From Pontibacter sp. HSC-36F09 (GTDB taxonomy: Bacteria > Bacteroidota > Bacteroidia > Cytophagales > Hymenobacteraceae): 64,000 bases of DNA. How positions within the stretch are numbered: position 1 is the first letter of the stretch; every line of letters starts with the position of its first letter. The stretch covers positions 62,001-126,000 of the forward strand of contig NZ_JALKAA010000006.1 of the NCBI RefSeq assembly GCF_024171605.1. The letters run 5' to 3'. The notes below the pieces were generated by a model. It made no database searches. It was not told the DNA's origin and worked only from the letters and a program-made list of their open reading frames with translations. A program made the position numbers and the translations under genes. Shown piece after piece: positions 1-64,000 of this stretch.

Positions 1-71
1 AGCACTTCCTCCAGTCCACTGAGCGTTGTGGCAACTATATTGAAATTAACGCTCTGCTTTTGCTTCGCCAT
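1..71 (-). CDS. THUMP-domain class I SAM-dependent RNA methyltransferase, N-terminal fragment (runs off the window)
   Basis: The first 71 bases read leftwards from an ATG at 71-69 give 23 complete codons beginning MAKQKQSVNFNIVATTL and then SGLEEVL, cut by the window edge. The stretch NIVATTLSGLEEVL is the typical opening of THUMP/RlmL-like RNA methyltransferases, which methylate guanines of 23S rRNA and whose THUMP domain binds RNA. Only the extreme N-terminus is visible, so the assignment rests on this short match and no catalytic motif can be checked. The gene is divergent from murB and the two share the 290-base intergenic region. Confidence 0.6.
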   Translation of the reverse strand, partial: MAKQKQSVNFNIVATTLSGLEEV

Positions 72-312
72 TTGCTATACCTGTTAAACCGCAAAAATAA
101 TGGTAATTTAGTTAAGAGTTAGGAGTTGTAATCAATTTAAGAGTTTGAGGCTTATTGTGGTGGTTTCTTTAGTAAGGAAAGAGTAAAAAAAAGTCGCTAT
201 ACCTGCTGGCATAGTGGTCAGCCACTCAGAATTAGCTTTAGCCTTTGCCTTGAGCTGAACATCATAAAACCCTATACCTATAGCTACATCGCCTCAACTC
301 TTAGCGCATAAC

Positions 313-345
313 TTTTAACTCTTATCTAAATAAAAACTATTTTTG
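313..345 (+). promoter_or_regulatory. Possible murB promoter
   Basis: TATTTTTG at 338-345 fits the Bacteroidota -7 consensus TAnnTTTG and lies 18 bases before the murB ATG. The matching upstream box is only a weak TTTT around 313-316. The rest of 72-337 holds two CTATACCTG motif copies (near 75 and 199) and no gene I can see. Confidence 0.35.
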
Positions 346-362
346 CCCGTAAATACCCGTTT

Positions 363-1379
363 ATGAAATTCGAGAAAGACTTTTCCCTTAAACCTTACAA
401 TACGTTTGGCATCGATGCCAGGGCCAGGCATTTTGCACGCTTCGACAGTGTGCAGGAATTGCAGGAACTGCTGCAGCGGCCGGAGGTGAAGGAAGAGCCG
501 AAGCTCATTTTAGGCGGGGGTAGTAACTTGCTGTTCACCAAAGATTTTGAAGGCATTGTGCTGCTCAATGGCATTAAAGGTATGGAAGTGCTGCGCGAAG
601 ACGGTGGCTATACCTACGTGCGGGCCGGTGGCGGTGAGAAGTGGCACGACCTGGTGCTCTATTGTCTTGAAAATGATCTGGGTGGCATTGAGAACATGTC
701 GCTTATACCTGGCACGGTGGGAGCCGCTCCCCTGCAGAACATTGGGGCCTATGGTGTAGAGCTAAAGGATGTGTTTGTAGAACTGGAAGCCGTGCAGCTC
801 GAGACCGGTCAGGTCCATACCTTCGACAAGGAGGCCTGCCAGTTCGGGTACCGTGAGAGCGTCTTCAAACACAGCCTGAAGGGACAGTATGTAGTAACGA
901 GCGTGACCCTGCGTCTTCGTAAAAACCCAGAGTTGAATACCACTTATGGCGCTATCCAGACCACACTGCAGGAGATGCAGGTGCTACAGCCAACCATACA
1001 TGATGTAAGCGCTGCCGTTTGCCATATCCGCCGCAGCAAACTTCCCGACCCGGCCCAGATTGGCAATGCCGGCAGTTTTTTCAAAAACCCGGAAATTCCG
1101 CTGCTCCTCTTTGATGTGCTCAAGGAAAAACACCCTGATATGCCGGCCTACCCTGTGTCTGAGACCAGTGTGAAAGTGCCTGCTGGCTGGCTGATTGAGC
1201 AATGTGGCTGGAAAGGAAAGATGATCGATAACTACGGCGTGCACAAAAACCAGGCGCTGGTGCTGGTAAACTATGGTGGTGCAAAAGGCGAAAACCTGTT
1301 GCAGCTGGCACACGATATCATTCAGTCGGTACAGGAGAAATTCGGTATTTCGCTGCACCCGGAGGTAAACATTATCTAA
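363..1379 (+). CDS. murB: UDP-N-acetylenolpyruvoylglucosamine reductase
   Basis: MurB reduces UDP-GlcNAc-enolpyruvate to UDP-MurNAc with NADPH, through bound FAD, in the cytoplasmic phase of peptidoglycan synthesis. The 338-residue protein has the FAD-binding GGGSN at residues 51-55, the IPGTVGAAPLQNIGAYG loop of the FAD domain, the substrate-binding segment FGYRESVFK, the catalytic Ser region GNAGSFFKNP and the C-terminal Glu in HPEVNII. The length and the extra Tyr loop match the E. coli-like type I MurB rather than the shorter type II. It starts at the only plausible ATG, 17 bases after a possible -7 box, and is followed by an unrelated lipoprotein gene, so it appears monocistronic. The identification is secure. 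Confidence 0.97.
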   Translation: MKFEKDFSLKPYNTFGIDARARHFARFDSVQELQELLQRPEVKEEPKLILGGGSNLLFTKDFEGIVLLNGIKGMEVLREDGGYTYVRAGGGEKWHDLVLYCLENDLGGIENMSLIPGTVGAAPLQNIGAYGVELKDVFVELEAVQLETGQVHTFDKEACQFGYRESVFKHSLKGQYVVTSVTLRLRKNPELNTTYGAIQTTLQEMQVLQPTIHDVSAAVCHIRRSKLPDPAQIGNAGSFFKNPEIPLLLFDVLKEKHPDMPAYPVSETSVKVPAGWLIEQCGWKGKMIDNYGVHKNQALVLVNYGGAKGENLLQLAHDIIQSVQEKFGISLHPEVNII

Positions 1380-1480
1380 GCATCAGGACTTCCGGGAGGC
1401 GCTAAAATTTTTATTTAACTTCCCTAACTTATTTAAACAGGCTGCGATATATAGGGTAGACTATAATAGCTTACAACCCT

Positions 1481-1918
1481 ATGAAAATTTATATACTGCG
1501 TTACCTCCTGTTATTTCTGGCGCTTCCCCTTGTGCTGGCATCCTGTGACAAAGACGATCCTGAACCTACTAAAACTGACCTCGTTGTAGCACACGAATGG
1601 CAGGGAGAACGCGTGCTGGTCAATGGTTTTGACGTATCAGACCGCCCCGAGATCAAAGACATGCTGCTCGACATTAAGAGCACACGCCTGACCCTGCGCC
1701 GCGACGGCACTTACACCGCAGTATACGACCAGGCAGGCACCCCACAAACTACCACCGGAACCTGGGAATTCAAGGAAAATGAAACAATCATCTACTTCGA
1801 TCTGCTCGGCGACCTACAGATAGAAAGCCTGACTCCCACCAACATGGACCTGATCACCACCGTGAACCGCAACAACACAAGCTTCGATGCGAAGGTCCAG
1901 TTTGTGAAGAAAGACTAA
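1481..1918 (+). CDS. Small lipocalin-like lipoprotein (copy 1 of a tandem pair)
   Basis: A 145-residue predicted lipoprotein: hydrophobic signal residues 4-20, lipobox LASC with the lipidated Cys at about residue 22, then an acidic DKDDPEP tether. The mature part contains the pattern W-(20-30 residues)-R/K-x-DGTY-(..)-GTWEF-(..)-I-Y/F, common in small Bacteroidota lipocalin-like domains of unknown ligand. The next gene (2024-2455) has the same plan and the same GTWEF core, so the two are diverged tandem duplicates. It is probably anchored in the outer membrane or the inner face of the envelope; the DKDD segment after the Cys might affect surface export. No specific function can be assigned. 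Confidence 0.8.
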   Translation: MKIYILRYLLLFLALPLVLASCDKDDPEPTKTDLVVAHEWQGERVLVNGFDVSDRPEIKDMLLDIKSTRLTLRRDGTYTAVYDQAGTPQTTTGTWEFKENETIIYFDLLGDLQIESLTPTNMDLITTVNRNNTSFDAKVQFVKKD

Positions 1919-2023
1919 ATTCAGTAAGTTAGGGCTGGCTAATGCCCTTCGTGCGCCTTCATGACAGATTTTCCAGCGCAGGACAGGATCCATGTAATTT
2001 ATCTTTTACTATAAAATCATTCT

Positions 2024-2455
2024 ATGAGAATTCAAAAATTACTCACTTTCCTGTTTGCCTTGCTCCTGGTAACCAGCATGACCTCGTGCGACAAAGACAA
2101 GGACAAAGAGCCGACAAACAAAGACATATTAGCATCCAGCATCTGGAAAGGCGAATCTATCTGGGCCTATGGCAGCGATATTTCCGATCTGTTTATGGAT
2201 GAACTCGGTTATGACATCAAAAAGAACACAATTAAGTTTGACAAAGCGGGCACGTATGTGGACTCCTACGAGAGAACTTCGTTGAACGGCACCTGGGAGT
2301 TTGCGGATAATGACAAATCCATCATCTTTGATAAGGGAACCGAAGATGAGTACAAAGCAAGCGTACTGATGCTTACCGATAAAGAGCTTCGGATGGAGCA
2401 GACGCTAGAGGACGATGGTGAGTCCCTAACACTGGAGGTTCGATTCATACGATAA
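2024..2455 (+). CDS. Small lipocalin-like lipoprotein (copy 2 of a tandem pair)
   Basis: A 143-residue paralogue of the preceding gene. It has a signal peptide ending in lipobox MTSC, a lysine/aspartate-rich tether (DKDKDKEP), then DILASSIWKGE, a KAGTYVDSY strand and NGTWEFADN, which align with AHEWQGE, RDGTYTAVY and TGTWEFKEN of copy 1. The gap between copies is 105 bases, so co-transcription is possible. A strong hairpin directly after the stop ends the unit. The function is unknown; the fold is inferred to be a small lipocalin-like beta barrel. The start ATG is the one directly before the signal peptide. Confidence 0.8.
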   Translation: MRIQKLLTFLFALLLVTSMTSCDKDKDKEPTNKDILASSIWKGESIWAYGSDISDLFMDELGYDIKKNTIKFDKAGTYVDSYERTSLNGTWEFADNDKSIIFDKGTEDEYKASVLMLTDKELRMEQTLEDDGESLTLEVRFIR

Positions 2456-2460
2456 ACAAA

Positions 2461-2488
2461 AAAGGCTCCCTTGCAGGAGCCTTTTTTT
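2461..2488. terminator. Bidirectional hairpin terminator
   Basis: AAAGGCTCC at 2461-2469 pairs perfectly with GGAGCCTTT at 2476-2484, with loop CTTGCA and a seven-T run. A-runs on the left make it usable for the convergent mutS2 gene, whose stop codon lies at its right edge. Confidence 0.9.
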
Positions 2489-4883
2489 ATTTCAGTACAG
2501 CCAGGGTGGCACCATCGCCTCCCCTTTCCTCGGCCTCGCTGGCCAGGCTGACCACTTCCGGCACAGAGTACAGGTAGTCGCGCACGACTTGCCGCAGCAC
2601 TCCGTTACCACGTCCGTGCACGATCTTAATTTCAGGTATACCCAGCATAATTGCTTCGTCGGTGAAGTTCATTACTTTGTTTAAAGCATCTTCGGCATAC
2701 TCGCCCCGAATATCAATCGAAGAGCCAAAGTCGGCCATACGTTGCGTGATGTTCATGCCGCGGGTATAACCCTCTGCTGTTTCGGCTTTCTTTTGCTTTT
2801 TGGTCTGCGCCTCGGCTCGTTCCAGATTGTCCACCTTCACGATCGTTTTCAGACCACCGAACAACACCTCCGCAGTCTTACCTTTTATACCTACAATCTC
2901 TCCCACCGAATCCTGTCCGATCAGTGCTACCGTGTCGCCGGCTTTAAGTGGACCGCCGTTGCTGGCAATTCGCTTATGAGCAGGGCGCGGCTCTTCTTTG
3001 CGCACCTTTTCGGTGGCAAATTCTTCGAGTTCGCGGCGGGCCAGTTTGGTCTGCTCCTTCTCGGCCTGACTTTGCTTGATTTGCTGGATGGTAGCCTCGA
3101 TCTTCTGGTTGGCATCTTTCAGCAGGAGTTTGGCCTTACCTTTGGCCTCACGCATCACATCCTGCTTGCTCTCCTCCAGGAAGTTCTTCAAGTCAGTATA
3201 CTCCTTTACATTGCGTTTCAGCTTCAGTTCCAGCGCTGTGGCTTCTTTCAGCTTCTTCTCCAATTCCTGCTTCTCTGTTTCGAGCTCCTCCAACAAGCGG
3301 TCGTAGCGAATCTTGTCTTTACCTACTAGACTGCTGGCCTTGTCTACGATATGCCTTGGCAGACCAATCTTACGGGCAATCTCAATTGCAAACGAAGAAC
3401 CCGGCTTCCCGATCTCCAGTTGGTAGAGCGGCTGCAGGTTTTTGTGATCGTAGCGCATGGCCCCGTTCACAATGCCCGGCGTACGCTCGGCGAAGTTCTT
3501 CAGGTTGGTATAGTGCGTTGTGATCACGCCAAACACCTTGCTGTCGTTGAGGTTCTGCAGCACGGCTTCGGCGATAGCACCGCCCAGCACGGGTTCTGTG
3601 CCTGTACCAAATTCATCTATCAGCACCAAACTCTTGCTATCGGCCACCGTCACAAACTTTTTCATGTTGGTGAGGTGCGAACTATAGGTACTCAGATCGT
3701 TTTCGATGGACTGCTCATCCCCGATATCGATGAAGATGTCGTGAAAAATACCAGCTTCCGAGTTATCAGTTACAGGTATAAGCATGCCGGTCTGCAGCAT
3801 GTACTGCACCAGGCCCACCGTCTTCAAGCTCACCGATTTACCACCTGCGTTCGGGCCGGAAATCAGCAGGATGCGCTGCTCGCGGGTCAGTTCCAGATCC
3901 ATCGGCACTGTCGGTTTACCCAGTTGCTTATGCGACAGGTATAGCAGCGGGTGAATGGCTTCTTTCCAGGCGATGTGCGGGTACTTGTGCAGCTTCGGCA
4001 TCGTTGCCTCTATGCGTCTGGCAAAGGCCGCCTTGGCTCGTATAAAGTCCAGCAGGCCCAGGTATTGATAAGCTTTGCGCAACTCGGGTATAAAGTTGCG
4101 GAGCGTATTGGTCAGCCCTACCAGTATGCGGATCAACTCGCGGTGGTAGGCATTCTCCAGGTCTTTGATGTCGTTGTTGAGTTCGAAAATAGACTCCGGC
4201 TCAATGTATACTGTCTGCCCCGTATTCGATTCGTCGTGGATCAAGCCTTTGATGCGGCGCTTGTGCTCGGCGATGACAGGTATAACCAAACGGCCACCGC
4301 GAATGGTTGGCTCGGCATCGCCGGGTGTCCAGCCTTCGTTTTTAGCGTGGCGCATGATCGAGCTGATCGTCTTACGCAATTGCCCCTGCTGCGCGATCAG
4401 GTCGCGCTTGTATCGCTGTAGCTCAGGCGAGGCGTCGTCGCGCACGGCACCGGCATCGTCCACTACTTTGTCGAGGGCAGCGATTAGGGAGCGCTCAACC
4501 ATGATATTAGCACCCAGGGCTTTCAGGGCTTCAAACTTACCCTCTTCAGTGCTGGAAATAAAGCGCTGTGAGTCGCGGATAGTGCGCAGCGACATTTTAA
4601 TTTCGAAGAAGGCCTGCACTTCCAGGAAAGTACCAGGTATAGCGGCCCGGTCGAGGTAGGCGGTTACATCGAAGTAATGCTGCAGCGGAATCTCGGCGTC
4701 GGACTCGAGCAGTTGTTTGAACTCGTTCGTTTGCTCCAGCAGGCGCTGCACCAGGTCATGGCGGTTCAGGAAGGTCATGCGGCTGACGAACTGTCGGCCA
4801 AGTGGGCTCAGGCAAAGTTCCGAAAGCATTTCGCGTACCTGCGCAAAGCCAATTTTTATTTCAAAGTTATCTGGATAGATCAA
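2487..4883 (-). CDS. mutS2: MutS2 family ATPase/endonuclease (RqcU-like)
   Basis: A 798-residue MutS2: MutS core and lever domains, Walker A GPNAGGKS near residue 345, Walker B LVLIDEFGTGTEP, a long charged coiled coil (about 510-640) and a C-terminal Smr domain from about residue 715 with IDIRG and IVHGRGNG. MutS2 proteins lack the mismatch-recognition domain of MutS; family members act on collided ribosomes and suppress recombination, and the Smr domain is a nuclease. LDLRG, the usual Smr motif, is IDIRG here, a conservative change. The start is a TTG at 4883-4881 (reads IYPDNFEIKIGF, the usual N-terminus of Bacteroidota MutS2); no ATG fits. The gene carries six AGGTATA motif copies. Confidence 0.95.
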   Translation of the reverse strand: MIYPDNFEIKIGFAQVREMLSELCLSPLGRQFVSRMTFLNRHDLVQRLLEQTNEFKQLLESDAEIPLQHYFDVTAYLDRAAIPGTFLEVQAFFEIKMSLRTIRDSQRFISSTEEGKFEALKALGANIMVERSLIAALDKVVDDAGAVRDDASPELQRYKRDLIAQQGQLRKTISSIMRHAKNEGWTPGDAEPTIRGGRLVIPVIAEHKRRIKGLIHDESNTGQTVYIEPESIFELNNDIKDLENAYHRELIRILVGLTNTLRNFIPELRKAYQYLGLLDFIRAKAAFARRIEATMPKLHKYPHIAWKEAIHPLLYLSHKQLGKPTVPMDLELTREQRILLISGPNAGGKSVSLKTVGLVQYMLQTGMLIPVTDNSEAGIFHDIFIDIGDEQSIENDLSTYSSHLTNMKKFVTVADSKSLVLIDEFGTGTEPVLGGAIAEAVLQNLNDSKVFGVITTHYTNLKNFAERTPGIVNGAMRYDHKNLQPLYQLEIGKPGSSFAIEIARKIGLPRHIVDKASSLVGKDKIRYDRLLEELETEKQELEKKLKEATALELKLKRNVKEYTDLKNFLEESKQDVMREAKGKAKLLLKDANQKIEATIQQIKQSQAEKEQTKLARRELEEFATEKVRKEEPRPAHKRIASNGGPLKAGDTVALIGQDSVGEIVGIKGKTAEVLFGGLKTIVKVDNLERAEAQTKKQKKAETAEGYTRGMNITQRMADFGSSIDIRGEYAEDALNKVMNFTDEAIMLGIPEIKIVHGRGNGVLRQVVRDYLYSVPEVVSLASEAEERGGDGATLAVLK

Positions 4884-5047
4884 TTGTTATCTCTTAGATT
4901 TAGGGCAAATTTAGCATATTATAACAAGTAAAGGTGCTGCTTTCGTTCGCTGTGGTTTTATAAATTGTTGGGAATTAAAATTGTTTAAGGCTAATTCTCT
5001 GATGCATGGTTTGGTATGAAAGCCTGCAAGCAATTGACCTAATCCTG

Positions 5048-5137
5048 CCCCTCCCAAGAGGGGAATATCAATGAACGATTTTTCGTGCACAATTAGAGCA
5101 GGTTTGGTGCACGATTCGGACAGGTCGCGACCTGTCC
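5048..5137. repeat. Intergenic repeat block with a 20-base perfect palindrome
   Basis: The 350-base gap between mutS2 and the YhcH gene contains a small hairpin (CCCCTC/GAGGGG, 5048-5063) and a perfect palindrome, GGACAGGTCGCGACCTGTCC, at 5118-5137. The 15 bases CACGATTCGGACAGG at 5110-5124 recur inverted near 14052-14066 in another gene-poor gap. This pattern fits a dispersed intergenic repeat family; the rest of the gap shows no gene. Confidence 0.6.
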
Positions 5138-5235
5138 CTACAATGAAACGATGCTGTGTAGCACCACGACTTTATGGTATAACTTCGCTACAATCAAACT
5201 CTTTAACTCTTAAACTTTTTAACTCCCAAACTCAT

Positions 5236-5706
5236 ATGGTTCTCGACAAACTTACCAACGCCGACCGCTATACCTGCATGCACCCGCTTTTTGCGCAGGC
5301 TTTCCAGTTTTTGCAGGAAGCTGACCTGATGACGCTCCCGCTTGGGCAAAAAGCAATTGTGGGCAAAGACTTATTTGCGATCATCTCCGATGGCAGCGGT
5401 ATACCTGAGTCGGACGCCAAAATAGAGGTGCACCGCCGCTACATCGACATACAGTTCGTAATTGAAGGCACCGACCACATGGGCTGGAGAGATCTGGCGC
5501 TGTGCAGCGAGCCCAACGACCCGTATACCGACGAACGGGATGCTGCTTTCTTTCCGGACAAACCTGCTTTCTGGTTTGATGTGCCGGCTGGTTCCTTCAC
5601 CATTTTTTACCCCGACGATGCCCACGCTGCCATGATCACAGAAAAGAATGTACGCAAGGTGGTGCTGAAGATTGCCGTGAGGCCGGAAGGCCCTGTAGAG
5701 GTATGA
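5236..5706 (+). CDS. YhcH/YjgK/YiaL family cupin-like protein (DUF386)
   Basis: 156 residues from the ATG at 5236. The reading frame stays open further upstream, but that part reads through the palindromic repeat and looks non-coding. Family hallmarks are EVHRRYIDIQFVIEG at about residues 63-77 and the C-terminal YPDDAHAAM segment, which supply metal-binding Glu/His residues of a cupin-like fold. E. coli relatives are linked to sialic acid and sugar-acid operons and may help process sugar anomers; no sugar genes are adjacent here, so the substrate is unknown. Its stop codon overlaps the next start (ATGA), implying translational coupling. Confidence 0.88.
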   Translation: MVLDKLTNADRYTCMHPLFAQAFQFLQEADLMTLPLGQKAIVGKDLFAIISDGSGIPESDAKIEVHRRYIDIQFVIEGTDHMGWRDLALCSEPNDPYTDERDAAFFPDKPAFWFDVPAGSFTIFYPDDAHAAMITEKNVRKVVLKIAVRPEGPVEV

Positions 5707-6416
5707 AAAAGCTAGCCTCTTTGCTGGCCTTTCTCTGTCTGGCTACCGCAGCTAGCGCACAATCACAGCCTGACTCGCTCAAAAATCGCGCGTTTGGGAG
5801 TTATATTTTCATTCCTGTTGAATTCCCGATCATCGACAACAAGGGCTTTGAGAATGCGGTGGCTGCAGCCGGATTACCGGATGCTAAGCAGCCGCCTGCG
5901 ACCTTAGGTATTGGGTTCCAGTTCTACGCGAACCGCGGCATCAGCACGATTTCTTTTGCAAAAGGTACCCGCAGAAAAGAGAAAGATACCTATCTGACGG
6001 AAATGGAATACCGATCATTCTCCTTCAACTTCGGTTATGACCTGACCAAAAGCCATCGGTATGCGCTATACCCATACCTGGGCTTCAAGGGCAATGGACT
6101 CAACTACCTGTACCGCGAGAAACTAGATGAGACGACAGACCTGGAAGATTACCTGGAAAATGACCTGCAGTATAAGGAAATTCACAACTCGAGAGCACAT
6201 CTGGACTTGGGGTTCGGCTTTGCCAGACAGTCTTTTTATCTGATCAATGCCCGGGTAGGCTATCTCGTTCCACTCGAAAAATCACGCTGGACCATCAACG
6301 ACTACCTGCACCTGAGTGCTGCGCCAGGTACCAGGTATAGGTTCTACTTTTCGCTCAACATCGGCTTTGGCGCAATCTTCACCGAAGACGATGTCAGAAG
6401 AAGGTACAGCAATTAA
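5703..6416 (+). CDS. Secreted or outer-membrane hypothetical protein
   Basis: 237 residues with a clear signal peptide (MKKLASLLAFLCLATAASA, cleavage before QSQ). The mature part is rich in alternating aromatic strands such as YALYPYLGFKG and YRFYFSLNIGFGA, as in small outer-membrane beta barrels or periplasmic beta proteins. I do not recognise a specific family. The start overlaps the YhcH stop by four bases, so the two are probably co-expressed. The 3' end overlaps the convergent serine hydrolase gene by four bases, leaving no room for a separate terminator. Confidence 0.75.
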   Translation: MKKLASLLAFLCLATAASAQSQPDSLKNRAFGSYIFIPVEFPIIDNKGFENAVAAAGLPDAKQPPATLGIGFQFYANRGISTISFAKGTRRKEKDTYLTEMEYRSFSFNFGYDLTKSHRYALYPYLGFKGNGLNYLYREKLDETTDLEDYLENDLQYKEIHNSRAHLDLGFGFARQSFYLINARVGYLVPLEKSRWTINDYLHLSAAPGTRYRFYFSLNIGFGAIFTEDDVRRRYSN

Positions 6417-7465
6417 CGGGTCAGTTTCAGCAAGTCTCTAATCAGACCCGACTCTGTTTTGAGTATAGGGAATTGGTCTAATACATCCAGAAAGCCAGTC
6501 AACAGATGCGGATTGTCGGCTATATTTGAGAAGCAGGCGATCAGCACATCGTTTTCAGGTATACGGATGACGAGATTGCTGAAGCCGCTGGTGTTGCCGG
6601 TGTGGTACATTTCCAGTCCTCCCGATTTGCGTCGGCTGAAGAACCAGCCCATCCCATAGAAGCCATTCGTATAGTCAGGTATAGGTACGTATACCTGTTC
6701 CAGCGCAGGTGCCATACCTGATTGCTGACTGAGCGCCCGGTGCCACCGATCGTAGTCCCGAACGGAGGTATAGATACAGCCGTCGCCTTTGGTAGCCGTG
6801 CAGCTGCCCTGGTCAGCCAGAACGATATCGCCCACCTCATTTCGTGCATAGCCCATCGCACGCGCAGGTATAGCCTTGCCCATTCCGTAAAGCATGGTGT
6901 GGTCCATACCGAGTGGCTCAAAAATCCGCTGTTGCAAGAAATCGGCGTAAGCTATACCTGACACCTGCTCCACCACCAGCGCCAGCAGCACGTAGCCGGT
7001 GTTGCTATACCTGTATTGGGTATCGGGTGCGAAGTAGGTCTTAGATTGAGCGGCTGCAATTGCCAGCACTTCTTCATCGCTGATCTGCCAGTCGGGTTGC
7101 TCTTCTACAAACTCCTCATAATCCAGCAGGCCGGAGGTATGGCAGAGCAAATGCCGCAATTTCACCTGTGCTCCTATACCTGCCGGGAACGTTGGGAAGA
7201 ACTGCTGCAGGGTATCGTCGTAAGACAAGCGCCCCTCCTGCTCCAGCAGCTGAATGCACATTGCCGTAAACTGCTTGCTCATAGAAGCTAACCGGAAAGT
7301 GGTGTCGGGTGTAATCCGTTCGCCGGTGGAAAGATCGGCTATACCTATACCGCCTGCATACAGCTCCTCACTGGCCACTGAAACCAGCATTGCTGCGCCA
7401 GGACCATCGGAGGTATAACAACTGCTCAGGTGCTCGTCTAACGCTTTTTTTAAATGCTGTAGCAT
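6413..7465 (-). CDS. Serine hydrolase, beta-lactamase class C family
   Basis: A 350-residue beta-lactamase/penicillin-binding-protein-fold hydrolase. The SxxK motif is SMSK with the nucleophile Ser61 and Lys64, the YxN motif is YSN in QYRYSNTGYVL, and the KTG equivalent is HTG in YHTGNTSGFSN, as in esterases and D-aminopeptidases of the family. No signal peptide is visible (MLQHLKKALDEHL), which is unusual for cell-wall-acting members and points to a cytoplasmic esterase or peptidase. The substrate is unknown. The gene is dense in CTATACCTG motif copies (about ten in 1 kb). It lies 23 bases downstream of the TIGR02757 gene and may be co-transcribed with it. Confidence 0.9.
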   Translation of the reverse strand: MLQHLKKALDEHLSSCYTSDGPGAAMLVSVASEELYAGGIGIADLSTGERITPDTTFRLASMSKQFTAMCIQLLEQEGRLSYDDTLQQFFPTFPAGIGAQVKLRHLLCHTSGLLDYEEFVEEQPDWQISDEEVLAIAAAQSKTYFAPDTQYRYSNTGYVLLALVVEQVSGIAYADFLQQRIFEPLGMDHTMLYGMGKAIPARAMGYARNEVGDIVLADQGSCTATKGDGCIYTSVRDYDRWHRALSQQSGMAPALEQVYVPIPDYTNGFYGMGWFFSRRKSGGLEMYHTGNTSGFSNLVIRIPENDVLIACFSNIADNPHLLTGFLDVLDQFPILKTESGLIRDLLKLTR

Positions 7466-7488
7466 CGGAATTTGATTTGGGCTATACC

Positions 7489-8265
7489 TTAAAATTTCTC
7501 CTCCACCCCGAGTCCGAACAAAGCGTAGTCGTACTTTACCGGATCCTGTGGGTCGAAAGTGCGCAGGTGGTCGGTCAGTTCCTCGGCCGTTTGCCAGTCC
7601 ATGCCTTTGCGGGTGATCAGGCCAAGTCGGCGGGCCACCCGCTCCACATGCACATCGCAGGGACAGACCAGATCGGCAGGCTGCATGGTATGCCAGATTC
7701 CGAAGTCCACGCCGCCGTCAGCGGGGCGCACCATCCAGCGCAGGTACATGTTCAGGCGCTTGCAAGCCGACTTACGGGCCGGAGTGGAAATATGCTTGCG
7801 TGTGCGGTGCGGGGCATCCTCCAGACTAAAAACCAGGTTATGAAAATGCTCCAGCCGCTCTTTTTGTGTCCTGACCTCGTTCCGCTCTCCTGTAAAAGCC
7901 GTCTCCAGACTCTCGTGCTGCTGGTAGTACCATCGGAACCAGTGGATCAGGTATAGCAGGTCGGTATCGTTGAAAGTACGGTGTTTGAAGCCGAGAAATC
8001 TAGGCAGGTCCTGCTCCTGGTGCTGCAATATAAACTCGTGCGGGGCATTGTCCATCAGGTCCATCAGCTTCAGGCAGTTGTTGATGATCGTTTTGCGCTG
8101 CCCCCAGGCCAGGATGGACGCAAAAAAGCCACTGATCTCGATGTCCTGTTTTTTAGTGAAACGGTGGGGTATGGAGACCGGGTCGTTCGGAATAAAGTTG
8201 GGCTGGTTGTAGCGTGCTACCCGGTTGTCAAGGAGGGCTTTGATCTGAGCGATATCCTGTTTCAT
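7489..8265 (-). CDS. TIGR02757 family protein (DUF2400)
   Basis: 258 residues from the ATG at 8265, reading MKQDIAQIKALLDNRV. A GTG/TTG-type extension of 24 residues upstream exists, but its sequence (Cys/Leu/His-rich) does not look conserved. Recognisable segments are DPVSIPHRF, DIEISGFFASILAWGQRKTII, PHEF, the C-terminal LGLITRKGMDWQTAEELTDHLRTFDPQDPVKYD and the final FGLGV. The family is widespread in Bacteroidota and spirochaetes, is predicted cytoplasmic, and has no established biochemical role. The helical pattern recalls helix-hairpin-helix DNA glycosylases, but that is an inference. A hairpin terminator of the upstream LysM gene separates the two. Confidence 0.85.
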   Translation of the reverse strand: MKQDIAQIKALLDNRVARYNQPNFIPNDPVSIPHRFTKKQDIEISGFFASILAWGQRKTIINNCLKLMDLMDNAPHEFILQHQEQDLPRFLGFKHRTFNDTDLLYLIHWFRWYYQQHESLETAFTGERNEVRTQKERLEHFHNLVFSLEDAPHRTRKHISTPARKSACKRLNMYLRWMVRPADGGVDFGIWHTMQPADLVCPCDVHVERVARRLGLITRKGMDWQTAEELTDHLRTFDPQDPVKYDYALFGLGVEEKF

Positions 8266-8360
8266 GTGCTTGGTACGAGAAATGGCGCTATGCAAGTTAA
8301 GTAATATGCAGCAGGTAGCCCAGTTTTCAGCTGCCAACTGCAGGTATAAAACGGCAACAA

Positions 8361-8390
8361 AAAAGCCCAGACATCGCTGCCCGGGCTTTT
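8361..8390 (-). terminator. Hairpin terminator of the LysM gene
   Basis: AAAAGCCC at 8361-8368 pairs with GGGCTTTT at 8383-8390 across a 14-base loop. On the minus strand the stem is followed by a T-run, 20 bases after the LysM gene's stop. Confidence 0.85.
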
Positions 8391-8409
8391 TCTTTATCGC
8401 TATACCTGC

Positions 8410-9396
8410 TTAGGGCATGTAAGACAATTCTACTCTGAACTTCTGATCAATGGCGCCCAGTTTCTGGCAGGCTTTCTTGGAAAGACGCACTACCACGTTG
8501 TTGTTCTCGCCTGTGCTAGGCAGTTTACCGATCACACGCACATACACTACCTGATCGTTCATGGCGTTTTTCACCTGCATAATGGTGCCTACCGGAGCTG
8601 TTTTGTGCAGCGCCAGGTATTTGTTGGTATCTGCTTTCGGGTCGATCATTTCGGCCATACCTGTTTCAAGGATCTTCTTGGCACCAGACACAGAGTCTAC
8701 CATCTCTTCATCATCGTCATCCTTAACGCTGGTAGCAGGTGCCGGTGTGGCAGGCTGCGGCGTCAGCACAACGTGTGTATTGGTCGGAGTAGTTGGAGCA
8801 GCTACAGGGTCTGTAGAAGCTACCGCTGTTTCCGTTACCTTATCTTTTGCAATCTCGTCATCCGTCTCGCTCACGTAGATGGGGTTCTTGGAAGGAACCG
8901 GCTGGCCTTTGCCTACGATCAGCAAAGCACCTACACTGATCGTGTTATCCGGCAGGTTGTTCCAACGCTTAATGTCATCCACTTTCACGGCATGCATGCG
9001 CGAGATGGAGTACAGCGTCTGCTGCGGCTCTACCTGGTGCAGTTTCTCACCACGGCTGTTCACAGTAAAAGTACGGTTGCTGGCCGTGCCTGCGGCAGGC
9101 GCCTGCTTAACAGCGGGAGATGCTGCGGCATACTTACGCGGAATCAGCACCAGCTGCCCAACATTGATCGTGGTTTCTACGGATGGGTTGGAGTCCACGA
9201 TCTGGGCCACGGATACACCATACTTTCTGGACAGGGCGTAGAGCGTTTCTCTTGGCTCTACGCGGTGCTGCACGTATACCTTACCGTTCTTACGCTCCAC
9301 ACCAACCGAGTCGCGCAGGGCAACCATGTCGAAGGCTGAAGCCGAAATAGGAAGCAGCGGTATTGCTACAAGGGCGATAAGTAAAATTCGGATCAT
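8410..9396 (-). CDS. Secreted protein with two LysM domains and a C-terminal RlpA-like barrel
   Basis: 328 residues: signal peptide (cleavage after SASA, about residue 21); LysM 1 at about 42-87 (HRVEPRETLYALSRKYGVS...VGQLVLIP); LysM 2 at about 118-162 (HQVEPQQTLYSISRMHAVK...VGALLIV); a Pro/Thr/Ala-rich linker; and about 85 C-terminal residues with GMAEMID...LALHKTAPVGTIMQVKN...VYVRVIGKLP, which resemble the double-psi beta barrel of RlpA. LysM binds peptidoglycan GlcNAc; RlpA barrels are septal lytic transglycosylases. The catalytic Asp of RlpA (GDRGP-type motif) is not seen, as the equivalent is GKLP, so enzymatic activity is doubtful. The role is probably cell-wall binding. Confidence 0.88.
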   Translation of the reverse strand: MIRILLIALVAIPLLPISASAFDMVALRDSVGVERKNGKVYVQHRVEPRETLYALSRKYGVSVAQIVDSNPSVETTINVGQLVLIPRKYAAASPAVKQAPAAGTASNRTFTVNSRGEKLHQVEPQQTLYSISRMHAVKVDDIKRWNNLPDNTISVGALLIVGKGQPVPSKNPIYVSETDDEIAKDKVTETAVASTDPVAAPTTPTNTHVVLTPQPATPAPATSVKDDDDEEMVDSVSGAKKILETGMAEMIDPKADTNKYLALHKTAPVGTIMQVKNAMNDQVVYVRVIGKLPSTGENNNVVVRLSKKACQKLGAIDQKFRVELSYMP

Positions 9397-9417
9397 AGCT
9401 AAAAGTCGAACTAAAAA

Positions 9418-10188
9418 TTAAAGAGAATATGCCTTCAAGGTTGTTTTGTTTTGCACGAAATACAAACTGCGCATAAAGATAAAAAAAGTATCTGAACCTA
9501 CGCCATCAATTGCACCTGCAAGTAACTCATTTAAGTGCAAAAAACCATTTAAATCAAAAATAGCCAGAAAATTATCTAACTTATTTACACCCGTCTTAAG
9601 GTAATAGCTCACCACCAGACAGGTGTCCGTTTCGGCATACTCCAGGACACTTACAGGCTCACAATCAAGCTCCTGCGCCAAAAAATCGCGTACCTGACCG
9701 AAATAAGTTTCCCCCTCCCGGTATAGGTGTGGGTACTGCACAGCCCCAAATCGGATTTGATGGAAGCGCTGCACCCGATCAGCCGCCTCTTTTTGACTGA
9801 TATCGTTTTGAATGGTTTTACCGTAACCGCTTTCCAGCAAAAGCAGTTCCCCGCTTTCCTGACTAATATCGTAAGCCAGTAGTCCTTGTTCCTCTATTCC
9901 ATAAAATGCCAGCTCCGGCTGCTGCCACAGCGCTATACCTGAGTCAGTTGCAAAAGCCCGTATACCTTTGTGCTGCCCCAACTTGCGGTCGCCGTAGCCA
10001 TGCAGGTATAGCACATGTTCGTGCACGTCTTCCAGCCCCAGCCACCAGGTGTTAGGATCGGGCAATTTAAGCTCCTGCAACTGGCCAGCAGGCAGGTGCA
10101 AGGTATAGAAGCGGGCCTGCAGCAGGTCGGCGTCACGCACCTCCAGCGCCAGCCAACCACCGGGGGCATCCAGGCGAATGCGCCACAC
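9418..10188 (-). CDS. DUF4905 domain-containing protein
   Basis: About 256 residues from a GTG at 10188. Features are repeated beta-propeller-like strands (WRIRLDAPGGWLALEVRDAD, WWLGLEDVHEHVLYLHGY, ELLLLESGYG) and conserved segments FHQIRFGAVQYPHLYREGE and FLAIFDLNGFLHLN, as in the Bacteroidota-specific DUF4905 family of unknown function. The start is uncertain. The frame stays open upstream to a stop at 10251-10249 and that stretch (KKIPLILSLLFKYDFEAH) looks coding but has no ATG; it contains an A7 run where a one-base shift would connect a TTG start at 10268. The gene is divergent from nfeD. Confidence 0.75.
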   Translation of the reverse strand: MWRIRLDAPGGWLALEVRDADLLQARFYTLHLPAGQLQELKLPDPNTWWLGLEDVHEHVLYLHGYGDRKLGQHKGIRAFATDSGIALWQQPELAFYGIEEQGLLAYDISQESGELLLLESGYGKTIQNDISQKEAADRVQRFHQIRFGAVQYPHLYREGETYFGQVRDFLAQELDCEPVSVLEYAETDTCLVVSYYLKTGVNKLDNFLAIFDLNGFLHLNELLAGAIDGVGSDTFFIFMRSLYFVQNKTTLKAYSL

Positions 10189-10272
10189 GTGCGCCTCAAA
10201 GTCGTATTTAAAAAGCAGGGAAAGGATAAGCGGGATTTTTTTAGTATCTTATTTCCGATAAAGCCCAAATGT

Positions 10273-11619
10273 ATGAAATCTAAAGCAAAAATATGGCCCT
10301 GGTCTTACCTCCTCTTGCTGGCCCTACTCTTTTCTTGCACGTCTGCCTGGGCGCAGGAGCGCCAGAAGGTGTTCATCATGGAGATCAGCTCGGAGATCGA
10401 CCCACGTACCAACCGCTATACTCAGCTGGCCTTGGAAGAGGCCACCCGCGTGGAAGCTGACCATGTGCTGCTGAAGCTGAACACCTACGGGGGTGCCGTG
10501 AATGATGCTGACGCCATTCGCCTGCGCCTGCTCGAGTATCCGAAGCCGATCTATGTTTTTATCGACAAAAACGCTGCCTCGGCCGGAGCACTTATTTCCA
10601 TTGCCTGCGACAGCATTTACATGGCGCCGGGTGCCAACATCGGTGCAGCCACGGTGGTCGGTGCCGACGGGCAGGCCGCGCCGGGCAAGTACCAAAGCTA
10701 CATGCGTTCGATTATGCGCTCCACCGCCGAAGCCAACGGCCGCAACCCCAGACTGGCCGAAGCCATGGTAGACGCTGCTGTGGACAGTACTTTGTCGGCA
10801 GATCAGGTACTTACCCTCACCACTTCCGAAGCCATCCTGCACGGCTTCAGCGAAGGACAGGCCAACAACATCGAGGAAGTGCTGCAAAAGCTTAATCTGC
10901 AGGACGCCGAGATCGTCCGCTACGAACTTAGCACGACAGACAAAGTCATTTCCTTTTTCCTGAACCCCGTTATCAGCGGCATCCTCATCCTAATCATCAT
11001 CGGCGGCCTCTGGTTCGAACTGCAGACCCCGGGTGTGGGCTTTCCGCTCATAGCCGCTATTGTAGCCGGCGTGCTATACCTGACGCCCTTCTACCTCAAC
11101 GGACTGGCCGAGCATTGGGAGGTCCTGTTGTTCATTGTAGGGCTGGTGCTCATTGGCCTGGAGGTATTTGTCATTCCTGGGTTTGGGGTGACAGGTATAA
11201 GCGGCATTGTGCTCGTATTTCTGTCGCTGCTGCTCATCATGGTCAACAACCAGGCCTTTGACTTTACGTTCGTTTCGTCTGAGCGCCTGATGGAAAGCCT
11301 GGTATCGGTGTTGCTCGGTATGATCAGTGCTGTGATCATTGTGGTGCTGACCTGGAATCGTGTGCTGGGAAGCCGGGCCCTGCGCCGTGTCACGCTTGTC
11401 AATACCTTCGAAAGCAAGGAAGGCTACCGCTCCAGCCACTCTGCCGAGCACCTGATCGGTAAAACAGGTATAGCCTACACCCGCATGGCGCCAAGTGGAC
11501 GCGTGATGATAGACGACAACGTATACGACGCACAGGCCCGCGACGGCTTCATCGACAAAGGCGATGTGGTGCAGGTGATCGACCAAAGTACCTTTGCCCT
11601 GCGGGTGAAGAAAGTTTAG
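10273..11619 (+). CDS. nfeD: NfeD family membrane-bound serine protease (ClpP-type)
   Basis: 448 residues from the ATG at 10273: signal/TM segment (WPWSYLLLLALLFSCTSAWA), a ClpP/crotonase-fold protease domain (about 30-230) with the nucleophile region DKNAASAGALIS, then four or five TM helices (about 240-380), and a C-terminal OB-fold NfeD domain (LIGKTGIAYTRMAPSGRVMIDDNVYDA...). Long NfeD proteins are partners of stomatin/flotillin-like proteins, and the archaeal homologue cleaves stomatin. No stomatin gene follows here, which is a departure from the usual pairing. The ATG was chosen over upstream in-frame codons because the signal sequence begins here. Confidence 0.93.
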   Translation: MKSKAKIWPWSYLLLLALLFSCTSAWAQERQKVFIMEISSEIDPRTNRYTQLALEEATRVEADHVLLKLNTYGGAVNDADAIRLRLLEYPKPIYVFIDKNAASAGALISIACDSIYMAPGANIGAATVVGADGQAAPGKYQSYMRSIMRSTAEANGRNPRLAEAMVDAAVDSTLSADQVLTLTTSEAILHGFSEGQANNIEEVLQKLNLQDAEIVRYELSTTDKVISFFLNPVISGILILIIIGGLWFELQTPGVGFPLIAAIVAGVLYLTPFYLNGLAEHWEVLLFIVGLVLIGLEVFVIPGFGVTGISGIVLVFLSLLLIMVNNQAFDFTFVSSERLMESLVSVLLGMISAVIIVVLTWNRVLGSRALRRVTLVNTFESKEGYRSSHSAEHLIGKTGIAYTRMAPSGRVMIDDNVYDAQARDGFIDKGDVVQVIDQSTFALRVKKV

Positions 11620-11720
11620 AAAAGGAGGGTGCAGCATAAGTGGGAAGCCCTTTCTGTGCCATGCAACCCTTTCTGTAAGTTTGGGGTCATGAGAACGGAA
11701 ACTATCCTCTACTTTCGGAG

Positions 11721-12059
11721 ATGAAAAAATTCAAGCTATACCTTGTCGCACCCATGGTGCTTATGCTGACTGCCTTTTCCTGTGACAAGGACGATGACTT
11801 CGAAACTGTCGAAACAACCGCCACCCTCTTTTGGACAGGCGATATTGCCGTCGACGGCTGTGGGTTTTCAGTACATATTGGTGAGAAGAGCTATAAGCCC
11901 GAAAATGAAGGCGACATTGACGATTCTTTCAAGGTATATGAGCCTACCACGGTAGAGGTAAAGTTAGTTCACCTGGGTCAGCGGGACTTAGCATGCGGTA
12001 TGCTTCCCGGTAAATCAAAAAGGGACTTCATCCGCGTACTGTCAATTAAAAAACGCTAA
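11721..12059 (+). CDS. Small Cys-pair lipoprotein (copy 1 of a tandem pair)
   Basis: 112 residues: hydrophobic signal, lipobox AFSC, acidic DKDDDFE tether. The mature domain has LFWTGDIAVDGCGFSVHIGEKSYKPENEGDID, then LACGM and a terminal IRVLSIKKR. The two internal Cys residues (VDGCGF and ACGM) are kept in the paralogue that follows and probably form a disulfide in the periplasm. The function is unknown. The gene is 41 bases upstream of copy 2, so the two likely share a transcript. Confidence 0.78.
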   Translation: MKKFKLYLVAPMVLMLTAFSCDKDDDFETVETTATLFWTGDIAVDGCGFSVHIGEKSYKPENEGDIDDSFKVYEPTTVEVKLVHLGQRDLACGMLPGKSKRDFIRVLSIKKR

Positions 12060-12100
12060 AACATCATCAATTGCTATCAATCTACTTCTACTCTAAACCT

Positions 12101-12445
12101 ATGAAACTATTCCTTCAGCTTACACTACTAATTGGCCTTTGCTCGCTCTTGTTAGTTGCCTGCCAGAACAACACGGACGGCAACGCCGAAACCGATGACG
12201 CCATCCTGATCTGGTCGGGAGAGTATATGGTCGACGGTTGCGGTTTTGAAGTGGAGATAGACGGTAAGCGCTTTAAGCCGGACAACGAAAACGAAATGGA
12301 CGCAGCCTTTAAGGTGGAAGGCGAAACGCCCGTGATCATCACCTACGAGAAGCTGGGTCGCCAACTCGACATCCGCTGCGGACTGTCTACGCAAAGCAGG
12401 GCCATGGACGCTATCCGCGTGATATCCGTTAAGAAACGGACCTAG
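12101..12445 (+). CDS. Small Cys-pair lipoprotein (copy 2 of a tandem pair)
   Basis: 114 residues from the ATG at 12101; an upstream in-frame ATG at 12071 adds ten residues that would disrupt the signal peptide. Lipobox LVAC is followed by QNNTDGNAETDD. The mature part IWSGEYMVDGCGFEVEIDGKRFKPDNENEMD, the RCGL Cys and the end IRVISVKKR align with copy 1 along the whole length, marking a tandem duplication. It is predicted periplasmic or outer-membrane anchored. No known family could be named. Confidence 0.8.
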   Translation: MKLFLQLTLLIGLCSLLLVACQNNTDGNAETDDAILIWSGEYMVDGCGFEVEIDGKRFKPDNENEMDAAFKVEGETPVIITYEKLGRQLDIRCGLSTQSRAMDAIRVISVKKRT

Positions 12446-12549
12446 CCCGCTCCAAGCTTTTTATACCTGCCTGCTGCATTACTCCTATCTCTTGCGTAAC
12501 TTGCCGGGGCCTGCCGCTGCATGGCCGGCCACCGAAACCCGTATGCCCT

Positions 12550-13281
12550 ATGCAAGTACTCGGCATTATACCTGCCCGCTACGCCTCCACCCGTTTCCCC
12601 GGAAAGCCACTCGTCGACATCAACGGCAAAAGCATGATCCGGCGGGTATACGAACAGGCTTCATCATCTGGTTTAACAGAAGTGATTGTAGCCACTGATG
12701 ATCAGCGCATTCTGGACCATGTACATGGCTTCGGAGGGAAGGCCGTTATGACAGCAGCCCACCACCAAAGCGGCACCGACCGTTGCTTCGAAGCATACCA
12801 ACTGCATGACCAGCCTTTCGACTATGTGATCAACATACAGGGCGATGAGCCCTTCATCAAGCCTGAGCAGATCGATTTGGTTGCCTCTTGCTTCAACAAC
12901 CCACAAACACAACTGGCGACCCTGATCAAGAAGATTACTACCCCGGAAGAGCTTTTTAATGTGAATGCGCCAAAAGTGGTGGTAAGCCGCCATGGTGAGG
13001 CCTTGTACTTCAGCCGCCAGCCTATACCCTACTGCCGCAACGTCCCCAACGACATCTGGCACAAACAGCACACGTACTACAAGCACATTGGCATCTACGG
13101 CTACCGCACCGACATCCTGGAGCAGATCACACAACTGCCCCCTTCCAGCCTGGAACTGGCGGAATCGTTGGAGCAACTGCGCTGGCTCGAAAACGGTTTC
13201 CGCATCACCACCGCCACCACCGAGTTCGAAACCATCGGCATCGACACCCCGGAAGATCTGGAGAAAGTTAGAGAAGTTTGA
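12550..13281 (+). CDS. kdsB: 3-deoxy-manno-octulosonate cytidylyltransferase
   Basis: KdsB makes CMP-Kdo from CTP and Kdo, activating the sugar for the inner core of lipopolysaccharide. The 243-residue protein has the nucleotidyltransferase signature IIPARYASTRFPGKPL at residues 5-20, the substrate loop GTDRC, the metal-binding NIQGDEPF at about residues 95-102 and the late GIDTPEDLEKV helix. The length is typical (about 245). It starts at the ATG preceding QVLGIIPAR. Its neighbours are not LPS genes, as is common for kdsB in Bacteroidota. The assignment is secure. Confidence 0.96.
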   Translation: MQVLGIIPARYASTRFPGKPLVDINGKSMIRRVYEQASSSGLTEVIVATDDQRILDHVHGFGGKAVMTAAHHQSGTDRCFEAYQLHDQPFDYVINIQGDEPFIKPEQIDLVASCFNNPQTQLATLIKKITTPEELFNVNAPKVVVSRHGEALYFSRQPIPYCRNVPNDIWHKQHTYYKHIGIYGYRTDILEQITQLPPSSLELAESLEQLRWLENGFRITTATTEFETIGIDTPEDLEKVREV

Positions 13282-13383
13282 GAGTTATAAGGTATAGCCC
13301 ACAGGTAAAGATTTAGTCATGAATATTTACCTATTCAACTATTTAACAATCAGCATTCTATCCATCAACAAATAAACTATACC

Positions 13384-13809
13384 TTGAAGCATTATACCTT
13401 GCTGCGATTTGTAAAGTTGAACCTATACTTCTTCGGGATGTATGGGCTGCTGACCGCGGCCTGGTTTGGAATTACGGGAAGGTTCAGTGAGGAGTCGACT
13501 GGGGCGATCAATGAAATCCTGGTGAATGCGGCGATCTTCTCGCTACTGTTCACCATTGCCCTCCTGCTGTGGTATAGGAGAACGGAAGTGAGAATACCAG
13601 TCAAGAGTATCTCACCAAAAGCGCTGGATCAAAAACTGGAAGAGATCGGCTACGAGCATATACCTGGCAAGGACAAAGGCGCGGTGCAGGTATACAAGCC
13701 CCGTCCCCCAAAAGCTCCTGCTCTGGCCGGCCGCCTGTTCGTACAAAAGTCTGCTAACTTCTACCACCTGCAAGGGCCGGTGAGTCAGCTGAAAAGTCTG
13801 GAAGTTTAG
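13384..13809 (+). CDS. Small two-helix membrane protein
   Basis: 141 residues from a TTG at 13384 (reads KHYTLLRFVKLNLYFFG); no ATG precedes it in frame. Two predicted TM helices lie at about 10-30 and 48-65, followed by a basic cytosolic tail containing SPKALDQKLEEIGYEHIPGKDKGAVQVYKP. That layout (two helices plus a small globular tail) recurs in Bacteroidota PH-like or DUF-type envelope proteins, but I cannot name the family. It stands alone between kdsB and an intergenic repeat region. Confidence 0.6.
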   Translation: MKHYTLLRFVKLNLYFFGMYGLLTAAWFGITGRFSEESTGAINEILVNAAIFSLLFTIALLLWYRRTEVRIPVKSISPKALDQKLEEIGYEHIPGKDKGAVQVYKPRPPKAPALAGRLFVQKSANFYHLQGPVSQLKSLEV

Positions 13810-14220
13810 AAGGTTTGTTAGGTTAGGTAACCTACGCATCAGTGTGACGTAGTTCACATGTTGGAGTAGCCATTTTAACGCTCTTCCGGACTTGCATGCT
13901 TGGAAGTATTTCTGCTGGCGACATACCTGTCCCCGTATACCTGCAAAACCAACTCGGCACACGGGGATTAGGAAATCCCCGACAGTTTGCTTCGGGATTG
14001 ACAGATGCCGAAGAGCCTTATAGCAAAGCGTTTTCAGGACGAGACCACGCGTCCTGTCCGAATCGTGTACTTCTATACCTTGTTAGATCGTGCACCGGTA
14101 TAACTATCTGAACCATACAGGAAAATCCCCTCTGGGGTATGCCTCTATAAAAGGAGGCCAGGGGCAGATTACTCTGGCTTCCAACAATTTAACCATCAAC
14201 AGTTCAACAATCCATTAAGA
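13810..14220. repeat. Gene-free gap with several hairpins and a dispersed repeat
   Basis: This 410-base gap holds CGGGGATT/AATCCCCG (13962-13981), an inverted copy of the CACGATTCGGACAGG element of 5110-5124 (here 14052-14066), a CCCCTC...GGGG element near 14126, a GCCTC/GAGGC hairpin at about 14141-14158, and several TATACCT motif copies. A 71-codon open frame at 13896-14111 reads through these hairpins and I do not regard it as a gene. Confidence 0.5.
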
Positions 14221-14568
14221 TCACCCTCCCGCCTTCTTTGCCTTATACCCGGCGGCTTGGAGTACCTGCAGCACCTTATCGCGAAAGTCGCCCTGTATCA
14301 GGATCTCTCCGTCTTTAGCTGATCCACCAACACCGCATTTGTTTTTAAGCATTTTACCCAGTTCTTTCAAGTCATCGTCCGTCCCGACAAAGCCAGCCAC
14401 CAGCGTCACCTGCTTGCCTGCACGGGATTTTTTGTCGAGCATCACTTTCAGGTTCTGCTGCTGGGGCGGAAGCGTTTCGGCTTCGTGCTCCTGCTCATAT
14501 TGGTAGTTGAAATCAGAACTAGTGGAGTATACCACTCCCTGTCTGCCTTTTTTATTCTTGTCGCTCAT
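14221..14568 (-). CDS. SUI1/eIF1-like translation factor (YciH family)
   Basis: 115 residues: a variable N-terminus ([19 protein letters not shown]) and a C-terminal SUI1 domain, seen as [23 protein letters not shown], then [30 protein letters not shown]. The KNKCGVGG...IQGD core is diagnostic. Bacterial YciH/eIF1-like proteins bind the small ribosomal subunit and can influence initiation fidelity; their role in Bacteroidota is not established. The length is normal. It lies 75 bases downstream of a lipid kinase gene in the same direction. Confidence 0.92.
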
Positions 14569-14643
14569 CGTCTTGTTCTCTATACCTTACATGCTGCTTT
14601 GCTATACCTATATGCGCTCCCATGTTTAGCGTGCTCCCATTCT

Positions 14644-15525
14644 TTAGCGTGCCACCACATGCAGCGATTGTGGCACCATACGCACTTCAAACTCTTTTGC
14701 CTTGCCCAGATATTCGCCGTCGGCGTGGTGCATCATCTCGTGGTCGGTCTGCACGGTTACGCCTTCTGTCTTAAAATACTCGGCGCTGTCAGCACTGGCC
14801 GGTTTGTTGGCTAGCATCGCGTAGCTCAATTGCAGCGCTTTAAACATATCCAGTTTACGGACCAGGCACACGTCCAGCATACCGTCCCGTATATTGGCCA
14901 TGGGAGCAATATAGGCGTTATTGCCATATTGTGCCGCATTAGCAAAGGCCATCACGAACAGCTCTGTTTCGATGGTGTTGCCATTGATGACGGCCTTCAC
15001 CGGGAGATGGCGGTAGTTGCGCACTTCCTTCAGGATTAGCTCCACATAGGTCTGCAAACCGCGTTTCTTACTCCCTGCAAATACTGAACTAATGTAGGCA
15101 TCAAAGCCTATACCTGCCGTCGTGAAGAAAGGGCGCCCGTTGATCGTTCCGCTGTCAATCTGAGAACGGTGTCCCTGGTTGAGGAAGCGGATGGCCGCAT
15201 CAACTGTGAGAGGTACCTGCAAATGGCGGGCAAGTCCGTTGCCAGAGCCTCTTGGGATAATGCCCAGTGCCGTTTCAGAATGCAGCAGTCCCTGAGCCAC
15301 TTCGTTCACCGTACCATCGCCCCCAACAGCTACTACGACCGCATAGCCCTGCGTTGCCGCCTCTCTCGCCAGTTCCGGGGCATGACCCGCGTAATCGGTG
15401 TACACGATGTCGTGGTCATACTTTTCGTGGTCCAGGTGGAGTTTGATGCGGGCGGCCACATCAACCCTGCTGCTGGGTCCGGAGGTGGGATTGATGATGA
15501 ACCGGAATCGGGGACGTTTGCTCAT
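14644..15525 (-). CDS. Diacylglycerol kinase family lipid kinase (YegS/DgkB-like)
   Basis: 293 residues from the ATG at 15525 (SKRPRFRFIINPTSG); a TTG six codons earlier is less likely because the family begins with this strand. DAGK catalytic motifs are present: IINPTSG, VAVGGDGTVNEVAQGLL (the GGDGT ATP loop at about 75-79) and GIIPRGSGNGLARHL. The C-terminal half is the beta-sandwich with GIGFDAYIS and DGMLDVCLV. The reaction is ATP-dependent phosphorylation of a lipid alcohol such as diacylglycerol or a sphingoid/capnoid base, at the inner face of the membrane. The exact lipid cannot be read from the sequence. Confidence 0.92.
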   Translation of the reverse strand: MSKRPRFRFIINPTSGPSSRVDVAARIKLHLDHEKYDHDIVYTDYAGHAPELAREAATQGYAVVVAVGGDGTVNEVAQGLLHSETALGIIPRGSGNGLARHLQVPLTVDAAIRFLNQGHRSQIDSGTINGRPFFTTAGIGFDAYISSVFAGSKKRGLQTYVELILKEVRNYRHLPVKAVINGNTIETELFVMAFANAAQYGNNAYIAPMANIRDGMLDVCLVRKLDMFKALQLSYAMLANKPASADSAEYFKTEGVTVQTDHEMMHHADGEYLGKAKEFEVRMVPQSLHVVAR

Positions 15526-15601
15526 ATCGGTCGGATCGGCCAAAGGCGCTGCTGACTGGTTAAATTCTACGCAAATTAACCGATTCCGCAGGAGAATAAA
15601 A

Positions 15602-15626
15602 AAAGCCCGACAAACTGCCGGGCTTT
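15602..15626 (-). terminator. Hairpin terminator of the universal stress gene
   Basis: AAAGCCCG at 15602-15609 pairs with CGGGCTTT at 15619-15626; on the minus strand a seven-base T-run follows. It lies 23 bases past the stop of the stress gene. Confidence 0.88.
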
Positions 15627-15648
15627 CTGTTCTTAAGGTATAGGTTCC

Positions 15649-16494
15649 TTATTTGAGGTGGAATGTCAGAACTGGGATATCAGAGTGGTTTACCAGATCT
15701 TCGGCTATACTGCCGCTGAGCAGGTGGGCCAGACCAGTACGGCCGTGTGTGGCCATCATAATCAGGTCAGCGCCAACCTCCTCTGCAAAGTTCAGGATAC
15801 CATTTTCCTCAATGACGTCATTGTATACATTGGTGGTATAGTTTTGCAGCCCGTAGCGTTCGGCAGCATCCTGCATGCGTGTGCGCAGGATGGCGTTCGA
15901 CTCAAAAGCGCCAGGCGTGTTGACGTATACCAGGTGCAGCTTGGCACCGAACATCTGCTGGAAGAACTTGAACTTCTCCATGGCAGTGCCGATCTCACGC
16001 TTGAAGTCAGATGGCAACACGATGTTGCGAACCCGGAAATTGGCAATAGGGGCTTTGATAGTCAGTACCGGGCACTCGGCCGTGCGCACCACCTTCTCTG
16101 TGTTGGAGCCCAGCAGGAACTCATTCATGCCGCTGGCGCCTTTTGAGCCCATTACCACCAGGTCTACCTGGTCGTCGCTGATCACCCGGCGGATCTTACG
16201 GATCACGTTGTCGGCATCCACTTCCTGCACCACCTCAACCCCGGCGTGCTCCACCGAACGCTCCAATTGGGCCATTCGGCTTTTGGTCGTCTCGAGCAGC
16301 TTCATCATATATACCTGTTCCATACCGTCTCCGCCAACCAGATCGCCGGTTACGCTAAAGGATTGCGAGTAGGGCATTTCCACAACGTGCAGCAGCTTAA
16401 TGGCGGCTCCTGTCTGGCGTGCGATGGCAACAGCTACTTCAAAGGCATTATGGGCCTGGTCAGAAAAGTCGGTGGGTACAAGTATTCTTCTCAT
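15649..16494 (-). CDS. Universal stress protein, two-domain
   Basis: 281 residues made of two fused UspA domains. Domain 1 (1-145) opens with RRILVPTDFSDQAHNAF and ends with the ATP-binding G-2x-G-9x-GS pattern, GSKGASGMNEFLLGS. Domain 2 (about 155-281) opens with NIVLPSDFKREIG and carries GRTGLAHLLSGS in the same pattern. Both halves therefore keep the ATP-binding residues and the protein is likely an ATP-binding pseudo-dimer. Such proteins respond to starvation and redox stress in the cytoplasm; a specific partner is not evident. It has its own terminator and appears monocistronic. Confidence 0.93.
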   Translation of the reverse strand: MRRILVPTDFSDQAHNAFEVAVAIARQTGAAIKLLHVVEMPYSQSFSVTGDLVGGDGMEQVYMMKLLETTKSRMAQLERSVEHAGVEVVQEVDADNVIRKIRRVISDDQVDLVVMGSKGASGMNEFLLGSNTEKVVRTAECPVLTIKAPIANFRVRNIVLPSDFKREIGTAMEKFKFFQQMFGAKLHLVYVNTPGAFESNAILRTRMQDAAERYGLQNYTTNVYNDVIEENGILNFAEEVGADLIMMATHGRTGLAHLLSGSIAEDLVNHSDIPVLTFHLK

Positions 16495-16620
16495 AATTGG
16501 TGCGGTTTATTGCTTTGCTTTGTTTTCATTGTAAAGATACAGGGCTCTATACGCCCAAACGATGACGAATGTCATTTCAGGTGAAATATAGTGATTTTCT
16601 TTTATATACGCCATAAAACA

Positions 16621-16649
16621 CAAAAGCCCACCAGGAAGGCGGGCTTTTG
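16621..16649 (-). terminator. Hairpin terminator of gap
   Basis: CAAAAGCCC (16621-16629) pairs with GGGCTTTTG (16641-16649) around an 11-base loop, 26 bases after the gap stop codon. It can also act on rightward transcripts. Confidence 0.85.
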
Positions 16650-16674
16650 CGGGTATAAGGTATAAAACCGATGA

Positions 16675-17688
<1,014 letters not shown>

Positions 17689-17705
17689 TTAAAATTTTGA
17701 TGGCA

Positions 17706-17736
17706 CGAAGTTACGATTACAGTTAAGGAAAAACAA
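17706..17736 (-). promoter_or_regulatory. Possible gap promoter
   Basis: On the minus strand TAACTTCG (17713-17706) resembles TAnnTTTG with one mismatch, and TTGT (17736-17733) lies 19 bases upstream. The spacing is that of Bacteroidota promoters. The gap ATG is 38 bases downstream. Confidence 0.35.
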
Positions 17737-17800
17737 CATATTTTTTCCTTGCTGATTCTTAATGTTTTACGCATAAACAGGCTGAAAAATCAAAAAAACA

Positions 17801-17831
17801 TTTGCCTTGTAAGCTCTTTGCCTTATCTTTG
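17801..17831 (+). promoter_or_regulatory. Bacteroidota-type promoter of tRNA-Glu
   Basis: TTTG at 17801-17804, exactly 19 bases, then TATCTTTG at 17824-17831. This matches the -33/-7 consensus TTTG-N19-TAnnTTTG exactly. The predicted transcription start lies about 10 bases before the tRNA. Confidence 0.8.
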
Positions 17832-17850
17832 CACCACCAAACGACAAAAT

Positions 17851-17922
17851 GGTCCGTTCGTCTAGGGGTTAGGACTCCAGATTTTCATTCTGGCAACAGG
17901 GGTTCGATTCCCCTACGGACTA
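17851..17922 (+). tRNA. tRNA-Glu (anticodon TTC)
   Basis: A full cloverleaf is visible. The acceptor arms are GGTCCGT (17851-17857) and ACGGACT (17915-17921), with a G-U closing pair. The D arm contains TAGGGGTTAGGA. The anticodon stem is CCAGA/TCTGG around loop TTTTCAT, giving anticodon TTC. The T arm is CAGGGGTTCGATTCCCCT and the discriminator base is A at 17922. CCA is not encoded. The 3' end and the following bases recur in degenerate form near 19.9 and 21.7 kb. Confidence 0.96.
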
Positions 17923-17926
17923 CTCG

Positions 17927-17960
17927 AAAGCCTCTCAGTTAACGCTGAGAGGCTTTTTTT
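17927..17960 (+). terminator. Hairpin terminator after tRNA-Glu
   Basis: AAAGCCTCTCAG (17927-17938) pairs perfectly with CTGAGAGGCTTT (17945-17956), followed by more Ts. Hairpins with the same AAAGCC...GGCTTT edges but different inner stems follow both tRNA-end repeats downstream. Confidence 0.93.
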
Positions 17961-18353
17961 ATGCGCTCCGGACGCTAAAGGGGCCGTTCTCCTTCTGCAG
18001 AGTTCCAGGAGTTCTTGCTTATAGAAACACCACAAGGCCATAGATAGCTTCAACCCCTTCAGATTTATTTGCTTTTAGGCCTGTGGGCTATAACTCATTA
18101 TACCTAATCTTAGACTCTCACTTACACATCTCCTAAAAATAAAATATTCTGATTCACAGGATGGCAAAATGGAACTTCAGATGCACCACTCGCTTAGTAG
18201 CCTCACTATATCACTACGAATGGCCGTATCATGCAGAGGGAGAGCATGGCAAGTTTTGCTATTAAAAGCTATCTTTAGCCCCGCCTCATTCCGATGGAAA
18301 ATTCATCCCCAAGTGGACGCGGGTGAAACCTGATACCACTAACATGTTGCCAG
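17961..18353. other. Gene-poor stretch after the tRNA
   Basis: I see no convincing gene here. A 34-codon open frame starting at about 18160 (MAKWNFRCTTRLV) is not recognisable. The last TATACCT motif before the 4.3-kb motif-free stretch is at 18099-18105. Confidence 0.4.
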
Positions 18354-19739
18354 ATGACAAAACTCTACTTACTGCTCGCTTTTATACTGATGTCCCTGGG
18401 CGCGCTAGGCCAGAACCTCGTACCCAACGGCGACTTTGAGGAGTACACCACCCTGCCGGTGGAGTCAGGGGAATGGCACAAGCTCAAAAACTGGTCCAAC
18501 GTCAATAAGTACATCCCTTCCAAGTTCCCCTACGGCTCCCCCGATTACTTCCATATTCAGGCAGGACAGGAGGTCCGGTTACCTAATCTCCACAACGCCA
18601 CTGTTAACCCATACTCTGGATCCGCAGTGGCGGGCTTTTTAACCTTCACCAGCGATGTGTCTAACTTCCGGGAGTACCTGTCCGTTCGACTAACCTCCGC
18701 AATGGAGGTGGGAACGAAATACAAGCTATCCTTCTGGGTAAGCAACGGCGGCGGAAAGCTCAGTTATGGTACCGCCAGCAACAACATAGGCGTTTACTTT
18801 TCTACTGCCGCACCCAGGCAGTTCACCCACGAGCCAATTAAGGTCACCCCACAACTTGAAGTGAAAGAAGAGATTTGGTCTAACGAATGGCAGGAAGTCT
18901 CTTTTGACTTTACTGCAGACTCGGCCTACACGCGCCTGACGATAGGCAACTTCTACACCGACACAGAGACGTCCACCTCCGTCCGGATAAAATACACGTA
19001 TAACACAGCCTACTACTATCTTGACAAAGTAGAGGTAGTCGAAATTCCGACGCTCAAGATTACTGGCCAGCTTATGATTTGCAGAGGGGATTCTGCCGTG
19101 CTCAAGGCAGTTAACGGCACTGAGTATAGCTGGGCAGAAAGCACGAGACCGGGAGTAATTCTGTCCACAGCAGAGACGCTAAAGGTTGCGCCAAAACAGG
19201 CCACGACATATGTGGTGAGCAGCAGCACAGAGAACGCCTCCTTTACCGTTCAGGTGAACGAGCCTCCCCTCATCAATCTGGGTGCGGATACCACCCTATG
19301 CCCCGGACAGTCGCTTTACCTCAACCCAGACGTTCCCGGTGCCACGTATAGGTGGCAGGACAACAGCACCGTTCCAAACTACACCATTACCAAGCCCGGC
19401 CTTTATTGGGTGGAGGTGACCTTAAATGGATGTAGCACAAGAGACGAGCTGCAGGTATCGTACAAACATTGTGAGATTACGCTCGTGATGCCCAACATAT
19501 TCACTCCCAATCATGACGGCCTCAATGACTCCTTTAGGCCTATAAAAATGGCTGGTATAGAGCAGGCGTCCCTTTTTATTTACAACCGTTGGGGAAATAG
19601 GGTGTATGCTAGCGAAGACCTCCTGAAAGGGTGGGACGGACAGGGACATGGAGCCGGAAGCTATTTTTGGCAAGCAGTATATATTGATGCGTATGGGAGC
19701 AGGAATTCTTTAAGTGGCACCCTGACACTGGTTCGGTAG
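18354..19739 (+). CDS. Secreted protein with gliding motility-associated (CHU_C/T9SS) C-terminal domain
   Basis: 461 residues. The signal peptide is MTKLYLLLAFILMSLGALG (cleavage before QNLVPNG). Residues 20-235 form a carbohydrate-binding-like beta sandwich (LVPNGDFEEY...LDKVEVVEI). Two Ig-like segments follow (about 238-375), with CRGDSAVL and DTTLCPGQSLYL. The C-terminal 90 residues are the gliding-associated domain, marked by MPNIFTPNHDGLNDSFRP and LFIYNRWGNRVYAS. That domain is the type IX secretion signal in Bacteroidota, so the protein should be exported across the outer membrane. It sits directly downstream of tRNA-Glu in a stretch without the AGGTATA motif, consistent with acquisition; no catalytic site was found. 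Confidence 0.9.
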   Translation: MTKLYLLLAFILMSLGALGQNLVPNGDFEEYTTLPVESGEWHKLKNWSNVNKYIPSKFPYGSPDYFHIQAGQEVRLPNLHNATVNPYSGSAVAGFLTFTSDVSNFREYLSVRLTSAMEVGTKYKLSFWVSNGGGKLSYGTASNNIGVYFSTAAPRQFTHEPIKVTPQLEVKEEIWSNEWQEVSFDFTADSAYTRLTIGNFYTDTETSTSVRIKYTYNTAYYYLDKVEVVEIPTLKITGQLMICRGDSAVLKAVNGTEYSWAESTRPGVILSTAETLKVAPKQATTYVVSSSTENASFTVQVNEPPLINLGADTTLCPGQSLYLNPDVPGATYRWQDNSTVPNYTITKPGLYWVEVTLNGCSTRDELQVSYKHCEITLVMPNIFTPNHDGLNDSFRPIKMAGIEQASLFIYNRWGNRVYASEDLLKGWDGQGHGAGSYFWQAVYIDAYGSRNSLSGTLTLVR

Positions 19740-19877
19740 GCTGCAGTTGGAGGCAAAGACCTTTTGAGTTACAAGGCTGAAACTTGATAGGCCTTTGCCA
19801 ACTCTACCTCTACTGAGCTGCAAAGCTGATCTACTTACTGTCCTTCTAGCTCAAAAGGTCATCAAAAGTTATCAAAT

Positions 19878-19926
19878 CCCTGTGAATAAAGTTCGATAAT
19901 TCAATCCTTCGGTCTACTCGAAAGCC
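19878..19926 (+). repeat. Degenerate tRNA-Glu 3'-end repeat, copy 1
   Basis: These 49 bases match 21641-21689 at 44 of 49 positions. Their last 19 bases (TTCGGTCTACTCGAAAGCC) match the tRNA-Glu 3' end and flank (TACGGACTACTCGAAAGCC) at 17 of 19. They also keep GTTCGAT of the T loop, but carry extra bases between it and the end. No anticodon or D arm precedes, so this is a remnant or attachment-site-like repeat rather than a tRNA. Confidence 0.75.
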
Positions 19927-19953
19927 TATTAGAGCAATCTAATAGGCTTTTTT
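19921..19953 (+). terminator. Hairpin terminator after tRNA-end repeat copy 1
   Basis: AAAGCCTATTAGA (19921-19933) pairs perfectly with TCTAATAGGCTTT (19938-19950) and runs into further Ts. It probably terminates the gliding-type gene. An 11-base inverted repeat, GACCTTTTGAG (19759-19769) and CTCAAAAGGTC (19850-19860), lies just before it. Confidence 0.88.
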
Positions 19954-20143
19954 ATTTTATTTCTGTCACCTAAGCAGCCCCCCAACCGCTTGGCTTCAAG
20001 AATACAATAATTTTATAAACTATAAGTAACTGGACAAAGGCGAATCCAGCAGTTCCTGCTGTCTTTCCTCTAATTTCGTGACTCTCGACGATAGCCAAGC
20101 GGTGTTAGGAGACAAAATACATCTATTCGTCTAAAAGGTTATT

Positions 20144-20190
20144 AAATATATACACAGTACCTTGTATTACAAAGTACTGTGTATATATTT
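20144..20190. promoter_or_regulatory. 47-base near-perfect palindrome
   Basis: The left arm AAATATATACACAGTAC (20144-20160) is exactly complementary to GTACTGTGTATATATTT (20174-20190). The central 13 bases also pair (TTGTA/TACAA), with a single C-A mismatch. Two-fold symmetry at this length suggests an operator or recombination/attachment site. There is no T-run, so a terminator is unlikely. It is the main feature of the 19956-20324 gap upstream of the hydrolase gene. Confidence 0.7.
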
Positions 20191-20324
20191 GTACCACTTA
20201 CTCCCCACATTACCTGGTACCTAAATAGCAGTCTTTGTTTTTAGGATATTCGGAATAAGTAACTGCACCTGTTATAATGACAACCTTGATAAATTTCCAT
20301 CTTCTCTTATAAACAACTAAAACT

Positions 20325-21566
20325 ATGACGATCAAAAGAACACTATTGCTGCTGTTTTTCTTCGGGAGCATCATGTTGGCGAATGCCCAACAAACAAAAA
20401 TGATTAATGTCGGGGATCACTCGCTTGAGATGATACAGGCAGGGGCTGGCGAATATACCGTGATCTTTGAATCAGGCTTCGGGACAGACTACAAAGTATG
20501 GGGCAATGTGGCTGCAGAAGTGCTGAATTCGAACCAGGTGATGCTGTATTCAAGAGCCGGAACAGGCAGATCAGAAGCAAACCCGAAACCTCAAACCCTG
20601 GAGGCAGCTGTACAGGATCTGAACACCCTCATTGATCAGGCAAACCTGAAACCGCCTTTCATCTTAGTGGGCCATTCGTACGGCGCCTTCATTATCCGGG
20701 CCTATGCGGCGCAGCATCCGGATAAAGTGAAAGGGCTGGTCTTTGTTGATCCGGCGCATGAAAAAATGATGCAGGAACTGAAAAAGGCAGATCATGCCAA
20801 AGCGATCAAAGACATGGAGCTGCAAAACAGCTTTATACCAGACAGGTTCAAGCAAGAGAACGAAGCCATCAACAGGATTTTTGAAAAAGCTGCTTTGCCT
20901 GATTTCGGAAAGTTGCCACAAGTACCGGCTCTAGTGCTTACCTCTGTGCAGAAAAGGGCTAACCCGGAATTGTTTCTCCATCAACCAAAAGGCGTGGAAG
21001 TATGGCGAAAGCTGCACAACGATTTTTTCAGCCAGTTTACCAGCGGCGCGCATGTAATAACGGCCAATAGTGGCCATAACATACACAGAGAAGAGCCGGA
21101 ACTGGTGATCAACGCCATCAGGCAGGTGGTGCAAGCGGCAACGAAGGAAAAAGCTCGGCAAGAGCACGAAGCCAAAATGACGGCCTTAGATAATAAATTC
21201 GTGCAGGCGGACACGTACCTGAAGCAGCGAAAAGAATCCAAAGCCGAAGCAATCGTGTTTGATGGGTTAAAAGGCTCCGGATTCGACGAGCGCACCATCA
21301 ACACCATCGCCTACCAGTATCTTAACAACCCGGCCACATTGCCGGTTTCCCTGCTGATTTTCAAGTATAACACGGTGGCTAATGCTAGCTCGGCCAATGC
21401 CTTCGATAGCTACGGGGAAGCCCTGCTTAGGCAAGGCAGGCTAAAGCAGGCTGAGGAGCAGCTCCAGAAAGCCATCGAACTCGCCACTGCTGCCAACGAC
21501 ACCTCCACGCTTAAAAACAGTAAGAGCAATCTGGAAAAGATTAACCAGCTAAAAAGGTCTAAATGA
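20325..21566 (+). CDS. Secreted alpha/beta hydrolase with C-terminal helical repeats
   Basis: 413 residues with a signal peptide (RTLLLLFFFGSIMLANA, cleavage before QQT). The alpha/beta-hydrolase domain spans about 25-270: oxyanion region FESGFGTDYKVW, nucleophile elbow LVGHSYGAF, acid in a VPALVLTSV-type strand, and catalytic His in ANSGHNIHREEP. The C-terminal 130 residues are alpha-helical with a TPR-like end (YGEALLRQGRLKQAEEQLQKAIELATAAND), unusual for this fold and perhaps for protein binding. The substrate is unknown. It lies between the two tRNA-end repeats with its own hairpin terminator, and has no AGGTATA motif copies. Confidence 0.88.
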   Translation: MTIKRTLLLLFFFGSIMLANAQQTKMINVGDHSLEMIQAGAGEYTVIFESGFGTDYKVWGNVAAEVLNSNQVMLYSRAGTGRSEANPKPQTLEAAVQDLNTLIDQANLKPPFILVGHSYGAFIIRAYAAQHPDKVKGLVFVDPAHEKMMQELKKADHAKAIKDMELQNSFIPDRFKQENEAINRIFEKAALPDFGKLPQVPALVLTSVQKRANPELFLHQPKGVEVWRKLHNDFFSQFTSGAHVITANSGHNIHREEPELVINAIRQVVQAATKEKARQEHEAKMTALDNKFVQADTYLKQRKESKAEAIVFDGLKGSGFDERTINTIAYQYLNNPATLPVSLLIFKYNTVANASSANAFDSYGEALLRQGRLKQAEEQLQKAIELATAANDTSTLKNSKSNLEKINQLKRSK

Positions 21567-21640
21567 CTGCAAGGATAGCATCAACTATCTGTTCTTCAGC
21601 TCCTCTTCCATGTAAAGATAAGCTTCTAGAACAGCCAGAT

Positions 21641-21689
21641 CACTGTGGACAAGGTTCGATAATTCAATCCTTTGGTCTACTCGAAAGCC
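21641..21689 (+). repeat. Degenerate tRNA-Glu 3'-end repeat, copy 2
   Basis: The second copy of the 49-base element (44/49 identity to 19878-19926), ending GGTCTACTCGAAAGCC like the sequence just past tRNA-Glu. The spacing between the three tRNA-end copies is about 2.0 and 1.8 kb, with exactly one gene in each interval. Confidence 0.75.
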
Positions 21690-21719
21690 GCTTCAGATAA
21701 AACTGGAGCGGCTTTTTTT
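21684..21719 (+). terminator. Hairpin terminator after tRNA-end repeat copy 2
   Basis: AAAGCCGCTTCAG (21684-21696) pairs with CTGGAGCGGCTTT (21703-21715), with one G-U pair, followed by Ts. It probably ends the hydrolase transcript. Confidence 0.87.
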
Positions 21720-21904
21720 ATGCCCTTCGAACAGGGTTCAGTCAAAATTCTCTCTTCCTCCCATTTTGTGTGCAAATCCTACATTCAAATTTGATCAACT
21801 ATCAAAGTAAATACCTTATAATCATTTATTTACAACCAGTTACATACACTTAACATGCCTTTGCTCTGAGGGACTAAACCAGCACTGAAAACGGTAACCT
21901 AGAG

Positions 21905-22869
21905 AGATACCAAAAAGTACAGATTCCCTTGCTGTTGTTTGCAGCCTCTGCTATGTTTTCAGGGCCAATGCTCAGACTTCTCAGGTCTAATCAGGTGTAA
22001 AATAGACCAATATCTATGACGCGTTCGGCGCTGAAAACGCTGGGCTAAAGCAGGATTTTGGTTTCTCTTGCCTGATAGAGCACAAGGGGAAGGTGATATT
22101 ATATGACGCCGGTATAAACTCGGATACATTCCGGTAAAACCTAGCCACGTTAAACATCGACCCTACAGAAATCGATGTGGCTATTTAATCTCACGGTCTA
22201 TACGACCATATGGGCGGTCTGGATTACCTGCTCAGCGTTAACCCAAACGTTAAAATTTACCATCCAAATGACTTCTTCTGGCGTGATGCACCGTTTAAGT
22301 TTCCTTTCCGTGACAAGGAGCCTAATGCAGCAAAGGCTTTTATAAAATATGAGTAGTACTTTCGAGGCGAACAGCTGTTAGATGGCATGGTGACTGTACC
22401 GACCGGCAGGATCTGGAAATGGGATGTCATATACCTGACTAAAGCAGAGGAAGTACTGCCGGGTCTGACTATCATTCCAACGACTTCTTAGTTAATGGGC
22501 ACCTTCATCAAATTCCCGCCGCACGAAAACAATCCGCAGTTTATCGGCATGCCCGAACTATCGGCTTCGATTTCTACCGAGGAAGGACAACTCATCCTAG
22601 CCGGATGCTCGCACTCCACCATCGAAACCATCATCCAGGAAACCCTGAAAGTTCGAAAAGAGAACATTCGATTGGTAACCGGAGGCTTTCACCTGATCCA
22701 CTACGACCGCGCCTACATTGAAGGGCTGGCAAAACGCATGCACGGAGATTATGGGGTGGAACAGGTCCCGCCCGCCCATTGCACCGGGCATCTTGGCTTC
22801 TCTGTTTTCAAACAGGTTTTCGGTGACAGGTATAAGTTCTTTGGACTTGGTGAAACGCTCCAATTTTAG
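21905..22869 (+). pseudogene. Decayed secreted metallo-beta-lactamase-fold hydrolase
   Basis: The frame holding the intact 22495-22869 stretch can be followed upstream to about 21963 as MBL-fold protein: TNIYDAFGAENAGLK, then DFGFSCLIEHKGKVILYDAG, then DPTEIDVAI-stop-SHGLYDHMGGLDYL (the metal motif, normally SHxHxDH). It is broken by stops at 21988, 22003, 22135, 22186, 22354 and 22489. The start of the signal peptide (IPLLLFAASAMFSG) sits one frame away from ANAQTSQ, so there is also a one-base deletion near 21962. The C-terminal part keeps LAGCSHSTIETII and VPPAHCTGHLGF, as in MBL hydrolases related to arylsulfatase/quinolone-response enzymes. The metal motif has SHGLYDH, with Leu in place of His. 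Confidence 0.85.
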
Positions 22870-22979
22870 GTCAGAAGTGAATACCTATTTAGGCCTTAGG
22901 GAAAACCCATTTTGCGTCACATACGGAATCTAAGTCGCGCATCTGTATAAATGACATCATAGGAAGCGTCCATAAAAAA

Positions 22980-23003
22980 CGGCAGCCGATTAACCGGCTG
23001 CCG
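22980..23003 (-). terminator. Hairpin terminator of the 88-residue gene
   Basis: CGGCAGCC (22980-22987) pairs with GGCTGCCG (22996-23003); leftwards it is followed by TTTTTT. Confidence 0.85.
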
Positions 23004-23049
23004 CAAGGAATAACGTTTTAAAAAGGATTTGCTTTCAGGAACCTGACAT

Positions 23050-23316
23050 TTATATGGCGTAATAAAGTAGCTCAGGTACACGGGCGGTAAACGGCCGGTT
23101 GCGGGTACTCTCTGGTTCTGCCCTGTTACCCGAAGCGTGCAACTGCAGTTCATTCGCCGCATACCATTTCATCCTTCCTTTCGGATGCTCTACCAGCACA
23201 TTCTGATCTTTAAAATTTCCGTCTTTATACAATCTGAATCTTCCTATTCCCGCTGGGGTTTCCAACTCAGTGCCAGCAATTAAGCGTTCAAAGTTGATTT
23301 TCGTTTTTACAGCCAT
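23050..23316 (-). CDS. Hypothetical small protein, 88 residues
   Basis: A short soluble protein beginning MAVKTKINFERLIAG, with basic and aromatic residues spread through ELETPAGIGRFRLYKDGNFKDQNVLVEHPKGRMKWYAANELQ. There is no signal peptide or TM helix. A proper terminator follows, which supports a real transcript. I do not recognise a family; the GxGRFxLYKDGNF pattern suggests a small beta-rich fold. It carries no AGGTATA motif and sits at the edge of the accessory region next to the decayed MBL gene. Confidence 0.6.
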   Translation of the reverse strand: MAVKTKINFERLIAGTELETPAGIGRFRLYKDGNFKDQNVLVEHPKGRMKWYAANELQLHASGNRAEPESTRNRPFTARVPELLYYAI

Positions 23317-24007
23317 TTGATTTACAAAGAATGGTTAAGAATAAGCACTTTAAATCTATCTGCTGCAAGGTAGAAAACGACTGTTGCCAGAATGTTACCC
23401 TATTATAACGCTTTTATAAAGTTTTGTAAGAGGGTATAATATGCTGGACAGTTGCTGCTCATCGCATCACGATTTCAGGAAATCACTTTAGCAGCAAAGG
23501 CATAAGATGTCGTTATACCTGCGGGATATTGACATGCTGGACTACTAATACCTGGAGCACTCCGCATTATATCCTGGCAGTAAGGTGAGTGGCCCTTCAA
23601 TTGGATGTCGCTTTATGAAAGAGATTGGCAGCGAATAATTAAGATGGGGAAGACTATGGAATCTAAAAAGGGCCTGGATTGATTCATTAGGGGGTAAAAA
23701 TTACTTTTATTTGAGCAATCCGATGGTAGTTTCTGCTACTGGTTTAAAGCCAATCCATTGGAATTTAAGGGAATGATCCTCATCTTTGGACCGTGATTAT
23801 ACAACATGGCATCTCATCTTTATATCACCCCTACTCCATACCGTTTTGCTTACAAAATAACATTTATTACCTCGCCTCAGTGCTCTCAATTATCTTACTG
23901 ACTGGCCTTTCTTTGAGCAGTTAATCTAAGGAATCAGATTGTTTTGCAGCCTTAAACTTCCTCAGGGGCTTCACTAAATTTTTGTCGCTTCTACCCTCAT
24001 CTGTAAA
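23317..24007. other. 690-base gap without a recognisable gene
   Basis: No gene with a plausible product was found. A short open stretch near 23507 (SLYLRDIDMLDY, stop, YLEHSALYPGSKVSGPS, ending at about 23637) may be a decayed coding remnant, but I cannot identify it. One TATACCTG motif copy is at about 23514. Confidence 0.3.
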
Positions 24008-24865
24008 ATGTCAAATCTTACAAATAAGAAAATAGCTATACCGGCTATACCTGCCGTTCTGCTTGCTATGATCAGTGTGCAGGGCGGCGCTTCTATTGCC
24101 AAGCACCTTTTCCCTGTTTTAGGGGCGAGTGGTACTGCCTCGTTGCGTATTGGCTTCGCGGCGCTTATCCTGCTGGCTGTCTTCAGAACCAACCTCTTTA
24201 AGCTAACCAAAAAGCAGTGGCTCTACTGCCTGGCTTACGGCACCTGCCTGGGAGCCATGAATCTGGTATTCTACTTTGCCATCAAGCGCATCCCGCTCGG
24301 CCTGGGGGTTACCCTGGAGTTCACCGGACCACTAGTGCTGGCATTGCTGGGTTCCAGAAAGCTTCTGGATCTGGTTTGGGTGCTGCTGGCCTGCATAGGT
24401 ATAGTGCTTATTGCACCCTGGCAGAACAACAACGTGGACCTGTTAGGCGCAGGCTTGGCTGTCGGGGCAGGCGCCCTGTGGGCCGGCTATATTGTGCTGG
24501 GTGGAATGGTATCGAAAGTGATGAAAGGCAGCGATGCAGTCGGGGTTGGAATGCTCTTTGCCAGCCTGTTTGTAATTCCTTTTGGCGTTTTCAGTGGGGA
24601 TTTGGCTGCAGTAACTGGCCCACTTTTGCTGATCGGTGTGGCTGTTGCGCTTTTAACCAGTGCTATACCTTATACCCTAGAAATCGGTGCACTGCGTCAG
24701 CTGCCACCCAAAACATTCGGCATCCTGATGAGTCTGCACCCGGCCTTCGCCGCTCTCTCGGGTTTGCTATTTCTAGATGAATACCTAAGCGTGACGCAGT
24801 GGGTATCCATTACCTGCGTCATCGCTGCCAGTGTGGGCGCTACTTACTTCTCAAGAAAGGTATAA
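24008..24865 (+). CDS. EamA/RhtA-family exporter
   Basis: A 285-residue DMT-superfamily permease with ten predicted TM helices in two EamA repeats (about 1-140 and 145-285). Segments IPAVLLAMISVQGGASIAKHLF, NLVFYFAIKRIPLGLGVTLEFTGPL and YTLEIGALRQLPPKTFGILMSLHPAFAALSG match the RhtA branch, which exports threonine/homoserine and other amino-acid metabolites in E. coli. The real substrate here is unknown. The upstream gap carries no obvious regulator. It starts at the ATG before SNLTNKKI. The frame is intact and the codon use resembles its neighbours. Confidence 0.9.
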   Translation: MSNLTNKKIAIPAIPAVLLAMISVQGGASIAKHLFPVLGASGTASLRIGFAALILLAVFRTNLFKLTKKQWLYCLAYGTCLGAMNLVFYFAIKRIPLGLGVTLEFTGPLVLALLGSRKLLDLVWVLLACIGIVLIAPWQNNNVDLLGAGLAVGAGALWAGYIVLGGMVSKVMKGSDAVGVGMLFASLFVIPFGVFSGDLAAVTGPLLLIGVAVALLTSAIPYTLEIGALRQLPPKTFGILMSLHPAFAALSGLLFLDEYLSVTQWVSITCVIAASVGATYFSRKV

Positions 24866-24962
24866 TGGTGCGCAAGCTGACTGGCAGAAAAGTCATATTT
24901 AAAATAGCGACAGGGAACTGATTTATCTGGGTATAGGTATACGCTTTAACAGAAGTATTCTT

Positions 24963-25934
24963 TTACTCATCTTTATTCAGTTGCTTGTAGGCACTGCGAC
25001 CCGCTTTTCTCCGGTTGACGAAGCTTTCCTGTTCCAATGCTTTTCGATCCCACCGGGCCAGGTCAGCGGCCGCCTCATAAGTGCTGTGCAGGAAGTCCAT
25101 CAGCACAGCTTCCGGATCATCGGCACCTTGTACTTCATTGTAAGGTAGAATGAACTCCCGAAGCTCCGGATGGTAGTAGGCCTGATCAGGTTTTATGCGG
25201 GCTTCTTTATACCCTTCCGGTTCCGGATAAATGTAGCTGTAAAACGCTGCTGAAGGAAACGCCTCGCTTCCCGGCCAGAAGCCGCAGCTACAAACTTCTT
25301 TAGAATAGGCTTCCTGTGCTACCCAATCGGGTAGGTTGGGCACGCCTGCCGGATGCTTGGGTGCATCTCGGCCGGAGAAACGCGACACTGCCAGATCGAA
25401 ACTACCCCAGAAGAAATGCACAGGGCTGCACTTGCCTCTGAACTCAGCCCGGAACCGGGTAAAAACATCGTGCGCTCGCAAAAATGCCTGGTGCAAAGAT
25501 GCGGCATGTTCCGGGTTGTAGGTAGCATGGGTTACATCTTTGTCAAATGGAATAGGGTTTTCCAATTCATTCGGGACCGGGTAAATGTCTGCCCGTATAC
25601 CTACTTCCCGAAGGGCATCCAGAACCTGCTGGTAACAGCCCGCCACCGACAACATTTTTAAGTCAATACTTTTTGTTTCGCCCGCACTGGTTTTTAGTTG
25701 CAGTTGGTGGCGTATAAAGTCGAAGTCAAGCTGAAAGTGCTTTTCCCCGTCCACGATATCCGAAGTAGTGAGTCCGCTGGGCGTGACATAGAGTGTGACG
25801 TGCCAGGAATGATTAATCCAGGGCGTTTTAATCAGTCTGATCTTCCCCACGATCTGCGTCCACAGGTGTATCGTTTCATAGGTTTTTTGAGCTTCCTCAA
25901 AGGAAAGCTTAGGCCATGTTGTTTTCATCGGCAA
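24963..25934 (-). CDS. DUF5996 family protein
   Basis: 323 residues starting MPMKTTWPKLSF (the second Met, at 25928, is also possible). Family features include the opening WPxLxFEEAQKTYETIHLWTQIVGK, then PWINHSWHVTLYVTPSGLTT, HFFWGSFDLAVSRFSGRDAP and the late SFYSYIYPEP-like AAFYSYIYPEPEGY. The family is widespread in bacteria, predicted soluble, and without a determined function; the ordered His/Trp/Asp residues suggest an enzyme. It lies 17 bases downstream of the OsmC gene in the same direction and is probably co-transcribed with it. Confidence 0.85.
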   Translation of the reverse strand: MPMKTTWPKLSFEEAQKTYETIHLWTQIVGKIRLIKTPWINHSWHVTLYVTPSGLTTSDIVDGEKHFQLDFDFIRHQLQLKTSAGETKSIDLKMLSVAGCYQQVLDALREVGIRADIYPVPNELENPIPFDKDVTHATYNPEHAASLHQAFLRAHDVFTRFRAEFRGKCSPVHFFWGSFDLAVSRFSGRDAPKHPAGVPNLPDWVAQEAYSKEVCSCGFWPGSEAFPSAAFYSYIYPEPEGYKEARIKPDQAYYHPELREFILPYNEVQGADDPEAVLMDFLHSTYEAAADLARWDRKALEQESFVNRRKAGRSAYKQLNKDE

Positions 25935-25951
25935 TTATTCTCAAACAGACG

Positions 25952-26362
25952 TTAATCCAGTAGTGTGATGATATCACTGGGCTTGCTTAGAAGGCGGTGC
26001 AGCGGACATGCTTTCGCTATTTTACACAGCTTGCCCCGCTGCTCTGCCGTCAGCGTTTCACCAAAAGACACACTGCAGTAAAAAACGTTATTACCAGAAG
26101 CTGTATTGGTGCTTTTCACCAGGTTCACCTTTGCTTTAATCCAGCTTAACTCCCACCCTTTTCGCGTTATATACATACGCAGGGTAATCACCATACAAGA
26201 TGCCAGGGCCATACACAGGTAGTCCCCGGGGTTAGGCCCCAGATCCTGTCCTCCAAGATCAATAGGTTCATCAGCTACCAACTTATGTTGGTTAGAGAGA
26301 AGTTTTGTCGTATAGACTTCCCCGGTATTTTCCGCTTCAGCAGTAGCAATGATGTTGGGCAT
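25952..26362 (-). CDS. OsmC-family peroxide-reducing protein
   Basis: 136 residues. The OsmC/Ohr redox pair is present as the Cys in LASCMVITLRMYI (about residue 57) and the Cys in AKACPLHRLL (about residue 119). The upstream GPNPGDYLCMALASC segment is typical of the YhfA/OsmC subgroup. These proteins reduce organic or fatty-acid hydroperoxides in the cytoplasm with lipoylated or thiol partners. An extra Cys (DYLCMAL) precedes the first. Position in a run of small stress-type genes fits a protective role. The start ATG is clear. Confidence 0.93.
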   Translation of the reverse strand: MPNIIATAEAENTGEVYTTKLLSNQHKLVADEPIDLGGQDLGPNPGDYLCMALASCMVITLRMYITRKGWELSWIKAKVNLVKSTNTASGNNVFYCSVSFGETLTAEQRGKLCKIAKACPLHRLLSKPSDIITLLD

Positions 26363-26632
26363 TGTGTGTTGTTAAATGTTCGAAAGAGGGCGGATGACTC
26401 GTGCTGAAAAACTTGACAAAATATAGTCTTTCACCAATACCAGGTTAACTGCTCATGCTTCATTCCCAGTCCTTTATACCTTATACCGCTTCCGTAGGCA
26501 AGGGGTTCTGGCAGCAGTGTACCTATCTTACTTTACCCATGACCAGGTATGGGAGCTGATTGTGAAAGGCGGCCAATGCTGTAAAAACATACTTCCCGCC
26601 GGGGAACGAGCGTTAGCTTTTATGGTGCCAAC

Positions 26633-27151
26633 CTATTCCTTCACCGGATGTGTTTCCAGGTATGCTGAGGTGTAAGGATGTTCCTTAGCTACTCCTTCAG
26701 ACATGATGTGCATCACAGTCCAGCCTCTTTCTTTAAGATAGTCCGAGATGATGGCGCGATGGCACCGCCACCACACGGCTTCGGAACACATGTAGGCGGT
26801 TCGCTTCTGGGCGGCGAGCTCCGTCAACTTCGCTATTGCATCTTCAAATTCCTTGGTTTCAGCGTAGTCGGCATAGCCGCGGAAAGATTCGCTCCTCCAG
26901 ACAGTGTGGGGTGAGTCAGGCCGGGGCTTTCTGCGGCCGCCCAACTCCTGCTCGGGCATATAGCGGATACCAGCCTCGGGCAGGTAAGTCTCCAGGGCAG
27001 ATACGTTGAATTGCGGGTACTTTTTAGAGCCAGGATAACGGCGCACATCCACCAGCACCTCAATCTGAAACGACTGTAACGCTGCCACAAATTCCTCAGG
27101 GCTTCTGGTAGAGTGACCGAATGTCCAGATGGTGTTATTGGTTGCTGACAT
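26633..27151 (-). CDS. DUF488 family protein
   Basis: 172 residues with the family signature at the N-terminus (WTFGHSTRSPEEFVAAL, then VLVDVRRYPGSKKYPQFN) and later YADYAETKEFEDAIAKL, CSEAVWWRCHRAIISDYL. The Cys-Trp-Arg-Cys-His grouping is conserved and may bind metal or act catalytically. The family resembles the KTSC/DUF488 nucleic-acid-associated proteins by analogy only; no role is proven. It is in a minus-strand series of stress-associated small genes. The 270-base gap before OsmC (26363-26632) shows no gene. Confidence 0.9.
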   Translation of the reverse strand: MSATNNTIWTFGHSTRSPEEFVAALQSFQIEVLVDVRRYPGSKKYPQFNVSALETYLPEAGIRYMPEQELGGRRKPRPDSPHTVWRSESFRGYADYAETKEFEDAIAKLTELAAQKRTAYMCSEAVWWRCHRAIISDYLKERGWTVMHIMSEGVAKEHPYTSAYLETHPVKE

Positions 27152-27218
27152 ATGTGTTTCTCTTCCCGTTAAAAAAATCTATACCTCTTTGCTAAAAATG
27201 GCTGCCTGCCAAAGGGCG

Positions 27219-27620
27219 CTACGAGATCGCTTTCACGCCAGCCCCGGCTACCGTTTGGTCATTCTCTACGGTGCTGCCCGACACACCGATGGCGCCTATA
27301 ACCTCTCCTTTGCCATCCGTAACCGGAATACCTCCTGGAAACGTAATTAAGCCGCCATTAGAGTGCTCGATGTTGTAGAGGGAGCCGCCGGGCTGCGAGG
27401 CCTTCCCCAGATCGCCGGTGGGCATGTCGAAGAAGCGGGCAGTTCTGGCTTTGCGGATAGAAATGTCGACGGAACCCAGCCAGGCACCGTCCATACGGGC
27501 GAAGGCCGTTAGGTTTGCGCCGGCATCCACCACGGCAATGTTCATTTTAAGGTTCAGCTCCTGCGCTTTCTCCTTCGCTGCCTGTACGGCCTGCTGCGCT
27601 TGTTCCAATGTCATTCCCAT
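27219..27620 (-). CDS. HbpS/GlcG-like heme-binding family protein
   Basis: 133 residues: [20 protein letters not shown], then [78 protein letters not shown]. This is the HbpS/GlcG fold, whose best-known member binds heme and modulates an iron-dependent redox sensor. GlcG-type members are found beside glycolate operons, but none is here. The closing GVSGSxxENDQxVA loop is highly conserved. The protein is cytoplasmic, with no signal peptide. Its function is inferred only at family level. Confidence 0.9.
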
Positions 27621-27780
27621 TTGTTTTCAGATTTTAGTATAGTTGAATAATTCGCTTACCTCTTCATACTATAGGCAGGCCTAAAGGTTGGCAAAAGCGA
27701 CGTGTAGCATTATCAGGTAGAGTGATCAGTAGCAACCTGCGCAGATCATTTCAGGCAGACACGATATTAGAAAGTACTGC

Positions 27781-28164
27781 TTATTCCTTTACAACTTCGG
27801 ACGTTGCAAACTCTTCCATTCTAGTGATCAGGTTATTTTCGACGGTGTATACCTGCACCCATTTTTGCTTCAGTTCTCTTCCCGAGCGCTTTACTCTCTG
27901 ATGCTCCTGCCCTAATACGACCACGTTATTACCTTCCACAATGTATTGCTGCGGTTCAAAACTGATGATCTCCGTGCTTTTGAGAATGCCATTGATAAAC
28001 TTGCGGGCTCCCTCCTTTCCTTCATAAATACCTTTCGGTATAATCTGCGTGCCATGGTAAATCCAAACGGTATCCTCGGAAACTGTTCCTACAAATTCCT
28101 CTACTTCACCGCAACTAAAGGCGGTAAACATTTTTTCTACCACTGCTTTCGCTAAATTTTCCAT
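27781..28164 (-). CDS. SnoaL-like/NTF2-fold protein
   Basis: 127 residues, cone-shaped alpha+beta (NTF2-like) fold: MENLAKAVVEKMFTAFSCGEVEEFVGTVSEDTVWIYHG, then GIYEGKEGARKFINGILKSTEI, VVVLGQEHQRVKRSGRELKQKWVQVYTVENNLITRMEEF. The order and spacing match SnoaL_2 proteins, a large group of isomerase- or hydrolase-like small proteins of mostly unknown substrates. No catalytic Asp/His pair can be assigned with confidence. It is monocistronic between small stress genes and a porin. The downstream gap (28165-28456) has two TATACCT motif copies and no gene. Confidence 0.88.
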   Translation of the reverse strand: MENLAKAVVEKMFTAFSCGEVEEFVGTVSEDTVWIYHGTQIIPKGIYEGKEGARKFINGILKSTEIISFEPQQYIVEGNNVVVLGQEHQRVKRSGRELKQKWVQVYTVENNLITRMEEFATSEVVKE

Positions 28165-28456
28165 TTCTGTCCTTTTAACTTAGTTCTATACCAATCCCAT
28201 ACCCTGGGTTCACAATGCACTTCTTAACGTCCTTTATTAAAATACCCCGGAATCGTTCGCTTAATCTTTTCCTGCTCTGGAATCTTTGGCTCCGGTGGAC
28301 TGTCTATACCTGAGCCCTTCCCCAAACTTGAACAAGGTATACCTATCACTTTCCTGTAAGGGTGAATCATCCGACGGGAAGAGCGGGCGGAAAGTAGGTT
28401 ATACCCAGAGCAGGATCATGTCGGCTTCAGAGGGTGTGGCGATGATCGTGAGACCG

Positions 28457-29695
28457 TTATGGCTCGTTGAGTACGCTACCAGAAATGGTATGAGAAAAGA
28501 AATACATAAATGAAAACTGTACTCTAATGGCAGAAGACTCAAAACCATCGCTGAAATTATTTCTCTTTCCCCATTGCAGTTCCGCGCCTGTTGTTATTTT
28601 CGGGATTGGCTCGTGCAACAAACTAAGAGTAGCATAGTGGCCATCCCTAAAAGCATTGCCTGCCTGCGCATCCGAGTTGTAAATACGCACCCTTGAATAG
28701 CCCATGATACTCCTCCATTTGCTGGTCCATTTTTGTTCCAGGAAGGCAAATCCACCTACAACGGGTAATGCAACTCCCAAAAGCGGCGTGGTGGGATCGT
28801 CGAAATTGTTGTCGATGCCAACATCAGGACCTGCATCAATTAAATGGCTCTCTATCCCTTTGCCATAGACCAGTTGCCCTTTGAAAAGGCTCTTAGCCCT
28901 TAGCTGCTGTACAGAACTGAAGTTAAACCCCCACCCTATTTCTTCCCCGGTCAGGTCGATTGGCGCCGGGACAGTGTTTTTCCACCTGATCCATTTTAAA
29001 ATACCGGCCAATTCAATATATCCGTTCCAGGCCTTTCTGCGGTATTCGGCTGCAAGGTCCGGCACCACAAACGCCGCCTTTACATTTTGCAGTTCTATCC
29101 TGTCGGCATAAATACCTTCATCAGAACTAGCGCCGGGTCGTTCCAAACCTATCGCCCATCTGCCCCGCTCACTTACCTGCTTATACTGTACCTGAACGGA
29201 TCGCAGCAAGGTCAGGCTAGGAGGCGCGCCAAAGTCCAGTGTGAAGGGCTGAACCTCAGAATCTGTAAATGCGCTTTCGGCGTGCCCAACCGTAAACCTC
29301 CCTATTTCAACATAGGCTTTCCGGAAGTGCAGGGTAGTCTGACCGATATCCGGACCTACTCCAAAAAGATCGAACTCCAAAATGGCCTTAAGCTGACCCA
29401 GGGGAGTCTGCGACTGACCTTTGAAGCCAAACCTTGTCTGGCGAACGCTGAAATAGATCCTTCCATCCGGCGCAAACTGGTCTTTATACTGGGGCAGTTT
29501 GGTTACGCGTAATATATCAAACCAATCGGGGTCAGCCTGATCAAAATTATAGCCGATATCTGTCTTGAAATACCCATATATGCCAATGCTTCTTTCCTGC
29601 TCCTGGGCGTTTGCCTGACTTATACCCAACAGAAAGAGCAGCAGCTGCAATACCTGCAGAGGCTTTAAGCATTGCGGAAATCTGAAGTGACTCAT
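28457..29695 (-). CDS. DcaP-like outer-membrane porin
   Basis: 412 residues with a signal peptide (about 1-30, cleavage after QANA), followed by IGIYGYFKTDIGYNF, RQTRFGFKGQSQTPLGQLKAILEFDLFG, TLHFRKAYVEIGRFTVGHAESAF and late antiparallel strands, as in DcaP-family trimeric porins. DcaP of Acinetobacter takes up negatively charged aromatic acids and small peptides, which fits the aromatic catabolic genes 6 kb upstream, although this is context only. The last strand (IRVQFSFMYFF) would normally end the protein. Here a 12-residue tail (SHTISGSVLNEP) follows, possibly from loss of the original stop. Confidence 0.85.
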   Translation of the reverse strand: MSHFRFPQCLKPLQVLQLLLFLLGISQANAQEQERSIGIYGYFKTDIGYNFDQADPDWFDILRVTKLPQYKDQFAPDGRIYFSVRQTRFGFKGQSQTPLGQLKAILEFDLFGVGPDIGQTTLHFRKAYVEIGRFTVGHAESAFTDSEVQPFTLDFGAPPSLTLLRSVQVQYKQVSERGRWAIGLERPGASSDEGIYADRIELQNVKAAFVVPDLAAEYRRKAWNGYIELAGILKWIRWKNTVPAPIDLTGEEIGWGFNFSSVQQLRAKSLFKGQLVYGKGIESHLIDAGPDVGIDNNFDDPTTPLLGVALPVVGGFAFLEQKWTSKWRSIMGYSRVRIYNSDAQAGNAFRDGHYATLSLLHEPIPKITTGAELQWGKRNNFSDGFESSAIRVQFSFMYFFSHTISGSVLNEP

Positions 29696-29749
29696 GCAGT
29701 AGTAAGGATCAGTTAGATAACCTCATCCGGATATAATTCCACGACCGTT

Positions 29750-29979
29750 ATTTGCTTCTAGCCTCCTGCTACACCAAAGCGCGCCTGCAACTATGGGCTT
29801 ACTGTATTGTCCCGATACAAACGTCGCAGGTAATACCGCCACCACAGGCCACAGTAAAGCAAGGGCCCATACTCAAACAGATAGAGTTTATGTCTTCTTG
29901 CTGCCGTGGCCCCGCTTATGACAAAGGCAAAAGTGCCAGCCACGTCAAGAAAGGTGTAAAGCGAGTATAACTCGTCCAT
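29750..29979 (-). pseudogene. Broken TRIC/UPF0126-type channel gene (YicG-like)
   Basis: Starting at 29979 the frame reads MDELYSLYTFLDVAGTFAFVISGATAARRHKLYLF, the N-terminus of the TRIC/UPF0126 membrane protein family (two three-helix repeats, cation-conducting). The next expected helix appears in another frame as TVACGGGITCDVCIGTIQ (around 29803-29840), matching the family motif GGGxxRD. It is followed at once by stops in that frame. So there is a frameshift with a short deletion and no second repeat: a truncated, decayed gene of about 230 bases, 18 bases before the amidohydrolase stop. Confidence 0.7.
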
Positions 29980-29997
29980 TCTGCTGCTCCGGGCCTT

Positions 29998-31263
29998 TTA
30001 ATGGAACCAGGCTACAGCAGCTGTCATCATCGACTGTAAACCAGTTTTCAGGGTTGGGTGTATGACGGGCGCAAACTTGGGTGAGTGGTTACTGGGTATA
30101 GCATTTATCCGGTCTGCTTTCTTGGCCTCCAGATAGGTTTGGGGATCGGTTCCGCCTACAAACCAAAAAACATAAGGCACACCCCAGTTCCGGCCAAAAA
30201 TACTGAAGTCCTCGCTGGCAGATGCTGGTTTCGTCTCAAATGCCTTGTCGCCAAATTGCATTTTGAAGGCTTCCACCACTCTGGCGGTGGCTTCGGCATC
30301 GTTTACTGTCATCGGGTAACTGACGAGTTCGGTAAACTCAGGATCTCTTGGGGCATTGGAAGCGGCACATTCTGCACAGCAGATCCGTTTTACCGCAGAA
30401 AGGATGTGATCCTTTACACTGTCGTTGAAGGTGCGGATGTTCAGTTTGAGCGTGGCCTCCTCTGGGATGATATTTTCTTTTGTGCCTGCCTGCAGGGCTC
30501 CTACAGTCAACACGGCATTCTCTATCGGGGCCACCTCACGGGAAATAATGGTCTGCAGGCGCATGGTAGTGGCCGCCGCCATCACCACCGGGTCGATGGA
30601 AGTATGGGGTTGGGAGCCATGTGAGCCACGCCCAAAAAGCCTTACTTTCAGGCTATTGCCGGCCGATAAAATGGTGCCGCTGCGATACTTGACAGTGCCG
30701 GCTTCGCCCACCATCACATGCTGCCCCAGGATGATGTCCGGTTTGGGGAACCGCTCCATCATGCCATCGTCTATCATGCTTTGGGCGCCGCGTCCTACTT
30801 CTTCGCCCGGTTGGAAAACGGCCATCAGCGTCCCACTCCACAGGTCTCTGTTTTCTGAAAACAATCTGGCCGCGCCCATCAGCCAGGTAACGTGCAGGTC
30901 GTGGCCACATACATGCGACACCCCAACCTCTGTTCCTTCTTCGTCTCTGGCTATTTTCGTACTGGCATAAGGCAAGCCGGTGTCTTCGGTTACAGGCAGT
31001 GCATCCATATCTGCCCGAAGCATCACAACCGGCCCGTCGCCATTCTGTAAAATACCTACCACACCGGTTACTCCTATACCTGTCGAAACCTCAAATTGGT
31101 ATCTGCTCAGGTAATCCGCAGCGATTTTAGCTGTCCGTAACTCTTCCATTGACAGCTCCGGGTTCTGGTGAATGTCCTTGTAGATCTCTTCGAGTTCGGG
31201 CAGGAGTTGCTCAATAGAACTGTCCATTCTGTCATTAAAGGCTTTGATTTTAGGGATCTCCAT
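29998..31263 (-). CDS. M20D family amidohydrolase (HipO/N-acyl amino acid hydrolase-like)
   Basis: 421 residues. Metal ligands typical of the M20D subfamily appear in HVCGHDLHVTW (Cys-x-His-Asp), FQPGEEVGRGAQ (Glu pair), QHVMVGEAGTVKY and the distal NHSPKF; the lid domain lies at about 195-320, with SEDFSIFG beyond it. Enzymes of this group hydrolyse N-acyl amino acids (hippurate, indole-acetyl amino acids) in the cytoplasm, releasing the aromatic acid. It follows the MFS gene in the same direction (38 bases), next to the aromatic catabolic operon. The substrate is inferred only by this context. Confidence 0.92.
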   Translation of the reverse strand: MEIPKIKAFNDRMDSSIEQLLPELEEIYKDIHQNPELSMEELRTAKIAADYLSRYQFEVSTGIGVTGVVGILQNGDGPVVMLRADMDALPVTEDTGLPYASTKIARDEEGTEVGVSHVCGHDLHVTWLMGAARLFSENRDLWSGTLMAVFQPGEEVGRGAQSMIDDGMMERFPKPDIILGQHVMVGEAGTVKYRSGTILSAGNSLKVRLFGRGSHGSQPHTSIDPVVMAAATTMRLQTIISREVAPIENAVLTVGALQAGTKENIIPEEATLKLNIRTFNDSVKDHILSAVKRICCAECAASNAPRDPEFTELVSYPMTVNDAEATARVVEAFKMQFGDKAFETKPASASEDFSIFGRNWGVPYVFWFVGGTDPQTYLEAKKADRINAIPSNHSPKFAPVIHPTLKTGLQSMMTAAVAWFH

Positions 31264-31301
31264 AACTATAGCGTTCGTTCGGACTAAAATTTATAATCGG
31301 A

Positions 31302-32768
31302 TTATTCGAGTACTTCTTTTGGTTTCCCCTTCGGGATTGTCATTATGATGGCAATGATGGCCACTACAATCATAAATACGTTGAAGAGCAGCCCAATGCC
31401 TGCCGCATAGCGCACGGTTATGTTATCGGTCCTGCCCAGAAAAAGGTCTGCCATGGGCGGTATACCTTCCATTTCGCTGAGTCCGTAAAAAATGGCTGCA
31501 GAAATGGCGACGCCAAATGCAGCACCCAGCGACGAGGCCATCTTGTAAATGCCGGACGCTGAACCGGCCTTATCACCCGGAACATTACTTAAAGCGGCAT
31601 CCGTAGAGGGAGTGGCATAAAAGCCTAATCCTATACCAAAAAGGGTAAACCCGATGAATGAAACGATGATGTATTGTTCAGCTAATAAAAAGGTAAGACT
31701 GGTGAGTAATATCCCAACCCCTGTTATAAAGCAGCCCATCAGCATGGGTTTTCGTGGTCCCATTCTTTGAAGCAATTTCTCACCTACCCGAATCGTACTG
31801 AGTACGGCCACTAAATACCCGACCGTAATTAAACCTGATTGCAACGAAGACAAGCCCGCTTCGGCCTGCACGAGCGCCAGCGACACAAGAAGCGTTCCGG
31901 CTGCCCCGTTGAGCAGGAAGTTGGACAGCGAGGCACCTGAAAAAGTCTGGTTACTGAACAGTGACAGATCGACAAAGCCGTTTTCACTCCGTTTCTCTAT
32001 CCTCAGAAAGATAATGGTTGAGATGATGAAAACGGCTATACCTGCAAGTACGGCAGGGCTTAACCAGCCAAGGCTGGCACCTTGCCCGATCACGATATTG
32101 ATGGCCAGCATGGCGATAATGAACGCTATTAGCCCGGCCCAATCGAAAGCTTTTTCGTCCGTTTCAGTTGATTTACTTTCCGGAGTGCCTCTTATGAGCA
32201 AATAACTAATAACCGCGACAAGTATGGACAGAATAAAAATCCAGCGCCAACCCATGGTGGAGGCTATCAGGCCACCAAATAACGCACTCAGGCCGGAACC
32301 GCCCCACGAGCCGATGGACCAGAAGCTAAGCGCCCGCTGGCGCTCTTTCCCTTCGTAGTAAGCTTTCATCAGGGCCAGGGTTGCCGGCATGATACAGGCT
32401 GCTGAAAGCCCCTGCAGGATGCGTCCGGCCAGGAGCAACACCGCAGTACCCGTAGGTGAGATGACGATCAGTATGGAGCCGATAACACTCAGCAACAAGC
32501 CGATGTTTGTCAGCTTTACCCTACCTAAACGGTCTGCCAAACCGCCTGCCACCACTATAAAAATTCCCGAGAAAAGCGCTGTGATACTAACGGCCAGGTT
32601 GTTCAGGTCGTAGCTAATCTGTAGGTCTTCCTGCATGGCAGGAGCAATGTTCAGGGTTGTTTGGGCAAAGAGCCAGAACGTAACAACAGCTAAGACAATA
32701 CCTAAAATAAGCTTATCTGTTCCCTGATAGTTTGCGGTGCTAACCTGAGTTTGATTGAGAGAAGCCAT
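31302..32768 (-). CDS. MFS transporter, DHA2 drug:H+ antiporter type
   Basis: 488 residues from the ATG at 32768; the GTG two codons earlier is less likely. Fourteen TM helices are apparent. The signature GGLADRLGRVKLTNIGL between helices 2 and 3 is the MFS loop motif, and ALMKAYYEGKERQRALSFWSIGSWGGSGLSALFGGLI is the drug-exporter motif C region. DHA2 members expel hydrophobic toxic compounds. It is directly downstream of tetR, so it may be controlled by that regulator and export aromatics or metabolic intermediates. The 180-base gap to tetR holds no gene. Confidence 0.92.
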   Translation of the reverse strand: MASLNQTQVSTANYQGTDKLILGIVLAVVTFWLFAQTTLNIAPAMQEDLQISYDLNNLAVSITALFSGIFIVVAGGLADRLGRVKLTNIGLLLSVIGSILIVISPTGTAVLLLAGRILQGLSAACIMPATLALMKAYYEGKERQRALSFWSIGSWGGSGLSALFGGLIASTMGWRWIFILSILVAVISYLLIRGTPESKSTETDEKAFDWAGLIAFIIAMLAINIVIGQGASLGWLSPAVLAGIAVFIISTIIFLRIEKRSENGFVDLSLFSNQTFSGASLSNFLLNGAAGTLLVSLALVQAEAGLSSLQSGLITVGYLVAVLSTIRVGEKLLQRMGPRKPMLMGCFITGVGILLTSLTFLLAEQYIIVSFIGFTLFGIGLGFYATPSTDAALSNVPGDKAGSASGIYKMASSLGAAFGVAISAAIFYGLSEMEGIPPMADLFLGRTDNITVRYAAGIGLLFNVFMIVVAIIAIIMTIPKGKPKEVLE

Positions 32769-32949
32769 ACACACATCATCATTTGATATTTGAACGTAAA
32801 TGGCTGTAAAACAATAATGAAAAAGAATAAAATTACTTTATATTCCACTTGCGCTGTCTCCTTCGCAGGGTTTATGAGCCCGATATCAGGTGCGACTTCA
32901 GGATAGCCAGAGTGCAATAGAACATCGTCCCGTAAAGAGAATGTTCGTG

Positions 32950-33504
32950 TTAATTTTCAGTAGCTGCTCCCTTAAACCTATACTTCTGCTTCATTAACTC
33001 AATCAGTTCTTTCTTCAGGGAATCATCAGGTTGGTGGGCGGCAAAATATTTCCAGATGCCATCGATATGAATCAGTAACAGCTCCGCCTCCATGGCAGGG
33101 TTGCTATACCTTAACGCACCAAAACACTCCGTCAACCTAAGCTGACAGGGGCGCATGAAATTTTCGTGGTAGCGGGATGAGATGGGGTTGAGCGGCATGA
33201 TCTTGTACTGCATGCGCCAGAAGACGGGGTTGGAGCGCGTGAGGTGTATGGGCAGCTCGATCATGCTGTTGATGTAGGCGCTTTCTGAGAGTCCTTTCAG
33301 GTATAGGTTAGTTTCGACAGCGGCGGTTTGGTAGGCTTTTTTGATGATGGTTTCGAGCAAATAATCCTTTGTGCCGTAGTGCTTGAAAATCAGCGCTTCT
33401 GAGGTGTTGGCTTCAGAAGCGATTGATTTAGTGGAAGTGGCCCGAACACCATTCTCCGTAAACAGCTTTAAGGCAGCATCAAGTATGGCCTCTTTCTTAC
33501 TCAT
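32950..33504 (-). CDS. TetR/AcrR family transcriptional regulator
   Basis: 184 residues: an N-terminal HTH, KKEAILDAALKLFTENGVRATSTKSIASEANTSEALIFKHYGTKDYLLE (residues 3-51, the TetR signature), then an all-helical ligand domain. It lies 33 bases after pcaF at the tail of the catabolic operon and 180 bases before the MFS gene. It may sense an aromatic or acyl-CoA ligand and repress the exporter or the operon. No operator could be fixed. The N-terminal HTH frame is complete, and the ATG is immediately preceded by the A/T-rich gap. Confidence 0.9.
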   Translation of the reverse strand: MSKKEAILDAALKLFTENGVRATSTKSIASEANTSEALIFKHYGTKDYLLETIIKKAYQTAAVETNLYLKGLSESAYINSMIELPIHLTRSNPVFWRMQYKIMPLNPISSRYHENFMRPCQLRLTECFGALRYSNPAMEAELLLIHIDGIWKYFAAHQPDDSLKKELIELMKQKYRFKGAATEN

Positions 33505-33537
33505 CAGATTGTAATCAGAAAAATAGCAAAAAGGGTC

Positions 33538-34746
33538 TTATACCCTTTCCAGTATGACGGCATAGCCCTGCCCTACTCCCACGCACATAGTCGCGAGGGC
33601 ATAGCGTTTCTGCTGTCTTTTTAGCGAGAGGGCCGCGCTGTACACGATGCGCGTACCCGACATGCCCAGCGGATGTCCTATGGCAATAGCTCCACCATTC
33701 ACGTTGAGGCGCTCGTCATCATCTGCCAGGCCCCAGGCCCTGGTGCAGGCCAGGCTCTGCGCCGCAAAGGCCTCGTTCAGTTCAATGATATCCATATCAG
33801 CCAGGGTTAAACCTGCTCTTTGCAGCGCTTTCTCAGTGGCTGGCACGGGGCCGATCCCCATGATGCGGGGCTCTACGCCTGCCACAGCCGAACTCACAAT
33901 TCGAGCCAGCGGTTTGAGGTTGTATCGCGCCAGGGCTTCTTCGGAAACGATGTAGGTGGCTGCCGCACCATCGTTCAGGCCGGAGGCGTTTCCGGCTGTC
34001 ACCGTTCCATTGGCTTTGAAGGCGGGCTTCAGTTTGGCTAGGGTCTCCAGGGTGGTGTTTGGTCGTACAAATTCATCTTTGGAAACAATAATCGGTTCGC
34101 CTTTCCGCTGCGGAATCGTGACCGGCATGATCTCTTCTGCCATCGTACCATCCTCTTGCGCTTTGGCCGCTTTCATTTGCGAGAGGTAAGAGAACTTGTC
34201 CTGGTCCTCGCGGGAGATCTCATACATTTCAGCCAAGTTTTCTGCTGTCACGCCCATGGGGTCAGTGCCGTATACCTCCTCCATTTTGGGATTGATGAAG
34301 CGCCAGCCGAAACTGGAGTCGTGCATCTCGGAGTCGTTGCCGAAGGCTTTGCTGGGCTTGGAAACCACCAGGGGGCCGCGCGTCATATGCTCTACACCAC
34401 CGGCTATAAACACATCGCCATCTCCTGCTTTAATAGCCCGTACGGCGTGAATAACGGCCGACATGCCGGAAGCGCACAGGCGATTAACGGTTTCGCCGGG
34501 CACGGTTACCGGCAGACCGGCCAACAGGCCCGCCATGCGGGCCACGTTCCGGTTGTCCTCGCCGGCCTGGTTGTGGCAGCCCAGGATCACATCGTCCACG
34601 GCCTCTTTCGGTATGTCTGGATTCCGGGAAACTAACTCTTTTATGACCATTGCTGCCAGGTCGTCGGTGCGTATGGGCGAAAGTCCGCCGCCCAGCTTTC
34701 CGACCGGTGTCCTGATTCCATCTATGATATAGGCTTGCTTGCTCAT
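33538..34746 (-). CDS. pcaF: 3-oxoadipyl-CoA thiolase
   Basis: 402 residues. The thiolase nucleophile Cys is in VNRLCASGMSAVIHA (about residue 90), the His in IGHPLGMSGTR (about 358) and the second Cys in ATMCVGVGQGYA (about 388). It cleaves 3-oxoadipyl-CoA to succinyl-CoA and acetyl-CoA, the last step of the beta-ketoadipate pathway. Alone it could be a general acetyl-CoA acetyltransferase, but the neighbours (pcaIJ, pcaD, catABC) support PcaF/PaaJ. The N-terminal SKQAYIIDGIRTPVGKLGGGLSPIRTDDL matches the PcaF subgroup. The start ATG is 12 bases after the FUSC stop. Confidence 0.93.
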   Translation of the reverse strand: MSKQAYIIDGIRTPVGKLGGGLSPIRTDDLAAMVIKELVSRNPDIPKEAVDDVILGCHNQAGEDNRNVARMAGLLAGLPVTVPGETVNRLCASGMSAVIHAVRAIKAGDGDVFIAGGVEHMTRGPLVVSKPSKAFGNDSEMHDSSFGWRFINPKMEEVYGTDPMGVTAENLAEMYEISREDQDKFSYLSQMKAAKAQEDGTMAEEIMPVTIPQRKGEPIIVSKDEFVRPNTTLETLAKLKPAFKANGTVTAGNASGLNDGAAATYIVSEEALARYNLKPLARIVSSAVAGVEPRIMGIGPVPATEKALQRAGLTLADMDIIELNEAFAAQSLACTRAWGLADDDERLNVNGGAIAIGHPLGMSGTRIVYSAALSLKRQQKRYALATMCVGVGQGYAVILERV

Positions 34747-34758
34747 GACATTTCTTAA

Positions 34759-35256
34759 TTAACTGGTTTGATCTCTTTTAAGCTTATCAAATAAAAATGA
34801 GGTCGCGCCGGACACGCCGTATCCGATCACACAACCCAACGCAACACATGAGAAACGCTCCACCCCCGCCCAGTTGGACATGGTTTCTTGTTCATGTATC
34901 ACCACTATAACAAGGGCCACCACAGCGGTCCTGGCCACAGACATCAGGTTAAAAAAATGGCAGACCAGAATGGATACCGCAATTCCAACCACCATCATCA
35001 ACACCTGCGGGACCTGAAGCAACACACACAACAGTCCGACACTCGACCCGATCAGGTTCGATTTTACGCGTTCAACCGTGAGTCTGGAAGAGTCCTTTAC
35101 TTCCGGAGACAAGACCAGCAGGATGGAAATCATCGTCCAGTAGAACTCAAACTGTGGGAAAGCCAGGTATAGCATGTAGCCGATCAGGAAGCCAATGGTA
35201 CACCGGATAATGTACAGGACCATGTCTACATCAATGCTATACCTCTTGACTGCCAT
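34759..35256 (-). CDS. Half-size FUSC/aromatic acid exporter-like membrane protein
   Basis: 165 residues with about four to five TM helices (VLYIIRCTIGFLIGYMLYLAF, FYWTMISILLVLSPEV, IGSSVGLLCVLLQV, AVVALVIVVIHEQ, GCVIGYGVSGATSFLF). The core LTVERVKSNLIGSSVGLLC is the FUSC signature, in which AaeB-type pumps carry R-x-xG-T near a pore helix. Typical FUSC proteins are longer, with a large cytoplasmic domain and a second repeat. This is one membrane half and might pair as a dimer. It lies inside the catechol operon between pcaIJ and pcaF, suggesting export of pathway acids; that role is inferred. Confidence 0.7.
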   Translation of the reverse strand: MAVKRYSIDVDMVLYIIRCTIGFLIGYMLYLAFPQFEFYWTMISILLVLSPEVKDSSRLTVERVKSNLIGSSVGLLCVLLQVPQVLMMVVGIAVSILVCHFFNLMSVARTAVVALVIVVIHEQETMSNWAGVERFSCVALGCVIGYGVSGATSFLFDKLKRDQTS

Positions 35257-35300
35257 CTGTGCGGTTCTCCTTTACATAATTGAGCGGCGCGGGCCCATTT

Positions 35301-36650
35301 TTATGCTGAAAGCGCCTCTTTGAATGTTGCGGTCGTTTTATCCCGTACCTCTTCTAAAGTCGCGCCCGGCATCAGCTCGGTCAGCGTCAGTTGCCCATCG
35401 ATAAAGCGGAAAACAGCCAGATCTGTAATGATCATGTCCACTGCTTTCAGCGCTGTGAGCGGCAGTGTGCAGGCCGGGACCACTTTAGCGGAGCCGTCTT
35501 TGTTGGTATGGGTCATGGTGATGATAAGCGTTTTGGCCCCTGAAGCAAGGTCCATAGCGCCGCCCACGCCCAGCAAAGGCTGACCGGGCACTGCCCAGTT
35601 GGCCAGGTTTGCTTTTTCATCCACTTCCAGTCCGCCCATCACGGCGATGTCCACGTGCCTGCCCCGTATCATGGCAAAGGAGTCAGCACTGTCGAAGTAG
35701 CTGGAGCCCGGAAGTGCCGTAACCGGTATTTTGCCTGCATTGACAGGGTAATCCATCGCGCCACCACCATCTTTAGGCGACGGCCCCACACCCAGCATGC
35801 CGTTTTCGGTGTGCATCACAATACCGTCCTCCGGCGTGATCAGATCCGCCACCAGCGTAGGTATACCTATACCTAAGTTCACGACGTCCCCTTTTTTGAG
35901 TTCCTGCAATGCGCGCCTGGCCATGTTCATGCGGGTGTCGCTTACCTTACGGGAAGAAGATACGGAAGCAGAAGAGCCGAGGTCCTCCAGTGTCAACGTT
36001 GCCTGCACGAGGTAGTTTACATAAGAGCCCGGCGTATGCACATGCTCCGGGGCGATCTCCCCTACCGGCACAATCTCTTCCACCTCGGCTATTACCAGAT
36101 CGGCGGCGGTTGCCATGGCGCGGTTAAAATTCTGCTCGGTCATGCGGTAGGTCAGGTTGCCGGCTGTGTCAGCTTTCCAGGCGCGCACAAAGGCCACGTT
36201 GCCTCTTATACCTTCCACAAACACCTGCTCCTTTCCTTGAATCATTTTTGTTTCGCGACCCTTCGCCAGTTCGGTGCCGGCTGAGGTTGGCGTATAAAAA
36301 CCGCCTATACCTGCGCCGCCGGCCCGGATGGCCTCTGCCAGGGTGCCCTGCGGCAGTAATTCGTATTCTACATCGCCGTCCTGGGCTGCTTTCACCGCCT
36401 CCGGGTTGCTGGTAAAGAAAGAGCCGATCATCTTTTTGATCTGCCCGTTGCGCAGCAATTTGCCTCCACCTATACCTGCCTCGCCGACGTTGTTGCCGAT
36501 AAAGGTTAGGTTCTTCGTTTTGGTTTCGGCAAGCGCGTGCATCAGGTGCACCGGATTGCCCGTCATCCCGAAGCCGCCCTGCAGCAAAATATCCCCATCC
36601 TTTACCAAAGCAACTGCTTCTTCAAGGCTAATCTGTGGTACCGATTTCAT
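35301..36650 (-). CDS. pcaIJ: Fused 3-oxoadipate CoA-transferase, alpha and beta subunits
   Basis: 449 residues joining what are normally two proteins. The alpha part (about 1-222) starts [30 protein letters not shown] and includes [12 protein letters not shown] short Ser-rich linker ([12 protein letters not shown]) follows, and the beta part (about 240-449) carries [11 protein letters not shown] and the catalytic Glu in [12 protein letters not shown]. It transfers CoA from succinyl-CoA to 3-oxoadipate (or another 3-oxoacid). The full set of motifs shows a single uninterrupted frame, so this is a genuine fusion, not a run-on. It lies seven bases after pcaD in one operon. Confidence 0.93.
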
Positions 36651-36657
36651 GTTTATA

Positions 36658-37467
36658 TCAATGGTAGATTTCTAAGTAAAAGTCGCCTTCGTTCTTGGCG
36701 GCGTAGAGCACGTTCGTAGCAAACTCAGTGGGCAATTCCACACTGGACAGGTGGTTGGCCTCGAGCTGAACGTGCCGGGAGCGGGGAATGCCGCTGGCCA
36801 GAAATTCGCCGTCGACAGTTGTCGTCACCTCGTCCTGCGTGCCGCTGATGACAAGGGTGGGAACTTTCAGATTCGATAACTCTTTCCTGAAATCGGCATC
36901 GCGCACAGCAGCACAACAGGCAATGTACCCTTGCAGAGATGTCTGCGTGAATTTCTCCAGCACATCGCGTACCGCTTCCGGGTGCTCCTGCCTGAAGGCC
37001 GGTGTAAACCAGCGCTGTGCCGTACCATCCAGTATACTTCCCAAGCCGTGCTCTTTTACCTGGGCAATACGGGCGTTCCAACCATCAACTGTTCCAATTT
37101 TTGCGGCCGTATTAGCGATGATGTTCTTTATGAACCGCTCGGGGTGGTGAATGCCCAGCCACTGCCCGATCAGCCCACCCATCGAGAGGCCGCAGAAGTA
37201 TACCTTGCCCAACTTCAGGTGATCCAGCAACCCGATGACATCCTCACCCAACGCTGCGATGGTGACGGTGTCCGAGTTGATGGAGCTTTGGCCGTGTCCA
37301 CGGGTATCGTAGCGTAGTATGTTGAGGTGCTTCCGCAGGTTATGCACAACTTTATCCCACATGGTCAGGTCCGTACCCAGCGAGTTGGAGAACACAATGG
37401 TATCATCATGCCCCAGGTCCTCATAGGTATAGAAGCAGTCGTTTCCGGCAATTTTTAAAGTAGGCAT
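36658..37467 (-). CDS. pcaD: 3-oxoadipate enol-lactonase
   Basis: 269 residues, an alpha/beta hydrolase with the nucleophile elbow [15 protein letters not shown] (Ser at about residue 101), acid in [15 protein letters not shown] and the His in [21 protein letters not shown] and the [13 protein letters not shown] start are characteristic of the PcaD group. It hydrolyses 3-oxoadipate enol-lactone to 3-oxoadipate, the joint step of the catechol and protocatechuate branches. The position between catA and pcaIJ makes the assignment firm. The spacing of 18 bases from catA supports an operon. Confidence 0.94.
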
Positions 37468-37485
37468 CTGGTATGGGCTTAAGTT

Positions 37486-38403
37486 TTAGCGTGGTCCGTG
37501 CGTGCGCTCTACTGCTGCAGCGAACACGCCTTCCCGCTCTTTGTGTACCTCAAAATCGAAATCAATGGAAGCGAAGGGCTCGTCGATGCTGAATTTCTCT
37601 TTCGCTTCGGCAGCAGAATAGCGTGTGATGTGCGGCACCAGTTCCGGACGGGATGCAAAAGCGAAGTCATCCCAGATGAGTGGGTCGCCCTCTATGTTGA
37701 TCTGCGTGGTTAATTTGCGATAGTCGGGCGCGGTCACAAAAAAGTGGATATGTGCAGGACGACTGCCGTGGCGGCCAATTGCCTTGAGTAACTGGTCTGT
37801 CGCACCGCCCGGGGGACAGCTGTAGCCAACCGGCAAAATGCTCTTGAATCTATACCTGCCATTTTCATCGGTGATGATGGCCCGGCGCAGGTTGAAAGGC
37901 GGTTGTGACGAATCAAATATGGAGTACATGCCGCGCAGGTTGCAATGCCATACCTCTACTTTCGCGCCGGGTACTGGCTTGCCTTCTTCATCTTTCACCT
38001 GGCCTTGCATGTAGAGTCGCTCCCCCCCTTCTTCGGGCTCCGTTTCCAGTTCTGCGTAACCAACCGATTCCGGTGAGCCGGGTACGTACAGCGGACCTTC
38101 AATTGTTCTCGGGGTGCCACCTGTTATACCTGCTTTGGCTTCGGCCTCGTCCATGCGCAGGTCCAGAAAGTGCTCCAGGCCAATACCGGCCACAACCAGT
38201 CCCCATTCGTTGTTCCGGCCAGTGGTAGTCAGCCAGTCGACTGCCTTCCAGATCTCTTCCGGCTGAATATCCAGGTCTTCGATGGCGTAGAACAGGTCGG
38301 TGGTGAGGCGGTTTACAATCTCTTTAATGCGCTCTGAGCCTTGACCAGGCACTTCTGTCGATTTGATTTTTTCAACAACGGCATCTATTTGGTGTCTTTC
38401 CAT
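37486..38403 (-). CDS. catA: Catechol 1,2-dioxygenase (intradiol)
   Basis: 305 residues. Non-heme Fe(III) ligands are visible as Tyr160 (LRGMYSIFD), Tyr194 (LPVGYSCPPGG) and His218/His220 (RPAHIHFFV), preceded by the dimerisation helix of the N-terminal third. It opens catechol between the hydroxyls to give cis,cis-muconate with O2. The beta-sandwich segments EGPLYVPGSPE and YMQGQVKDEEGKPVPGAKVEVWHC are as in bacterial catechol dioxygenases; hydroxyquinol or chlorocatechol enzymes differ around the pocket, but I cannot rule out a preference for substituted catechols. It is 58 bases downstream of catC. Confidence 0.95.
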   Translation of the reverse strand: MERHQIDAVVEKIKSTEVPGQGSERIKEIVNRLTTDLFYAIEDLDIQPEEIWKAVDWLTTTGRNNEWGLVVAGIGLEHFLDLRMDEAEAKAGITGGTPRTIEGPLYVPGSPESVGYAELETEPEEGGERLYMQGQVKDEEGKPVPGAKVEVWHCNLRGMYSIFDSSQPPFNLRRAIITDENGRYRFKSILPVGYSCPPGGATDQLLKAIGRHGSRPAHIHFFVTAPDYRKLTTQINIEGDPLIWDDFAFASRPELVPHITRYSAAEAKEKFSIDEPFASIDFDFEVHKEREGVFAAAVERTHGPR

Positions 38404-38461
38404 GGTTAGTTTATGCTAAGGTTTTAGGTTGATTTGCTTTTTAAGGTATAAGGCGGGTTTG

Positions 38462-38758
38462 TTAGTGGGCTTCCTCCTCGTTTTTAACAGAAGAGTAGTG
38501 CTGGCAAAGGGCCGTTACTTCCACCTGCATGAACGGGTATAGCGGGAGCGACATCAGGATGTCGTGCAGTTCGCCGGCGCTGGCCACATTAAAAATGCTG
38601 ATGTTGGCATACTGTCCGGCAATACGCCAGATGTGGGTCCATTTGCCCTGCCGCTGCAGGTCCTGCGCGAGCGCTTTCTCTTTTGCCTTTAAATCCTCTA
38701 CATAGACCTTATCTAAATCCAGCGGGATGTTCACTATCATGTGCACGTGAAATAGCAT
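38462..38758 (-). CDS. catC: Muconolactone delta-isomerase
   Basis: 98 residues, the normal length for CatC (about 96). Segments LFHVHMIVNIPLDLD, KAKEKALAQDLQRQGKWTHIWRIAGQYANISIFNVAS and LPLYPFMQVEVTALCQH match the ferredoxin-like fold, with the Lys/Arg residues of the active site in the WTHIWRIAGQY region. It converts muconolactone to 3-oxoadipate enol-lactone. It starts three bases after catB, so translation is probably coupled. Confidence 0.94.
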   Translation of the reverse strand: MLFHVHMIVNIPLDLDKVYVEDLKAKEKALAQDLQRQGKWTHIWRIAGQYANISIFNVASAGELHDILMSLPLYPFMQVEVTALCQHYSSVKNEEEAH

Positions 38759-38761
38759 AGC

Positions 38762-39883
38762 TTATTTTCTTTTGAATTTTTCTACCTGATTCATATCCAG
38801 TTCTATACCAAGTCCCGGTCCCTGCGGAATTTCCATGATGCCGTTGCGGTAAGTCAGTCTGGTTTTAACAATATCTTCGGTGAGCAGCAGCGGGCCAAAG
38901 AGTTCGGTGCCCCAGTCGAGGTGCGGCAGCGTGCTGAAGACCTGCGCCGAAGCCACCGTACCCACCGTACCTTCCAGCATAGTGCCGCCATACAGGCTTA
39001 TACCTGCGGCCTGAGCAATAGCTGCCTGTTTCTGGATGTTGATCAAACCACCGGCTTTGGAGATTTTCAGAGCAAACACACTACCTCCGCCAATCTTGGC
39101 AAGCTTAAAAGCGTCGGACACTGTGCCTGCTGCTTCGTCGGCCATAATCGGCACTTTGAAGTATTGTGTCAGTCGGGCGAGTCCGTCGAAATTGGTTTTG
39201 ATGATGGGCTGTTCGATCAAGTCAATACCATCCTCTTGTAGTTGAACTATACCTTGCTTGGCGATACTTTCTGTCCAAGCCTGGTTGACGTCCACGGTCA
39301 CTTTCACATCGGGGCCGACGGCTTGTTTGATCGCACTCACATGGCGCACATCGGTTTTCCAGTCATAGCGCCCGATCTTCAGTTTGAAGGTATTGTGCCT
39401 GCCCTCTTTTAAGAGCGCATGGGCTTCGGCAATATCTTTTTGGGTATCCCCGCTGGCAAGCGTCCAAAGCACGGGTAAAGTGTTGGTTACAGCGCCGCCA
39501 AGTAAGGTGGCTACTGAAACACCGAGTCGTTTGCCCTGGGCATCCAGGAGTGCGGTTTCAATGGCGGACTTCACAAAGTTGTTTCCTTTGATGTTGTAGT
39601 CCAGCAAGGCCATAATGGCGTTGATGCTCAGGGCTGATTTTCCTTGTAGCAAGGGGGCAATGTAGGTGTCCACCGTCAGCTTCATGCCTTCCGGCGATTC
39701 ATCCCCATAGCTCAGTCCGCCAATGGTGGTCGCTTCGCCTATACCTTCGATGCCGTCGCTGCAAAACAAGCGAACGATCACCATGGCCTGGTTGCGCATC
39801 ACGGCCATCGACAAGTGGTGCGGGCGGATGGTTGGCAAGTCAACGATCACGGACTCGATGCGTTCTATCTGTATGTCTTTCAT
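38762..39883 (-). CDS. catB: Muconate cycloisomerase
   Basis: 373 residues, enolase superfamily. The catalytic lysine pair is in TFKLKIGRYD (KLK), metal ligands in VDVNQAW (Asp), LIEQPI (Glu) and IMADEAAG (Asp/Glu), and the second-half Lys in ALKISKAGGL. It cycloisomerises cis,cis-muconate to muconolactone. Among superfamily members the YxGT segment (LYGGTMLEGTVGTVASAQ) supports the MLE group over dipeptide epimerases. It is the first gene of the operon, and its upstream region carries inverted-repeat elements. Confidence 0.93.
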   Translation of the reverse strand: MKDIQIERIESVIVDLPTIRPHHLSMAVMRNQAMVIVRLFCSDGIEGIGEATTIGGLSYGDESPEGMKLTVDTYIAPLLQGKSALSINAIMALLDYNIKGNNFVKSAIETALLDAQGKRLGVSVATLLGGAVTNTLPVLWTLASGDTQKDIAEAHALLKEGRHNTFKLKIGRYDWKTDVRHVSAIKQAVGPDVKVTVDVNQAWTESIAKQGIVQLQEDGIDLIEQPIIKTNFDGLARLTQYFKVPIMADEAAGTVSDAFKLAKIGGGSVFALKISKAGGLINIQKQAAIAQAAGISLYGGTMLEGTVGTVASAQVFSTLPHLDWGTELFGPLLLTEDIVKTRLTYRNGIMEIPQGPGLGIELDMNQVEKFKRK

Positions 39884-39894
39884 TTAGTTAAGTG

Positions 39895-39970
39895 TACGAG
39901 TATACCTTAAAATAAGCGTGTACTTACTTTGGAAAGTAACCACTCACTAAGTATTACAAATGTACTCGTA
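39895..39970. promoter_or_regulatory. Inverted-repeat operator candidate before catB
   Basis: TACGAGTA (39895-39902) and TACTCGTA (39963-39970) are exact inverses, 60 bases apart. Between them is TTACTTT/AAAGTAA (39924-39939, two-base centre). On the minus strand TACATTTG at about 39965-39958 matches the -7 consensus, but no good -33 box is at 19 bases. Confidence 0.45.
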
Positions 39971-40030
39971 CCCAAACCGCGCGGGTAGGACTAATGCGCT
40001 ATAAACAAGACAAATCGAACATATGGGAGC

Positions 40031-40918
40031 TTAGCGCTTCTTCACGCCAATTTTTTTTCGGAATTCGAGCGGGGTTTGGCCAGTTTTCTTTTTGAAAAGA
40101 CGGGTAAAATAGGCGGGGTCGTCAAAGCCGAGTGTGTAGGAGATATCGGCAATGTTGCTGTCCACATCGGAGAGCGCCAGTTGGGCTTTGGTGATGAAAT
40201 AATCGATCAGGATGTCTTTGGGGGATTGATTGGCGATGCTTCTGCAGATGCGGCTCAGGTGACCGGTAGAGATGAACAGGTCGCGGGCGTATTCTTCCAC
40301 CATTTTTTTGTAGGAATTCTCTGCCCGGATCAGTTGCTGAAAACGCCGGAAGTATACCTTGCTGATGTTGGAGGAGGAAAAGAAAGCTTTTTTTCCTCCC
40401 AATGATATACGGTAGAGTTGCACCAGCATCTGTCCGACCAGGTACTGCAGCATCAGGAGCCGCCCCGGTATCTGGCCGTTATACTCGTCCACACACTTCT
40501 GCATGGTTTCAAATAATTCTGTAGTGGCAGGTTCTTCCTCCGTAACCGACACCATATGAACTTCCTCCATCCCGAAAATCACATCGGCTTCCCGCTGCAG
40601 CATGTGTTCCAGCACGGTGTCCGCCAGGTTGATGATCCAGCCGGAAACATCTGTCAGGTGCAAGAAGCCGTGTTCAATATTTTTAGGGATCACAAGGAAA
40701 GCAGGTGCCTGTATCGTGGTTTTCTCTGTTCCATGATAAAACTCGGTGCAGCCTTCCTGTACGAGAAAGATCTGCAGAAAATTATGGTGGGCATGCAGTT
40801 TTACCTGTCCCTGGTGCTGTTTCCCGATCTCTCCGAAAGGATGCACATGGATGAGCCCCCTAGCAAATTCGATGGTGTTGGTGCCGTACAGCCCCTTGTA
40901 AAAGCGTTTCTCCTGCAT
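40031..40918 (-). CDS. AraC-family transcriptional activator, probable regulator of the cat operon
   Basis: 295 residues: an N-terminal cupin sensor (LIHVHPFGEIGKQHQGQVKLHAHHNFLQIFLVQEG, His-rich) and a C-terminal AraC HTH pair (ISTGHLSRICRSIANQSPKDILIDYFITKAQLALSDVDSNIADISYTLGFDDPAYFTRLFKKKTGQTPLEFR is the motif region, second HTH in the last 40). Its direction (same as catB, 147 bases upstream) and content suggest an aromatic-acid-responsive activator of the catechol operon, as PobR/PobC or BenR-type proteins do elsewhere. The inducer is unknown. It diverges from the LLM oxidoreductase gene. Confidence 0.9.
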   Translation of the reverse strand: MQEKRFYKGLYGTNTIEFARGLIHVHPFGEIGKQHQGQVKLHAHHNFLQIFLVQEGCTEFYHGTEKTTIQAPAFLVIPKNIEHGFLHLTDVSGWIINLADTVLEHMLQREADVIFGMEEVHMVSVTEEEPATTELFETMQKCVDEYNGQIPGRLLMLQYLVGQMLVQLYRISLGGKKAFFSSSNISKVYFRRFQQLIRAENSYKKMVEEYARDLFISTGHLSRICRSIANQSPKDILIDYFITKAQLALSDVDSNIADISYTLGFDDPAYFTRLFKKKTGQTPLEFRKKIGVKKR

Positions 40919-41038
40919 GTTTTAAGTTGGCACATTTTGCGATAGGAAACAACGGAAAAATGAATTTAAGTCTGGTTGCTCAAAGTTTATGTACATTGCG
41001 TAATTTATACTTTGTGTGGAACAGTTGAAATCTTAACT

Positions 41039-42082
41039 ATGGAAATCGGAATAACCACCTTCGTCGAAAATACCCCAGACCCTTTTAGCGGCAAGATGCT
41101 TCGTCCGGAGGAAAGGATGCAAAACCTGATGGAGGAAATTGAACTGGCAGACCAGGTGGGATTGGACGTTTTTGCCATTGGGGAGCACCACCGACCTGAC
41201 TATATCGTTTCTTCTCCGGCTGTGGTCCTGGCGGCGGCGGCTGTCAAAACCAAGAACATCAAGTTATCGAGTGGTGTGACGGTATTGAGCTCCGACGATC
41301 CGGTTCGTGTTTTCCAGGATTTTGCGCATGTCGATCTTTTATCAAAAGGCAGAGCGGAGATCATGGCCGGTCGCGGCTCCTTCATCGAGTCTTTTCCGCT
41401 TTTTGGCAATGACCTGAAAGACTATGACACCTTGTTTTCAGAGAAACTGGAACTGCTTATTGCGCTCAACAAAAGTGAGAAGATAACGTGGGAAGGCAAG
41501 CACCGGCCAGCTATTGATAACCGCGGGGTATACCCGAGGCCGTTCCAGCAGGAATTGCCGATCTGGGTGGCTGTCGGTGGCACGCCACAGTCTGTGGTGC
41601 GGGCGGCTACGCTTGGTCTGCCAATGGCGCTGGCCATTATTGGCGGTGAGCCGGAGCGTTTTGTGCCGTTCACGAACCTGTATAAGGAGACCTACAAAAA
41701 AGCCGGACATGATCCTGCCAAAATGCAGTTGGCTATCAATTCGCATGGGTTTATTGCGGATGATGCGCAAAAAGCCGCCGATGATTATTATGGTCCTTAT
41801 GCTTACGTGATGAGTAAGCTCGGGCGCGAACGGGGCTGGTCCCCTATGAACAGGGAACACTACGAAGCGATGCGCGCTCCGACAGGGTCTTTGCTGGTGG
41901 GCAGCCCGCAGCAGGTCATCGACAAAATACTATATGAGTATGAGCTATTCGGCAATACCCGTTTTCTGCTGCATATCAGCGTGGGCACCCTGCCGCATAG
42001 CATCCTGATGCGCGCCATAGAATTGCTTGGAACCGTGGTGGCACCGGCAGTTAAAAAAGCGGTGGCAAAGGCTACGTCCTAA
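41039..42082 (+). CDS. LLM-class flavin-dependent oxidoreductase
   Basis: 347 residues from the ATG at 41039; the frame is open 63 bases further upstream but starts later by family alignment. The bacterial-luciferase-like TIM barrel shows [72 protein letters not shown] and [18 protein letters not shown]. Such enzymes use FMNH2 for monooxygenation of aldehydes, polyamines, sulfonates or aromatic compounds. The particular branch resembles YwbG/SsuD-like alkane monooxygenases. Its divergent position from the AraC regulator fits a role near aromatic catabolism; the substrate is unknown. Confidence 0.92.
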
Positions 42083-42165
42083 ATCTGCTACAACGCTTAT
42101 GCTTTCAGCCATTTGCTGCTGCTAAGGTAGGCAACCCGGTCGCTTGACCTATAAATGCAGGTTTA

Positions 42166-43125
42166 TCACTGGTTGGTTTCGGGGAGAACTGGGGTGTCTT
42201 TTATTTCGTAGGGCTTGCCGATCAGTCTCACTTCATAAGGCGTGCTGACACCTTTCAGATTCAGGTAATTACAACCCACGGCATACGGCGGGTTTTTGAG
42301 TAAGCGGTAGGCAACAGCTGAGATCACGAAGCTATTGTTCAGTTCTTTGGTAGCGGCCTGTAGCCGGGCTGCGATGTTCACCGGAAAGCCCATCACCGTC
42401 AGGTTATGGCTCAGGCCTATACCTACGTTACCCACTACCACCTTTCCTACATGCACGCCTATACCTACTTCAAAGGTATGGTTAAAGTAAGGCCGCATGT
42501 AGGTGTTGTTAAAGATCCGAAGGTCTGCCAGTATCTTTAACCCAGCCAGCACGGCCGAGTTGGTGGCTTGTTTTATTTTGCTGTTCAGCCCAAATACGGC
42601 ATAAAGGCCATCACCGGCTGTATCAATAATCTCCCCATCATACTGAGTGATGGCATTTTTGAAAAGCGCGAAGATCCTGCGCATGATGTGAATGACGTCG
42701 AAGGGAAGGCTCCGTTCGACGAAAGGCGTAAAGTCACGGATGTCGATAAAGAAGAGCGCCAGCTTACGGCTCTCCCCCATCACCGTGGTTTTGTTATCTT
42801 CCGTGTCATCCACAAAAATATAACGGTCAATTTCATCCCGGATCAGGCGCTGCACGGCTACCCCTTCCCCGTTTACCCTCGACTGACAGGCAAGACGCAC
42901 GTTGTCCGGAAACTTCTTCACTTTTTTGATGGCCTGCTCCAGACCAGTGGGCGGTGTCAGCTTCTCCTGCCCCTCCAGTACCAGCACGCGGCAAGTGGTG
43001 CATTGCCCTTTTCCACCACAGGCATGGTAGTGCGGAATACCGGCAGCCAAAGAAGCCTGCAGAATCGTCTGCTGCTCTTCTACCGGTACTGCTTTCTCGC
43101 CTTTGAAATTTACATGGTGGGTCAT
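42166..43125 (-). CDS. Class III nucleotidyl cyclase with N-terminal 2Fe-2S ferredoxin domain
   Basis: 319 residues. The N-terminal 90 are a plant-type ferredoxin with cluster Cys in HACGGKGQCTTC (three of four) and the last at RLACQSR. A cyclase domain follows from about 120: metal site FFIDIRDFTPF (first Asp of the pair, the second in DTAGDGLYAVFG), GIGVHVGKVVVGNVG, and the transition-state NIAARLQ. It would make cAMP or cGMP under redox control. There is no TM helix, so it is cytosolic. The combination is known in some Bacteroidota and cyanobacteria, but the signal partner is unidentified here. No cyclic-nucleotide receptor is obvious except the Crp-family gene 5 kb away. Confidence 0.9.
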   Translation of the reverse strand: MTHHVNFKGEKAVPVEEQQTILQASLAAGIPHYHACGGKGQCTTCRVLVLEGQEKLTPPTGLEQAIKKVKKFPDNVRLACQSRVNGEGVAVQRLIRDEIDRYIFVDDTEDNKTTVMGESRKLALFFIDIRDFTPFVERSLPFDVIHIMRRIFALFKNAITQYDGEIIDTAGDGLYAVFGLNSKIKQATNSAVLAGLKILADLRIFNNTYMRPYFNHTFEVGIGVHVGKVVVGNVGIGLSHNLTVMGFPVNIAARLQAATKELNNSFVISAVAYRLLKNPPYAVGCNYLNLKGVSTPYEVRLIGKPYEIKDTPVLPETNQ

Positions 43126-43148
43126 GAGCGCTTTTCGTTGATTATACC

Positions 43149-43445
43149 TTACTCGCTTTTAGCCGATTCCTGACGCACCAGGTACTGGTACTCCGGGTGC
43201 TTTTTAAGGTATGAGCGCATATAAGGACACAGCGGCACCAGTTCCAACTTATTAGCGGCAATATGCTCCAGCGCATACCTGGTCATGGCGCCGGCTATAC
43301 CTCTGCCTTCCAGCGCTTTTGGCACCTCGGTATGGAGCACTGTCATCACACCGGGCTTCAATTTATACTCGATGATGGCGGTATGTCCTTCCAGGGTTGT
43401 CTCGAACCTGTTTTTGGCCGGATTATCTTTTACTTCTATCTCCAT
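43149..43445 (-). CDS. GNAT-type small acetyltransferase (YjdJ-like)
   Basis: 98 residues: DNPAKNRFETTLEGHTAIIEYKLKPGVMTVLHTEVPKALEGRGIAGAMTRYALEHIAANKLELVPLCPYMRSYLKKHPEYQ. The GRGIAGAM stretch (Q/RxxGxG/A loop) binds acetyl-CoA, and CPYMRSYLKKHP is the family's conserved end. Members are the minimal GNAT (PF14542); the Cys may be catalytic. Substrates are unknown. It lies 23 bases downstream of the cyclase's region in the same direction, in the series of small redox-linked genes. Confidence 0.93.
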   Translation of the reverse strand: MEIEVKDNPAKNRFETTLEGHTAIIEYKLKPGVMTVLHTEVPKALEGRGIAGAMTRYALEHIAANKLELVPLCPYMRSYLKKHPEYQYLVRQESAKSE

Positions 43446-43491
43446 GATACTTGTTTTTGGATTGATTCTTTCAACGGATGTGAGCTATACC

Positions 43492-43875
43492 TTAGGCCAG
43501 CGTAATGAAAATAGAGCTCCGGACGGCCTGCTCCAGGTTACGGGTTTTATGACCCTTTCCGGTTGTATCTTCCAGCAGCAGGACTTCCCCCTGCCTGAAG
43601 GTGCGTTTTTCACCAAGCGATGTTTCTATCTCTATACCTACGTCCAGCACGACAATGTACTGCCGTGCCGGAGCTGTATGGAAATCATAATCATAGGTAG
43701 GCACTACTTTACGGAAAATAATACTCTCCGCTTTTTCCGCCTCCGACAGGAAACCGATCTCCCCTTCCGGATTCAAGGGCCTGGAAATATCCTCAAACCT
43801 GCTGTCACCATTTTCGTCAGCGTATACCCTGGTTATTGCAAAAGCTTCCATACCTTTTTTTGCTATTATCATCAT
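43492..43875 (-). CDS. Cupin-fold small protein
   Basis: 127 residues. DVGIEIETSLGEKRTFRQGEVLLLEDTTGKGHKTRNL, together with the preceding YDYDFHTAPARQYIVVLD, reads as a cupin beta-barrel: the HxxxxRQY motif stands in for the usual metal-binding HxH, with the second His in GHKTRN. The start could instead be Met9 (MEAFAITRVYADENGD). It lies 18 bases after the VOC dioxygenase gene, suggesting a shared transcript. The function is unknown; small cupins of this type often accompany dioxygenases. Confidence 0.75.
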   Translation of the reverse strand: MMIIAKKGMEAFAITRVYADENGDSRFEDISRPLNPEGEIGFLSEAEKAESIIFRKVVPTYDYDFHTAPARQYIVVLDVGIEIETSLGEKRTFRQGEVLLLEDTTGKGHKTRNLEQAVRSSIFITLA

Positions 43876-43893
43876 ACTTCTTCTGCTCCTGGC

Positions 43894-44829
43894 TTAGTCA
43901 ATTTTTGGCAGGGCTGCTTCAATCTCCGCTCTGCGCGACTCGTAACGGGGAGGCAGGAGCAAACCGGTTCCCAGTTCTTCCCACGGCTCGTCGATGCCAA
44001 ATCCGGGATTGTCGGTGGCGATCTCGAACAGGATACCATTCGGCTCGCGGAAGTAGAGCGAATAAAAGTAATTGCGGTCTATCTTCTGGGTGATGTTATA
44101 CCCCAGGTCGGCAATCTTTTTCTGAAAATGCATCAGCACCTCTTCGTTCTTCACCCGGAAGGCAATGTGGTGGTTGGTGCCGGCTCCGCCCAGTCCACGC
44201 GGCTCGTTGGGCAGCTCCACCAGATCGATGATGTTGGCCGTGTCCACCGTGTCGGTTACGTAGCGGTAGCGGTTGACGCTTTGCTCCTGCAAGGTATAGC
44301 CGAAGATATCGGTCAGCACCTGCGCAGTTTTGTCTTTGTCCTGCACCGTCAGCGTTACGCCATGGAAGCCTTTTGTCGCCACATCGGCTTTCACTTCGTC
44401 AGTTTCCCAAGGTATGCGGTTATCCTGTTTTTTGGGTATCACCAGCTCCAGTTTCAGACCATCCGGATCCAGAAACGTGAGGTACTTCTCGCCAAACTTT
44501 TCGGAGGGCTTGTTGTAAGTCACGTAGTGCTTTTCGAAGCGGTCGATCCAGAAGTCGAAGCTGCCTTCGGGCACCGCGTAAGCAATGTTGGTGGCCATAC
44601 CGGTGCCGGCGCTCCCCCTTCGGGCTCCTTCGTGTGGGAAAAACGTCAGGATCGTACCTGCGCTGCCTTTTTCATCACCGAAATAAAAGTGATAGGTACC
44701 CGGATCGTCGAAGTTTACGGTCTTCTTGAGCAGGCGCAGCCCCAGTACTTTGGTATAAAAATCAAGATTTTGTTTGGCCATACCCGCGATCGCTGTGATG
44801 TGGTGTAGACCTGCTATTCTATTCTCCAT
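43894..44829 (-). CDS. Ring-cleaving dioxygenase, VOC family (MhqA/MhqO-like), copy 1
   Basis: 311 residues from the ATG at 44829 (ENRIAGLHHITAIAGMA); a Met seven codons earlier exists. Two vicinal-oxygen-chelate domains each use metal ligands in GLHHITAI (His), the later GTNHHIAFRV (His) and FEIATDNPGFGIDE (Glu). It resembles MhqO/MhqE/MhqA of Bacillus, which respond to quinones and catechols, and cleaves the ring of hydroquinone-type compounds (inferred). A second copy lies at 45753-46730 with the same layout. The gene is followed by a cupin gene. Confidence 0.92.
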   Translation of the reverse strand: MENRIAGLHHITAIAGMAKQNLDFYTKVLGLRLLKKTVNFDDPGTYHFYFGDEKGSAGTILTFFPHEGARRGSAGTGMATNIAYAVPEGSFDFWIDRFEKHYVTYNKPSEKFGEKYLTFLDPDGLKLELVIPKKQDNRIPWETDEVKADVATKGFHGVTLTVQDKDKTAQVLTDIFGYTLQEQSVNRYRYVTDTVDTANIIDLVELPNEPRGLGGAGTNHHIAFRVKNEEVLMHFQKKIADLGYNITQKIDRNYFYSLYFREPNGILFEIATDNPGFGIDEPWEELGTGLLLPPRYESRRAEIEAALPKID

Positions 44830-44906
44830 GATCTTAGTTTTATGTGCCATCTACCTGGTAATCAGGTATACGGCTTTTTTATATATTGAATTATCTTTCA
44901 GTAAGT

Positions 44907-45446
44907 TTACACCGACTGCTTCACCAGCTGCACTTCTGCGTGTAGTCTGATCTCGTCACTCACCACAACGCTGCCCGCTTCGGTCACGGCGTTCCAGGTA
45001 AGGCCAAATTCCTTGCGGCTTATCTTGCCATCTACCGTAAAGCCGGCTTTTGTCTGTCCATAGGGGTCGACGACGATACCGCCAAGCTCCACCTTTACAG
45101 TTATGGGCTGGGTCACATCGCGTATACTCAGGTCGCCATGCAATTTGTAGTCACTGCCTCCTACCTTCTCATAACGGCTGGCTACAAAGCGGATCTCGTT
45201 GTGCCTCTCCACATCAAAAAAGTCCGGCGATTTCAGGTGCGTGTCGCGTTGGTCGTTGTTGGTACTGATGGAGTTCACATCTGCTGTAAAAACAACCCGC
45301 TCCACGTTCGTGAAAGCCTCATCCTTCGTAAGCGCTTCTATGTTAAAGCTCCTGAAATAACCCGTCACAGTCGTGATCATCAGGTGCTTTACCTTAAACT
45401 GTACTTCGCTGTGTATCGGGTCTACTACCCATTTCGTGTTTGCCAT
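44907..45446 (-). CDS. YceI-family protein, cytoplasmic form
   Basis: 179 residues, no signal peptide: MANTKWVVDPIHSEVQFKVKHLMITTVTGYFRSF, then FTADVNSISTNNDQRDTHLKSPDFFDVERHNEIRFVASRYEK, and GEFVIRD-type GDLSIRDVTQPITVKVELGG. The lipocalin-like barrel binds isoprenoid or fatty-acid-like lipids; in E. coli the family responds to acid or base stress. A second, secreted YceI is at 49883. Immediately upstream are two TGTAKATACA boxes. It is read in the same direction as copy 1 of the VOC dioxygenase. Confidence 0.94.
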   Translation of the reverse strand: MANTKWVVDPIHSEVQFKVKHLMITTVTGYFRSFNIEALTKDEAFTNVERVVFTADVNSISTNNDQRDTHLKSPDFFDVERHNEIRFVASRYEKVGGSDYKLHGDLSIRDVTQPITVKVELGGIVVDPYGQTKAGFTVDGKISRKEFGLTWNAVTEAGSVVVSDEIRLHAEVQLVKQSV

Positions 45447-45513
45447 GCTGCTTCTTTTATTTTAATTCTTAACCCCGTAATGAGATTAGGTTTTATCTGA
45501 ATTTCGATATAAA

Positions 45514-45538
45514 TGTAGATACATTTATTGTATATACA
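45514..45538. promoter_or_regulatory. Paired TGTAKATACA boxes, operator candidate of the YceI gene
   Basis: TGTAGATACA (45514-45523) and TGTATATACA (45529-45538) are near-identical, each close to a palindrome, with centres 15 bases apart. They lie 68-92 bases before the YceI start codon. The shape resembles MarR/DUF24-type operators, which control quinone-responsive genes elsewhere. No MarR gene is in the window. Confidence 0.5.
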
Positions 45539-45752
45539 TCAATAATGCTTAAAAAGTTTTGCGTTCTCTGAACATGCCGTAATTGAGAAGGCCTTTTCCC
45601 CTCTTTTGTATCGGGCACCGTGATTCAACACTTTCAAAGAATTTATCAGCCAAGGTATAGCCTGCGTATCCTCCAGCTTGTGTGGCGGCTTTGACGCTAC
45701 CTCTTCCTGGCTATACCTATTCCCCTATAGCAACAGCGCTCACCGAACGACT

Positions 45753-46730
45753 CTATTCTTTGGAAAACTCCTTTGTGCTTCGCACGGTATCAATCGGCCG
45801 GACCATTTTTTCGATGGCTTCGCGTTTGGGCTCCAGGAAAGGAGGCAGGGATAGTTTCTCCCCCAGCGTTTCATAGGGTTCATCTCCCATAAAACCAGGG
45901 CCGTCTGTAGCCAGCTCAAATAAAATTCCGGGCGCAACGCGTGTGTACAGCGACTCGAAAAAGTGCCGGTTAACATAGCCAGAAGTAGGAAGCCCTATCT
46001 TCTCCATCTGCTCGATCCAAGTTTCCAGTGCTGCGCGGTCCTCTACCCGGAAAGCTACATGGTGTACCGTACCAAAGCCTTGCTGCGCCATAGCCAGACT
46101 CCCATTCTTTTCGACGATAACGGAAGCACCGTTTCCGCCCTCCCCCACTTCAAACAAATGGAAGGCTCCTTCACTGGCAGTCTCTTTAAACAACAGCACT
46201 TTCTCCAGTACTTCCTTAAAGTAGTTGAAGTCCCCGATCCGGATAAAGACCGGCCCCAATCCAGTAATGGCGTATTCCAGCGGAACAGGGCCTTTTTGCC
46301 AGGGCGTGCCCGTTGCTATACCTGTATTTGTTTCATCGGACACTAACTGGTACTGCTGATCGTCAAAATCGACGAAGGGAAGTGTTTTCTTGCTGAACTG
46401 CTCTTGTACGCCAGTATGTTGGACCTTGAACCTGTCAAATCGTTTTTCCCAGTATGCCAGGGCCGTATCGTCCGGCACTCTGAAAGAGGTCCTGGCAATC
46501 TCGTTTGTCCCGTGTTTGCCTTTCGGAATGCCCGGAAAGTCAAAGAAAGTCATATCCGTTCCGGCGCTGCCTTTGTCATCGGCGAAGAACAAATGATAGG
46601 TTTGAATATCATCCTGGTTAACCGTTTTTTTCACCAGACGCATTCCCAGCACGTTTGTGAAAAAGTCATATATCTTTTCTGCGCTGCTGGTAATAGCAGT
46701 TACATGGTGCACCCCTTTAATTTCGTTCAT
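45753..46730 (-). CDS. Ring-cleaving dioxygenase, VOC family (MhqA/MhqO-like), copy 2
   Basis: 325 residues. The N-terminal half opens IKGVHHVTAITSSAEKIYDFF and copies the layout of copy 1; later GTVHHVAFRVEDRAALETW and FELATDGPGFMGDEPYETLGEKLSLPPFL carry the His and Glu metal ligands. Compared with copy 1 (same IYDFF/TVG-LKK region), identity by eye is roughly 40-50 percent, so they are old paralogues. A quinone-responsive role as in Bacillus is inferred. The 306-base gap downstream (45447-45752) contains the TGTAKATACA boxes of the YceI gene. Confidence 0.92.
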   Translation of the reverse strand: MNEIKGVHHVTAITSSAEKIYDFFTNVLGMRLVKKTVNQDDIQTYHLFFADDKGSAGTDMTFFDFPGIPKGKHGTNEIARTSFRVPDDTALAYWEKRFDRFKVQHTGVQEQFSKKTLPFVDFDDQQYQLVSDETNTGIATGTPWQKGPVPLEYAITGLGPVFIRIGDFNYFKEVLEKVLLFKETASEGAFHLFEVGEGGNGASVIVEKNGSLAMAQQGFGTVHHVAFRVEDRAALETWIEQMEKIGLPTSGYVNRHFFESLYTRVAPGILFELATDGPGFMGDEPYETLGEKLSLPPFLEPKREAIEKMVRPIDTVRSTKEFSKE

Positions 46731-47034
46731 GGTGTTTGCCTTTGATTGACCCTGTTAAAAGTATACGCTATACCTGTATACCTATACGTTGAGTATCAAT
46801 GGAGAAGGTATAGCAGTTATGATAGGCAGGGCACCTCATGTATGCACGCACTGGTCCGGCAAGTGCGAATTAGCAGATGGAAACCCACCGCCTGCCTCCT
46901 GATAACTTTTTATTGCGTTCTCGTTTAACAAATGAAGCGAGAGGCACCGCCACTGCAGGTGAAAATGCCGGACTCGCGTGAAAAGACAAGACAGACAGGC
47001 AATGCCTGTAACAACTTATAAGAAAGGATAGCAA

Positions 47035-47694
47035 ATGGAAGAGCAGCAGAATAAAGGTCGTGAGCATACCAGTTTCCTGGTTTTTTCAGCCTCGCTCAGG
47101 AGCGGATCGCTCAATACCAAACTGGCAAAGCTGGCTGTGAAAGTCATTGAGGAACATGGCGGCACGGTGGACTTTGCCGACATGGCGGAGTTTGAGTGTC
47201 CTACTTTCAACCAGGATCTGGAGGTGGATAATTTCCATCCCGAGGGAGCTGAAGCGCTCCGTAAACGTATGCTGGCCAACGATGCTATGATCATTTCATC
47301 GCCAGAGTACAACGGTTCTATGCCCGGTAATCTGAAGAACATCATCGACTGGACGTCCCGTTTTCGTCCGCAGCCCTTTCACCAGCATCATGCCTTACTG
47401 ATGTCCGCTTCCACATCCATGGCGGGTGGCAACCGCGGACTCTGGGCTCTGCGCGTTCCCTTTGAGCATCTAGGCACCAGAGTATACCCGGATATGTTCT
47501 CGCTGGCAACGGCGCCCGAAGCATTTAATGAAGATGGCAGCCTGAAAAATAAGACGCTGGCCAAGAGGTTTGAAGACAACCTGGTCGCATTTATGAATCT
47601 GGTGGAAGCGTCCAAACACTATCCGTGTATTAGAAAAGCCTGGGTTGAGTTTTTGGGAGAAAAACCGGCCAAAGAAACAGAACGGGTGGAATAG
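47035..47694 (+). CDS. NADPH-dependent FMN reductase family protein
   Basis: 219 residues with the flavodoxin-like FMN-binding opening FLVFSASLRSGSLNTKLA (residues 12-29), followed by NDAMIISSPEYNGSMPGNLKNIIDWTSR (the active-site SPEYNGSxPGxLKNxIDW motif). The family includes azoreductases and chromate/quinone reductases using NAD(P)H. The short divergent gap upstream (46731-47034) has motif copies but no gene. Its C-terminal segment recurs in degenerate form at 48253-48387. Confidence 0.95.
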   Translation: MEEQQNKGREHTSFLVFSASLRSGSLNTKLAKLAVKVIEEHGGTVDFADMAEFECPTFNQDLEVDNFHPEGAEALRKRMLANDAMIISSPEYNGSMPGNLKNIIDWTSRFRPQPFHQHHALLMSASTSMAGGNRGLWALRVPFEHLGTRVYPDMFSLATAPEAFNEDGSLKNKTLAKRFEDNLVAFMNLVEASKHYPCIRKAWVEFLGEKPAKETERVE

Positions 47695-47750
47695 GTATAG
47701 GATCCTAGGCTACAGTTTTTAACCCGTACAGTTAACGTCGCGAAACCCTC

Positions 47751-48155
47751 TTAATCAGTGGTGCCGGCAAGTTGGTCCAGTATGTTCTCACCCAAGGCAA
47801 TGTCGGCAACTTTTATACTTCCCTTCCCTATCTGCTTCCACACGCCGCTTACCTGCAGCACGGCTATCCTGTCTGTGGGAGATACTTCGGCAACATAAGA
47901 GACATTGGATTCAAGTAATTTGTTGGCAACTGCCTCGTGCATTTTTTTCACGGAAACAGGATGCGTGATCATGTTGCGGAAGTCAGCCAGCAGGGTAAAG
48001 CCCGGTGCTGCTAAGCCTATCACTTTATTCCAATCATTCAAATAATTTGGCACTACCTCCGGTGATTTCCAGTAATTATTGATCCTCATGTAAATACGGT
48101 TCTTTTCAGGGTCGTAAGCTAACTCGTAGAATTGGTTATCAGATACAGTAATCAT
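47751..48155 (-). CDS. STAS/SpoIIAA-like hypothetical protein
   Basis: 134 residues from the ATG at 48155 (ITVSDNQFYELAYDP); an alternative start nine codons earlier reads through a hydrophobic stretch. The pattern of small beta strands and helices, FYELAYDPEKNRIYMRINNYWKSPEVVPNYLNDWNKVIGLAAPGFTLLADFRNM, resembles SpoIIAA/STAS-like domains used in protein-protein regulation. The protein is cytoplasmic. Its position between an FMN reductase and a Crp-like regulator says nothing firm. It converges with the FMN reductase gene. Confidence 0.6.
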   Translation of the reverse strand: MITVSDNQFYELAYDPEKNRIYMRINNYWKSPEVVPNYLNDWNKVIGLAAPGFTLLADFRNMITHPVSVKKMHEAVANKLLESNVSYVAEVSPTDRIAVLQVSGVWKQIGKGSIKVADIALGENILDQLAGTTD

Positions 48156-48252
48156 CCAGCTGGTAGTAAGTAAACGTGGCACAAAGATAAGAAAACAACA
48201 AATGCAATCCAGATTAGATTAGCACCGCCTGTTCAAAAGCCTGGAAACCAGC

Positions 48253-48387
48253 TAGGAAAGCCACTGGTTGCAAGGGCTACTTATTCGTAATGCTGAAGCA
48301 GCCGCCCAGCATTCTACGGGTATCAAACGGGTATGGGTGGAATTCCCGGGAAAAAACCAGCTAAGGGAACGAAACGAGTAAAATAAA
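48253..48387 (+). pseudogene. Degenerate copy of the FMN-reductase C-terminus
   Basis: The frame ending at a TAA (48385-48387) reads GLLIRNAEAAAQHSTGIKRVWVEFPG, then KKPAKGTKRVK. It aligns with the end of the FMN reductase (MNLVEASKHYPCIRKAWVEFLG, then EKPAKETERVE). The N-terminal four fifths are missing, so this is the tail of a duplicated gene that decayed. It lies 93 bases before the Crp-type gene. Confidence 0.72.
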
Positions 48388-48480
48388 ACGACTAACTTGG
48401 ATACAGGTAAAAGTTCAGGTATAGCATTAACATCGGAAGCGACTTTTACCTGATCGAATGCATTCAACAATCAAGAGGCG

Positions 48481-49059
48481 ATGTACAATTTATACTTTCA
48501 GCATCTAAACAGTAAAGTCCAGCTTACGGAAGAGGAAGAGGCGCACATCAAAACCTACCTTACCCTTAAGAAGCTCCGAAAGAAGCAGTACCTGCTGCAG
48601 GAAGGTGATGTATGCAAAGTGATCGCCTTTGTAGAAAAGGGCGCCTTGCGCGCATACTCAGTTGACGAGAACAGCAATGAGCACATCATTCAGTTTGGCC
48701 TCGAAGGCTGGACGATCTCCGATCTGTACAGTTTCCTGACTGGAGAGCCTGCCACCTATAACATCGATGCCCTGGAAGACTCGGAACTGGTGATCATCAG
48801 CAAATCAGCTCATGAGGAGCTGTTGCAGACGATGCCCAAGTACGAAACTTTCACCCGACTGAATATTACAGGCGCTTACCTGGCCATGCAGCGCCGGCTG
48901 ACTTCCATTATCAGTGCCTCGGTGGAAGAGCGCTACCAGGAATTCATCGCCCTCTACCCACACATTGTGCAGCGTGTTCCCCAGCACATGATCGCCTCCT
49001 ACATGGGCCTTACCCCAGAAACCCTGAGCCGCATCCGGAAACGCATCTCTTCTAAGTAA
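48481..49059 (+). CDS. Crp/Fnr-family transcriptional regulator
   Basis: 192 residues: cyclic-nucleotide-binding-like beta roll (LKKLRKKQYLLQEGDVCKVIAFVEKGALRAYSVDENSNEHIIQFGLEGWTISDLYSFLTGEPATYNIDALEDSEL covers the fold), then the C-terminal winged helix with YPHIVQRVPQHMIASYMGLTPETLSRIRKRI. No Fe-S Cys cluster is seen, so an Fnr-type oxygen response is unlikely. The effector is unknown; a cyclase (42166) is 5 kb upstream. It precedes five rightward genes (49173 to 52610) it could control. Confidence 0.93.
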   Translation: MYNLYFQHLNSKVQLTEEEEAHIKTYLTLKKLRKKQYLLQEGDVCKVIAFVEKGALRAYSVDENSNEHIIQFGLEGWTISDLYSFLTGEPATYNIDALEDSELVIISKSAHEELLQTMPKYETFTRLNITGAYLAMQRRLTSIISASVEERYQEFIALYPHIVQRVPQHMIASYMGLTPETLSRIRKRISSK

Positions 49060-49172
49060 CAATCTACCAATCTCTTCAAAAGCATTGATTTGGATCAATG
49101 CTTTTTCTTGACCGGACGCAATGCATCGGGGCATGGCTCGGCCGTACCTTTGTATTGTTCAAAATCACCAAT

Positions 49173-49835
49173 ATGAAGACAAAGCAAACCATAGCGATTA
49201 TAGGAGCTTCCGGAAACATGGGTTCTGCCATCTCCAGAAGTCTGTCGAAAGGCAACTACCGGCTGCTGCTTTGCGCCAATGACCTGAATAAATTGCAGGC
49301 TATTGCGGCGGATATTAAAAGCAGCAACCTAGGCGCCGATGTAGAAGCATCGGATTGCTCCAGGGATGCTTCCTGGGAAGCGGACATCATCATCGTGGCG
49401 GTCCCTTACTCGGCTGAGAAAGAAGTAGCCGATAGGATAAAGGAAGTTGCCAACCAAAAAATTGTCATCAGCATCGCCAATCCGCTTAACGATACTTACG
49501 ATGGCTTGGTAACCGCGCCGGATACCAGCGCGGCGGAGGAACTGCAAAAGCTGCTGCCTAATTCCAAAGTGGTAAAAGCCTTTAACACCACCTTTGCAGC
49601 CGATTTCGCCACACCAGTGATCGATGGAAGGCAAGTGGACGCTTTTATAGCTGGCCATGACGAAGAAGCTCTGCGAACCGTGACAGAGTTAGTCGAAACG
49701 GCTGGTTTCCATCCGATCGTAGCCGGCGACCTGGCCGTGAGCGGAACGCTGGAGCGCATGCAGTTGCTGCTCATTCAGCTAAACATGAAGTACGACTACA
49801 ACTGGCTGGCAGGCTGGAAAATCCTACACCATTAA
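49173..49835 (+). CDS. F420-dependent/NADPH oxidoreductase-like Rossmann protein
   Basis: 220 residues from the ATG at 49173; the frame is open upstream but the alignment starts here. N-terminal Rossmann motif IAIIGASGNMGSAISRSL, DIIIVAVPYSAEKEVADRI, then VVKAFNTTFAADFATPVIDGRQVDAF, which matches the F420-NADP oxidoreductase/NADPH-dependent reductase family. F420 is not a Bacteroidota cofactor, so the likely role is an NADP-linked reductase of another substrate. It is first of a rightward group that includes YceI, DoxX, the LigB-type dioxygenase and the esterase. Confidence 0.92.
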   Translation: MKTKQTIAIIGASGNMGSAISRSLSKGNYRLLLCANDLNKLQAIAADIKSSNLGADVEASDCSRDASWEADIIIVAVPYSAEKEVADRIKEVANQKIVISIANPLNDTYDGLVTAPDTSAAEELQKLLPNSKVVKAFNTTFAADFATPVIDGRQVDAFIAGHDEEALRTVTELVETAGFHPIVAGDLAVSGTLERMQLLLIQLNMKYDYNWLAGWKILHH

Positions 49836-49882
49836 ACGAATCACACTTAACAATTATAAACACTATTTAAATCACAAATTTT

Positions 49883-50455
49883 ATGAAAAGAGTATCCTTA
49901 ATTTTATTCGCATTCCTGTCGCTGACGGCTTTCACAACCCTGAACACCGTTTGGACAAACGATGACGCGCACTCGCAGCTTGGCTTTACAGTGAAACACC
50001 TGGGCATTTCCGATATTTCGGGCCACTTCGATGACTTCGATGTAAAAATCACCGCCACTAAGCCGGATTTCAGTGACGCTGTTGTAGAAATGACCGCTAA
50101 AACAGCTTCTATTGACACGAGAGTAGACGACAGAGACACGCACCTGAAGAGCCCGGACTTTTTCAACGTAGAGAAGTACCCGACCATGAACTTTAAGAGC
50201 ACCTCTGTAAAGAAAGCAGGCAAAGACAGCTACAAGCTAACCGGCAACCTGACCCTGAACGGCGTAACCAAGCCCGTTACCATGGACATGAAATACAACG
50301 GTACAGTAGAGAACGCCATGAACAAAAAGCAGACCGCTGGTTTCCAGGTAACAGGTACCATCAAGCGCTCAGACTTTAACTTAGGCAGCGGTTTCCCAGC
50401 CCCTATGATCAGCGACGAAGTGCGCATCAAGGCGGACGGCGAGTTTATCCAGTAA
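49883..50455 (+). CDS. YceI-family protein, secreted form
   Basis: 190 residues with a signal peptide (KRVSLILFAFLSLTAFT, cleavage near TTLN). The mature barrel WTNDDAHSQLGFTVKHLGISDISGHFDDFDVKI, IDTRVDDRDTHLKSPDFFNVEKYPTMNFKST and YKLTGNLTLNGVTKPV aligns with the cytoplasmic YceI at 44907, so the window has two forms of this lipid-binding family. Periplasmic YceI takes part in stress response and binds isoprenoid quinone-like lipids in known structures. It is 47 bases after the reductase and 20 bases before DoxX. Confidence 0.95.
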   Translation: MKRVSLILFAFLSLTAFTTLNTVWTNDDAHSQLGFTVKHLGISDISGHFDDFDVKITATKPDFSDAVVEMTAKTASIDTRVDDRDTHLKSPDFFNVEKYPTMNFKSTSVKKAGKDSYKLTGNLTLNGVTKPVTMDMKYNGTVENAMNKKQTAGFQVTGTIKRSDFNLGSGFPAPMISDEVRIKADGEFIQ

Positions 50456-50475
50456 TATACCATTAAGAATCAGCC

Positions 50476-50928
50476 ATGAAAAAGCTATTAAACGTGTATC
50501 AGAGCGCCAACAGCATTGATGTGGCGCTTCTGATCACCCGGGTAGGCGTAGCAGCCCTGATGCTTGTGCACGGCTGGCCAAAACTGGAAATGCTTCTCTC
50601 AGGTGGCCCGGTTCAATTTCCGGCCGTCCTGGGTCTTAGCGCTACAACGTCGCTTGCCCTGGCAGTATTCTCCGAAGTGCTTTGCTCCCTGCTGATTCTG
50701 GTAGGGCTGGGCACCAGGCTGGCAGTCATCCCGTTGCTCATCACCATGCTGGTAGCGGTGTTTGTGGTACATGGGGCAGACCCTTTTGCCAAGCAGGAAC
50801 TGGGTCTCCTATACCTGATGCCTTATACCGTGTTGCTACTGACAGGCAGCGGCAGGTACTCCCTGGATTATCTGCTCCAGCAAACGGTACTTAAACCATC
50901 TTACGCCAGATCGCTTTCTATACAGTAA
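50476..50928 (+). CDS. DoxX-family membrane protein
   Basis: 150 residues, four TM helices (about 15-35, 55-75, 80-105, 115-135) with the family marks VALLITRVGVAALMLVHGWPKL and FSEVLCSLLILVGLGTRLAVIPLLITMLVAVFVVH. DoxX homologues are subunits of archaeal quinol oxidase and, as Bacillus CatD, are induced with catechol 2,3-dioxygenase by quinones. Here it sits among a YceI and an extradiol dioxygenase, echoing that arrangement. The catalytic role is not established. Confidence 0.93.
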   Translation: MKKLLNVYQSANSIDVALLITRVGVAALMLVHGWPKLEMLLSGGPVQFPAVLGLSATTSLALAVFSEVLCSLLILVGLGTRLAVIPLLITMLVAVFVVHGADPFAKQELGLLYLMPYTVLLLTGSGRYSLDYLLQQTVLKPSYARSLSIQ

Positions 50929-50995
50929 GCTAAGTTTTAATAGGTGCTTCCGGGATGAAATTTCCTGGGAGCACCTTTAAATTAATCAGGGTGCC

Positions 50996-51877
50996 ATGCA
51001 ACGGAAACAGTTTATTAAAACACTTTTAACAGGAGTAGCAGGTATGACCACACTAACCGCATTCAATCGATTTACAGACAGCCTGGGTGAGCAGGAGCAG
51101 TTGATGCCGGTCCTCTTTATGGGCCACGGCTCTCCCATGAATGGTATTCAGGACAATGAATTCAGCCAGAAATGGGCACAACTGGCCAAAGATATGCCCA
51201 CGCCCAAAGCAGTGCTGGTGATATCGGCCCACTGGCTGAGCAAAGGCACCCGCATCACAGCCATGGACTTCCCAAAGACCATCCACGATTTCGGTGGCTT
51301 TCCGCAGGAGTTGTTCGCAGTGCAGTACAAGGCACCGGGCAGTCCGGAACTGGCCAAGGAAACTGCTTCGATCATCACATCAACCGCAGTAGAAATGGAC
51401 CACGACTGGGGCCTCGACCACGGCGCCTGGACCGTTATCCGACACATGTACCCGGAGGCCAATATACCTGTGCTGCAGCTCAGCATCGACTACACCAAAG
51501 GACCGCAGTACCATTACGACTTGTCCAAAGAGCTGGCCGCCCTGCGCAAAAAAGGTGTCCTGATCATGGGCAGCGGCAACATGGTGCACAACCTGCGCAT
51601 GGTCGCCTGGGATAAAATAAACGAGCCGGAGTATGGCTTTGACTGGGCGGTGCAGATGAACACCACTTTCAAAGACCTTATCCGCAACGGGCAGCACGAC
51701 AAGCTGATCAAGTACGAGCAACTGGGCCGCGAAGCCATGCTGGCTATACCTACACCGGAGCACTACTGGCCTTTGCTCTATACCCTGGGACTGAAAGGCA
51801 GCAAAGAGGATGTTTCCTTCTTCAATGACAAAGTGGTGGGCGGCTCCCTGACCATGACGTCGGTGATGATCGGGTGA
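50996..51877 (+). CDS. ygiD: LigB-type extradiol dioxygenase (4,5-DOPA dioxygenase family)
   Basis: 293 residues. Zinc/iron ligands of the family are visible in VLFMGHGSPMNG (His), VISAHWLSKG (His) and DHDWGLDHGAWTVIRHM (His, Asp). LGLKGSKEDV...NDKVVGGSLTMTSVMIG is the closing strand. The N-terminal 25 residues (MQRKQFIKTLLTGVAGMTTLTAF) look like a Tat- or Sec-type signal, so the protein may be exported, unlike E. coli YgiD. YgiD cleaves DOPA-like catechols at the 4,5 position. It lies in the rightward redox group. Confidence 0.9.
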   Translation: MQRKQFIKTLLTGVAGMTTLTAFNRFTDSLGEQEQLMPVLFMGHGSPMNGIQDNEFSQKWAQLAKDMPTPKAVLVISAHWLSKGTRITAMDFPKTIHDFGGFPQELFAVQYKAPGSPELAKETASIITSTAVEMDHDWGLDHGAWTVIRHMYPEANIPVLQLSIDYTKGPQYHYDLSKELAALRKKGVLIMGSGNMVHNLRMVAWDKINEPEYGFDWAVQMNTTFKDLIRNGQHDKLIKYEQLGREAMLAIPTPEHYWPLLYTLGLKGSKEDVSFFNDKVVGGSLTMTSVMIG

Positions 51878-51917
51878 TAAAGTAAAGTACAGCCTTTTAA
51901 CTTAGAACGACTAAACG

Positions 51918-52610
51918 ATGTCACTTACAGAAACGATGAAGAACAACCTTGAAAACGACCTGGGACTACAGTATTTGGTACGGCCTGCCAGTAGTGCTTC
52001 CAACCACACCAAAGCAGTAATATTGTTGCATGGCGTCGGCAGCAATGAGCAGGATCTGTTCCAACTAGCTCCTCACTTTCCGGACGATTTCTCGGTGGTT
52101 TCACCGCGCGGTCCGGTTGTGCTGGGAGGAGGACGTTTTGCCTGGTATGAGGTGGATTTCTCTACGTGCAAGCCGGAGATAAATGCAGAGCAGGAAGCGA
52201 AAAGCAGACAGAACATTCTGCAGTTCATCCGTCAGGTGAAAGAAAAATATAACCTGGACGAGGTATACCTGGGCGGCTTCAGTCAGGGCGCTATCATGAG
52301 TTTCAGCATCGGGCTGACCCACCCGGAACTGGTAGCAGGTATACTGGCATTCAGTGGAAGAATACTGCAGGAAATCAGGCCCCTGGTACAATCCAAAACG
52401 GCTTTGCAGCAACTGAAAGTCTTTCTCTCGCACGGAACGCAGGATAGCACACTGCCCATACACTTTGCCCGTGAAGCAAGGGAGTATCTGCAGGAGGCAG
52501 GCGTACAACTAACGTACCACGAACAGGATATGGGGCACCAGATCAGTAGTGAGTCGATTATAAAAATTGAAAAGCTGGCTACAGGTATAGCCAGCTTTTC
52601 AATTTTGTGA
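51918..52610 (+). CDS. Carboxylesterase/phospholipase-family hydrolase (MhqD-like)
   Basis: 230 residues (Met7 at 51936 is an alternative start). Alpha/beta hydrolase of the PF02230 group: VILLHGVGSNEQDLFQLAP, YLGGFSQGAIMSFSIGL (nucleophile Ser), HGTQDSTLPIHFA (Asp) and MGHQISSESI (His). MhqD of Bacillus, an esterase of the quinone-responsive MhqR regulon, is of this kind. A perfect 19-base stem with terminator character overlaps the last codons, so the final residues (KIEKLATGIASFSIL) encode the hairpin and may be a late extension. Confidence 0.92.
   Translation: MSLTETMKNNLENDLGLQYLVRPASSASNHTKAVILLHGVGSNEQDLFQLAPHFPDDFSVVSPRGPVVLGGGRFAWYEVDFSTCKPEINAEQEAKSRQNILQFIRQVKEKYNLDEVYLGGFSQGAIMSFSIGLTHPELVAGILAFSGRILQEIRPLVQSKTALQQLKVFLSHGTQDSTLPIHFAREAREYLQEAGVQLTYHEQDMGHQISSESIIKIEKLATGIASFSIL
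52563..52606. terminator. Long perfect hairpin at the esterase 3' end
   Basis: AAAATTGAAAAGCTGGCTA (52563-52581) is exactly complementary to TAGCCAGCTTTTCAATTTT (52588-52606), loop CAGGTA. Nineteen pairs with A/T flanks on both sides suit termination of both the rightward esterase and the leftward NmrA gene. The loop and first right-arm bases contain the AGGTATA motif. It lies within the annotated reading frame. Confidence 0.85.
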
Positions 52611-52645
52611 TTACGCCTGATTCTTTTCAACGCATTTGCAAAAAC

Positions 52646-53509
52646 CTATCCTGCCTTCGGTGCCTGCTTCAAGGCATCTTCCACTGCAACGGAAAGTGGT
52701 GTGGTAGGTCGTCCGATCAGTTTGGAGAGTTGGCGGCTATCATCAAACAAATCACCCTTCGATACGGAAACATCCCAACCGGCGATTGCCTTCGCCATTT
52801 CTTCAGGTATACCGAAGCTGGCAAGCGCGGCCGCATACTCCACCTCGGGCAGATTTTTGTAAGGAATTTCACGGCCTGTCTGGCGGGATAGCTCCGCAGC
52901 GAACTCGCTGAGGGTGAAAGCTTCGTCACCGGCCAGTTCGTATACCTTGCCATCATGTCCTTCGCTGGTCAGAACGGCAACTGCTGCCTCGGCATAATCT
53001 TCGCGCGTGGCTCCAGAAATCCGACCCTCTCCTGCGCTGCCAATAAAAGCCCCACCGGCCAGAGCACCCGGAATAGAACCGGTATAGTTTTCGGTATACC
53101 AGCCGTTGCGCAGGTTGGTATGAGGAATACCGGAAGCCTTCAGGGCCTGTTCTGTTGCACGGTGTTCTGTTGCCAGACTAACGGATGTGTTGTCGGCATG
53201 CAGCAAGCTCGTATACACGATACGCTGTACGCCATTTTGCTTGGCTGCATCGATGATGTGCTGGTGTTGCTTGGCACGCTTCCCCACTTCGCTTCCTGAA
53301 ATCAACAGCAGGGTATCTATACCATCCAGGGCACGCTGGAGTGTCTCAGGCTTGTCATAATCAGCTTCACGGGCCTCTATACCCAAGTCTGCTGCCTTTT
53401 GAGGGGAGCGTACGAGCGCAACCAGGTCACCGGTGGCTGCTTTTTCTTTCATTTTAGCTACGATAAGGCGTCCGAGGTGCCCGGTAGCTCCGGTAATTCC
53501 TATTTTCAT
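52646..53509 (-). CDS. NmrA-like NAD(P)-binding reductase (QorB/azoreductase-like)
   Basis: 287 residues, an atypical SDR. The NADP-binding start is MKIGITGATGHLGRLIVAKMKE (Rossmann GxxGxxG). Later segments ALDGIDTLLLISGSEVGKRAKQHQHIIDAAKQNGVQRIVYTSLLHAD and LRNGWYTENY, with no catalytic Tyr-x3-Lys pair, fit QorB and NmrA-type reductases that reduce quinones or sense NADP. It is convergent with the MhqD-like gene through the shared hairpin, and fits the quinone-stress content of this region. The substrate is unproven. Confidence 0.92.
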   Translation of the reverse strand: MKIGITGATGHLGRLIVAKMKEKAATGDLVALVRSPQKAADLGIEAREADYDKPETLQRALDGIDTLLLISGSEVGKRAKQHQHIIDAAKQNGVQRIVYTSLLHADNTSVSLATEHRATEQALKASGIPHTNLRNGWYTENYTGSIPGALAGGAFIGSAGEGRISGATREDYAEAAVAVLTSEGHDGKVYELAGDEAFTLSEFAAELSRQTGREIPYKNLPEVEYAAALASFGIPEEMAKAIAGWDVSVSKGDLFDDSRQLSKLIGRPTTPLSVAVEDALKQAPKAG

Positions 53510-53928
53510 TCTACTTGTTGTTTAGGTTTGACTATTAGTTTGTACGCTGAATCCGTGTAATCAGGAAGAACTCCCGCTATAATTATTCAGTGTTTAAGGG
53601 TATAGCTTAGGATTATACATACCCTAAAATGGTTAAGGGAGTTCTGGTTGATGCGTACTGCGTATACGCTGATGGTATTGCGCCTGACATGGCGCTCAAA
53701 TTGAGGAGAGAGCATTAACCAAAAGATCAGTTTATTCTACTGCGGTACCATCACAATCCTCACCAGGCTAGGTGCAGGTATACCTCGTTGCTATCTTCTT
53801 AATGGTATCCGGTTGGCTGCTCTGGCGTATATAGTGCTTTGCTCCTCAGCCGCAACCAAATGCGGTAGAGGGAAACGCTGTTTAGAAACGTCGCTGGTAG
53901 TGGCGTAATACCAATGCATTAAACATAC
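53510..53928. other. 419-base gap without a recognisable gene
   Basis: Contains two motif copies (near 53776 and a GGGTATAG variant near 53599) and no convincing open frame. It probably carries the promoters of the NmrA-like gene and of the DUF421 gene. Confidence 0.4.
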
Positions 53929-54429
53929 ATGGAGCTACTGCAAATTAACCTGTCCGAACTCTTCCGCATAGAAACCCCTATACTGGAGCTTGTACTGCGG
54001 ACCACGGTTTTATACCTGGGCATATTGTTCCTGCTGCGCATCGTGCCACGCAGAACCGGCGGCGAACTGGCGACCATGGACCTGCTCTTTGTTGTGCTTA
54101 TTGCAGAAGCTACAACGCACTCACTCGGGGGCTACAAGTCCATTACGGAAGGCTTTATTGTTATCCTGACACTGATGGTGCTGAACTATGCTATCAACTT
54201 CCTGAGCTATTATTCTCCATTTATAGAGAAACTCGTATCCTCCCCGGCACTGCTCGTGGTGAAGGACGGCAAACTGCTGCGCCGAAACATGCGACGCGAG
54301 TTTCTGACAGAAGAGGAATTGATGGAACATCTTCGCAGAGAAGGTATAGAAAATGTAAAGGATGTCAAGTCCGCTCATGTGGAGGCAGACGGGCACATCA
54401 GCTTTATCAGTAAAAATGGGGACCGCTGA
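53929..54429 (+). CDS. DUF421 (YetF-like) membrane protein
   Basis: 166 residues: three TM helices (IETPILELVLRTTVLYLGILFLL, LATMDLLFVVLIAEATTHSL, GFIVILTLMVLNYAINFL), then a cytoplasmic domain with the family strands VSSPALLVVKDGKLLRRNMRREFLTEEELMEHLRREGI and VKSAHVEADGHISFISK. YetF-family proteins form stable dimers; their function is unknown, and some are linked to spore germination. It is monocistronic and followed by a convergent TetR gene. Confidence 0.93.
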   Translation: MELLQINLSELFRIETPILELVLRTTVLYLGILFLLRIVPRRTGGELATMDLLFVVLIAEATTHSLGGYKSITEGFIVILTLMVLNYAINFLSYYSPFIEKLVSSPALLVVKDGKLLRRNMRREFLTEEELMEHLRREGIENVKDVKSAHVEADGHISFISKNGDR

Positions 54430-54515
54430 AGTGCGTCACCTTTCTCTCTCCATCGCCTGCTCCTCCCAAAAAAAAACGGCACGCCACTCATTCAGGGTCA
54501 AACTTCTGGAGGCAC

Positions 54516-55139
54516 TTAGCCAACTTGCTTCAGCCATCCTGAAACTTCCTTTCTGAGTTCAGGATTGAAATGAGGCAGGAACAAAGCCACCGTGACGGCC
54601 ACATAATGTTCAATGCGCTCTTCCTGGCTGAGATGACTGTACTGCGGCAGCCGCGCATACCGTACCCAACTGTCTGACAGGATGAACACCTGCTCGAACA
54701 ACAGCGGGAACAAGTGGTCATCCACTGTTTCCTCAAATACACCCTCTCGCCTGTATTGCTCAAAAAGCGCCAAAAACATGCGCCGACGGTTTTGCATGAG
54801 TTGCTCGTAGGCCGTGTATACTTTGGGGAATGTCTCGAGTATGGACGAAGATTCAGCAAAGAAGAAAACGTACCGGTACATGACCCTGTAAATGCCGGTG
54901 AGCGGCGCCACCAAAGTCTGTACGTTTACAGCGCTGTAACCCGTACCTGCGGCGAATGAACTTATCTCCTGTTCCATCTCTGAGAAAGTGGCTAGCACAA
55001 GCTCTTCCTTGGTCTTGAAGTAGTAGCGCAGGTGGCCGTCGCTGATCGCCAACTCCCGGGCAATAGCACGAAGCGTGGTCTTGCTGATGCCCTTGCGGTT
55101 AAAGACCTTCACCGCCTGATTGATAATCCTTTCTTTCAT
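54516..55139 (-). CDS. TetR/AcrR family transcriptional regulator
   Basis: 207 residues: HTH in MKERIINQAVKVFNRKGISKTTLRAIARELAISDGHLRYYFKTKEELV (residues 1-48), a typical TetR fold, then an acyl-CoA- or lipid-sensing-like helical domain with RYVFFFAESSSILETFPKVYTAYEQLMQNRRRMFLALFEQY. The targets are unknown. It is divergent from the zinc-ribbon gene across about 130 bases and convergent with DUF421. Confidence 0.9.
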   Translation of the reverse strand: MKERIINQAVKVFNRKGISKTTLRAIARELAISDGHLRYYFKTKEELVLATFSEMEQEISSFAAGTGYSAVNVQTLVAPLTGIYRVMYRYVFFFAESSSILETFPKVYTAYEQLMQNRRRMFLALFEQYRREGVFEETVDDHLFPLLFEQVFILSDSWVRYARLPQYSHLSQEERIEHYVAVTVALFLPHFNPELRKEVSGWLKQVG

Positions 55140-55268
55140 GTTAGCTCTTCGGAGCTAAATTAGTAAAAAATTATTACCTTTGCATTAGCTCACTTGAGCG
55201 AGTGCAATTTCAATAACACTTCGCATTTCAATATCAGTGGATGTGGAATGCTGCTTACCTGAAAACCT

Positions 55269-55565
55269 ATGAGCGCGAGCAGAAAATGTCCCAACTGCGG
55301 TCAGTGGTCCCGCTGGACTCAAAACCCTGCTGACCGTTGCGAGCACTGTCACAGTGTGCTTGACCCTGTCGCTGTTTACCGTGAGCAGGCCCGGCAAGAG
55401 CGCCGTGAAAAGGAAGATAAGCGCCTTTCCATAGAATTCATCCAGATCAACCCGGATGATCCTGGCTATATCAAATTCTTTAAACGGATAGGCCTCGGAT
55501 TTCAGATCGCCTTTGTGTCCATTATTTCGTTCTTTCTGTGGCTGATCGCCTTGCTGGCCGGCTGA
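55269..55565 (+). CDS. Zinc-ribbon protein with C-terminal membrane helix
   Basis: 98 residues: two CxxC pairs, CPNCGQ and CEHC (residues 8-28), form a zinc ribbon, and a C-terminal TM helix (about 74-96, FVSIISFFLWLIALLA) anchors it. The middle is charged and helical (YREQARQERREKEDKRL). No family name is known to me. Its 3' end overlaps the next open frame by 28 bases, indicating coupled translation or that the next gene starts later. Confidence 0.75.
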   Translation: MSASRKCPNCGQWSRWTQNPADRCEHCHSVLDPVAVYREQARQERREKEDKRLSIEFIQINPDDPGYIKFFKRIGLGFQIAFVSIISFFLWLIALLAG

Positions 55566-55909
55566 GTTGGCATACCCTCCGTCCACTGTTCTGGGTGATA
55601 CTTGCCGTATACCTGGGGCATCTGGTGTGGCGCTGGCTCGGGTTGCCGAGAACCTGGTGGGTGCAGCATTACCTGGATGATCTGCTTTGCCTGCCGCTGG
55701 TGCTCACCGCCACGTTGTTTATACTTCGTTTCTTTTATGGCCCACAGTTGCGCTTTTCCTGGTACCAGGTGGCTTTCACGGTAATCTACTTCTCGCTGGC
55801 TTTCGAGGTGTTCTTCCCCAAGTTCATGCCCCGCTATACCTCTGACTGGGTAGATGCTGTACTATACGCAGCAGGTGGCATTATTTTTTACCGGTTTCTG
55901 AATAAGTAA
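55538..55909 (+). CDS. Small polytopic membrane protein
   Basis: 123 residues from a GTG at 55538; the real start may be an internal GTG at 55595 (reads ILAVYLGHLVWRWLGL). Three or four TM segments: LFWVILAVYLGHLVW, DDLLCLPLVLTATLFIL, WYQVAFTVIYFSLAFEVFF, and a final VDAVLYAAGGIIFYRFL. Similar Bacteroidota proteins carry the misleading name magnesium citrate transporter. The overlap with the zinc-ribbon gene suggests an operon; a shared role cannot be named. Confidence 0.72.
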   Translation: MADRLAGRLSWHTLRPLFWVILAVYLGHLVWRWLGLPRTWWVQHYLDDLLCLPLVLTATLFILRFFYGPQLRFSWYQVAFTVIYFSLAFEVFFPKFMPRYTSDWVDAVLYAAGGIIFYRFLNK

Positions 55910-55951
55910 GAAAGGTGCTACGGCATTACTTTCTGAGTTGGAACAGGAAAC

Positions 55952-57253
55952 CTATACCTGCACCGTCTCAGCAGCGCTTGCTTCCTTCACCCGCAGCTGT
56001 TCATACTTCCTGCCAAAATAGACCATCGAAAAAGCCGTCAGCAGAACACCGATGGCGGAGAGACCGATCACACTGTTGGAAAAGAAGGTGACCCAGTTCA
56101 GCTGTACCTGGAAGATCTCTTTGCTGAACAAGACCCCCACACTGCCCACGTAGCCAAACGAATCGGCCAGGTAGATCAGGAAGCCCACATTACCGGTATA
56201 TTTGAAGGTAGAGATCAGCCGGTCGAAGAAGACGGCGTTGAAGGGAATGTACACCATGTATAAACCGAGGCCAACCAGCGTCATCCACCAAACCGGGTCC
56301 ATGGACTGAGCGGCAAAAAGCGCAGTTGAAATGCCTGCGATCGTAAAGCCTAGCAGGATAAAGACGTGCGCCGTCTGCAGCGCCCTGTAATTGTTTTTGA
56401 TGAGCACCATGCTGCCGATCAACACCAGGATGATGAGGGTGATCGGAGTTTCTGTTTTCGAGAAGATAGCAGGCTGGTCAAAGTAGCCTAGTTCCTTCCA
56501 CATTTCGGCTCCAAAGTTATCGCGTATGTCCCGGAAGATGGTCGCAAAGCAGTAGATGAGCACGCAAACCACGATGCCAGCCAAGAACTCCTTTACAAAA
56601 CCTTTCCGGTCTTCTTCGGTCATGGGCGCGCGTTCTGTCCGCAGCTGAATGTCCTCTTCGCTGGGTGGCGGAATTTTCTCCATCAGGAAAACAAAGAGCA
56701 AAAGCGGCAAGGCAAAGACCAGACCGGTGTAGAACGGCACCCAAAACTCGGTTATACCAAACTCCACCATCAGCCAGGCACCCACGGATTTAACGAACCC
56801 GGAGGCGAAGATGAAGCTCACCGCCAGCGTGGCCCCGATGAAATCGGTGCTTCGCCTTCCCTCTACATAGGAGAAAACGACTCCCCAGAGCATACCGAGC
56901 GGGAACCCGTTGACGAACAGAAAAGCGATGTTGTAAGGTGGTGGCACCAGGGCGAAAAACAGCCAGCTGAGCCAGGCTATACCTGTCAGGAGCAGGATGA
57001 CGCCTCCCCTGCCCGTCCGTTTGAGCTCTGAGATGTACTTGATGCCGTAGAATTTGGCCAGCAGGTAACCCAGCACCTGGCTGATGACCAGGATCGTTTT
57101 GTAGCTATACCCGGCAATTTCAATTCCATCGAAAGTGGCCACCGTAAAAGACTTCCGGAAGCCAAAGATCATGGTATAGGCAAAGAACACCACCACCGCA
57201 GCGTATAGCCCCACTTTGAGCTGGCTGCTATTTTTGTTTATCATCGTTGCCAT
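55952..57253 (-). CDS. DUF5690 family transporter-like protein
   Basis: 433 residues, about twelve TM helices with MFS-like spacing: VGLYAAVVVFFAYTMIFGFRKSFTVA at the start, FLFVNGFPLGMLWGVVFSYVEGRRSTDFIG in the centre. The DUF5690 family is MFS-related and conserved in Bacteroidota. The substrate is unknown. The N-terminal TM1 motif FGFRKSFTVATFDG and the acidic EKIPPPSEEDIQLRTERAP loop are family marks. It is monocistronic, convergent with the previous pair. The start ATG is followed by a short polar lead (ATMINKNSSQL). Confidence 0.9.
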   Translation of the reverse strand: MATMINKNSSQLKVGLYAAVVVFFAYTMIFGFRKSFTVATFDGIEIAGYSYKTILVISQVLGYLLAKFYGIKYISELKRTGRGGVILLLTGIAWLSWLFFALVPPPYNIAFLFVNGFPLGMLWGVVFSYVEGRRSTDFIGATLAVSFIFASGFVKSVGAWLMVEFGITEFWVPFYTGLVFALPLLLFVFLMEKIPPPSEEDIQLRTERAPMTEEDRKGFVKEFLAGIVVCVLIYCFATIFRDIRDNFGAEMWKELGYFDQPAIFSKTETPITLIILVLIGSMVLIKNNYRALQTAHVFILLGFTIAGISTALFAAQSMDPVWWMTLVGLGLYMVYIPFNAVFFDRLISTFKYTGNVGFLIYLADSFGYVGSVGVLFSKEIFQVQLNWVTFFSNSVIGLSAIGVLLTAFSMVYFGRKYEQLRVKEASAAETVQV

Positions 57254-57711
57254 ACCTTGTAGATCGTTTCCTGCATAGTGATTTTACTTTTCGCATTGGG
57301 AATGTAGTAATTAGCGATGGATTTACTAAATGGGCGGCCAGAAATGTTTTCATTTTCTTATGACGAAACACTCCACCAGCGTTAGTTCCGCTCGATTCCA
57401 CACCCTGGTTCCACGTATAGCAGAACCACAGGTATACAACAGTATGTAGGGCTTAATCCCCTCCCTCTCCAAAAGAATTAAAATTTAATGTCCTTAAAAC
57501 TCCGTAGATTGGGGTTGCAGCATATACTTGAGGAGTTTCTGAATTAATATCAGGAAACAAACGTACTAGGTATATACTACCAGAACCTGTTTTACATCTT
57601 CGTGTAAAAACCTGATCTCATTGCTCATCACTCGCTCCAGGTTCTCAGCATTTTCCCAGCAGAAACGCCGTACCATACTCCCGGATTTGAGTATGCACCT
57701 AACCACAGTAA
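57254..57711. other. 458-base upstream region of the AraC-type gene
   Basis: No open frame of note. It holds a TTTTACA/TGTAAAA hairpin (57590-57609), an inverted repeat CATACTC (57674-57680)/GAGTATG (57689-57695) 17 bases before the gene, and an AGGTATA copy near 57570. The gap presumably contains the promoter. Confidence 0.5.
57674..57695. promoter_or_regulatory. Inverted repeat CATACTC/GAGTATG before the AraC-type gene
   Basis: CATACTC (57674-57680) and GAGTATG (57689-57695) are exact inverses with eight bases between them, just upstream of the start. A similar but more compact element lies just past the same gene (58286-58307). Confidence 0.5.
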
Positions 57712-58278
57712 ATGAAGTTATACATTAAGTACATGGTCAGCAGCCGCTGCAAAGCGCTGGTGCAGGAAGAGCTGATAAATCTCGGGTTACGATCAGAATA
57801 TGTGGTGGTTGACCTTGGCATCGTTGAAATCCACAAAGACATCACCGACATTCAGCTGAACCAACTGAAAGAGAACCTGAGCAAGGCCGGACTGGAGTTG
57901 CTCGACGACAGCAAAAGCAAACTGATCGAAAAGATCAAGACGCTGATCACCGATATGATCCACGCGTCGGAGGAGCAACCGAAAGTGAATTATTCGGTTT
58001 ACATCAGCGAAAAACTGGGTTACAACTATAACTACCTGGCCAACATTTTCTCAGAGGTCAAGGGCATCACCATTCAGCAATTCATCATCATCCATAAAAT
58101 AGAAAAAGCGAAAGAACTGCTGTTTTATGATGAGCTCTCCCTGACCGAGATCGCCCATCGCCTGCATTACAGCAGTGTGGCCCACCTGTCCGCCCAGTTT
58201 AAGAAGGTGACAGGCCTCTCACCTACGTTTTACAAGAAAATAAAAGACAAGCGGGAAGGTGTGCTCGAAAACCTGTAA
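57712..58278 (+). CDS. AraC-type regulator with small N-terminal domain
   Basis: 188 residues. The C-terminal 100 are an AraC double HTH: LANIFSEVKGITIQQFIIIHKIEKAKELLFYDELSLTEIAHRLHYSSVAHLSAQFKKVTGLSPTFYKKI. The N-terminal 85 residues (KLYIKYMVSSRCKALVQEELINLGLRSEYVVVDLGIVEIHKDI) form a short ferredoxin-like sensor rather than a cupin. This short form is common in Bacteroidota. It lies 285 bases upstream of kaiC and is flanked by two CATACT-type inverted repeats, so it may regulate itself and the kaiC-kaiB pair. Confidence 0.92.
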   Translation: MKLYIKYMVSSRCKALVQEELINLGLRSEYVVVDLGIVEIHKDITDIQLNQLKENLSKAGLELLDDSKSKLIEKIKTLITDMIHASEEQPKVNYSVYISEKLGYNYNYLANIFSEVKGITIQQFIIIHKIEKAKELLFYDELSLTEIAHRLHYSSVAHLSAQFKKVTGLSPTFYKKIKDKREGVLENL

Positions 58279-58285
58279 CATTTGA

Positions 58286-58307
58286 TACATACTTGAACAA
58301 GTATGTA
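58286..58307. promoter_or_regulatory. Inverted repeat TACATACTTG/CAAGTATGTA upstream of kaiC
   Basis: TACATACTTG (58286-58295) and CAAGTATGTA (58298-58307) are exact inverses with AA at the centre, eight bases after the AraC-type stop. The hexamer CATACT/AGTATG is shared with the element at 57674-57695, though the spacing differs. Confidence 0.5.
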
Positions 58308-58562
58308 AAGTATTCCCTGCTATTACACTCACCTTTGTACATCCCTATACCTGCCGAATCAGACTGCAGGGTGACTGCACGCATGTTTGATTTTCCCTGG
58401 CCAGTATCCTAACATAAGGTGTTGTAATGCCGGGCAGGAGTAAACGCACAGGGGACAAGGATCGCATTTTATAAAGCATTTTTAAAACTACCTGTCATGG
58501 TAACACCTCGACCTGTGAGTTCAGCACCATACCTCCACTTCCCAAACCGCTTACGTTTGCCT

Positions 58563-60026
58563 ATGAACCTTCAAAAACTAGAAACCGGAAACGCATCCTT
58601 CGATCATATATCCCACGGCGGATTGCCCATAGGCCGCACTACACTTGTGGCGGGGAGCTCTGGTAGCGCTAAAACATTGTTTGGGGCACAATTCCTGGCA
58701 CTGGGCATTCAGTTGTTCGACCAGCCGGGTGTTTTTGTCACCTTTGAAGAGCAGGTAGACGACATCCGCAAACACCTGAGGAGCTTTCACTGGGATATTG
58801 ACACCTGGGAAAAGGAAGGAAAGTGGATATTTGTGGATGCCGCCCCGAAAGAAGAGATCATTATTGCTGTCGGGGACTTTGACCTGAGCGCCTTCAGAAT
58901 AAGGCTGGAAAGAGCCGTGATGAAGTGCAATGCACAACGCGTAGTCATTGACTCCATTGGCAGCATCTTCACGCAGTTCCACGAAGAAACACACACCATC
59001 CGACGGGAGCTGATACAGGTAGCGCTTACCTTGTCGCGCTTAAACGCCACGTCCATCATCACGGCGGAGCGCCTGGAGGAGTATGGGAATATCACGCGGT
59101 TTGGGGTAGAGGAATTCCTGACGGACAATGTGGTGATACTCCGCAATGTGCTGCACAACGAGAAGCGCAGGAGAACCATCGAAATACTGAAATTCAGGGG
59201 CAGCGATCATGAAAAAGGAGAAAACCCCTTTACCATAAACGCGGAGAAGGCGATCGTCATCATCCCCTTGTCGGCCATGATCCTGAAGCACACCTCTTCT
59301 ATTGAACGGGTTACTTCCGGTATACCTGCACTGGACGAAATGATAGACGGCGGGTTTTACAAAGGCTCCATCAACCTCGTTTCCGGGGCCATAGGAGCCG
59401 GCAAAACCTTGCTGGTGGCAAACTTTATAAACGGTATCCGGGAGAAAAAAGAGCGCTGCCTGCTCATGGCTTTTGAAGAGAGCAGCGCACAGCTATACCG
59501 CAACGCCACTGGATGGGGAATTGATTTCAAGCAACTGGAAGACGAAGGACTGCTGAAAGTGATCTGTGTGTATCCTGAGATTTCCTCTCTGGAAGACCAT
59601 TTCATCAACATCCAGGAAATTGTAAAAACCTTCAAGCCCGACAGAATCGCGATCGACAGCTTATCGGCATTATCGCGCGCATCATCCGACAAAGGTTTCC
59701 GGGAGTTTATCATCGCCTTCACGGCATACCTGAAGCACCAGGAAATTACAGGCCTGTTCACGTCTAACACGCCCTTGCTGGCTGGTGGCACATCCGACAC
59801 AGAAGGAAATATCTCTCCTATCACGGACACCATCATCCTGCTGCGCTATGTCGAGATGTCGGGTGAGATGCAACGAAGCATCGCCGTGCTGAAGATGCGC
59901 GGATCCAAACACGATTCTGCTATCCGCAAGTTTACGATCTCGGACAAGGGCGCAAACATAGGCAAGCACTTCGAGGGCATCAGTGGTATCCTGACGGGTA
60001 ACCCCATGCTGATCAAGCTAGAGTAA
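58563..60026 (+). CDS. kaiC: KaiC-like double-domain RecA-family ATPase
   Basis: 487 residues from the ATG at 58563 (an earlier GTG/ATG at 58497 adds 22 residues). Two RecA-like KaiC domains: CI with Walker A GSSGSAKT (about 31-38) and the Glu pair in VTFEEQVDDI; CII with GAIGAGKT and AFEESSAQ. The CII phosphosite region is NISPITDTIILLRYVE. In cyanobacterial KaiC this is ISTITDTI, with Ser431 and Thr432 phosphorylated; here the Ser stays (Ser418) and Thr is Pro (Pro419). The C-terminal tail ends about 20 residues early, so the A-loop that KaiA binds is missing. A kaiB gene follows; no kaiA is in the window. Confidence 0.93.
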   Translation: MNLQKLETGNASFDHISHGGLPIGRTTLVAGSSGSAKTLFGAQFLALGIQLFDQPGVFVTFEEQVDDIRKHLRSFHWDIDTWEKEGKWIFVDAAPKEEIIIAVGDFDLSAFRIRLERAVMKCNAQRVVIDSIGSIFTQFHEETHTIRRELIQVALTLSRLNATSIITAERLEEYGNITRFGVEEFLTDNVVILRNVLHNEKRRRTIEILKFRGSDHEKGENPFTINAEKAIVIIPLSAMILKHTSSIERVTSGIPALDEMIDGGFYKGSINLVSGAIGAGKTLLVANFINGIREKKERCLLMAFEESSAQLYRNATGWGIDFKQLEDEGLLKVICVYPEISSLEDHFINIQEIVKTFKPDRIAIDSLSALSRASSDKGFREFIIAFTAYLKHQEITGLFTSNTPLLAGGTSDTEGNISPITDTIILLRYVEMSGEMQRSIAVLKMRGSKHDSAIRKFTISDKGANIGKHFEGISGILTGNPMLIKLE

Positions 60027-60088
60027 TTTTGACGACAGTACACCCATAGTAGCCGGTTACTTCCGGAGCTTTTAGCCAAGAAAAACAA

Positions 60089-60370
60089 ATGAGCATGCAT
60101 GTATTTCAGCTCTTTATTAACGGACACAGCCTAAACTCCATCGAGGCTGTGGACACGCTTCTTAAAATTTGCAGGGAAAACTTAAATGGTAATTATCAGC
60201 TCGAAATAGTCGATATCCAGAAAGATCCTGATAAGGCGGAAGAGGCGGGCATCATTGCTATACCTACCCTCATCAGAATGGAGCCAGCACCGGTCAACCG
60301 CATCATAGGAGCTTTAAATGTCAGGAGTCGCGTGTTAGCCGGATTGGGTATTTCGAGCATGCACAAATAA
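60089..60370 (+). CDS. kaiB: KaiB-like thioredoxin-fold protein
   Basis: 93 residues: HVFQLFINGHSLNSIEAVDTLLKICRENLNGNYQLEIVDIQKDPDKAEEAGIIAIPTLIRMEPAPVNRIIGALNVRSRVLAGLGI. The KDPxxAEExxIxAxPTL...PxPVxRIIG core is diagnostic of KaiB. The acidic C-terminal tail of cyanobacterial KaiB is absent. It is 62 bases after kaiC on the same strand, so a two-gene operon is probable. KaiB in cyanobacteria binds CI of KaiC to reset its phosphorylation; in other bacteria KaiBC pairs contribute to stress tolerance. Confidence 0.93.
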   Translation: MSMHVFQLFINGHSLNSIEAVDTLLKICRENLNGNYQLEIVDIQKDPDKAEEAGIIAIPTLIRMEPAPVNRIIGALNVRSRVLAGLGISSMHK

Positions 60371-60613
60371 AATAAGGACGGATGGACAGTGTTCAGATCC
60401 ATCCGGAAAGTGCATTGCTTTTGCTCTTCAGGAAGACCTTTATTTTGCCTTCATTCATTTCACCTACTCTGTATCCCTCTACCATGACGCTGATTTATTT
60501 GCGAAGAAGTTCGATCAAGTCAAGGTTTTGTAATTTGTTTATCGTACATTGTAAGAAATAATGAACGTATATGCCTGCAGATATGTAGTAGGTATATAAT
60601 AACAAACACAAGA

Positions 60614-60805
60614 ATGAATAAAGGAACAGTAAAATTCTTTAATGACTCGAAAGGGTTCGGTTTTATTAAAGAAACAAATTCAGATCAGGAATACTTTGTA
60701 CACGTTTCTGGCCTTACTGACGAGATCAGAGAGAGTGATGAAGTGACTTTTGACCTGCAAGAAGGACGAAAAGGATTAAACGCGGTTAACGTAAAGCGCG
60801 CTTAG
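60614..60805 (+). CDS. cspA: Cold-shock domain protein
   Basis: 63 residues, the single-domain cold-shock fold: NKGTVKFFNDSKGFGFIKETNSDQEYFVHVSGL, with RNP1 (KGFGFI) and RNP2 (YFVHVS, a variant of VFVHFS). It binds single-stranded RNA or DNA and acts as an RNA chaperone. The gene has a 240-base upstream region without another gene, presumably a long leader as in other cold-shock genes, and its own terminator. A short identity in a small protein: the gene symbol is a family-level choice. Confidence 0.95.
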   Translation: MNKGTVKFFNDSKGFGFIKETNSDQEYFVHVSGLTDEIRESDEVTFDLQEGRKGLNAVNVKRA

Positions 60806-60825
60806 TTCTAAGCCATATTCAAAGG

Positions 60826-60853
60826 AAAGCCTTGCCTCCGGCAAGGCTTTTTT
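60826..60853 (+). terminator. Hairpin terminator of the cold-shock gene
   Basis: AAAGCCTTGCC (60826-60836) pairs with GGCAAGGCTTT (60840-60850) around loop TCC, followed by Ts. The stem is perfect over 11 pairs. Confidence 0.92.
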
Positions 60854-60921
60854 ATTGCTGCTGTAGTTACTTTTCAGCGCTCACAGCTTTTGTATACCTA
60901 TAAACTTTAAATACGCGAAAG

Positions 60922-61149
60922 ATGAACAGAAAGTACCTGGTTGATACCGAAACAAATGAATATCTGTGCGTTGCTCTGAAAAAGGGAATGGAGTGGATTC
61001 CTAACAATCAGGACTCTCTTCCTGACTTTATGAGCACGCGCACGCCTGAAACAGAAAGCGGTTCCGTGCTACTTTCAGGAGAATTCAATGACAATGCCTT
61101 TTTTGAAAAGTGGATTCGCAACGGCACCAACGTATTGTTCAAGTATTAA
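60922..61149 (+). CDS. Hypothetical small soluble protein, 75 residues
   Basis: Begins NRKYLVDTETNEYLCVALKKGMEWIPNNQDSLP and ends FEKWIRNGTNVLFKY. There is no signal peptide or membrane helix. I recognise no family. It starts at a good ATG 70 bases after the cold-shock terminator and has a balanced coding composition, so I consider it a probable gene. The 290-base gap that follows (61150-61439) shows no gene. Confidence 0.5.
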   Translation: MNRKYLVDTETNEYLCVALKKGMEWIPNNQDSLPDFMSTRTPETESGSVLLSGEFNDNAFFEKWIRNGTNVLFKY

Positions 61150-61439
61150 CGGCGGCTCGGTAACAAAAGCAGCATCCTAACAACAACTAGGGCTCCCTCT
61201 ATCAAAGCTTTAGTCACTTCCTATTGAAGATTAGTTCAGGACAAAAAGAGAGACAGAAAATAGCCACACTAAAAGCGAAGCCCGCTTGCATGGCCTCATC
61301 CCAATATCTCTCTCCCTTAAGGGAAAATCAACCTGGACTAAAGCCTTCCCCAACAACCTCACAATTGTGCTGAACGGGTGGATATAAATTTGTAATTTTG
61401 ATAAGCAAATTTAAATCAAACACCAGAAAAAGCACTTCT

Positions 61440-61910
61440 TTGAATACTCCTGAAAGAAATCAGATCAAAGCCATTGCGCTTTACCAGATCCTTGGCGGCA
61501 TCTTAGGTATAGCCCTTACCGTTTGGGTCATGTTTAGCGGCGAAATGGTCGTAGACCAGACGGCCCTGCGTATCGGCCTGTTCGCCGGCGGACTTTATAT
61601 CTTCTCCATTCTTTGCGGTCGCATGCTTTTCCGTAACCCCAGACGCGGCCTGGTGCTCTCTATCATCAACCAGTTGCTGCAGGTCGTGTACTTCTCATTC
61701 GGCGCCTACGGCTTTCAGTATGTGGCAGGCCTGCGCATCGGGGTGGGCGTGGACATGGTGGAAGGCTGGATCTTCAAATTCAGGCTGGCCCTCTCCTCTT
61801 TTCACTTCAGCTTCGGCACCGACCTCGGCCAAAAATTCATCGGTATCAACCTTATTGCCCTATTTCTGATCTTCTGGATAGAGCGGCTGATGGAGAAGGT
61901 AAAGCAGTAG
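61440..61910 (+). CDS. Four-helix membrane protein, unknown
   Basis: About 156 residues from a TTG at 61440 (NTPERNQIKAIALYQILGG). The frame is open to another TTG at 61398, but that codon lies inside TAATTTTG (61393-61400), which fits a -7 promoter box, so the later start is preferred. Four TM helices: IALYQILGGILGIALTVWV, LRIGLFAGGLYIFSILC, GLVLSIINQLLQVVYFSFGAY and FIGINLIALFLIFWI. The family is not recognised. No partner gene is evident. Confidence 0.65.
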   Translation: MNTPERNQIKAIALYQILGGILGIALTVWVMFSGEMVVDQTALRIGLFAGGLYIFSILCGRMLFRNPRRGLVLSIINQLLQVVYFSFGAYGFQYVAGLRIGVGVDMVEGWIFKFRLALSSFHFSFGTDLGQKFIGINLIALFLIFWIERLMEKVKQ

Positions 61911-61969
61911 AACTTATACCTTCACCAGGTATAGGTATAGTTATAGTTATGCAGTATTAAAATTATAGA

Positions 61970-62443
61970 ATGGTAAAAACAGGTATACCAGCTAATACTT
62001 ATTCTCTAATTCTCAAAGTAGTAGTTCTATCTCTGCTGCTTGGGTATGTTATAGAAAACACTCTTTTGGCGATTGGCTTAGGAATCCTGTCAGGGCTTAT
62101 GCTGCATGTTTGGGTTAGTTACTATGATTGCGTGGTACATCTGGAAAACGGAGTAGCTAAGTTCTACTTCCTGAGACCACTCTCCTTCAAAGAAGAGCAT
62201 GACTTAAAGCATCTGGACAAGGTGGAAATAATCAGGGAAGATAAGGATAAAACCCAAAGAGAAATCTGGTGGCAGGCTTATATGCTCTTCCAGTTCAGCT
62301 ATGATAAGATGATTCTCTATAGAGGTAAGACAGTTCACGAAGTCAGATTCAGGACCAATGAGAGCGACTTGCCTAAACTGGAAGCAGCAGTAAGAGAAAT
62401 ATCTGAAAGAAAAGAAGGTGTAACTAAGAATAACCCTGCATAA
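61970..62443 (+). CDS. Hypothetical membrane protein with a cytosolic tail
   Basis: 157 residues: two N-terminal TM helices (SLILKVVVLSLLLGYVIE and LAIGLGILSGLMLHVWVSY), then a beta-rich soluble tail (VVHLENGVAKFYFLRPLSFKEEHDLKHLDKVEIIRED, VHEVRFRTNESDLPKLEAAVREISERKEG) that resembles small bacterial PH-like domains. It follows the previous membrane gene by 59 bases in the same direction. The gap has three tandem AGGTATA-type motifs (61927-61940). The function is unknown. Confidence 0.65.
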   Translation: MVKTGIPANTYSLILKVVVLSLLLGYVIENTLLAIGLGILSGLMLHVWVSYYDCVVHLENGVAKFYFLRPLSFKEEHDLKHLDKVEIIREDKDKTQREIWWQAYMLFQFSYDKMILYRGKTVHEVRFRTNESDLPKLEAAVREISERKEGVTKNNPA

Positions 62444-62522
62444 TCAAGTTCAGCCTTAACCCTCGCTACGCTTCGGGCTTCGGCTGCACCAATCCGGTAT
62501 AGCATATACCACACAGCCTAAA

Positions 62523-62570
62523 GTATAAACGCAAAGCCCCGGTTGTATGGCCGGGGCTTTGCGTTTATAC
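62523..62570. terminator. Long GC-rich perfect hairpin
   Basis: GTATAAACGCAAAGCCCCGG (62523-62542) is exactly complementary to CCGGGGCTTTGCGTTTATAC (62551-62570), loop TTGTATGG, 20 pairs. It lies 80 bases after the membrane protein stop. There is no long T-run, so it may be an intergenic repeat rather than a classical terminator. Confidence 0.65.
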
Positions 62571-62640
62571 CAGGATATTAAATCCTGTATTTAGTGCCTG
62601 TATAAACGATCAACTCACATAAGAAGATTCCTTTGCTAGT

Positions 62641-62719
62641 GCGGGCTTGCAGCTCGTACTGTTACTCTTGCTGAAGGTATAGCTGCTTGGAAAGGTGTAG
62701 GCATGAGCTGCAAGCTCGC
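62641..62719. repeat. Inverted repeat pair in the 3' gap
   Basis: GCGGGCTTGCAGCTC (62641-62655) and GAGCTGCAAGCTCGC (62705-62719) are inverse with one mismatch, about 50 bases apart. The 485-base gap (62444-62928) also holds two hairpins and four motif copies, and no gene. Confidence 0.55.
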
Positions 62720-62845
62720 GCCAGCTGTGTCCTCTGTACCAAGATCTTTTCGGGATGACAAATAACAGGATGGAGAGGGCCTAACGCTAAGCCGTTAGAG
62801 GCAAAGGTATAGGTATAGCTCAATCCTACTGTCTGAAGTACAGGC

Positions 62846-62877
62846 AAAAAGCCCCGGCCAAGCAGTCGGGGCTTTTT
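62846..62877 (-). terminator. Hairpin terminator of the RND pump gene
   Basis: AAAAAGCCCCG (62846-62856) pairs with CGGGGCTTTTT (62867-62877); leftwards from the pump's stop (62929) it is followed by a T-rich run. Confidence 0.88.
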
Positions 62878-62928
62878 AATTATTCCTAAATCAAAGACTC
62901 AATTTCTTAGATCTTGTGCCTACACAAA

Positions 62929-64000
62929 CTATCGATTCACATAAGCAGGATCACCACCATCTTCATCCGGAAAGTCTCCGCCTTTGGCGCGCAGTTCGGC
63001 CAGGCCTTTTTTACCGTAGGCTAATCGGGTGATCACCACGTACAGTACCGGCACCACGAAGATCGCCAGGAAGGTAGCAGCTAGCATACCGCCAATAACT
63101 ACCCAACCAATGGTTTGACGCGAAACGGCACCTGCACCGGTAGACAAAGCCAGCGGAACCACACCCAGAATAAAGGCGAGCGAGGTCATGATGATCGGCC
63201 GCAGACGCAGCTTCACAGCTTCGATCGTCGCTTCGATCAGTTCCATACCCCGGTCAACCCGTTCCTTGGCAAATTCCACGATCAGAATGGCGTTTTTGGC
63301 TGCCAGACCAATCAGCGTGATCATACCCACCTGCGCATACACGTTGTTGTCCAGCTTAGGCAGTAGTGTTAGGGCAAGTATAGCCCCGAACATACCCAGC
63401 GGAATGGCAAACAGGATGGAAAATGGAACTGACCAACTCTCGTACAAGGCAGCCAGCAATAGCAACACCAGGATGATCGAAAGAGAGAAAATGTAGATCG
63501 TACTGCCGCCTGCTGCAATCTCCTCACGGCTCAGGCCGGAGAATTCGTAGCCATAGCCTGCAGGTAATACCTGCTCTGCCACTTCCTCCAGGGCCTGAAT
63601 CGCCTGACCCGAGCTATAGCCCGGCGCTGCACTACCATTTATATCCACGGAGCGGAACAGGTTAAAGTGCGAAATCACAGGGGCATTCTCCACCACACGG
63701 GTAGTTACAAGAGCACTCAGCGGAACAGATTCCCCCTGTCGGTTCATCACATAGAACTGCTTCAGGCTTTCGATGTCCATACGGTAGGCGGTATCGGCCT
63801 GCGCCACCACCCTGAAGTTACGGCCGTAGCGCGTGAAGTCGTTTACGTAGCGGCTGCCCATGTACGTGGACATGGTGGCGTACACATCGGAAATGCTCAC
63901 GCCCAGGCGCTTGGCCTTCTCGCGGTCCACATCGACGTGGTAACCCGGCGTTTTGGCTGTAAAGAAGCTATAGGCCATGGCAATTTCAGGACGCTGGTTG
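62929..64000 (-). CDS. RND efflux permease (AcrB/HAE1 type), C-terminal part
   Basis: The frame is open past the window edge (NQRPEIAMAYSFFTAKTPGYHVDVDREKAKRLGVSISDVYATMSTYMGSRYVNDFTRYGRNFRV), so the visible 357 codons are the C-terminal third of an AcrB-type trimeric proton-driven multidrug pump. The porter-domain segment above matches AcrB's second porter repeat. Later TM7-12 show GLSREEIAAGGSTIYIFSLSIILVLLLLAALYESWSVPFSILFAIPLGMFGAI and GMITLIGLAAKNAILIVEFAKE. Partner membrane-fusion and outer-membrane genes would lie beyond the window. The catalytic TM4 Asp pair is outside the visible part. Confidence 0.96.
   Translation of the reverse strand, partial: NQRPEIAMAYSFFTAKTPGYHVDVDREKAKRLGVSISDVYATMSTYMGSRYVNDFTRYGRNFRVVAQADTAYRMDIESLKQFYVMNRQGESVPLSALVTTRVVENAPVISHFNLFRSVDINGSAAPGYSSGQAIQALEEVAEQVLPAGYGYEFSGLSREEIAAGGSTIYIFSLSIILVLLLLAALYESWSVPFSILFAIPLGMFGAILALTLLPKLDNNVYAQVGMITLIGLAAKNAILIVEFAKERVDRGMELIEATIEAVKLRLRPIIMTSLAFILGVVPLALSTGAGAVSRQTIGWVVIGGMLAATFLAIFVVPVLYVVITRLAYGKKGLAELRAKGGDFPDEDGGDPAYVNR

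Follow-up and report, generated by a model that had tools for sequence, protein, structure and literature searches.

Partitioned integrases of the SSV type in archaea carry attP inside the integrase gene and use a tRNA as their target. Their enzyme is a tyrosine recombinase whose gene is cut in two, whereas in the Pontibacter system described here the enzyme would stay whole and its tail alone would change. Integron gene cassettes are small, lie in arrays, share a conserved 3′ site and depend on an integrase acting in trans. The Pontibacter units differ from them in their tRNA target, the lack of a strong orientation bias and a proposed serine enzyme: integron cassettes hold their genes in one orientation, unlike those of Pontibacter, and attI lies beside the integrase, whereas the Pontibacter insertion adjoins tRNA-Glu. 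Islands that tyrosine integrases place at tRNA genes have a long identity between att and the tRNA 3′ end, while the Pontibacter right end shares only GG.CTAC.

Staphylococcal cassette chromosome (SCC) elements at orfX (PMC3637587) use serine recombinases and are stacked at the end of a single gene, with regions without a recombinase and composite remnants, all of which resemble the arrays reported here. However, SCC inserts at orfX/rlmH and the Pontibacter elements at tRNA-Glu; the Pontibacter units, unlike SCC, go down to 1.4-2 kb, and their attachment site would lie inside the recombinase gene. By analogy, the Pontibacter system would work like SCC without being a member, and the tail switch would be its novel part. 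In mycobacteriophage BPs, attP lies inside the repressor reading frame and integration shortens the repressor from 136 to 103 residues (PMC4557955, PMC9262239). The likeness is that an attP within a reading frame lets integration alter the C terminus of the product; in the phage the gene affected is the repressor, whereas in Pontibacter it would be the serine recombinase itself, with a new tail from the antisense tRNA. In the literature covered, mostly outside subscription journals, we found no report of Pontibacter tRNA-Glu cassettes or of an attP inside a serine recombinase gene.

The tRNA-Glu array and its relatives

The window, a stretch of 64,000 nucleotides from Pontibacter sp. HSC-36F09, has tRNA-Glu(ttc) as its sole detected tRNA (Table 1). 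We read positions 17924-21680 as two non-autonomous, site-specific cassettes added successively at the tRNA-Glu 3′ end, likely by a serine recombinase acting in trans, and give this reading a probability of about 0.74. The sequence CTACTCGAAAGCC has exactly three exact copies in the 4.43-Mb genome, all at the tRNA-Glu locus and on the forward strand (control matches, 0), and a genome search for the 34-nt element GGTTCGATAATTC...CTACTCGAAA (up to 3 mismatches) gave two copies, both at this locus. An earlier note on this DNA took all three for tRNA-Glu 3′ ends. That holds for the first copy, but the other two are the right end, ~80 nt long, of a mobile-element family; this end has a conserved sequence distinct from the tRNA, with which it shares only GG.CTAC. 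The note rightly saw a different hairpin after each copy, with AAAGCC...GGCTTT edges and differing cores, and one gene per interval (a long ORF of 461 and 413 aa, respectively). A T run goes with each hairpin. The hairpin, however, does not belong to the copy that it follows but forms the left end of the cassette after it, as does TCGAAAGCC, also common to the copies.

Table 1. Features of the putative cassette array, in window coordinates. The right-end profile was built with both window copies included.
Feature	Position	Strand	Remarks
tRNA-Glu(ttc)	17851..17923	+	insertion target
Putative cassette 1	17924..19917	+	1,994 bp; missing at the same locus in G012
Hairpin and T run, left end of cassette 1	17927..17956	+	
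Cassette 1 cargo, 461-aa protein	18354..19739	+	CHU_C / T9SS type B sorting domain
Right end of cassette 1, attR-like	19838..19917	+	profile match 19851-19917, E 7e-16
Putative cassette 2	19918..21680	+	1,763 bp; gap-linked tRNA-Glu in G012; another tRNA-Glu in G003
Hairpin and T run, left end of cassette 2	19921..19950	+	
Cassette 2 cargo, 413-aa alpha/beta hydrolase	20325..21566	+	signal-like N terminus
Right end of cassette 2	21601..21680	+	profile match 21613-21680, E 1.4e-18
Hairpin, left end of next, older unit	21684..21714	+	

The crossover would fall within or adjoining the terminal CTAC of the tRNA gene (17920-17923). Each cassette extends from the base after CTAC, at its left end, through a conserved right end of ~80 nt finishing in GGTCTAC, and a newcomer would enter next to the tRNA, ahead of the cassette already present; judged by its position, cassette 1 would be the newest. 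The left-end hairpin could replace the tRNA terminator, a role that the hairpin of cassette 1 probably plays.

Related genomes support the earlier idea of stepwise insertion at the tRNA, each step leaving behind an att-like copy. In a close relative, G012, the tRNA joins cassette 2 directly and cassette 1 is exactly missing, with 95.9% identity onward from the junction, which provides the empty site that the note had proposed to look for. In another species (G003) cassette 2 stands at a different tRNA-Glu, matching at 89.2% over 1,745 bp and stopping at the right end, and in G032 one 2,240-bp cassette recurs without a difference in two or more contexts (two upstream, two downstream). Eight pairs of left ends match from nucleotides 1-5, one member behind a tRNA and its partner behind a right end, and no upstream similarity was found within these pairs. 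Such comparisons show the boundaries, precise presence or absence, movement as a unit and the island anatomy, with recombination as the presumed process.

The right end is frequent in the genus: 43 of 50 genomes match its 28-nt pattern with 3 mismatches or fewer, against 0 control matches. Exact named matches came from 44 Pontibacter and one Botryobacter, and there were none in viral contigs. Most genomes have about three tRNA-Glu genes. Where a tRNA-Glu and a right end share a stretch (78 pairs), the right end lies downstream in the same orientation in 72, so the element is not scattered, which the note had named as a refuting outcome; of the other six, four lie upstream (G049 only, where they follow a first tRNA-Glu) and two are opposite (G036). 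A hairpin with a T run was found at 147 of 148 left ends, versus 34 of 148 controls. Much of the accessory DNA near Pontibacter tRNA-Glu could thus be explained as stacks of precise cassettes. Tentatively, non-autonomous cassettes may use an enzyme in trans, which would make the tRNA gene a docking site open to single genes throughout the genus, and so compact a system could serve as a genetic tool for Bacteroidota.

A serine recombinase and its predicted tail

The absence of a visible integrase was correctly noted: at E <= 1e-20, neither the window genome nor G012 nor the duplicate-bearing G032 matched a serine recombinase family that relatives do have. The probable motor would be this large serine recombinase of ~590-605 aa, supplied in trans from related islands at that site. 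Of 19 near-complete copies in relatives, 14 adjoin tRNA-Glu, on islands of mostly 15-66 kb that terminate in the same right end as the cassettes. The genome of G018, for example, has an intact recombinase island at tRNA-Glu; a putative partner protein of the enzyme has ~300 aa, and recombinases also occur at tRNA-Met, -Leu and -Arg. Resolvase (PF00239) and Recombinase (PF07508) domains scored above both cut-offs in all three recombinases analysed, from related genomes; the zinc ribbon (PF13408), which goes with a C-terminal coiled coil in such enzymes, reached 18.7-23.5 bits, under its 25.3 cut-off, and the structure model was poor (mean pLDDT 50). The family was unmatched in plasmids at 1e-30, gave nine phage records at 1e-20, every one below 60% identity, and had one distant relative (22% identity) in viral contigs. 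The short attP/attB core, only GG.CTAC, is as expected for large serine recombinases, and no copy of the 14-nt tRNA 3′ end precedes the first right end in 11 arrays with a recombinase at tRNA-Glu. Quasi-palindromic attP half-sites were considered and found unsupported: in a simple shuffle test, none of 12 elements showed inverted symmetry at p<0.05 (lowest, 0.051).

On these islands the recombinase gene points from the left end toward the tRNA, which places the attachment site inside its 3′ end, and for this reason integration would replace the tail. In the predicted circle, the right end codes for a tail of ~25 residues (VDRR.ELSN.IHRDL.AL..YL), which would be exchanged for one from the antisense tRNA-Glu; integrated recombinases end in V[VA]RRGIEPLL[PL]E, 12 residues of that origin. 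The predicted junction is in frame in 13 of 15 islands and stopped or out of frame at the first right end of the other two, a count that leaves out G043, whose right end is truncated where the contig stops, and G008, which yielded none, and passes over a weak partial match in G031 (E 6e-4) in favour of the next one. An in-frame tail is nevertheless a general property of right ends, so 13/15 alone is no proof of pairing: 124 of 139 copies lack a stop before codon 18, and the first nine codons fall inside the motif that selected these copies. Stops are few over the first 21 codons and cluster at codons 23-28. At the codon level the case for the tail is moderate, with a lower pN/pS in one antisense frame across codons 4-23 (0.61 vs 0.71). 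A stand-alone peptide gene starting at ATG was rejected, an ATG being present in only some copies; the coding signal is better accounted for by the recombinase frame running on.

Tails with N-HF go with recombinase type i in seven of nine islands (exceptions: G049, LI; G029b, YF) and with type ii in none of six. The coupling was first noticed in 10 of 11 islands, the eleventh, G029b, having a stop and reading YF; of four islands added later, G047, G039 and G045C4 fit and G049 does not. For G002 the second right end was used at first, and the final count scores the first one, frame-shifted and non-HF by sequence; the HF/FI class of G029a and G047 was taken from the printed tail. No circular form was seen, nor any recombinase gene that is intact and carries the long tail; behind right ends there are relic fusions alone, whose observed frames are broken or short (<=102 aa).

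For the control of direction in serine integrases, the Pontibacter arrangement offers a testable answer, in which integration would change the C terminus of the enzyme. Tentatively, and with the odds somewhat against it, we suggest a self-editing recombinase, in which the tail change would act as a built-in switch, with an integrating form on one side and a locked (or excising) form on the other, while cassettes are served in trans. The recombinase as motor, the circles and a function for the tail swap are all presumed here.

Alternative origins of the array

The cassettes might instead be decayed islands that once had a recombinase, shrank through internal deletion and are now immobile. The window genome without a recombinase and the broken frames behind right ends fit such a history, which we consider unlikely: single-gene units keep exact ends, cassette 2 stands at a different tRNA-Glu in G003, identical cassette copies exist, and the cargo is diverse. 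A common ORF at right ends was sought and rejected, the biggest cluster of upstream ORFs having only 7 members among 98 right ends.

A tyrosine recombinase could also have moved the cassettes in an integron-like manner. In G036, G001 and G002 an integron-type integrase, matching TIGR02249 and NF040815 below both cut-offs, lies ~500 bp inward of a right end, and right-end copies in G008, G021 and G038 are also near one. The enzyme is present in 43 of 50 genomes (E <= 1e-40), yet no right end lies in the retrieved flanks of 27 of the 30 loci examined, and most of the 20 loci listed with downstream sequence have a common downstream site of their own. Cassette ORFs of at least 100 aa are 58 on the plus and 46 on the minus strand (44 intervals <6 kb), and the right end shares GG.CTAC alone with the tRNA; as the motor this integrase is very improbable, and we rejected it. 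Just as hard to credit is homologous recombination or transformation between tRNA-Glu arrays, with no site-specific enzyme. Several tRNA-Glu genes per genome, repeated ends and 13 nt common to tRNA and right ends in the window would provide the homology, but many species have boundaries precise to the CTAC, with little beyond GG.CTAC in common. Chance, or a plain duplication of the tRNA end and terminator, suggested by three similar copies in a row, is already refuted by the genus-wide family, the exact empty site and a conserved 80-nt end unlike tRNA-Glu.

Separate tRNA fragments of 15-22 nt are also present, as marks of other elements.

Two cassettes behind a tRNA-Glu gene

In the 4.43-Mb genome that contains the window (G000:C6:62001-126000), the 13-mer CTACTCGAAAGCC occurs three times, always in the window and on one strand, and a longer pattern of the element, searched genome-wide with up to three mismatches, occurs twice, both times in the window. 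The two intervals thus delimited, here called cassettes 1 and 2, carry one gene each, as the earlier note had described, and its distinct hairpins are also seen: a different one, with a T run, follows each CTAC. In cassette terms, the left end is the start of the unit right after CTAC, and the right end is the block that closes it with GGTCTAC.

Coordinates of the tRNA gene, the two cassettes and the integron-type integrase loci
Feature	Position	Content or source
tRNA-Glu(ttc)	window 17851-17923	tRNA search of window
Cassette 1	window 17924-19917	one long ORF, 461-aa CHU_C/T9SS type B protein
Cassette 2	window 19918-21680	one long ORF, 413-aa alpha/beta hydrolase
Integron-type integrase loci	L156-L185, e.g. 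L156:1501-2955	

The second and third copies had been taken for degenerate tRNA-Glu copies. Judged by their sequence, they are rather the right end of an element family and no tRNA copy: in an alignment of 86 right ends, about 80 nt are conserved up to CTAC and little past it, and GG.CTAC is what right end and tRNA-Glu have in common. A 28-nt pattern built from these two copies (up to three mismatches) was found in 43 of the 50 genus genomes searched, against 0 control matches, and at family level a near-identical 27-nt pattern (up to two mismatches) occurs in 51 of 200 genomes, which belong to three of six genera. Exact matches among the 84,980 species genomes scanned amounted to 45 stretches, 44 of them from Pontibacter and one from Botryobacter. 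When a tRNA-Glu and a right end share a stretch (78 pairs), the right end lies downstream in the tRNA orientation in 72; four lie upstream, all in the related genome G049 behind a first tRNA-Glu, and two are opposite (G036). Within their family, which is common in Pontibacter and of which we found no description in the literature searched, the two cassettes of the window are ordinary. Past the second right end, window 21950-22870 looks by eye like a hydrolase of the metallo-beta-lactamase fold, broken and containing in-frame stops; the 124-aa ORF at 22495-22869 had no Pfam match.

A stem with a T run lies within the first 75 nt of 147 of 148 left ends, against 34 of 148 control stretches taken 400 nt further on, and we infer that these hairpins terminate transcription. 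As the crossover is to the left of the hairpin, each cassette supplies its own terminator to tRNA-Glu, which accounts for the different hairpin behind each copy. One hairpin class of left ends (e.g. from L023:1574 and L108:18928 onward) continues with GGTTCGATAA...CCCCTTCGG, which, some 45 nt past CTAC, looks like a portion of a directly oriented right end; this is perhaps a minimal nested unit.

Precise insertion and movement of cassettes

The stepwise insertion at the tRNA proposed in the earlier note holds. In the related genome G012, the upstream gap protein is 99% identical and the left end of cassette 2 stands directly behind the tRNA; the alignment that begins at this left end and includes the right end spans 1,817 columns at 95.9% identity. 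Since the tRNA is there joined straight to cassette 2, cassette 1 has either been cleanly inserted or, in G012, been cleanly lost. The G003 tRNA-Glu downstream of the gap protein gene has a different left end. A second tRNA-Glu of G003, the orthologue of G000:C3:66061 in the window genome (upstream identity 89.9%), carries cassette 2, with 89.2% identity over 1,745 bp that stops precisely where the right end does; the initial 26 nt are different. In G032, a 2,240-bp cassette stands 100% identical after a tRNA-Glu and after a different right end, and its copies have two different downstream neighbours; the copies are located at the ends of contigs, and one of them was visible over just 1,341 bp. 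Eight pairs of left ends were found in both contexts, shared from nt 1-5 past CTAC and with no upstream similarity found; one pair matches the left end at G000:C3:537298 to a G016 copy that follows a right end (85.6%, 699 bp), and another lies within G032.

A serine recombinase gene across its probable attachment site

The reverse strand of one left-end class codes for a serine recombinase of about 590-605 aa, whose frame crosses the hairpin into the antisense tRNA-Glu and ends in V[VA]RRGIEPLL[PL]E. Its Resolvase and Recombinase domains score over the cut-off and a zinc ribbon under it, and the solved chains closest to it in sequence belong to a resolvase-family protein (3guv) and to the TP901-1 and A118 integrases. 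Among 50 genomes, 19 matches at 60% identity or more cover the larger part of the protein, and two of these contain a single internal stop; of the 19, 14 adjoin tRNA-Glu (including G037, its tRNA matched over nt 13-73 only), four adjoin a 15-22-nt tRNA fragment and one is at a contig edge. At E of 1e-20 or lower, the family has no match in the window genome G000, in G012 or in G032. The four at fragments (G045C4, G049C6, G039C17 and G047C66) lie behind a piece of the tRNA-Glu 3' end instead of a complete tRNA, which suggests that this tRNA also serves further families of elements. A protein of about 300 aa (e.g. L124:3807-4745) accompanies the recombinase in 16 of 17 stitched arrays, missing in G029b; it is a candidate directionality factor, and one of two members scanned has weak MerR similarity (18.6 bits, under the cut-off).

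The islands measure 15-66 kb to the first accepted right end, or 12 kb in G029b, where the recombinase gene contains an internal stop; in 11 arrays with the recombinase at tRNA-Glu, no 14-nt tRNA 3' end precedes that right end. When the right end is joined in silico to the left end, the recombinase frame continues into a tail like VDRRIELSNLIHRDLAFLNNYIVVEEEV. It does so in frame in 13 of 15 informative cases from 17 arrays examined, the exceptions being G029b (stop at codon 3) and G002 (first right end frame-shifted); an open tail frame is, though, widespread among right ends, 124 of 139 lacking a stop before codon 18. A stronger link is the coupling between recombinase type and tail class: the N-HF tail goes with seven of nine type i recombinases (85-100% identical to the reference) and none of six of type ii (60-67%), with a one-sided Fisher value by hand of 36/6435, or 0.006, which is post hoc, the coupling having been noticed in the initial ten. 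Subsequent right ends in these arrays are mixed, so that the coupling does not come down to a genome effect alone. The DNA of G009, G008 and G013 also contains relics in which the C terminus of the recombinase is fused to the tail.

The right-end tail is probably coding, as far as codon patterns tell. Across 139 right ends its frame has few stops in codons 1-21 (23 in total, the first nine codons falling inside the motif used for selecting right ends) and the other two frames have many; by codon 29 a stop is reached in 98 of 122 tail frames open at codon 21 (other frames, 86 of 139 and 57 of 139). The pN/pS of the tail frame is the lowest over codons 13-23 (0.67 vs 0.76-1.01), but over codons 4-23 one antisense frame falls below it (0.61 vs 0.71).

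Proposed cycle and related systems

Beyond the anatomy of the islands, we infer the following steps. The attP of an incoming circle would consist of right end plus left end, and a long-tailed recombinase would join it to the tRNA-Glu 3' end at CTAC, restoring the tRNA with a new hairpin and leaving the right end at the far side. Once integrated, the recombinase would end in the short antisense-tRNA tail, until a later insertion between tRNA and island gave the older recombinase its long tail again; small cassettes that share this right end would be moved in trans. Because directionality in serine integrases is governed by C-terminal parts of the enzyme, the tail may control direction. The unusual part is a recombinase gene containing its own attachment site, and the literature searched contained no report of this case; archaeal SSV integrases are a parallel.

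Two further systems can be likened. The Pontibacter stacks appear to work like the SCC stacks at orfX, which also include regions without a recombinase (PMC3637587), although the target here is tRNA-Glu. In mycobacteriophage BPs, integration is known to change the C terminus of a protein, but it is the repressor that contains attP (PMC4557955; PMC9262239), and in Pontibacter the serine recombinase.

An integron-type tyrosine integrase ending in KIVSPLDNL was also found, in 43 of 50 Pontibacter genomes (E of 1e-40 or lower). A downstream site, CATAGTGCAGATAAGC...TAGTT, is common to most of the 20 loci with downstream DNA viewed, and these are probably chromosomal integrons. More distant serine recombinases (L201, L202, L204, L207, L209 and L210) adjoin tRNA-Met, tRNA-Leu and tRNA-Arg, and their frames, too, extend into antisense tRNA sequence; the self-editing layout is perhaps a general one among these bacteria.
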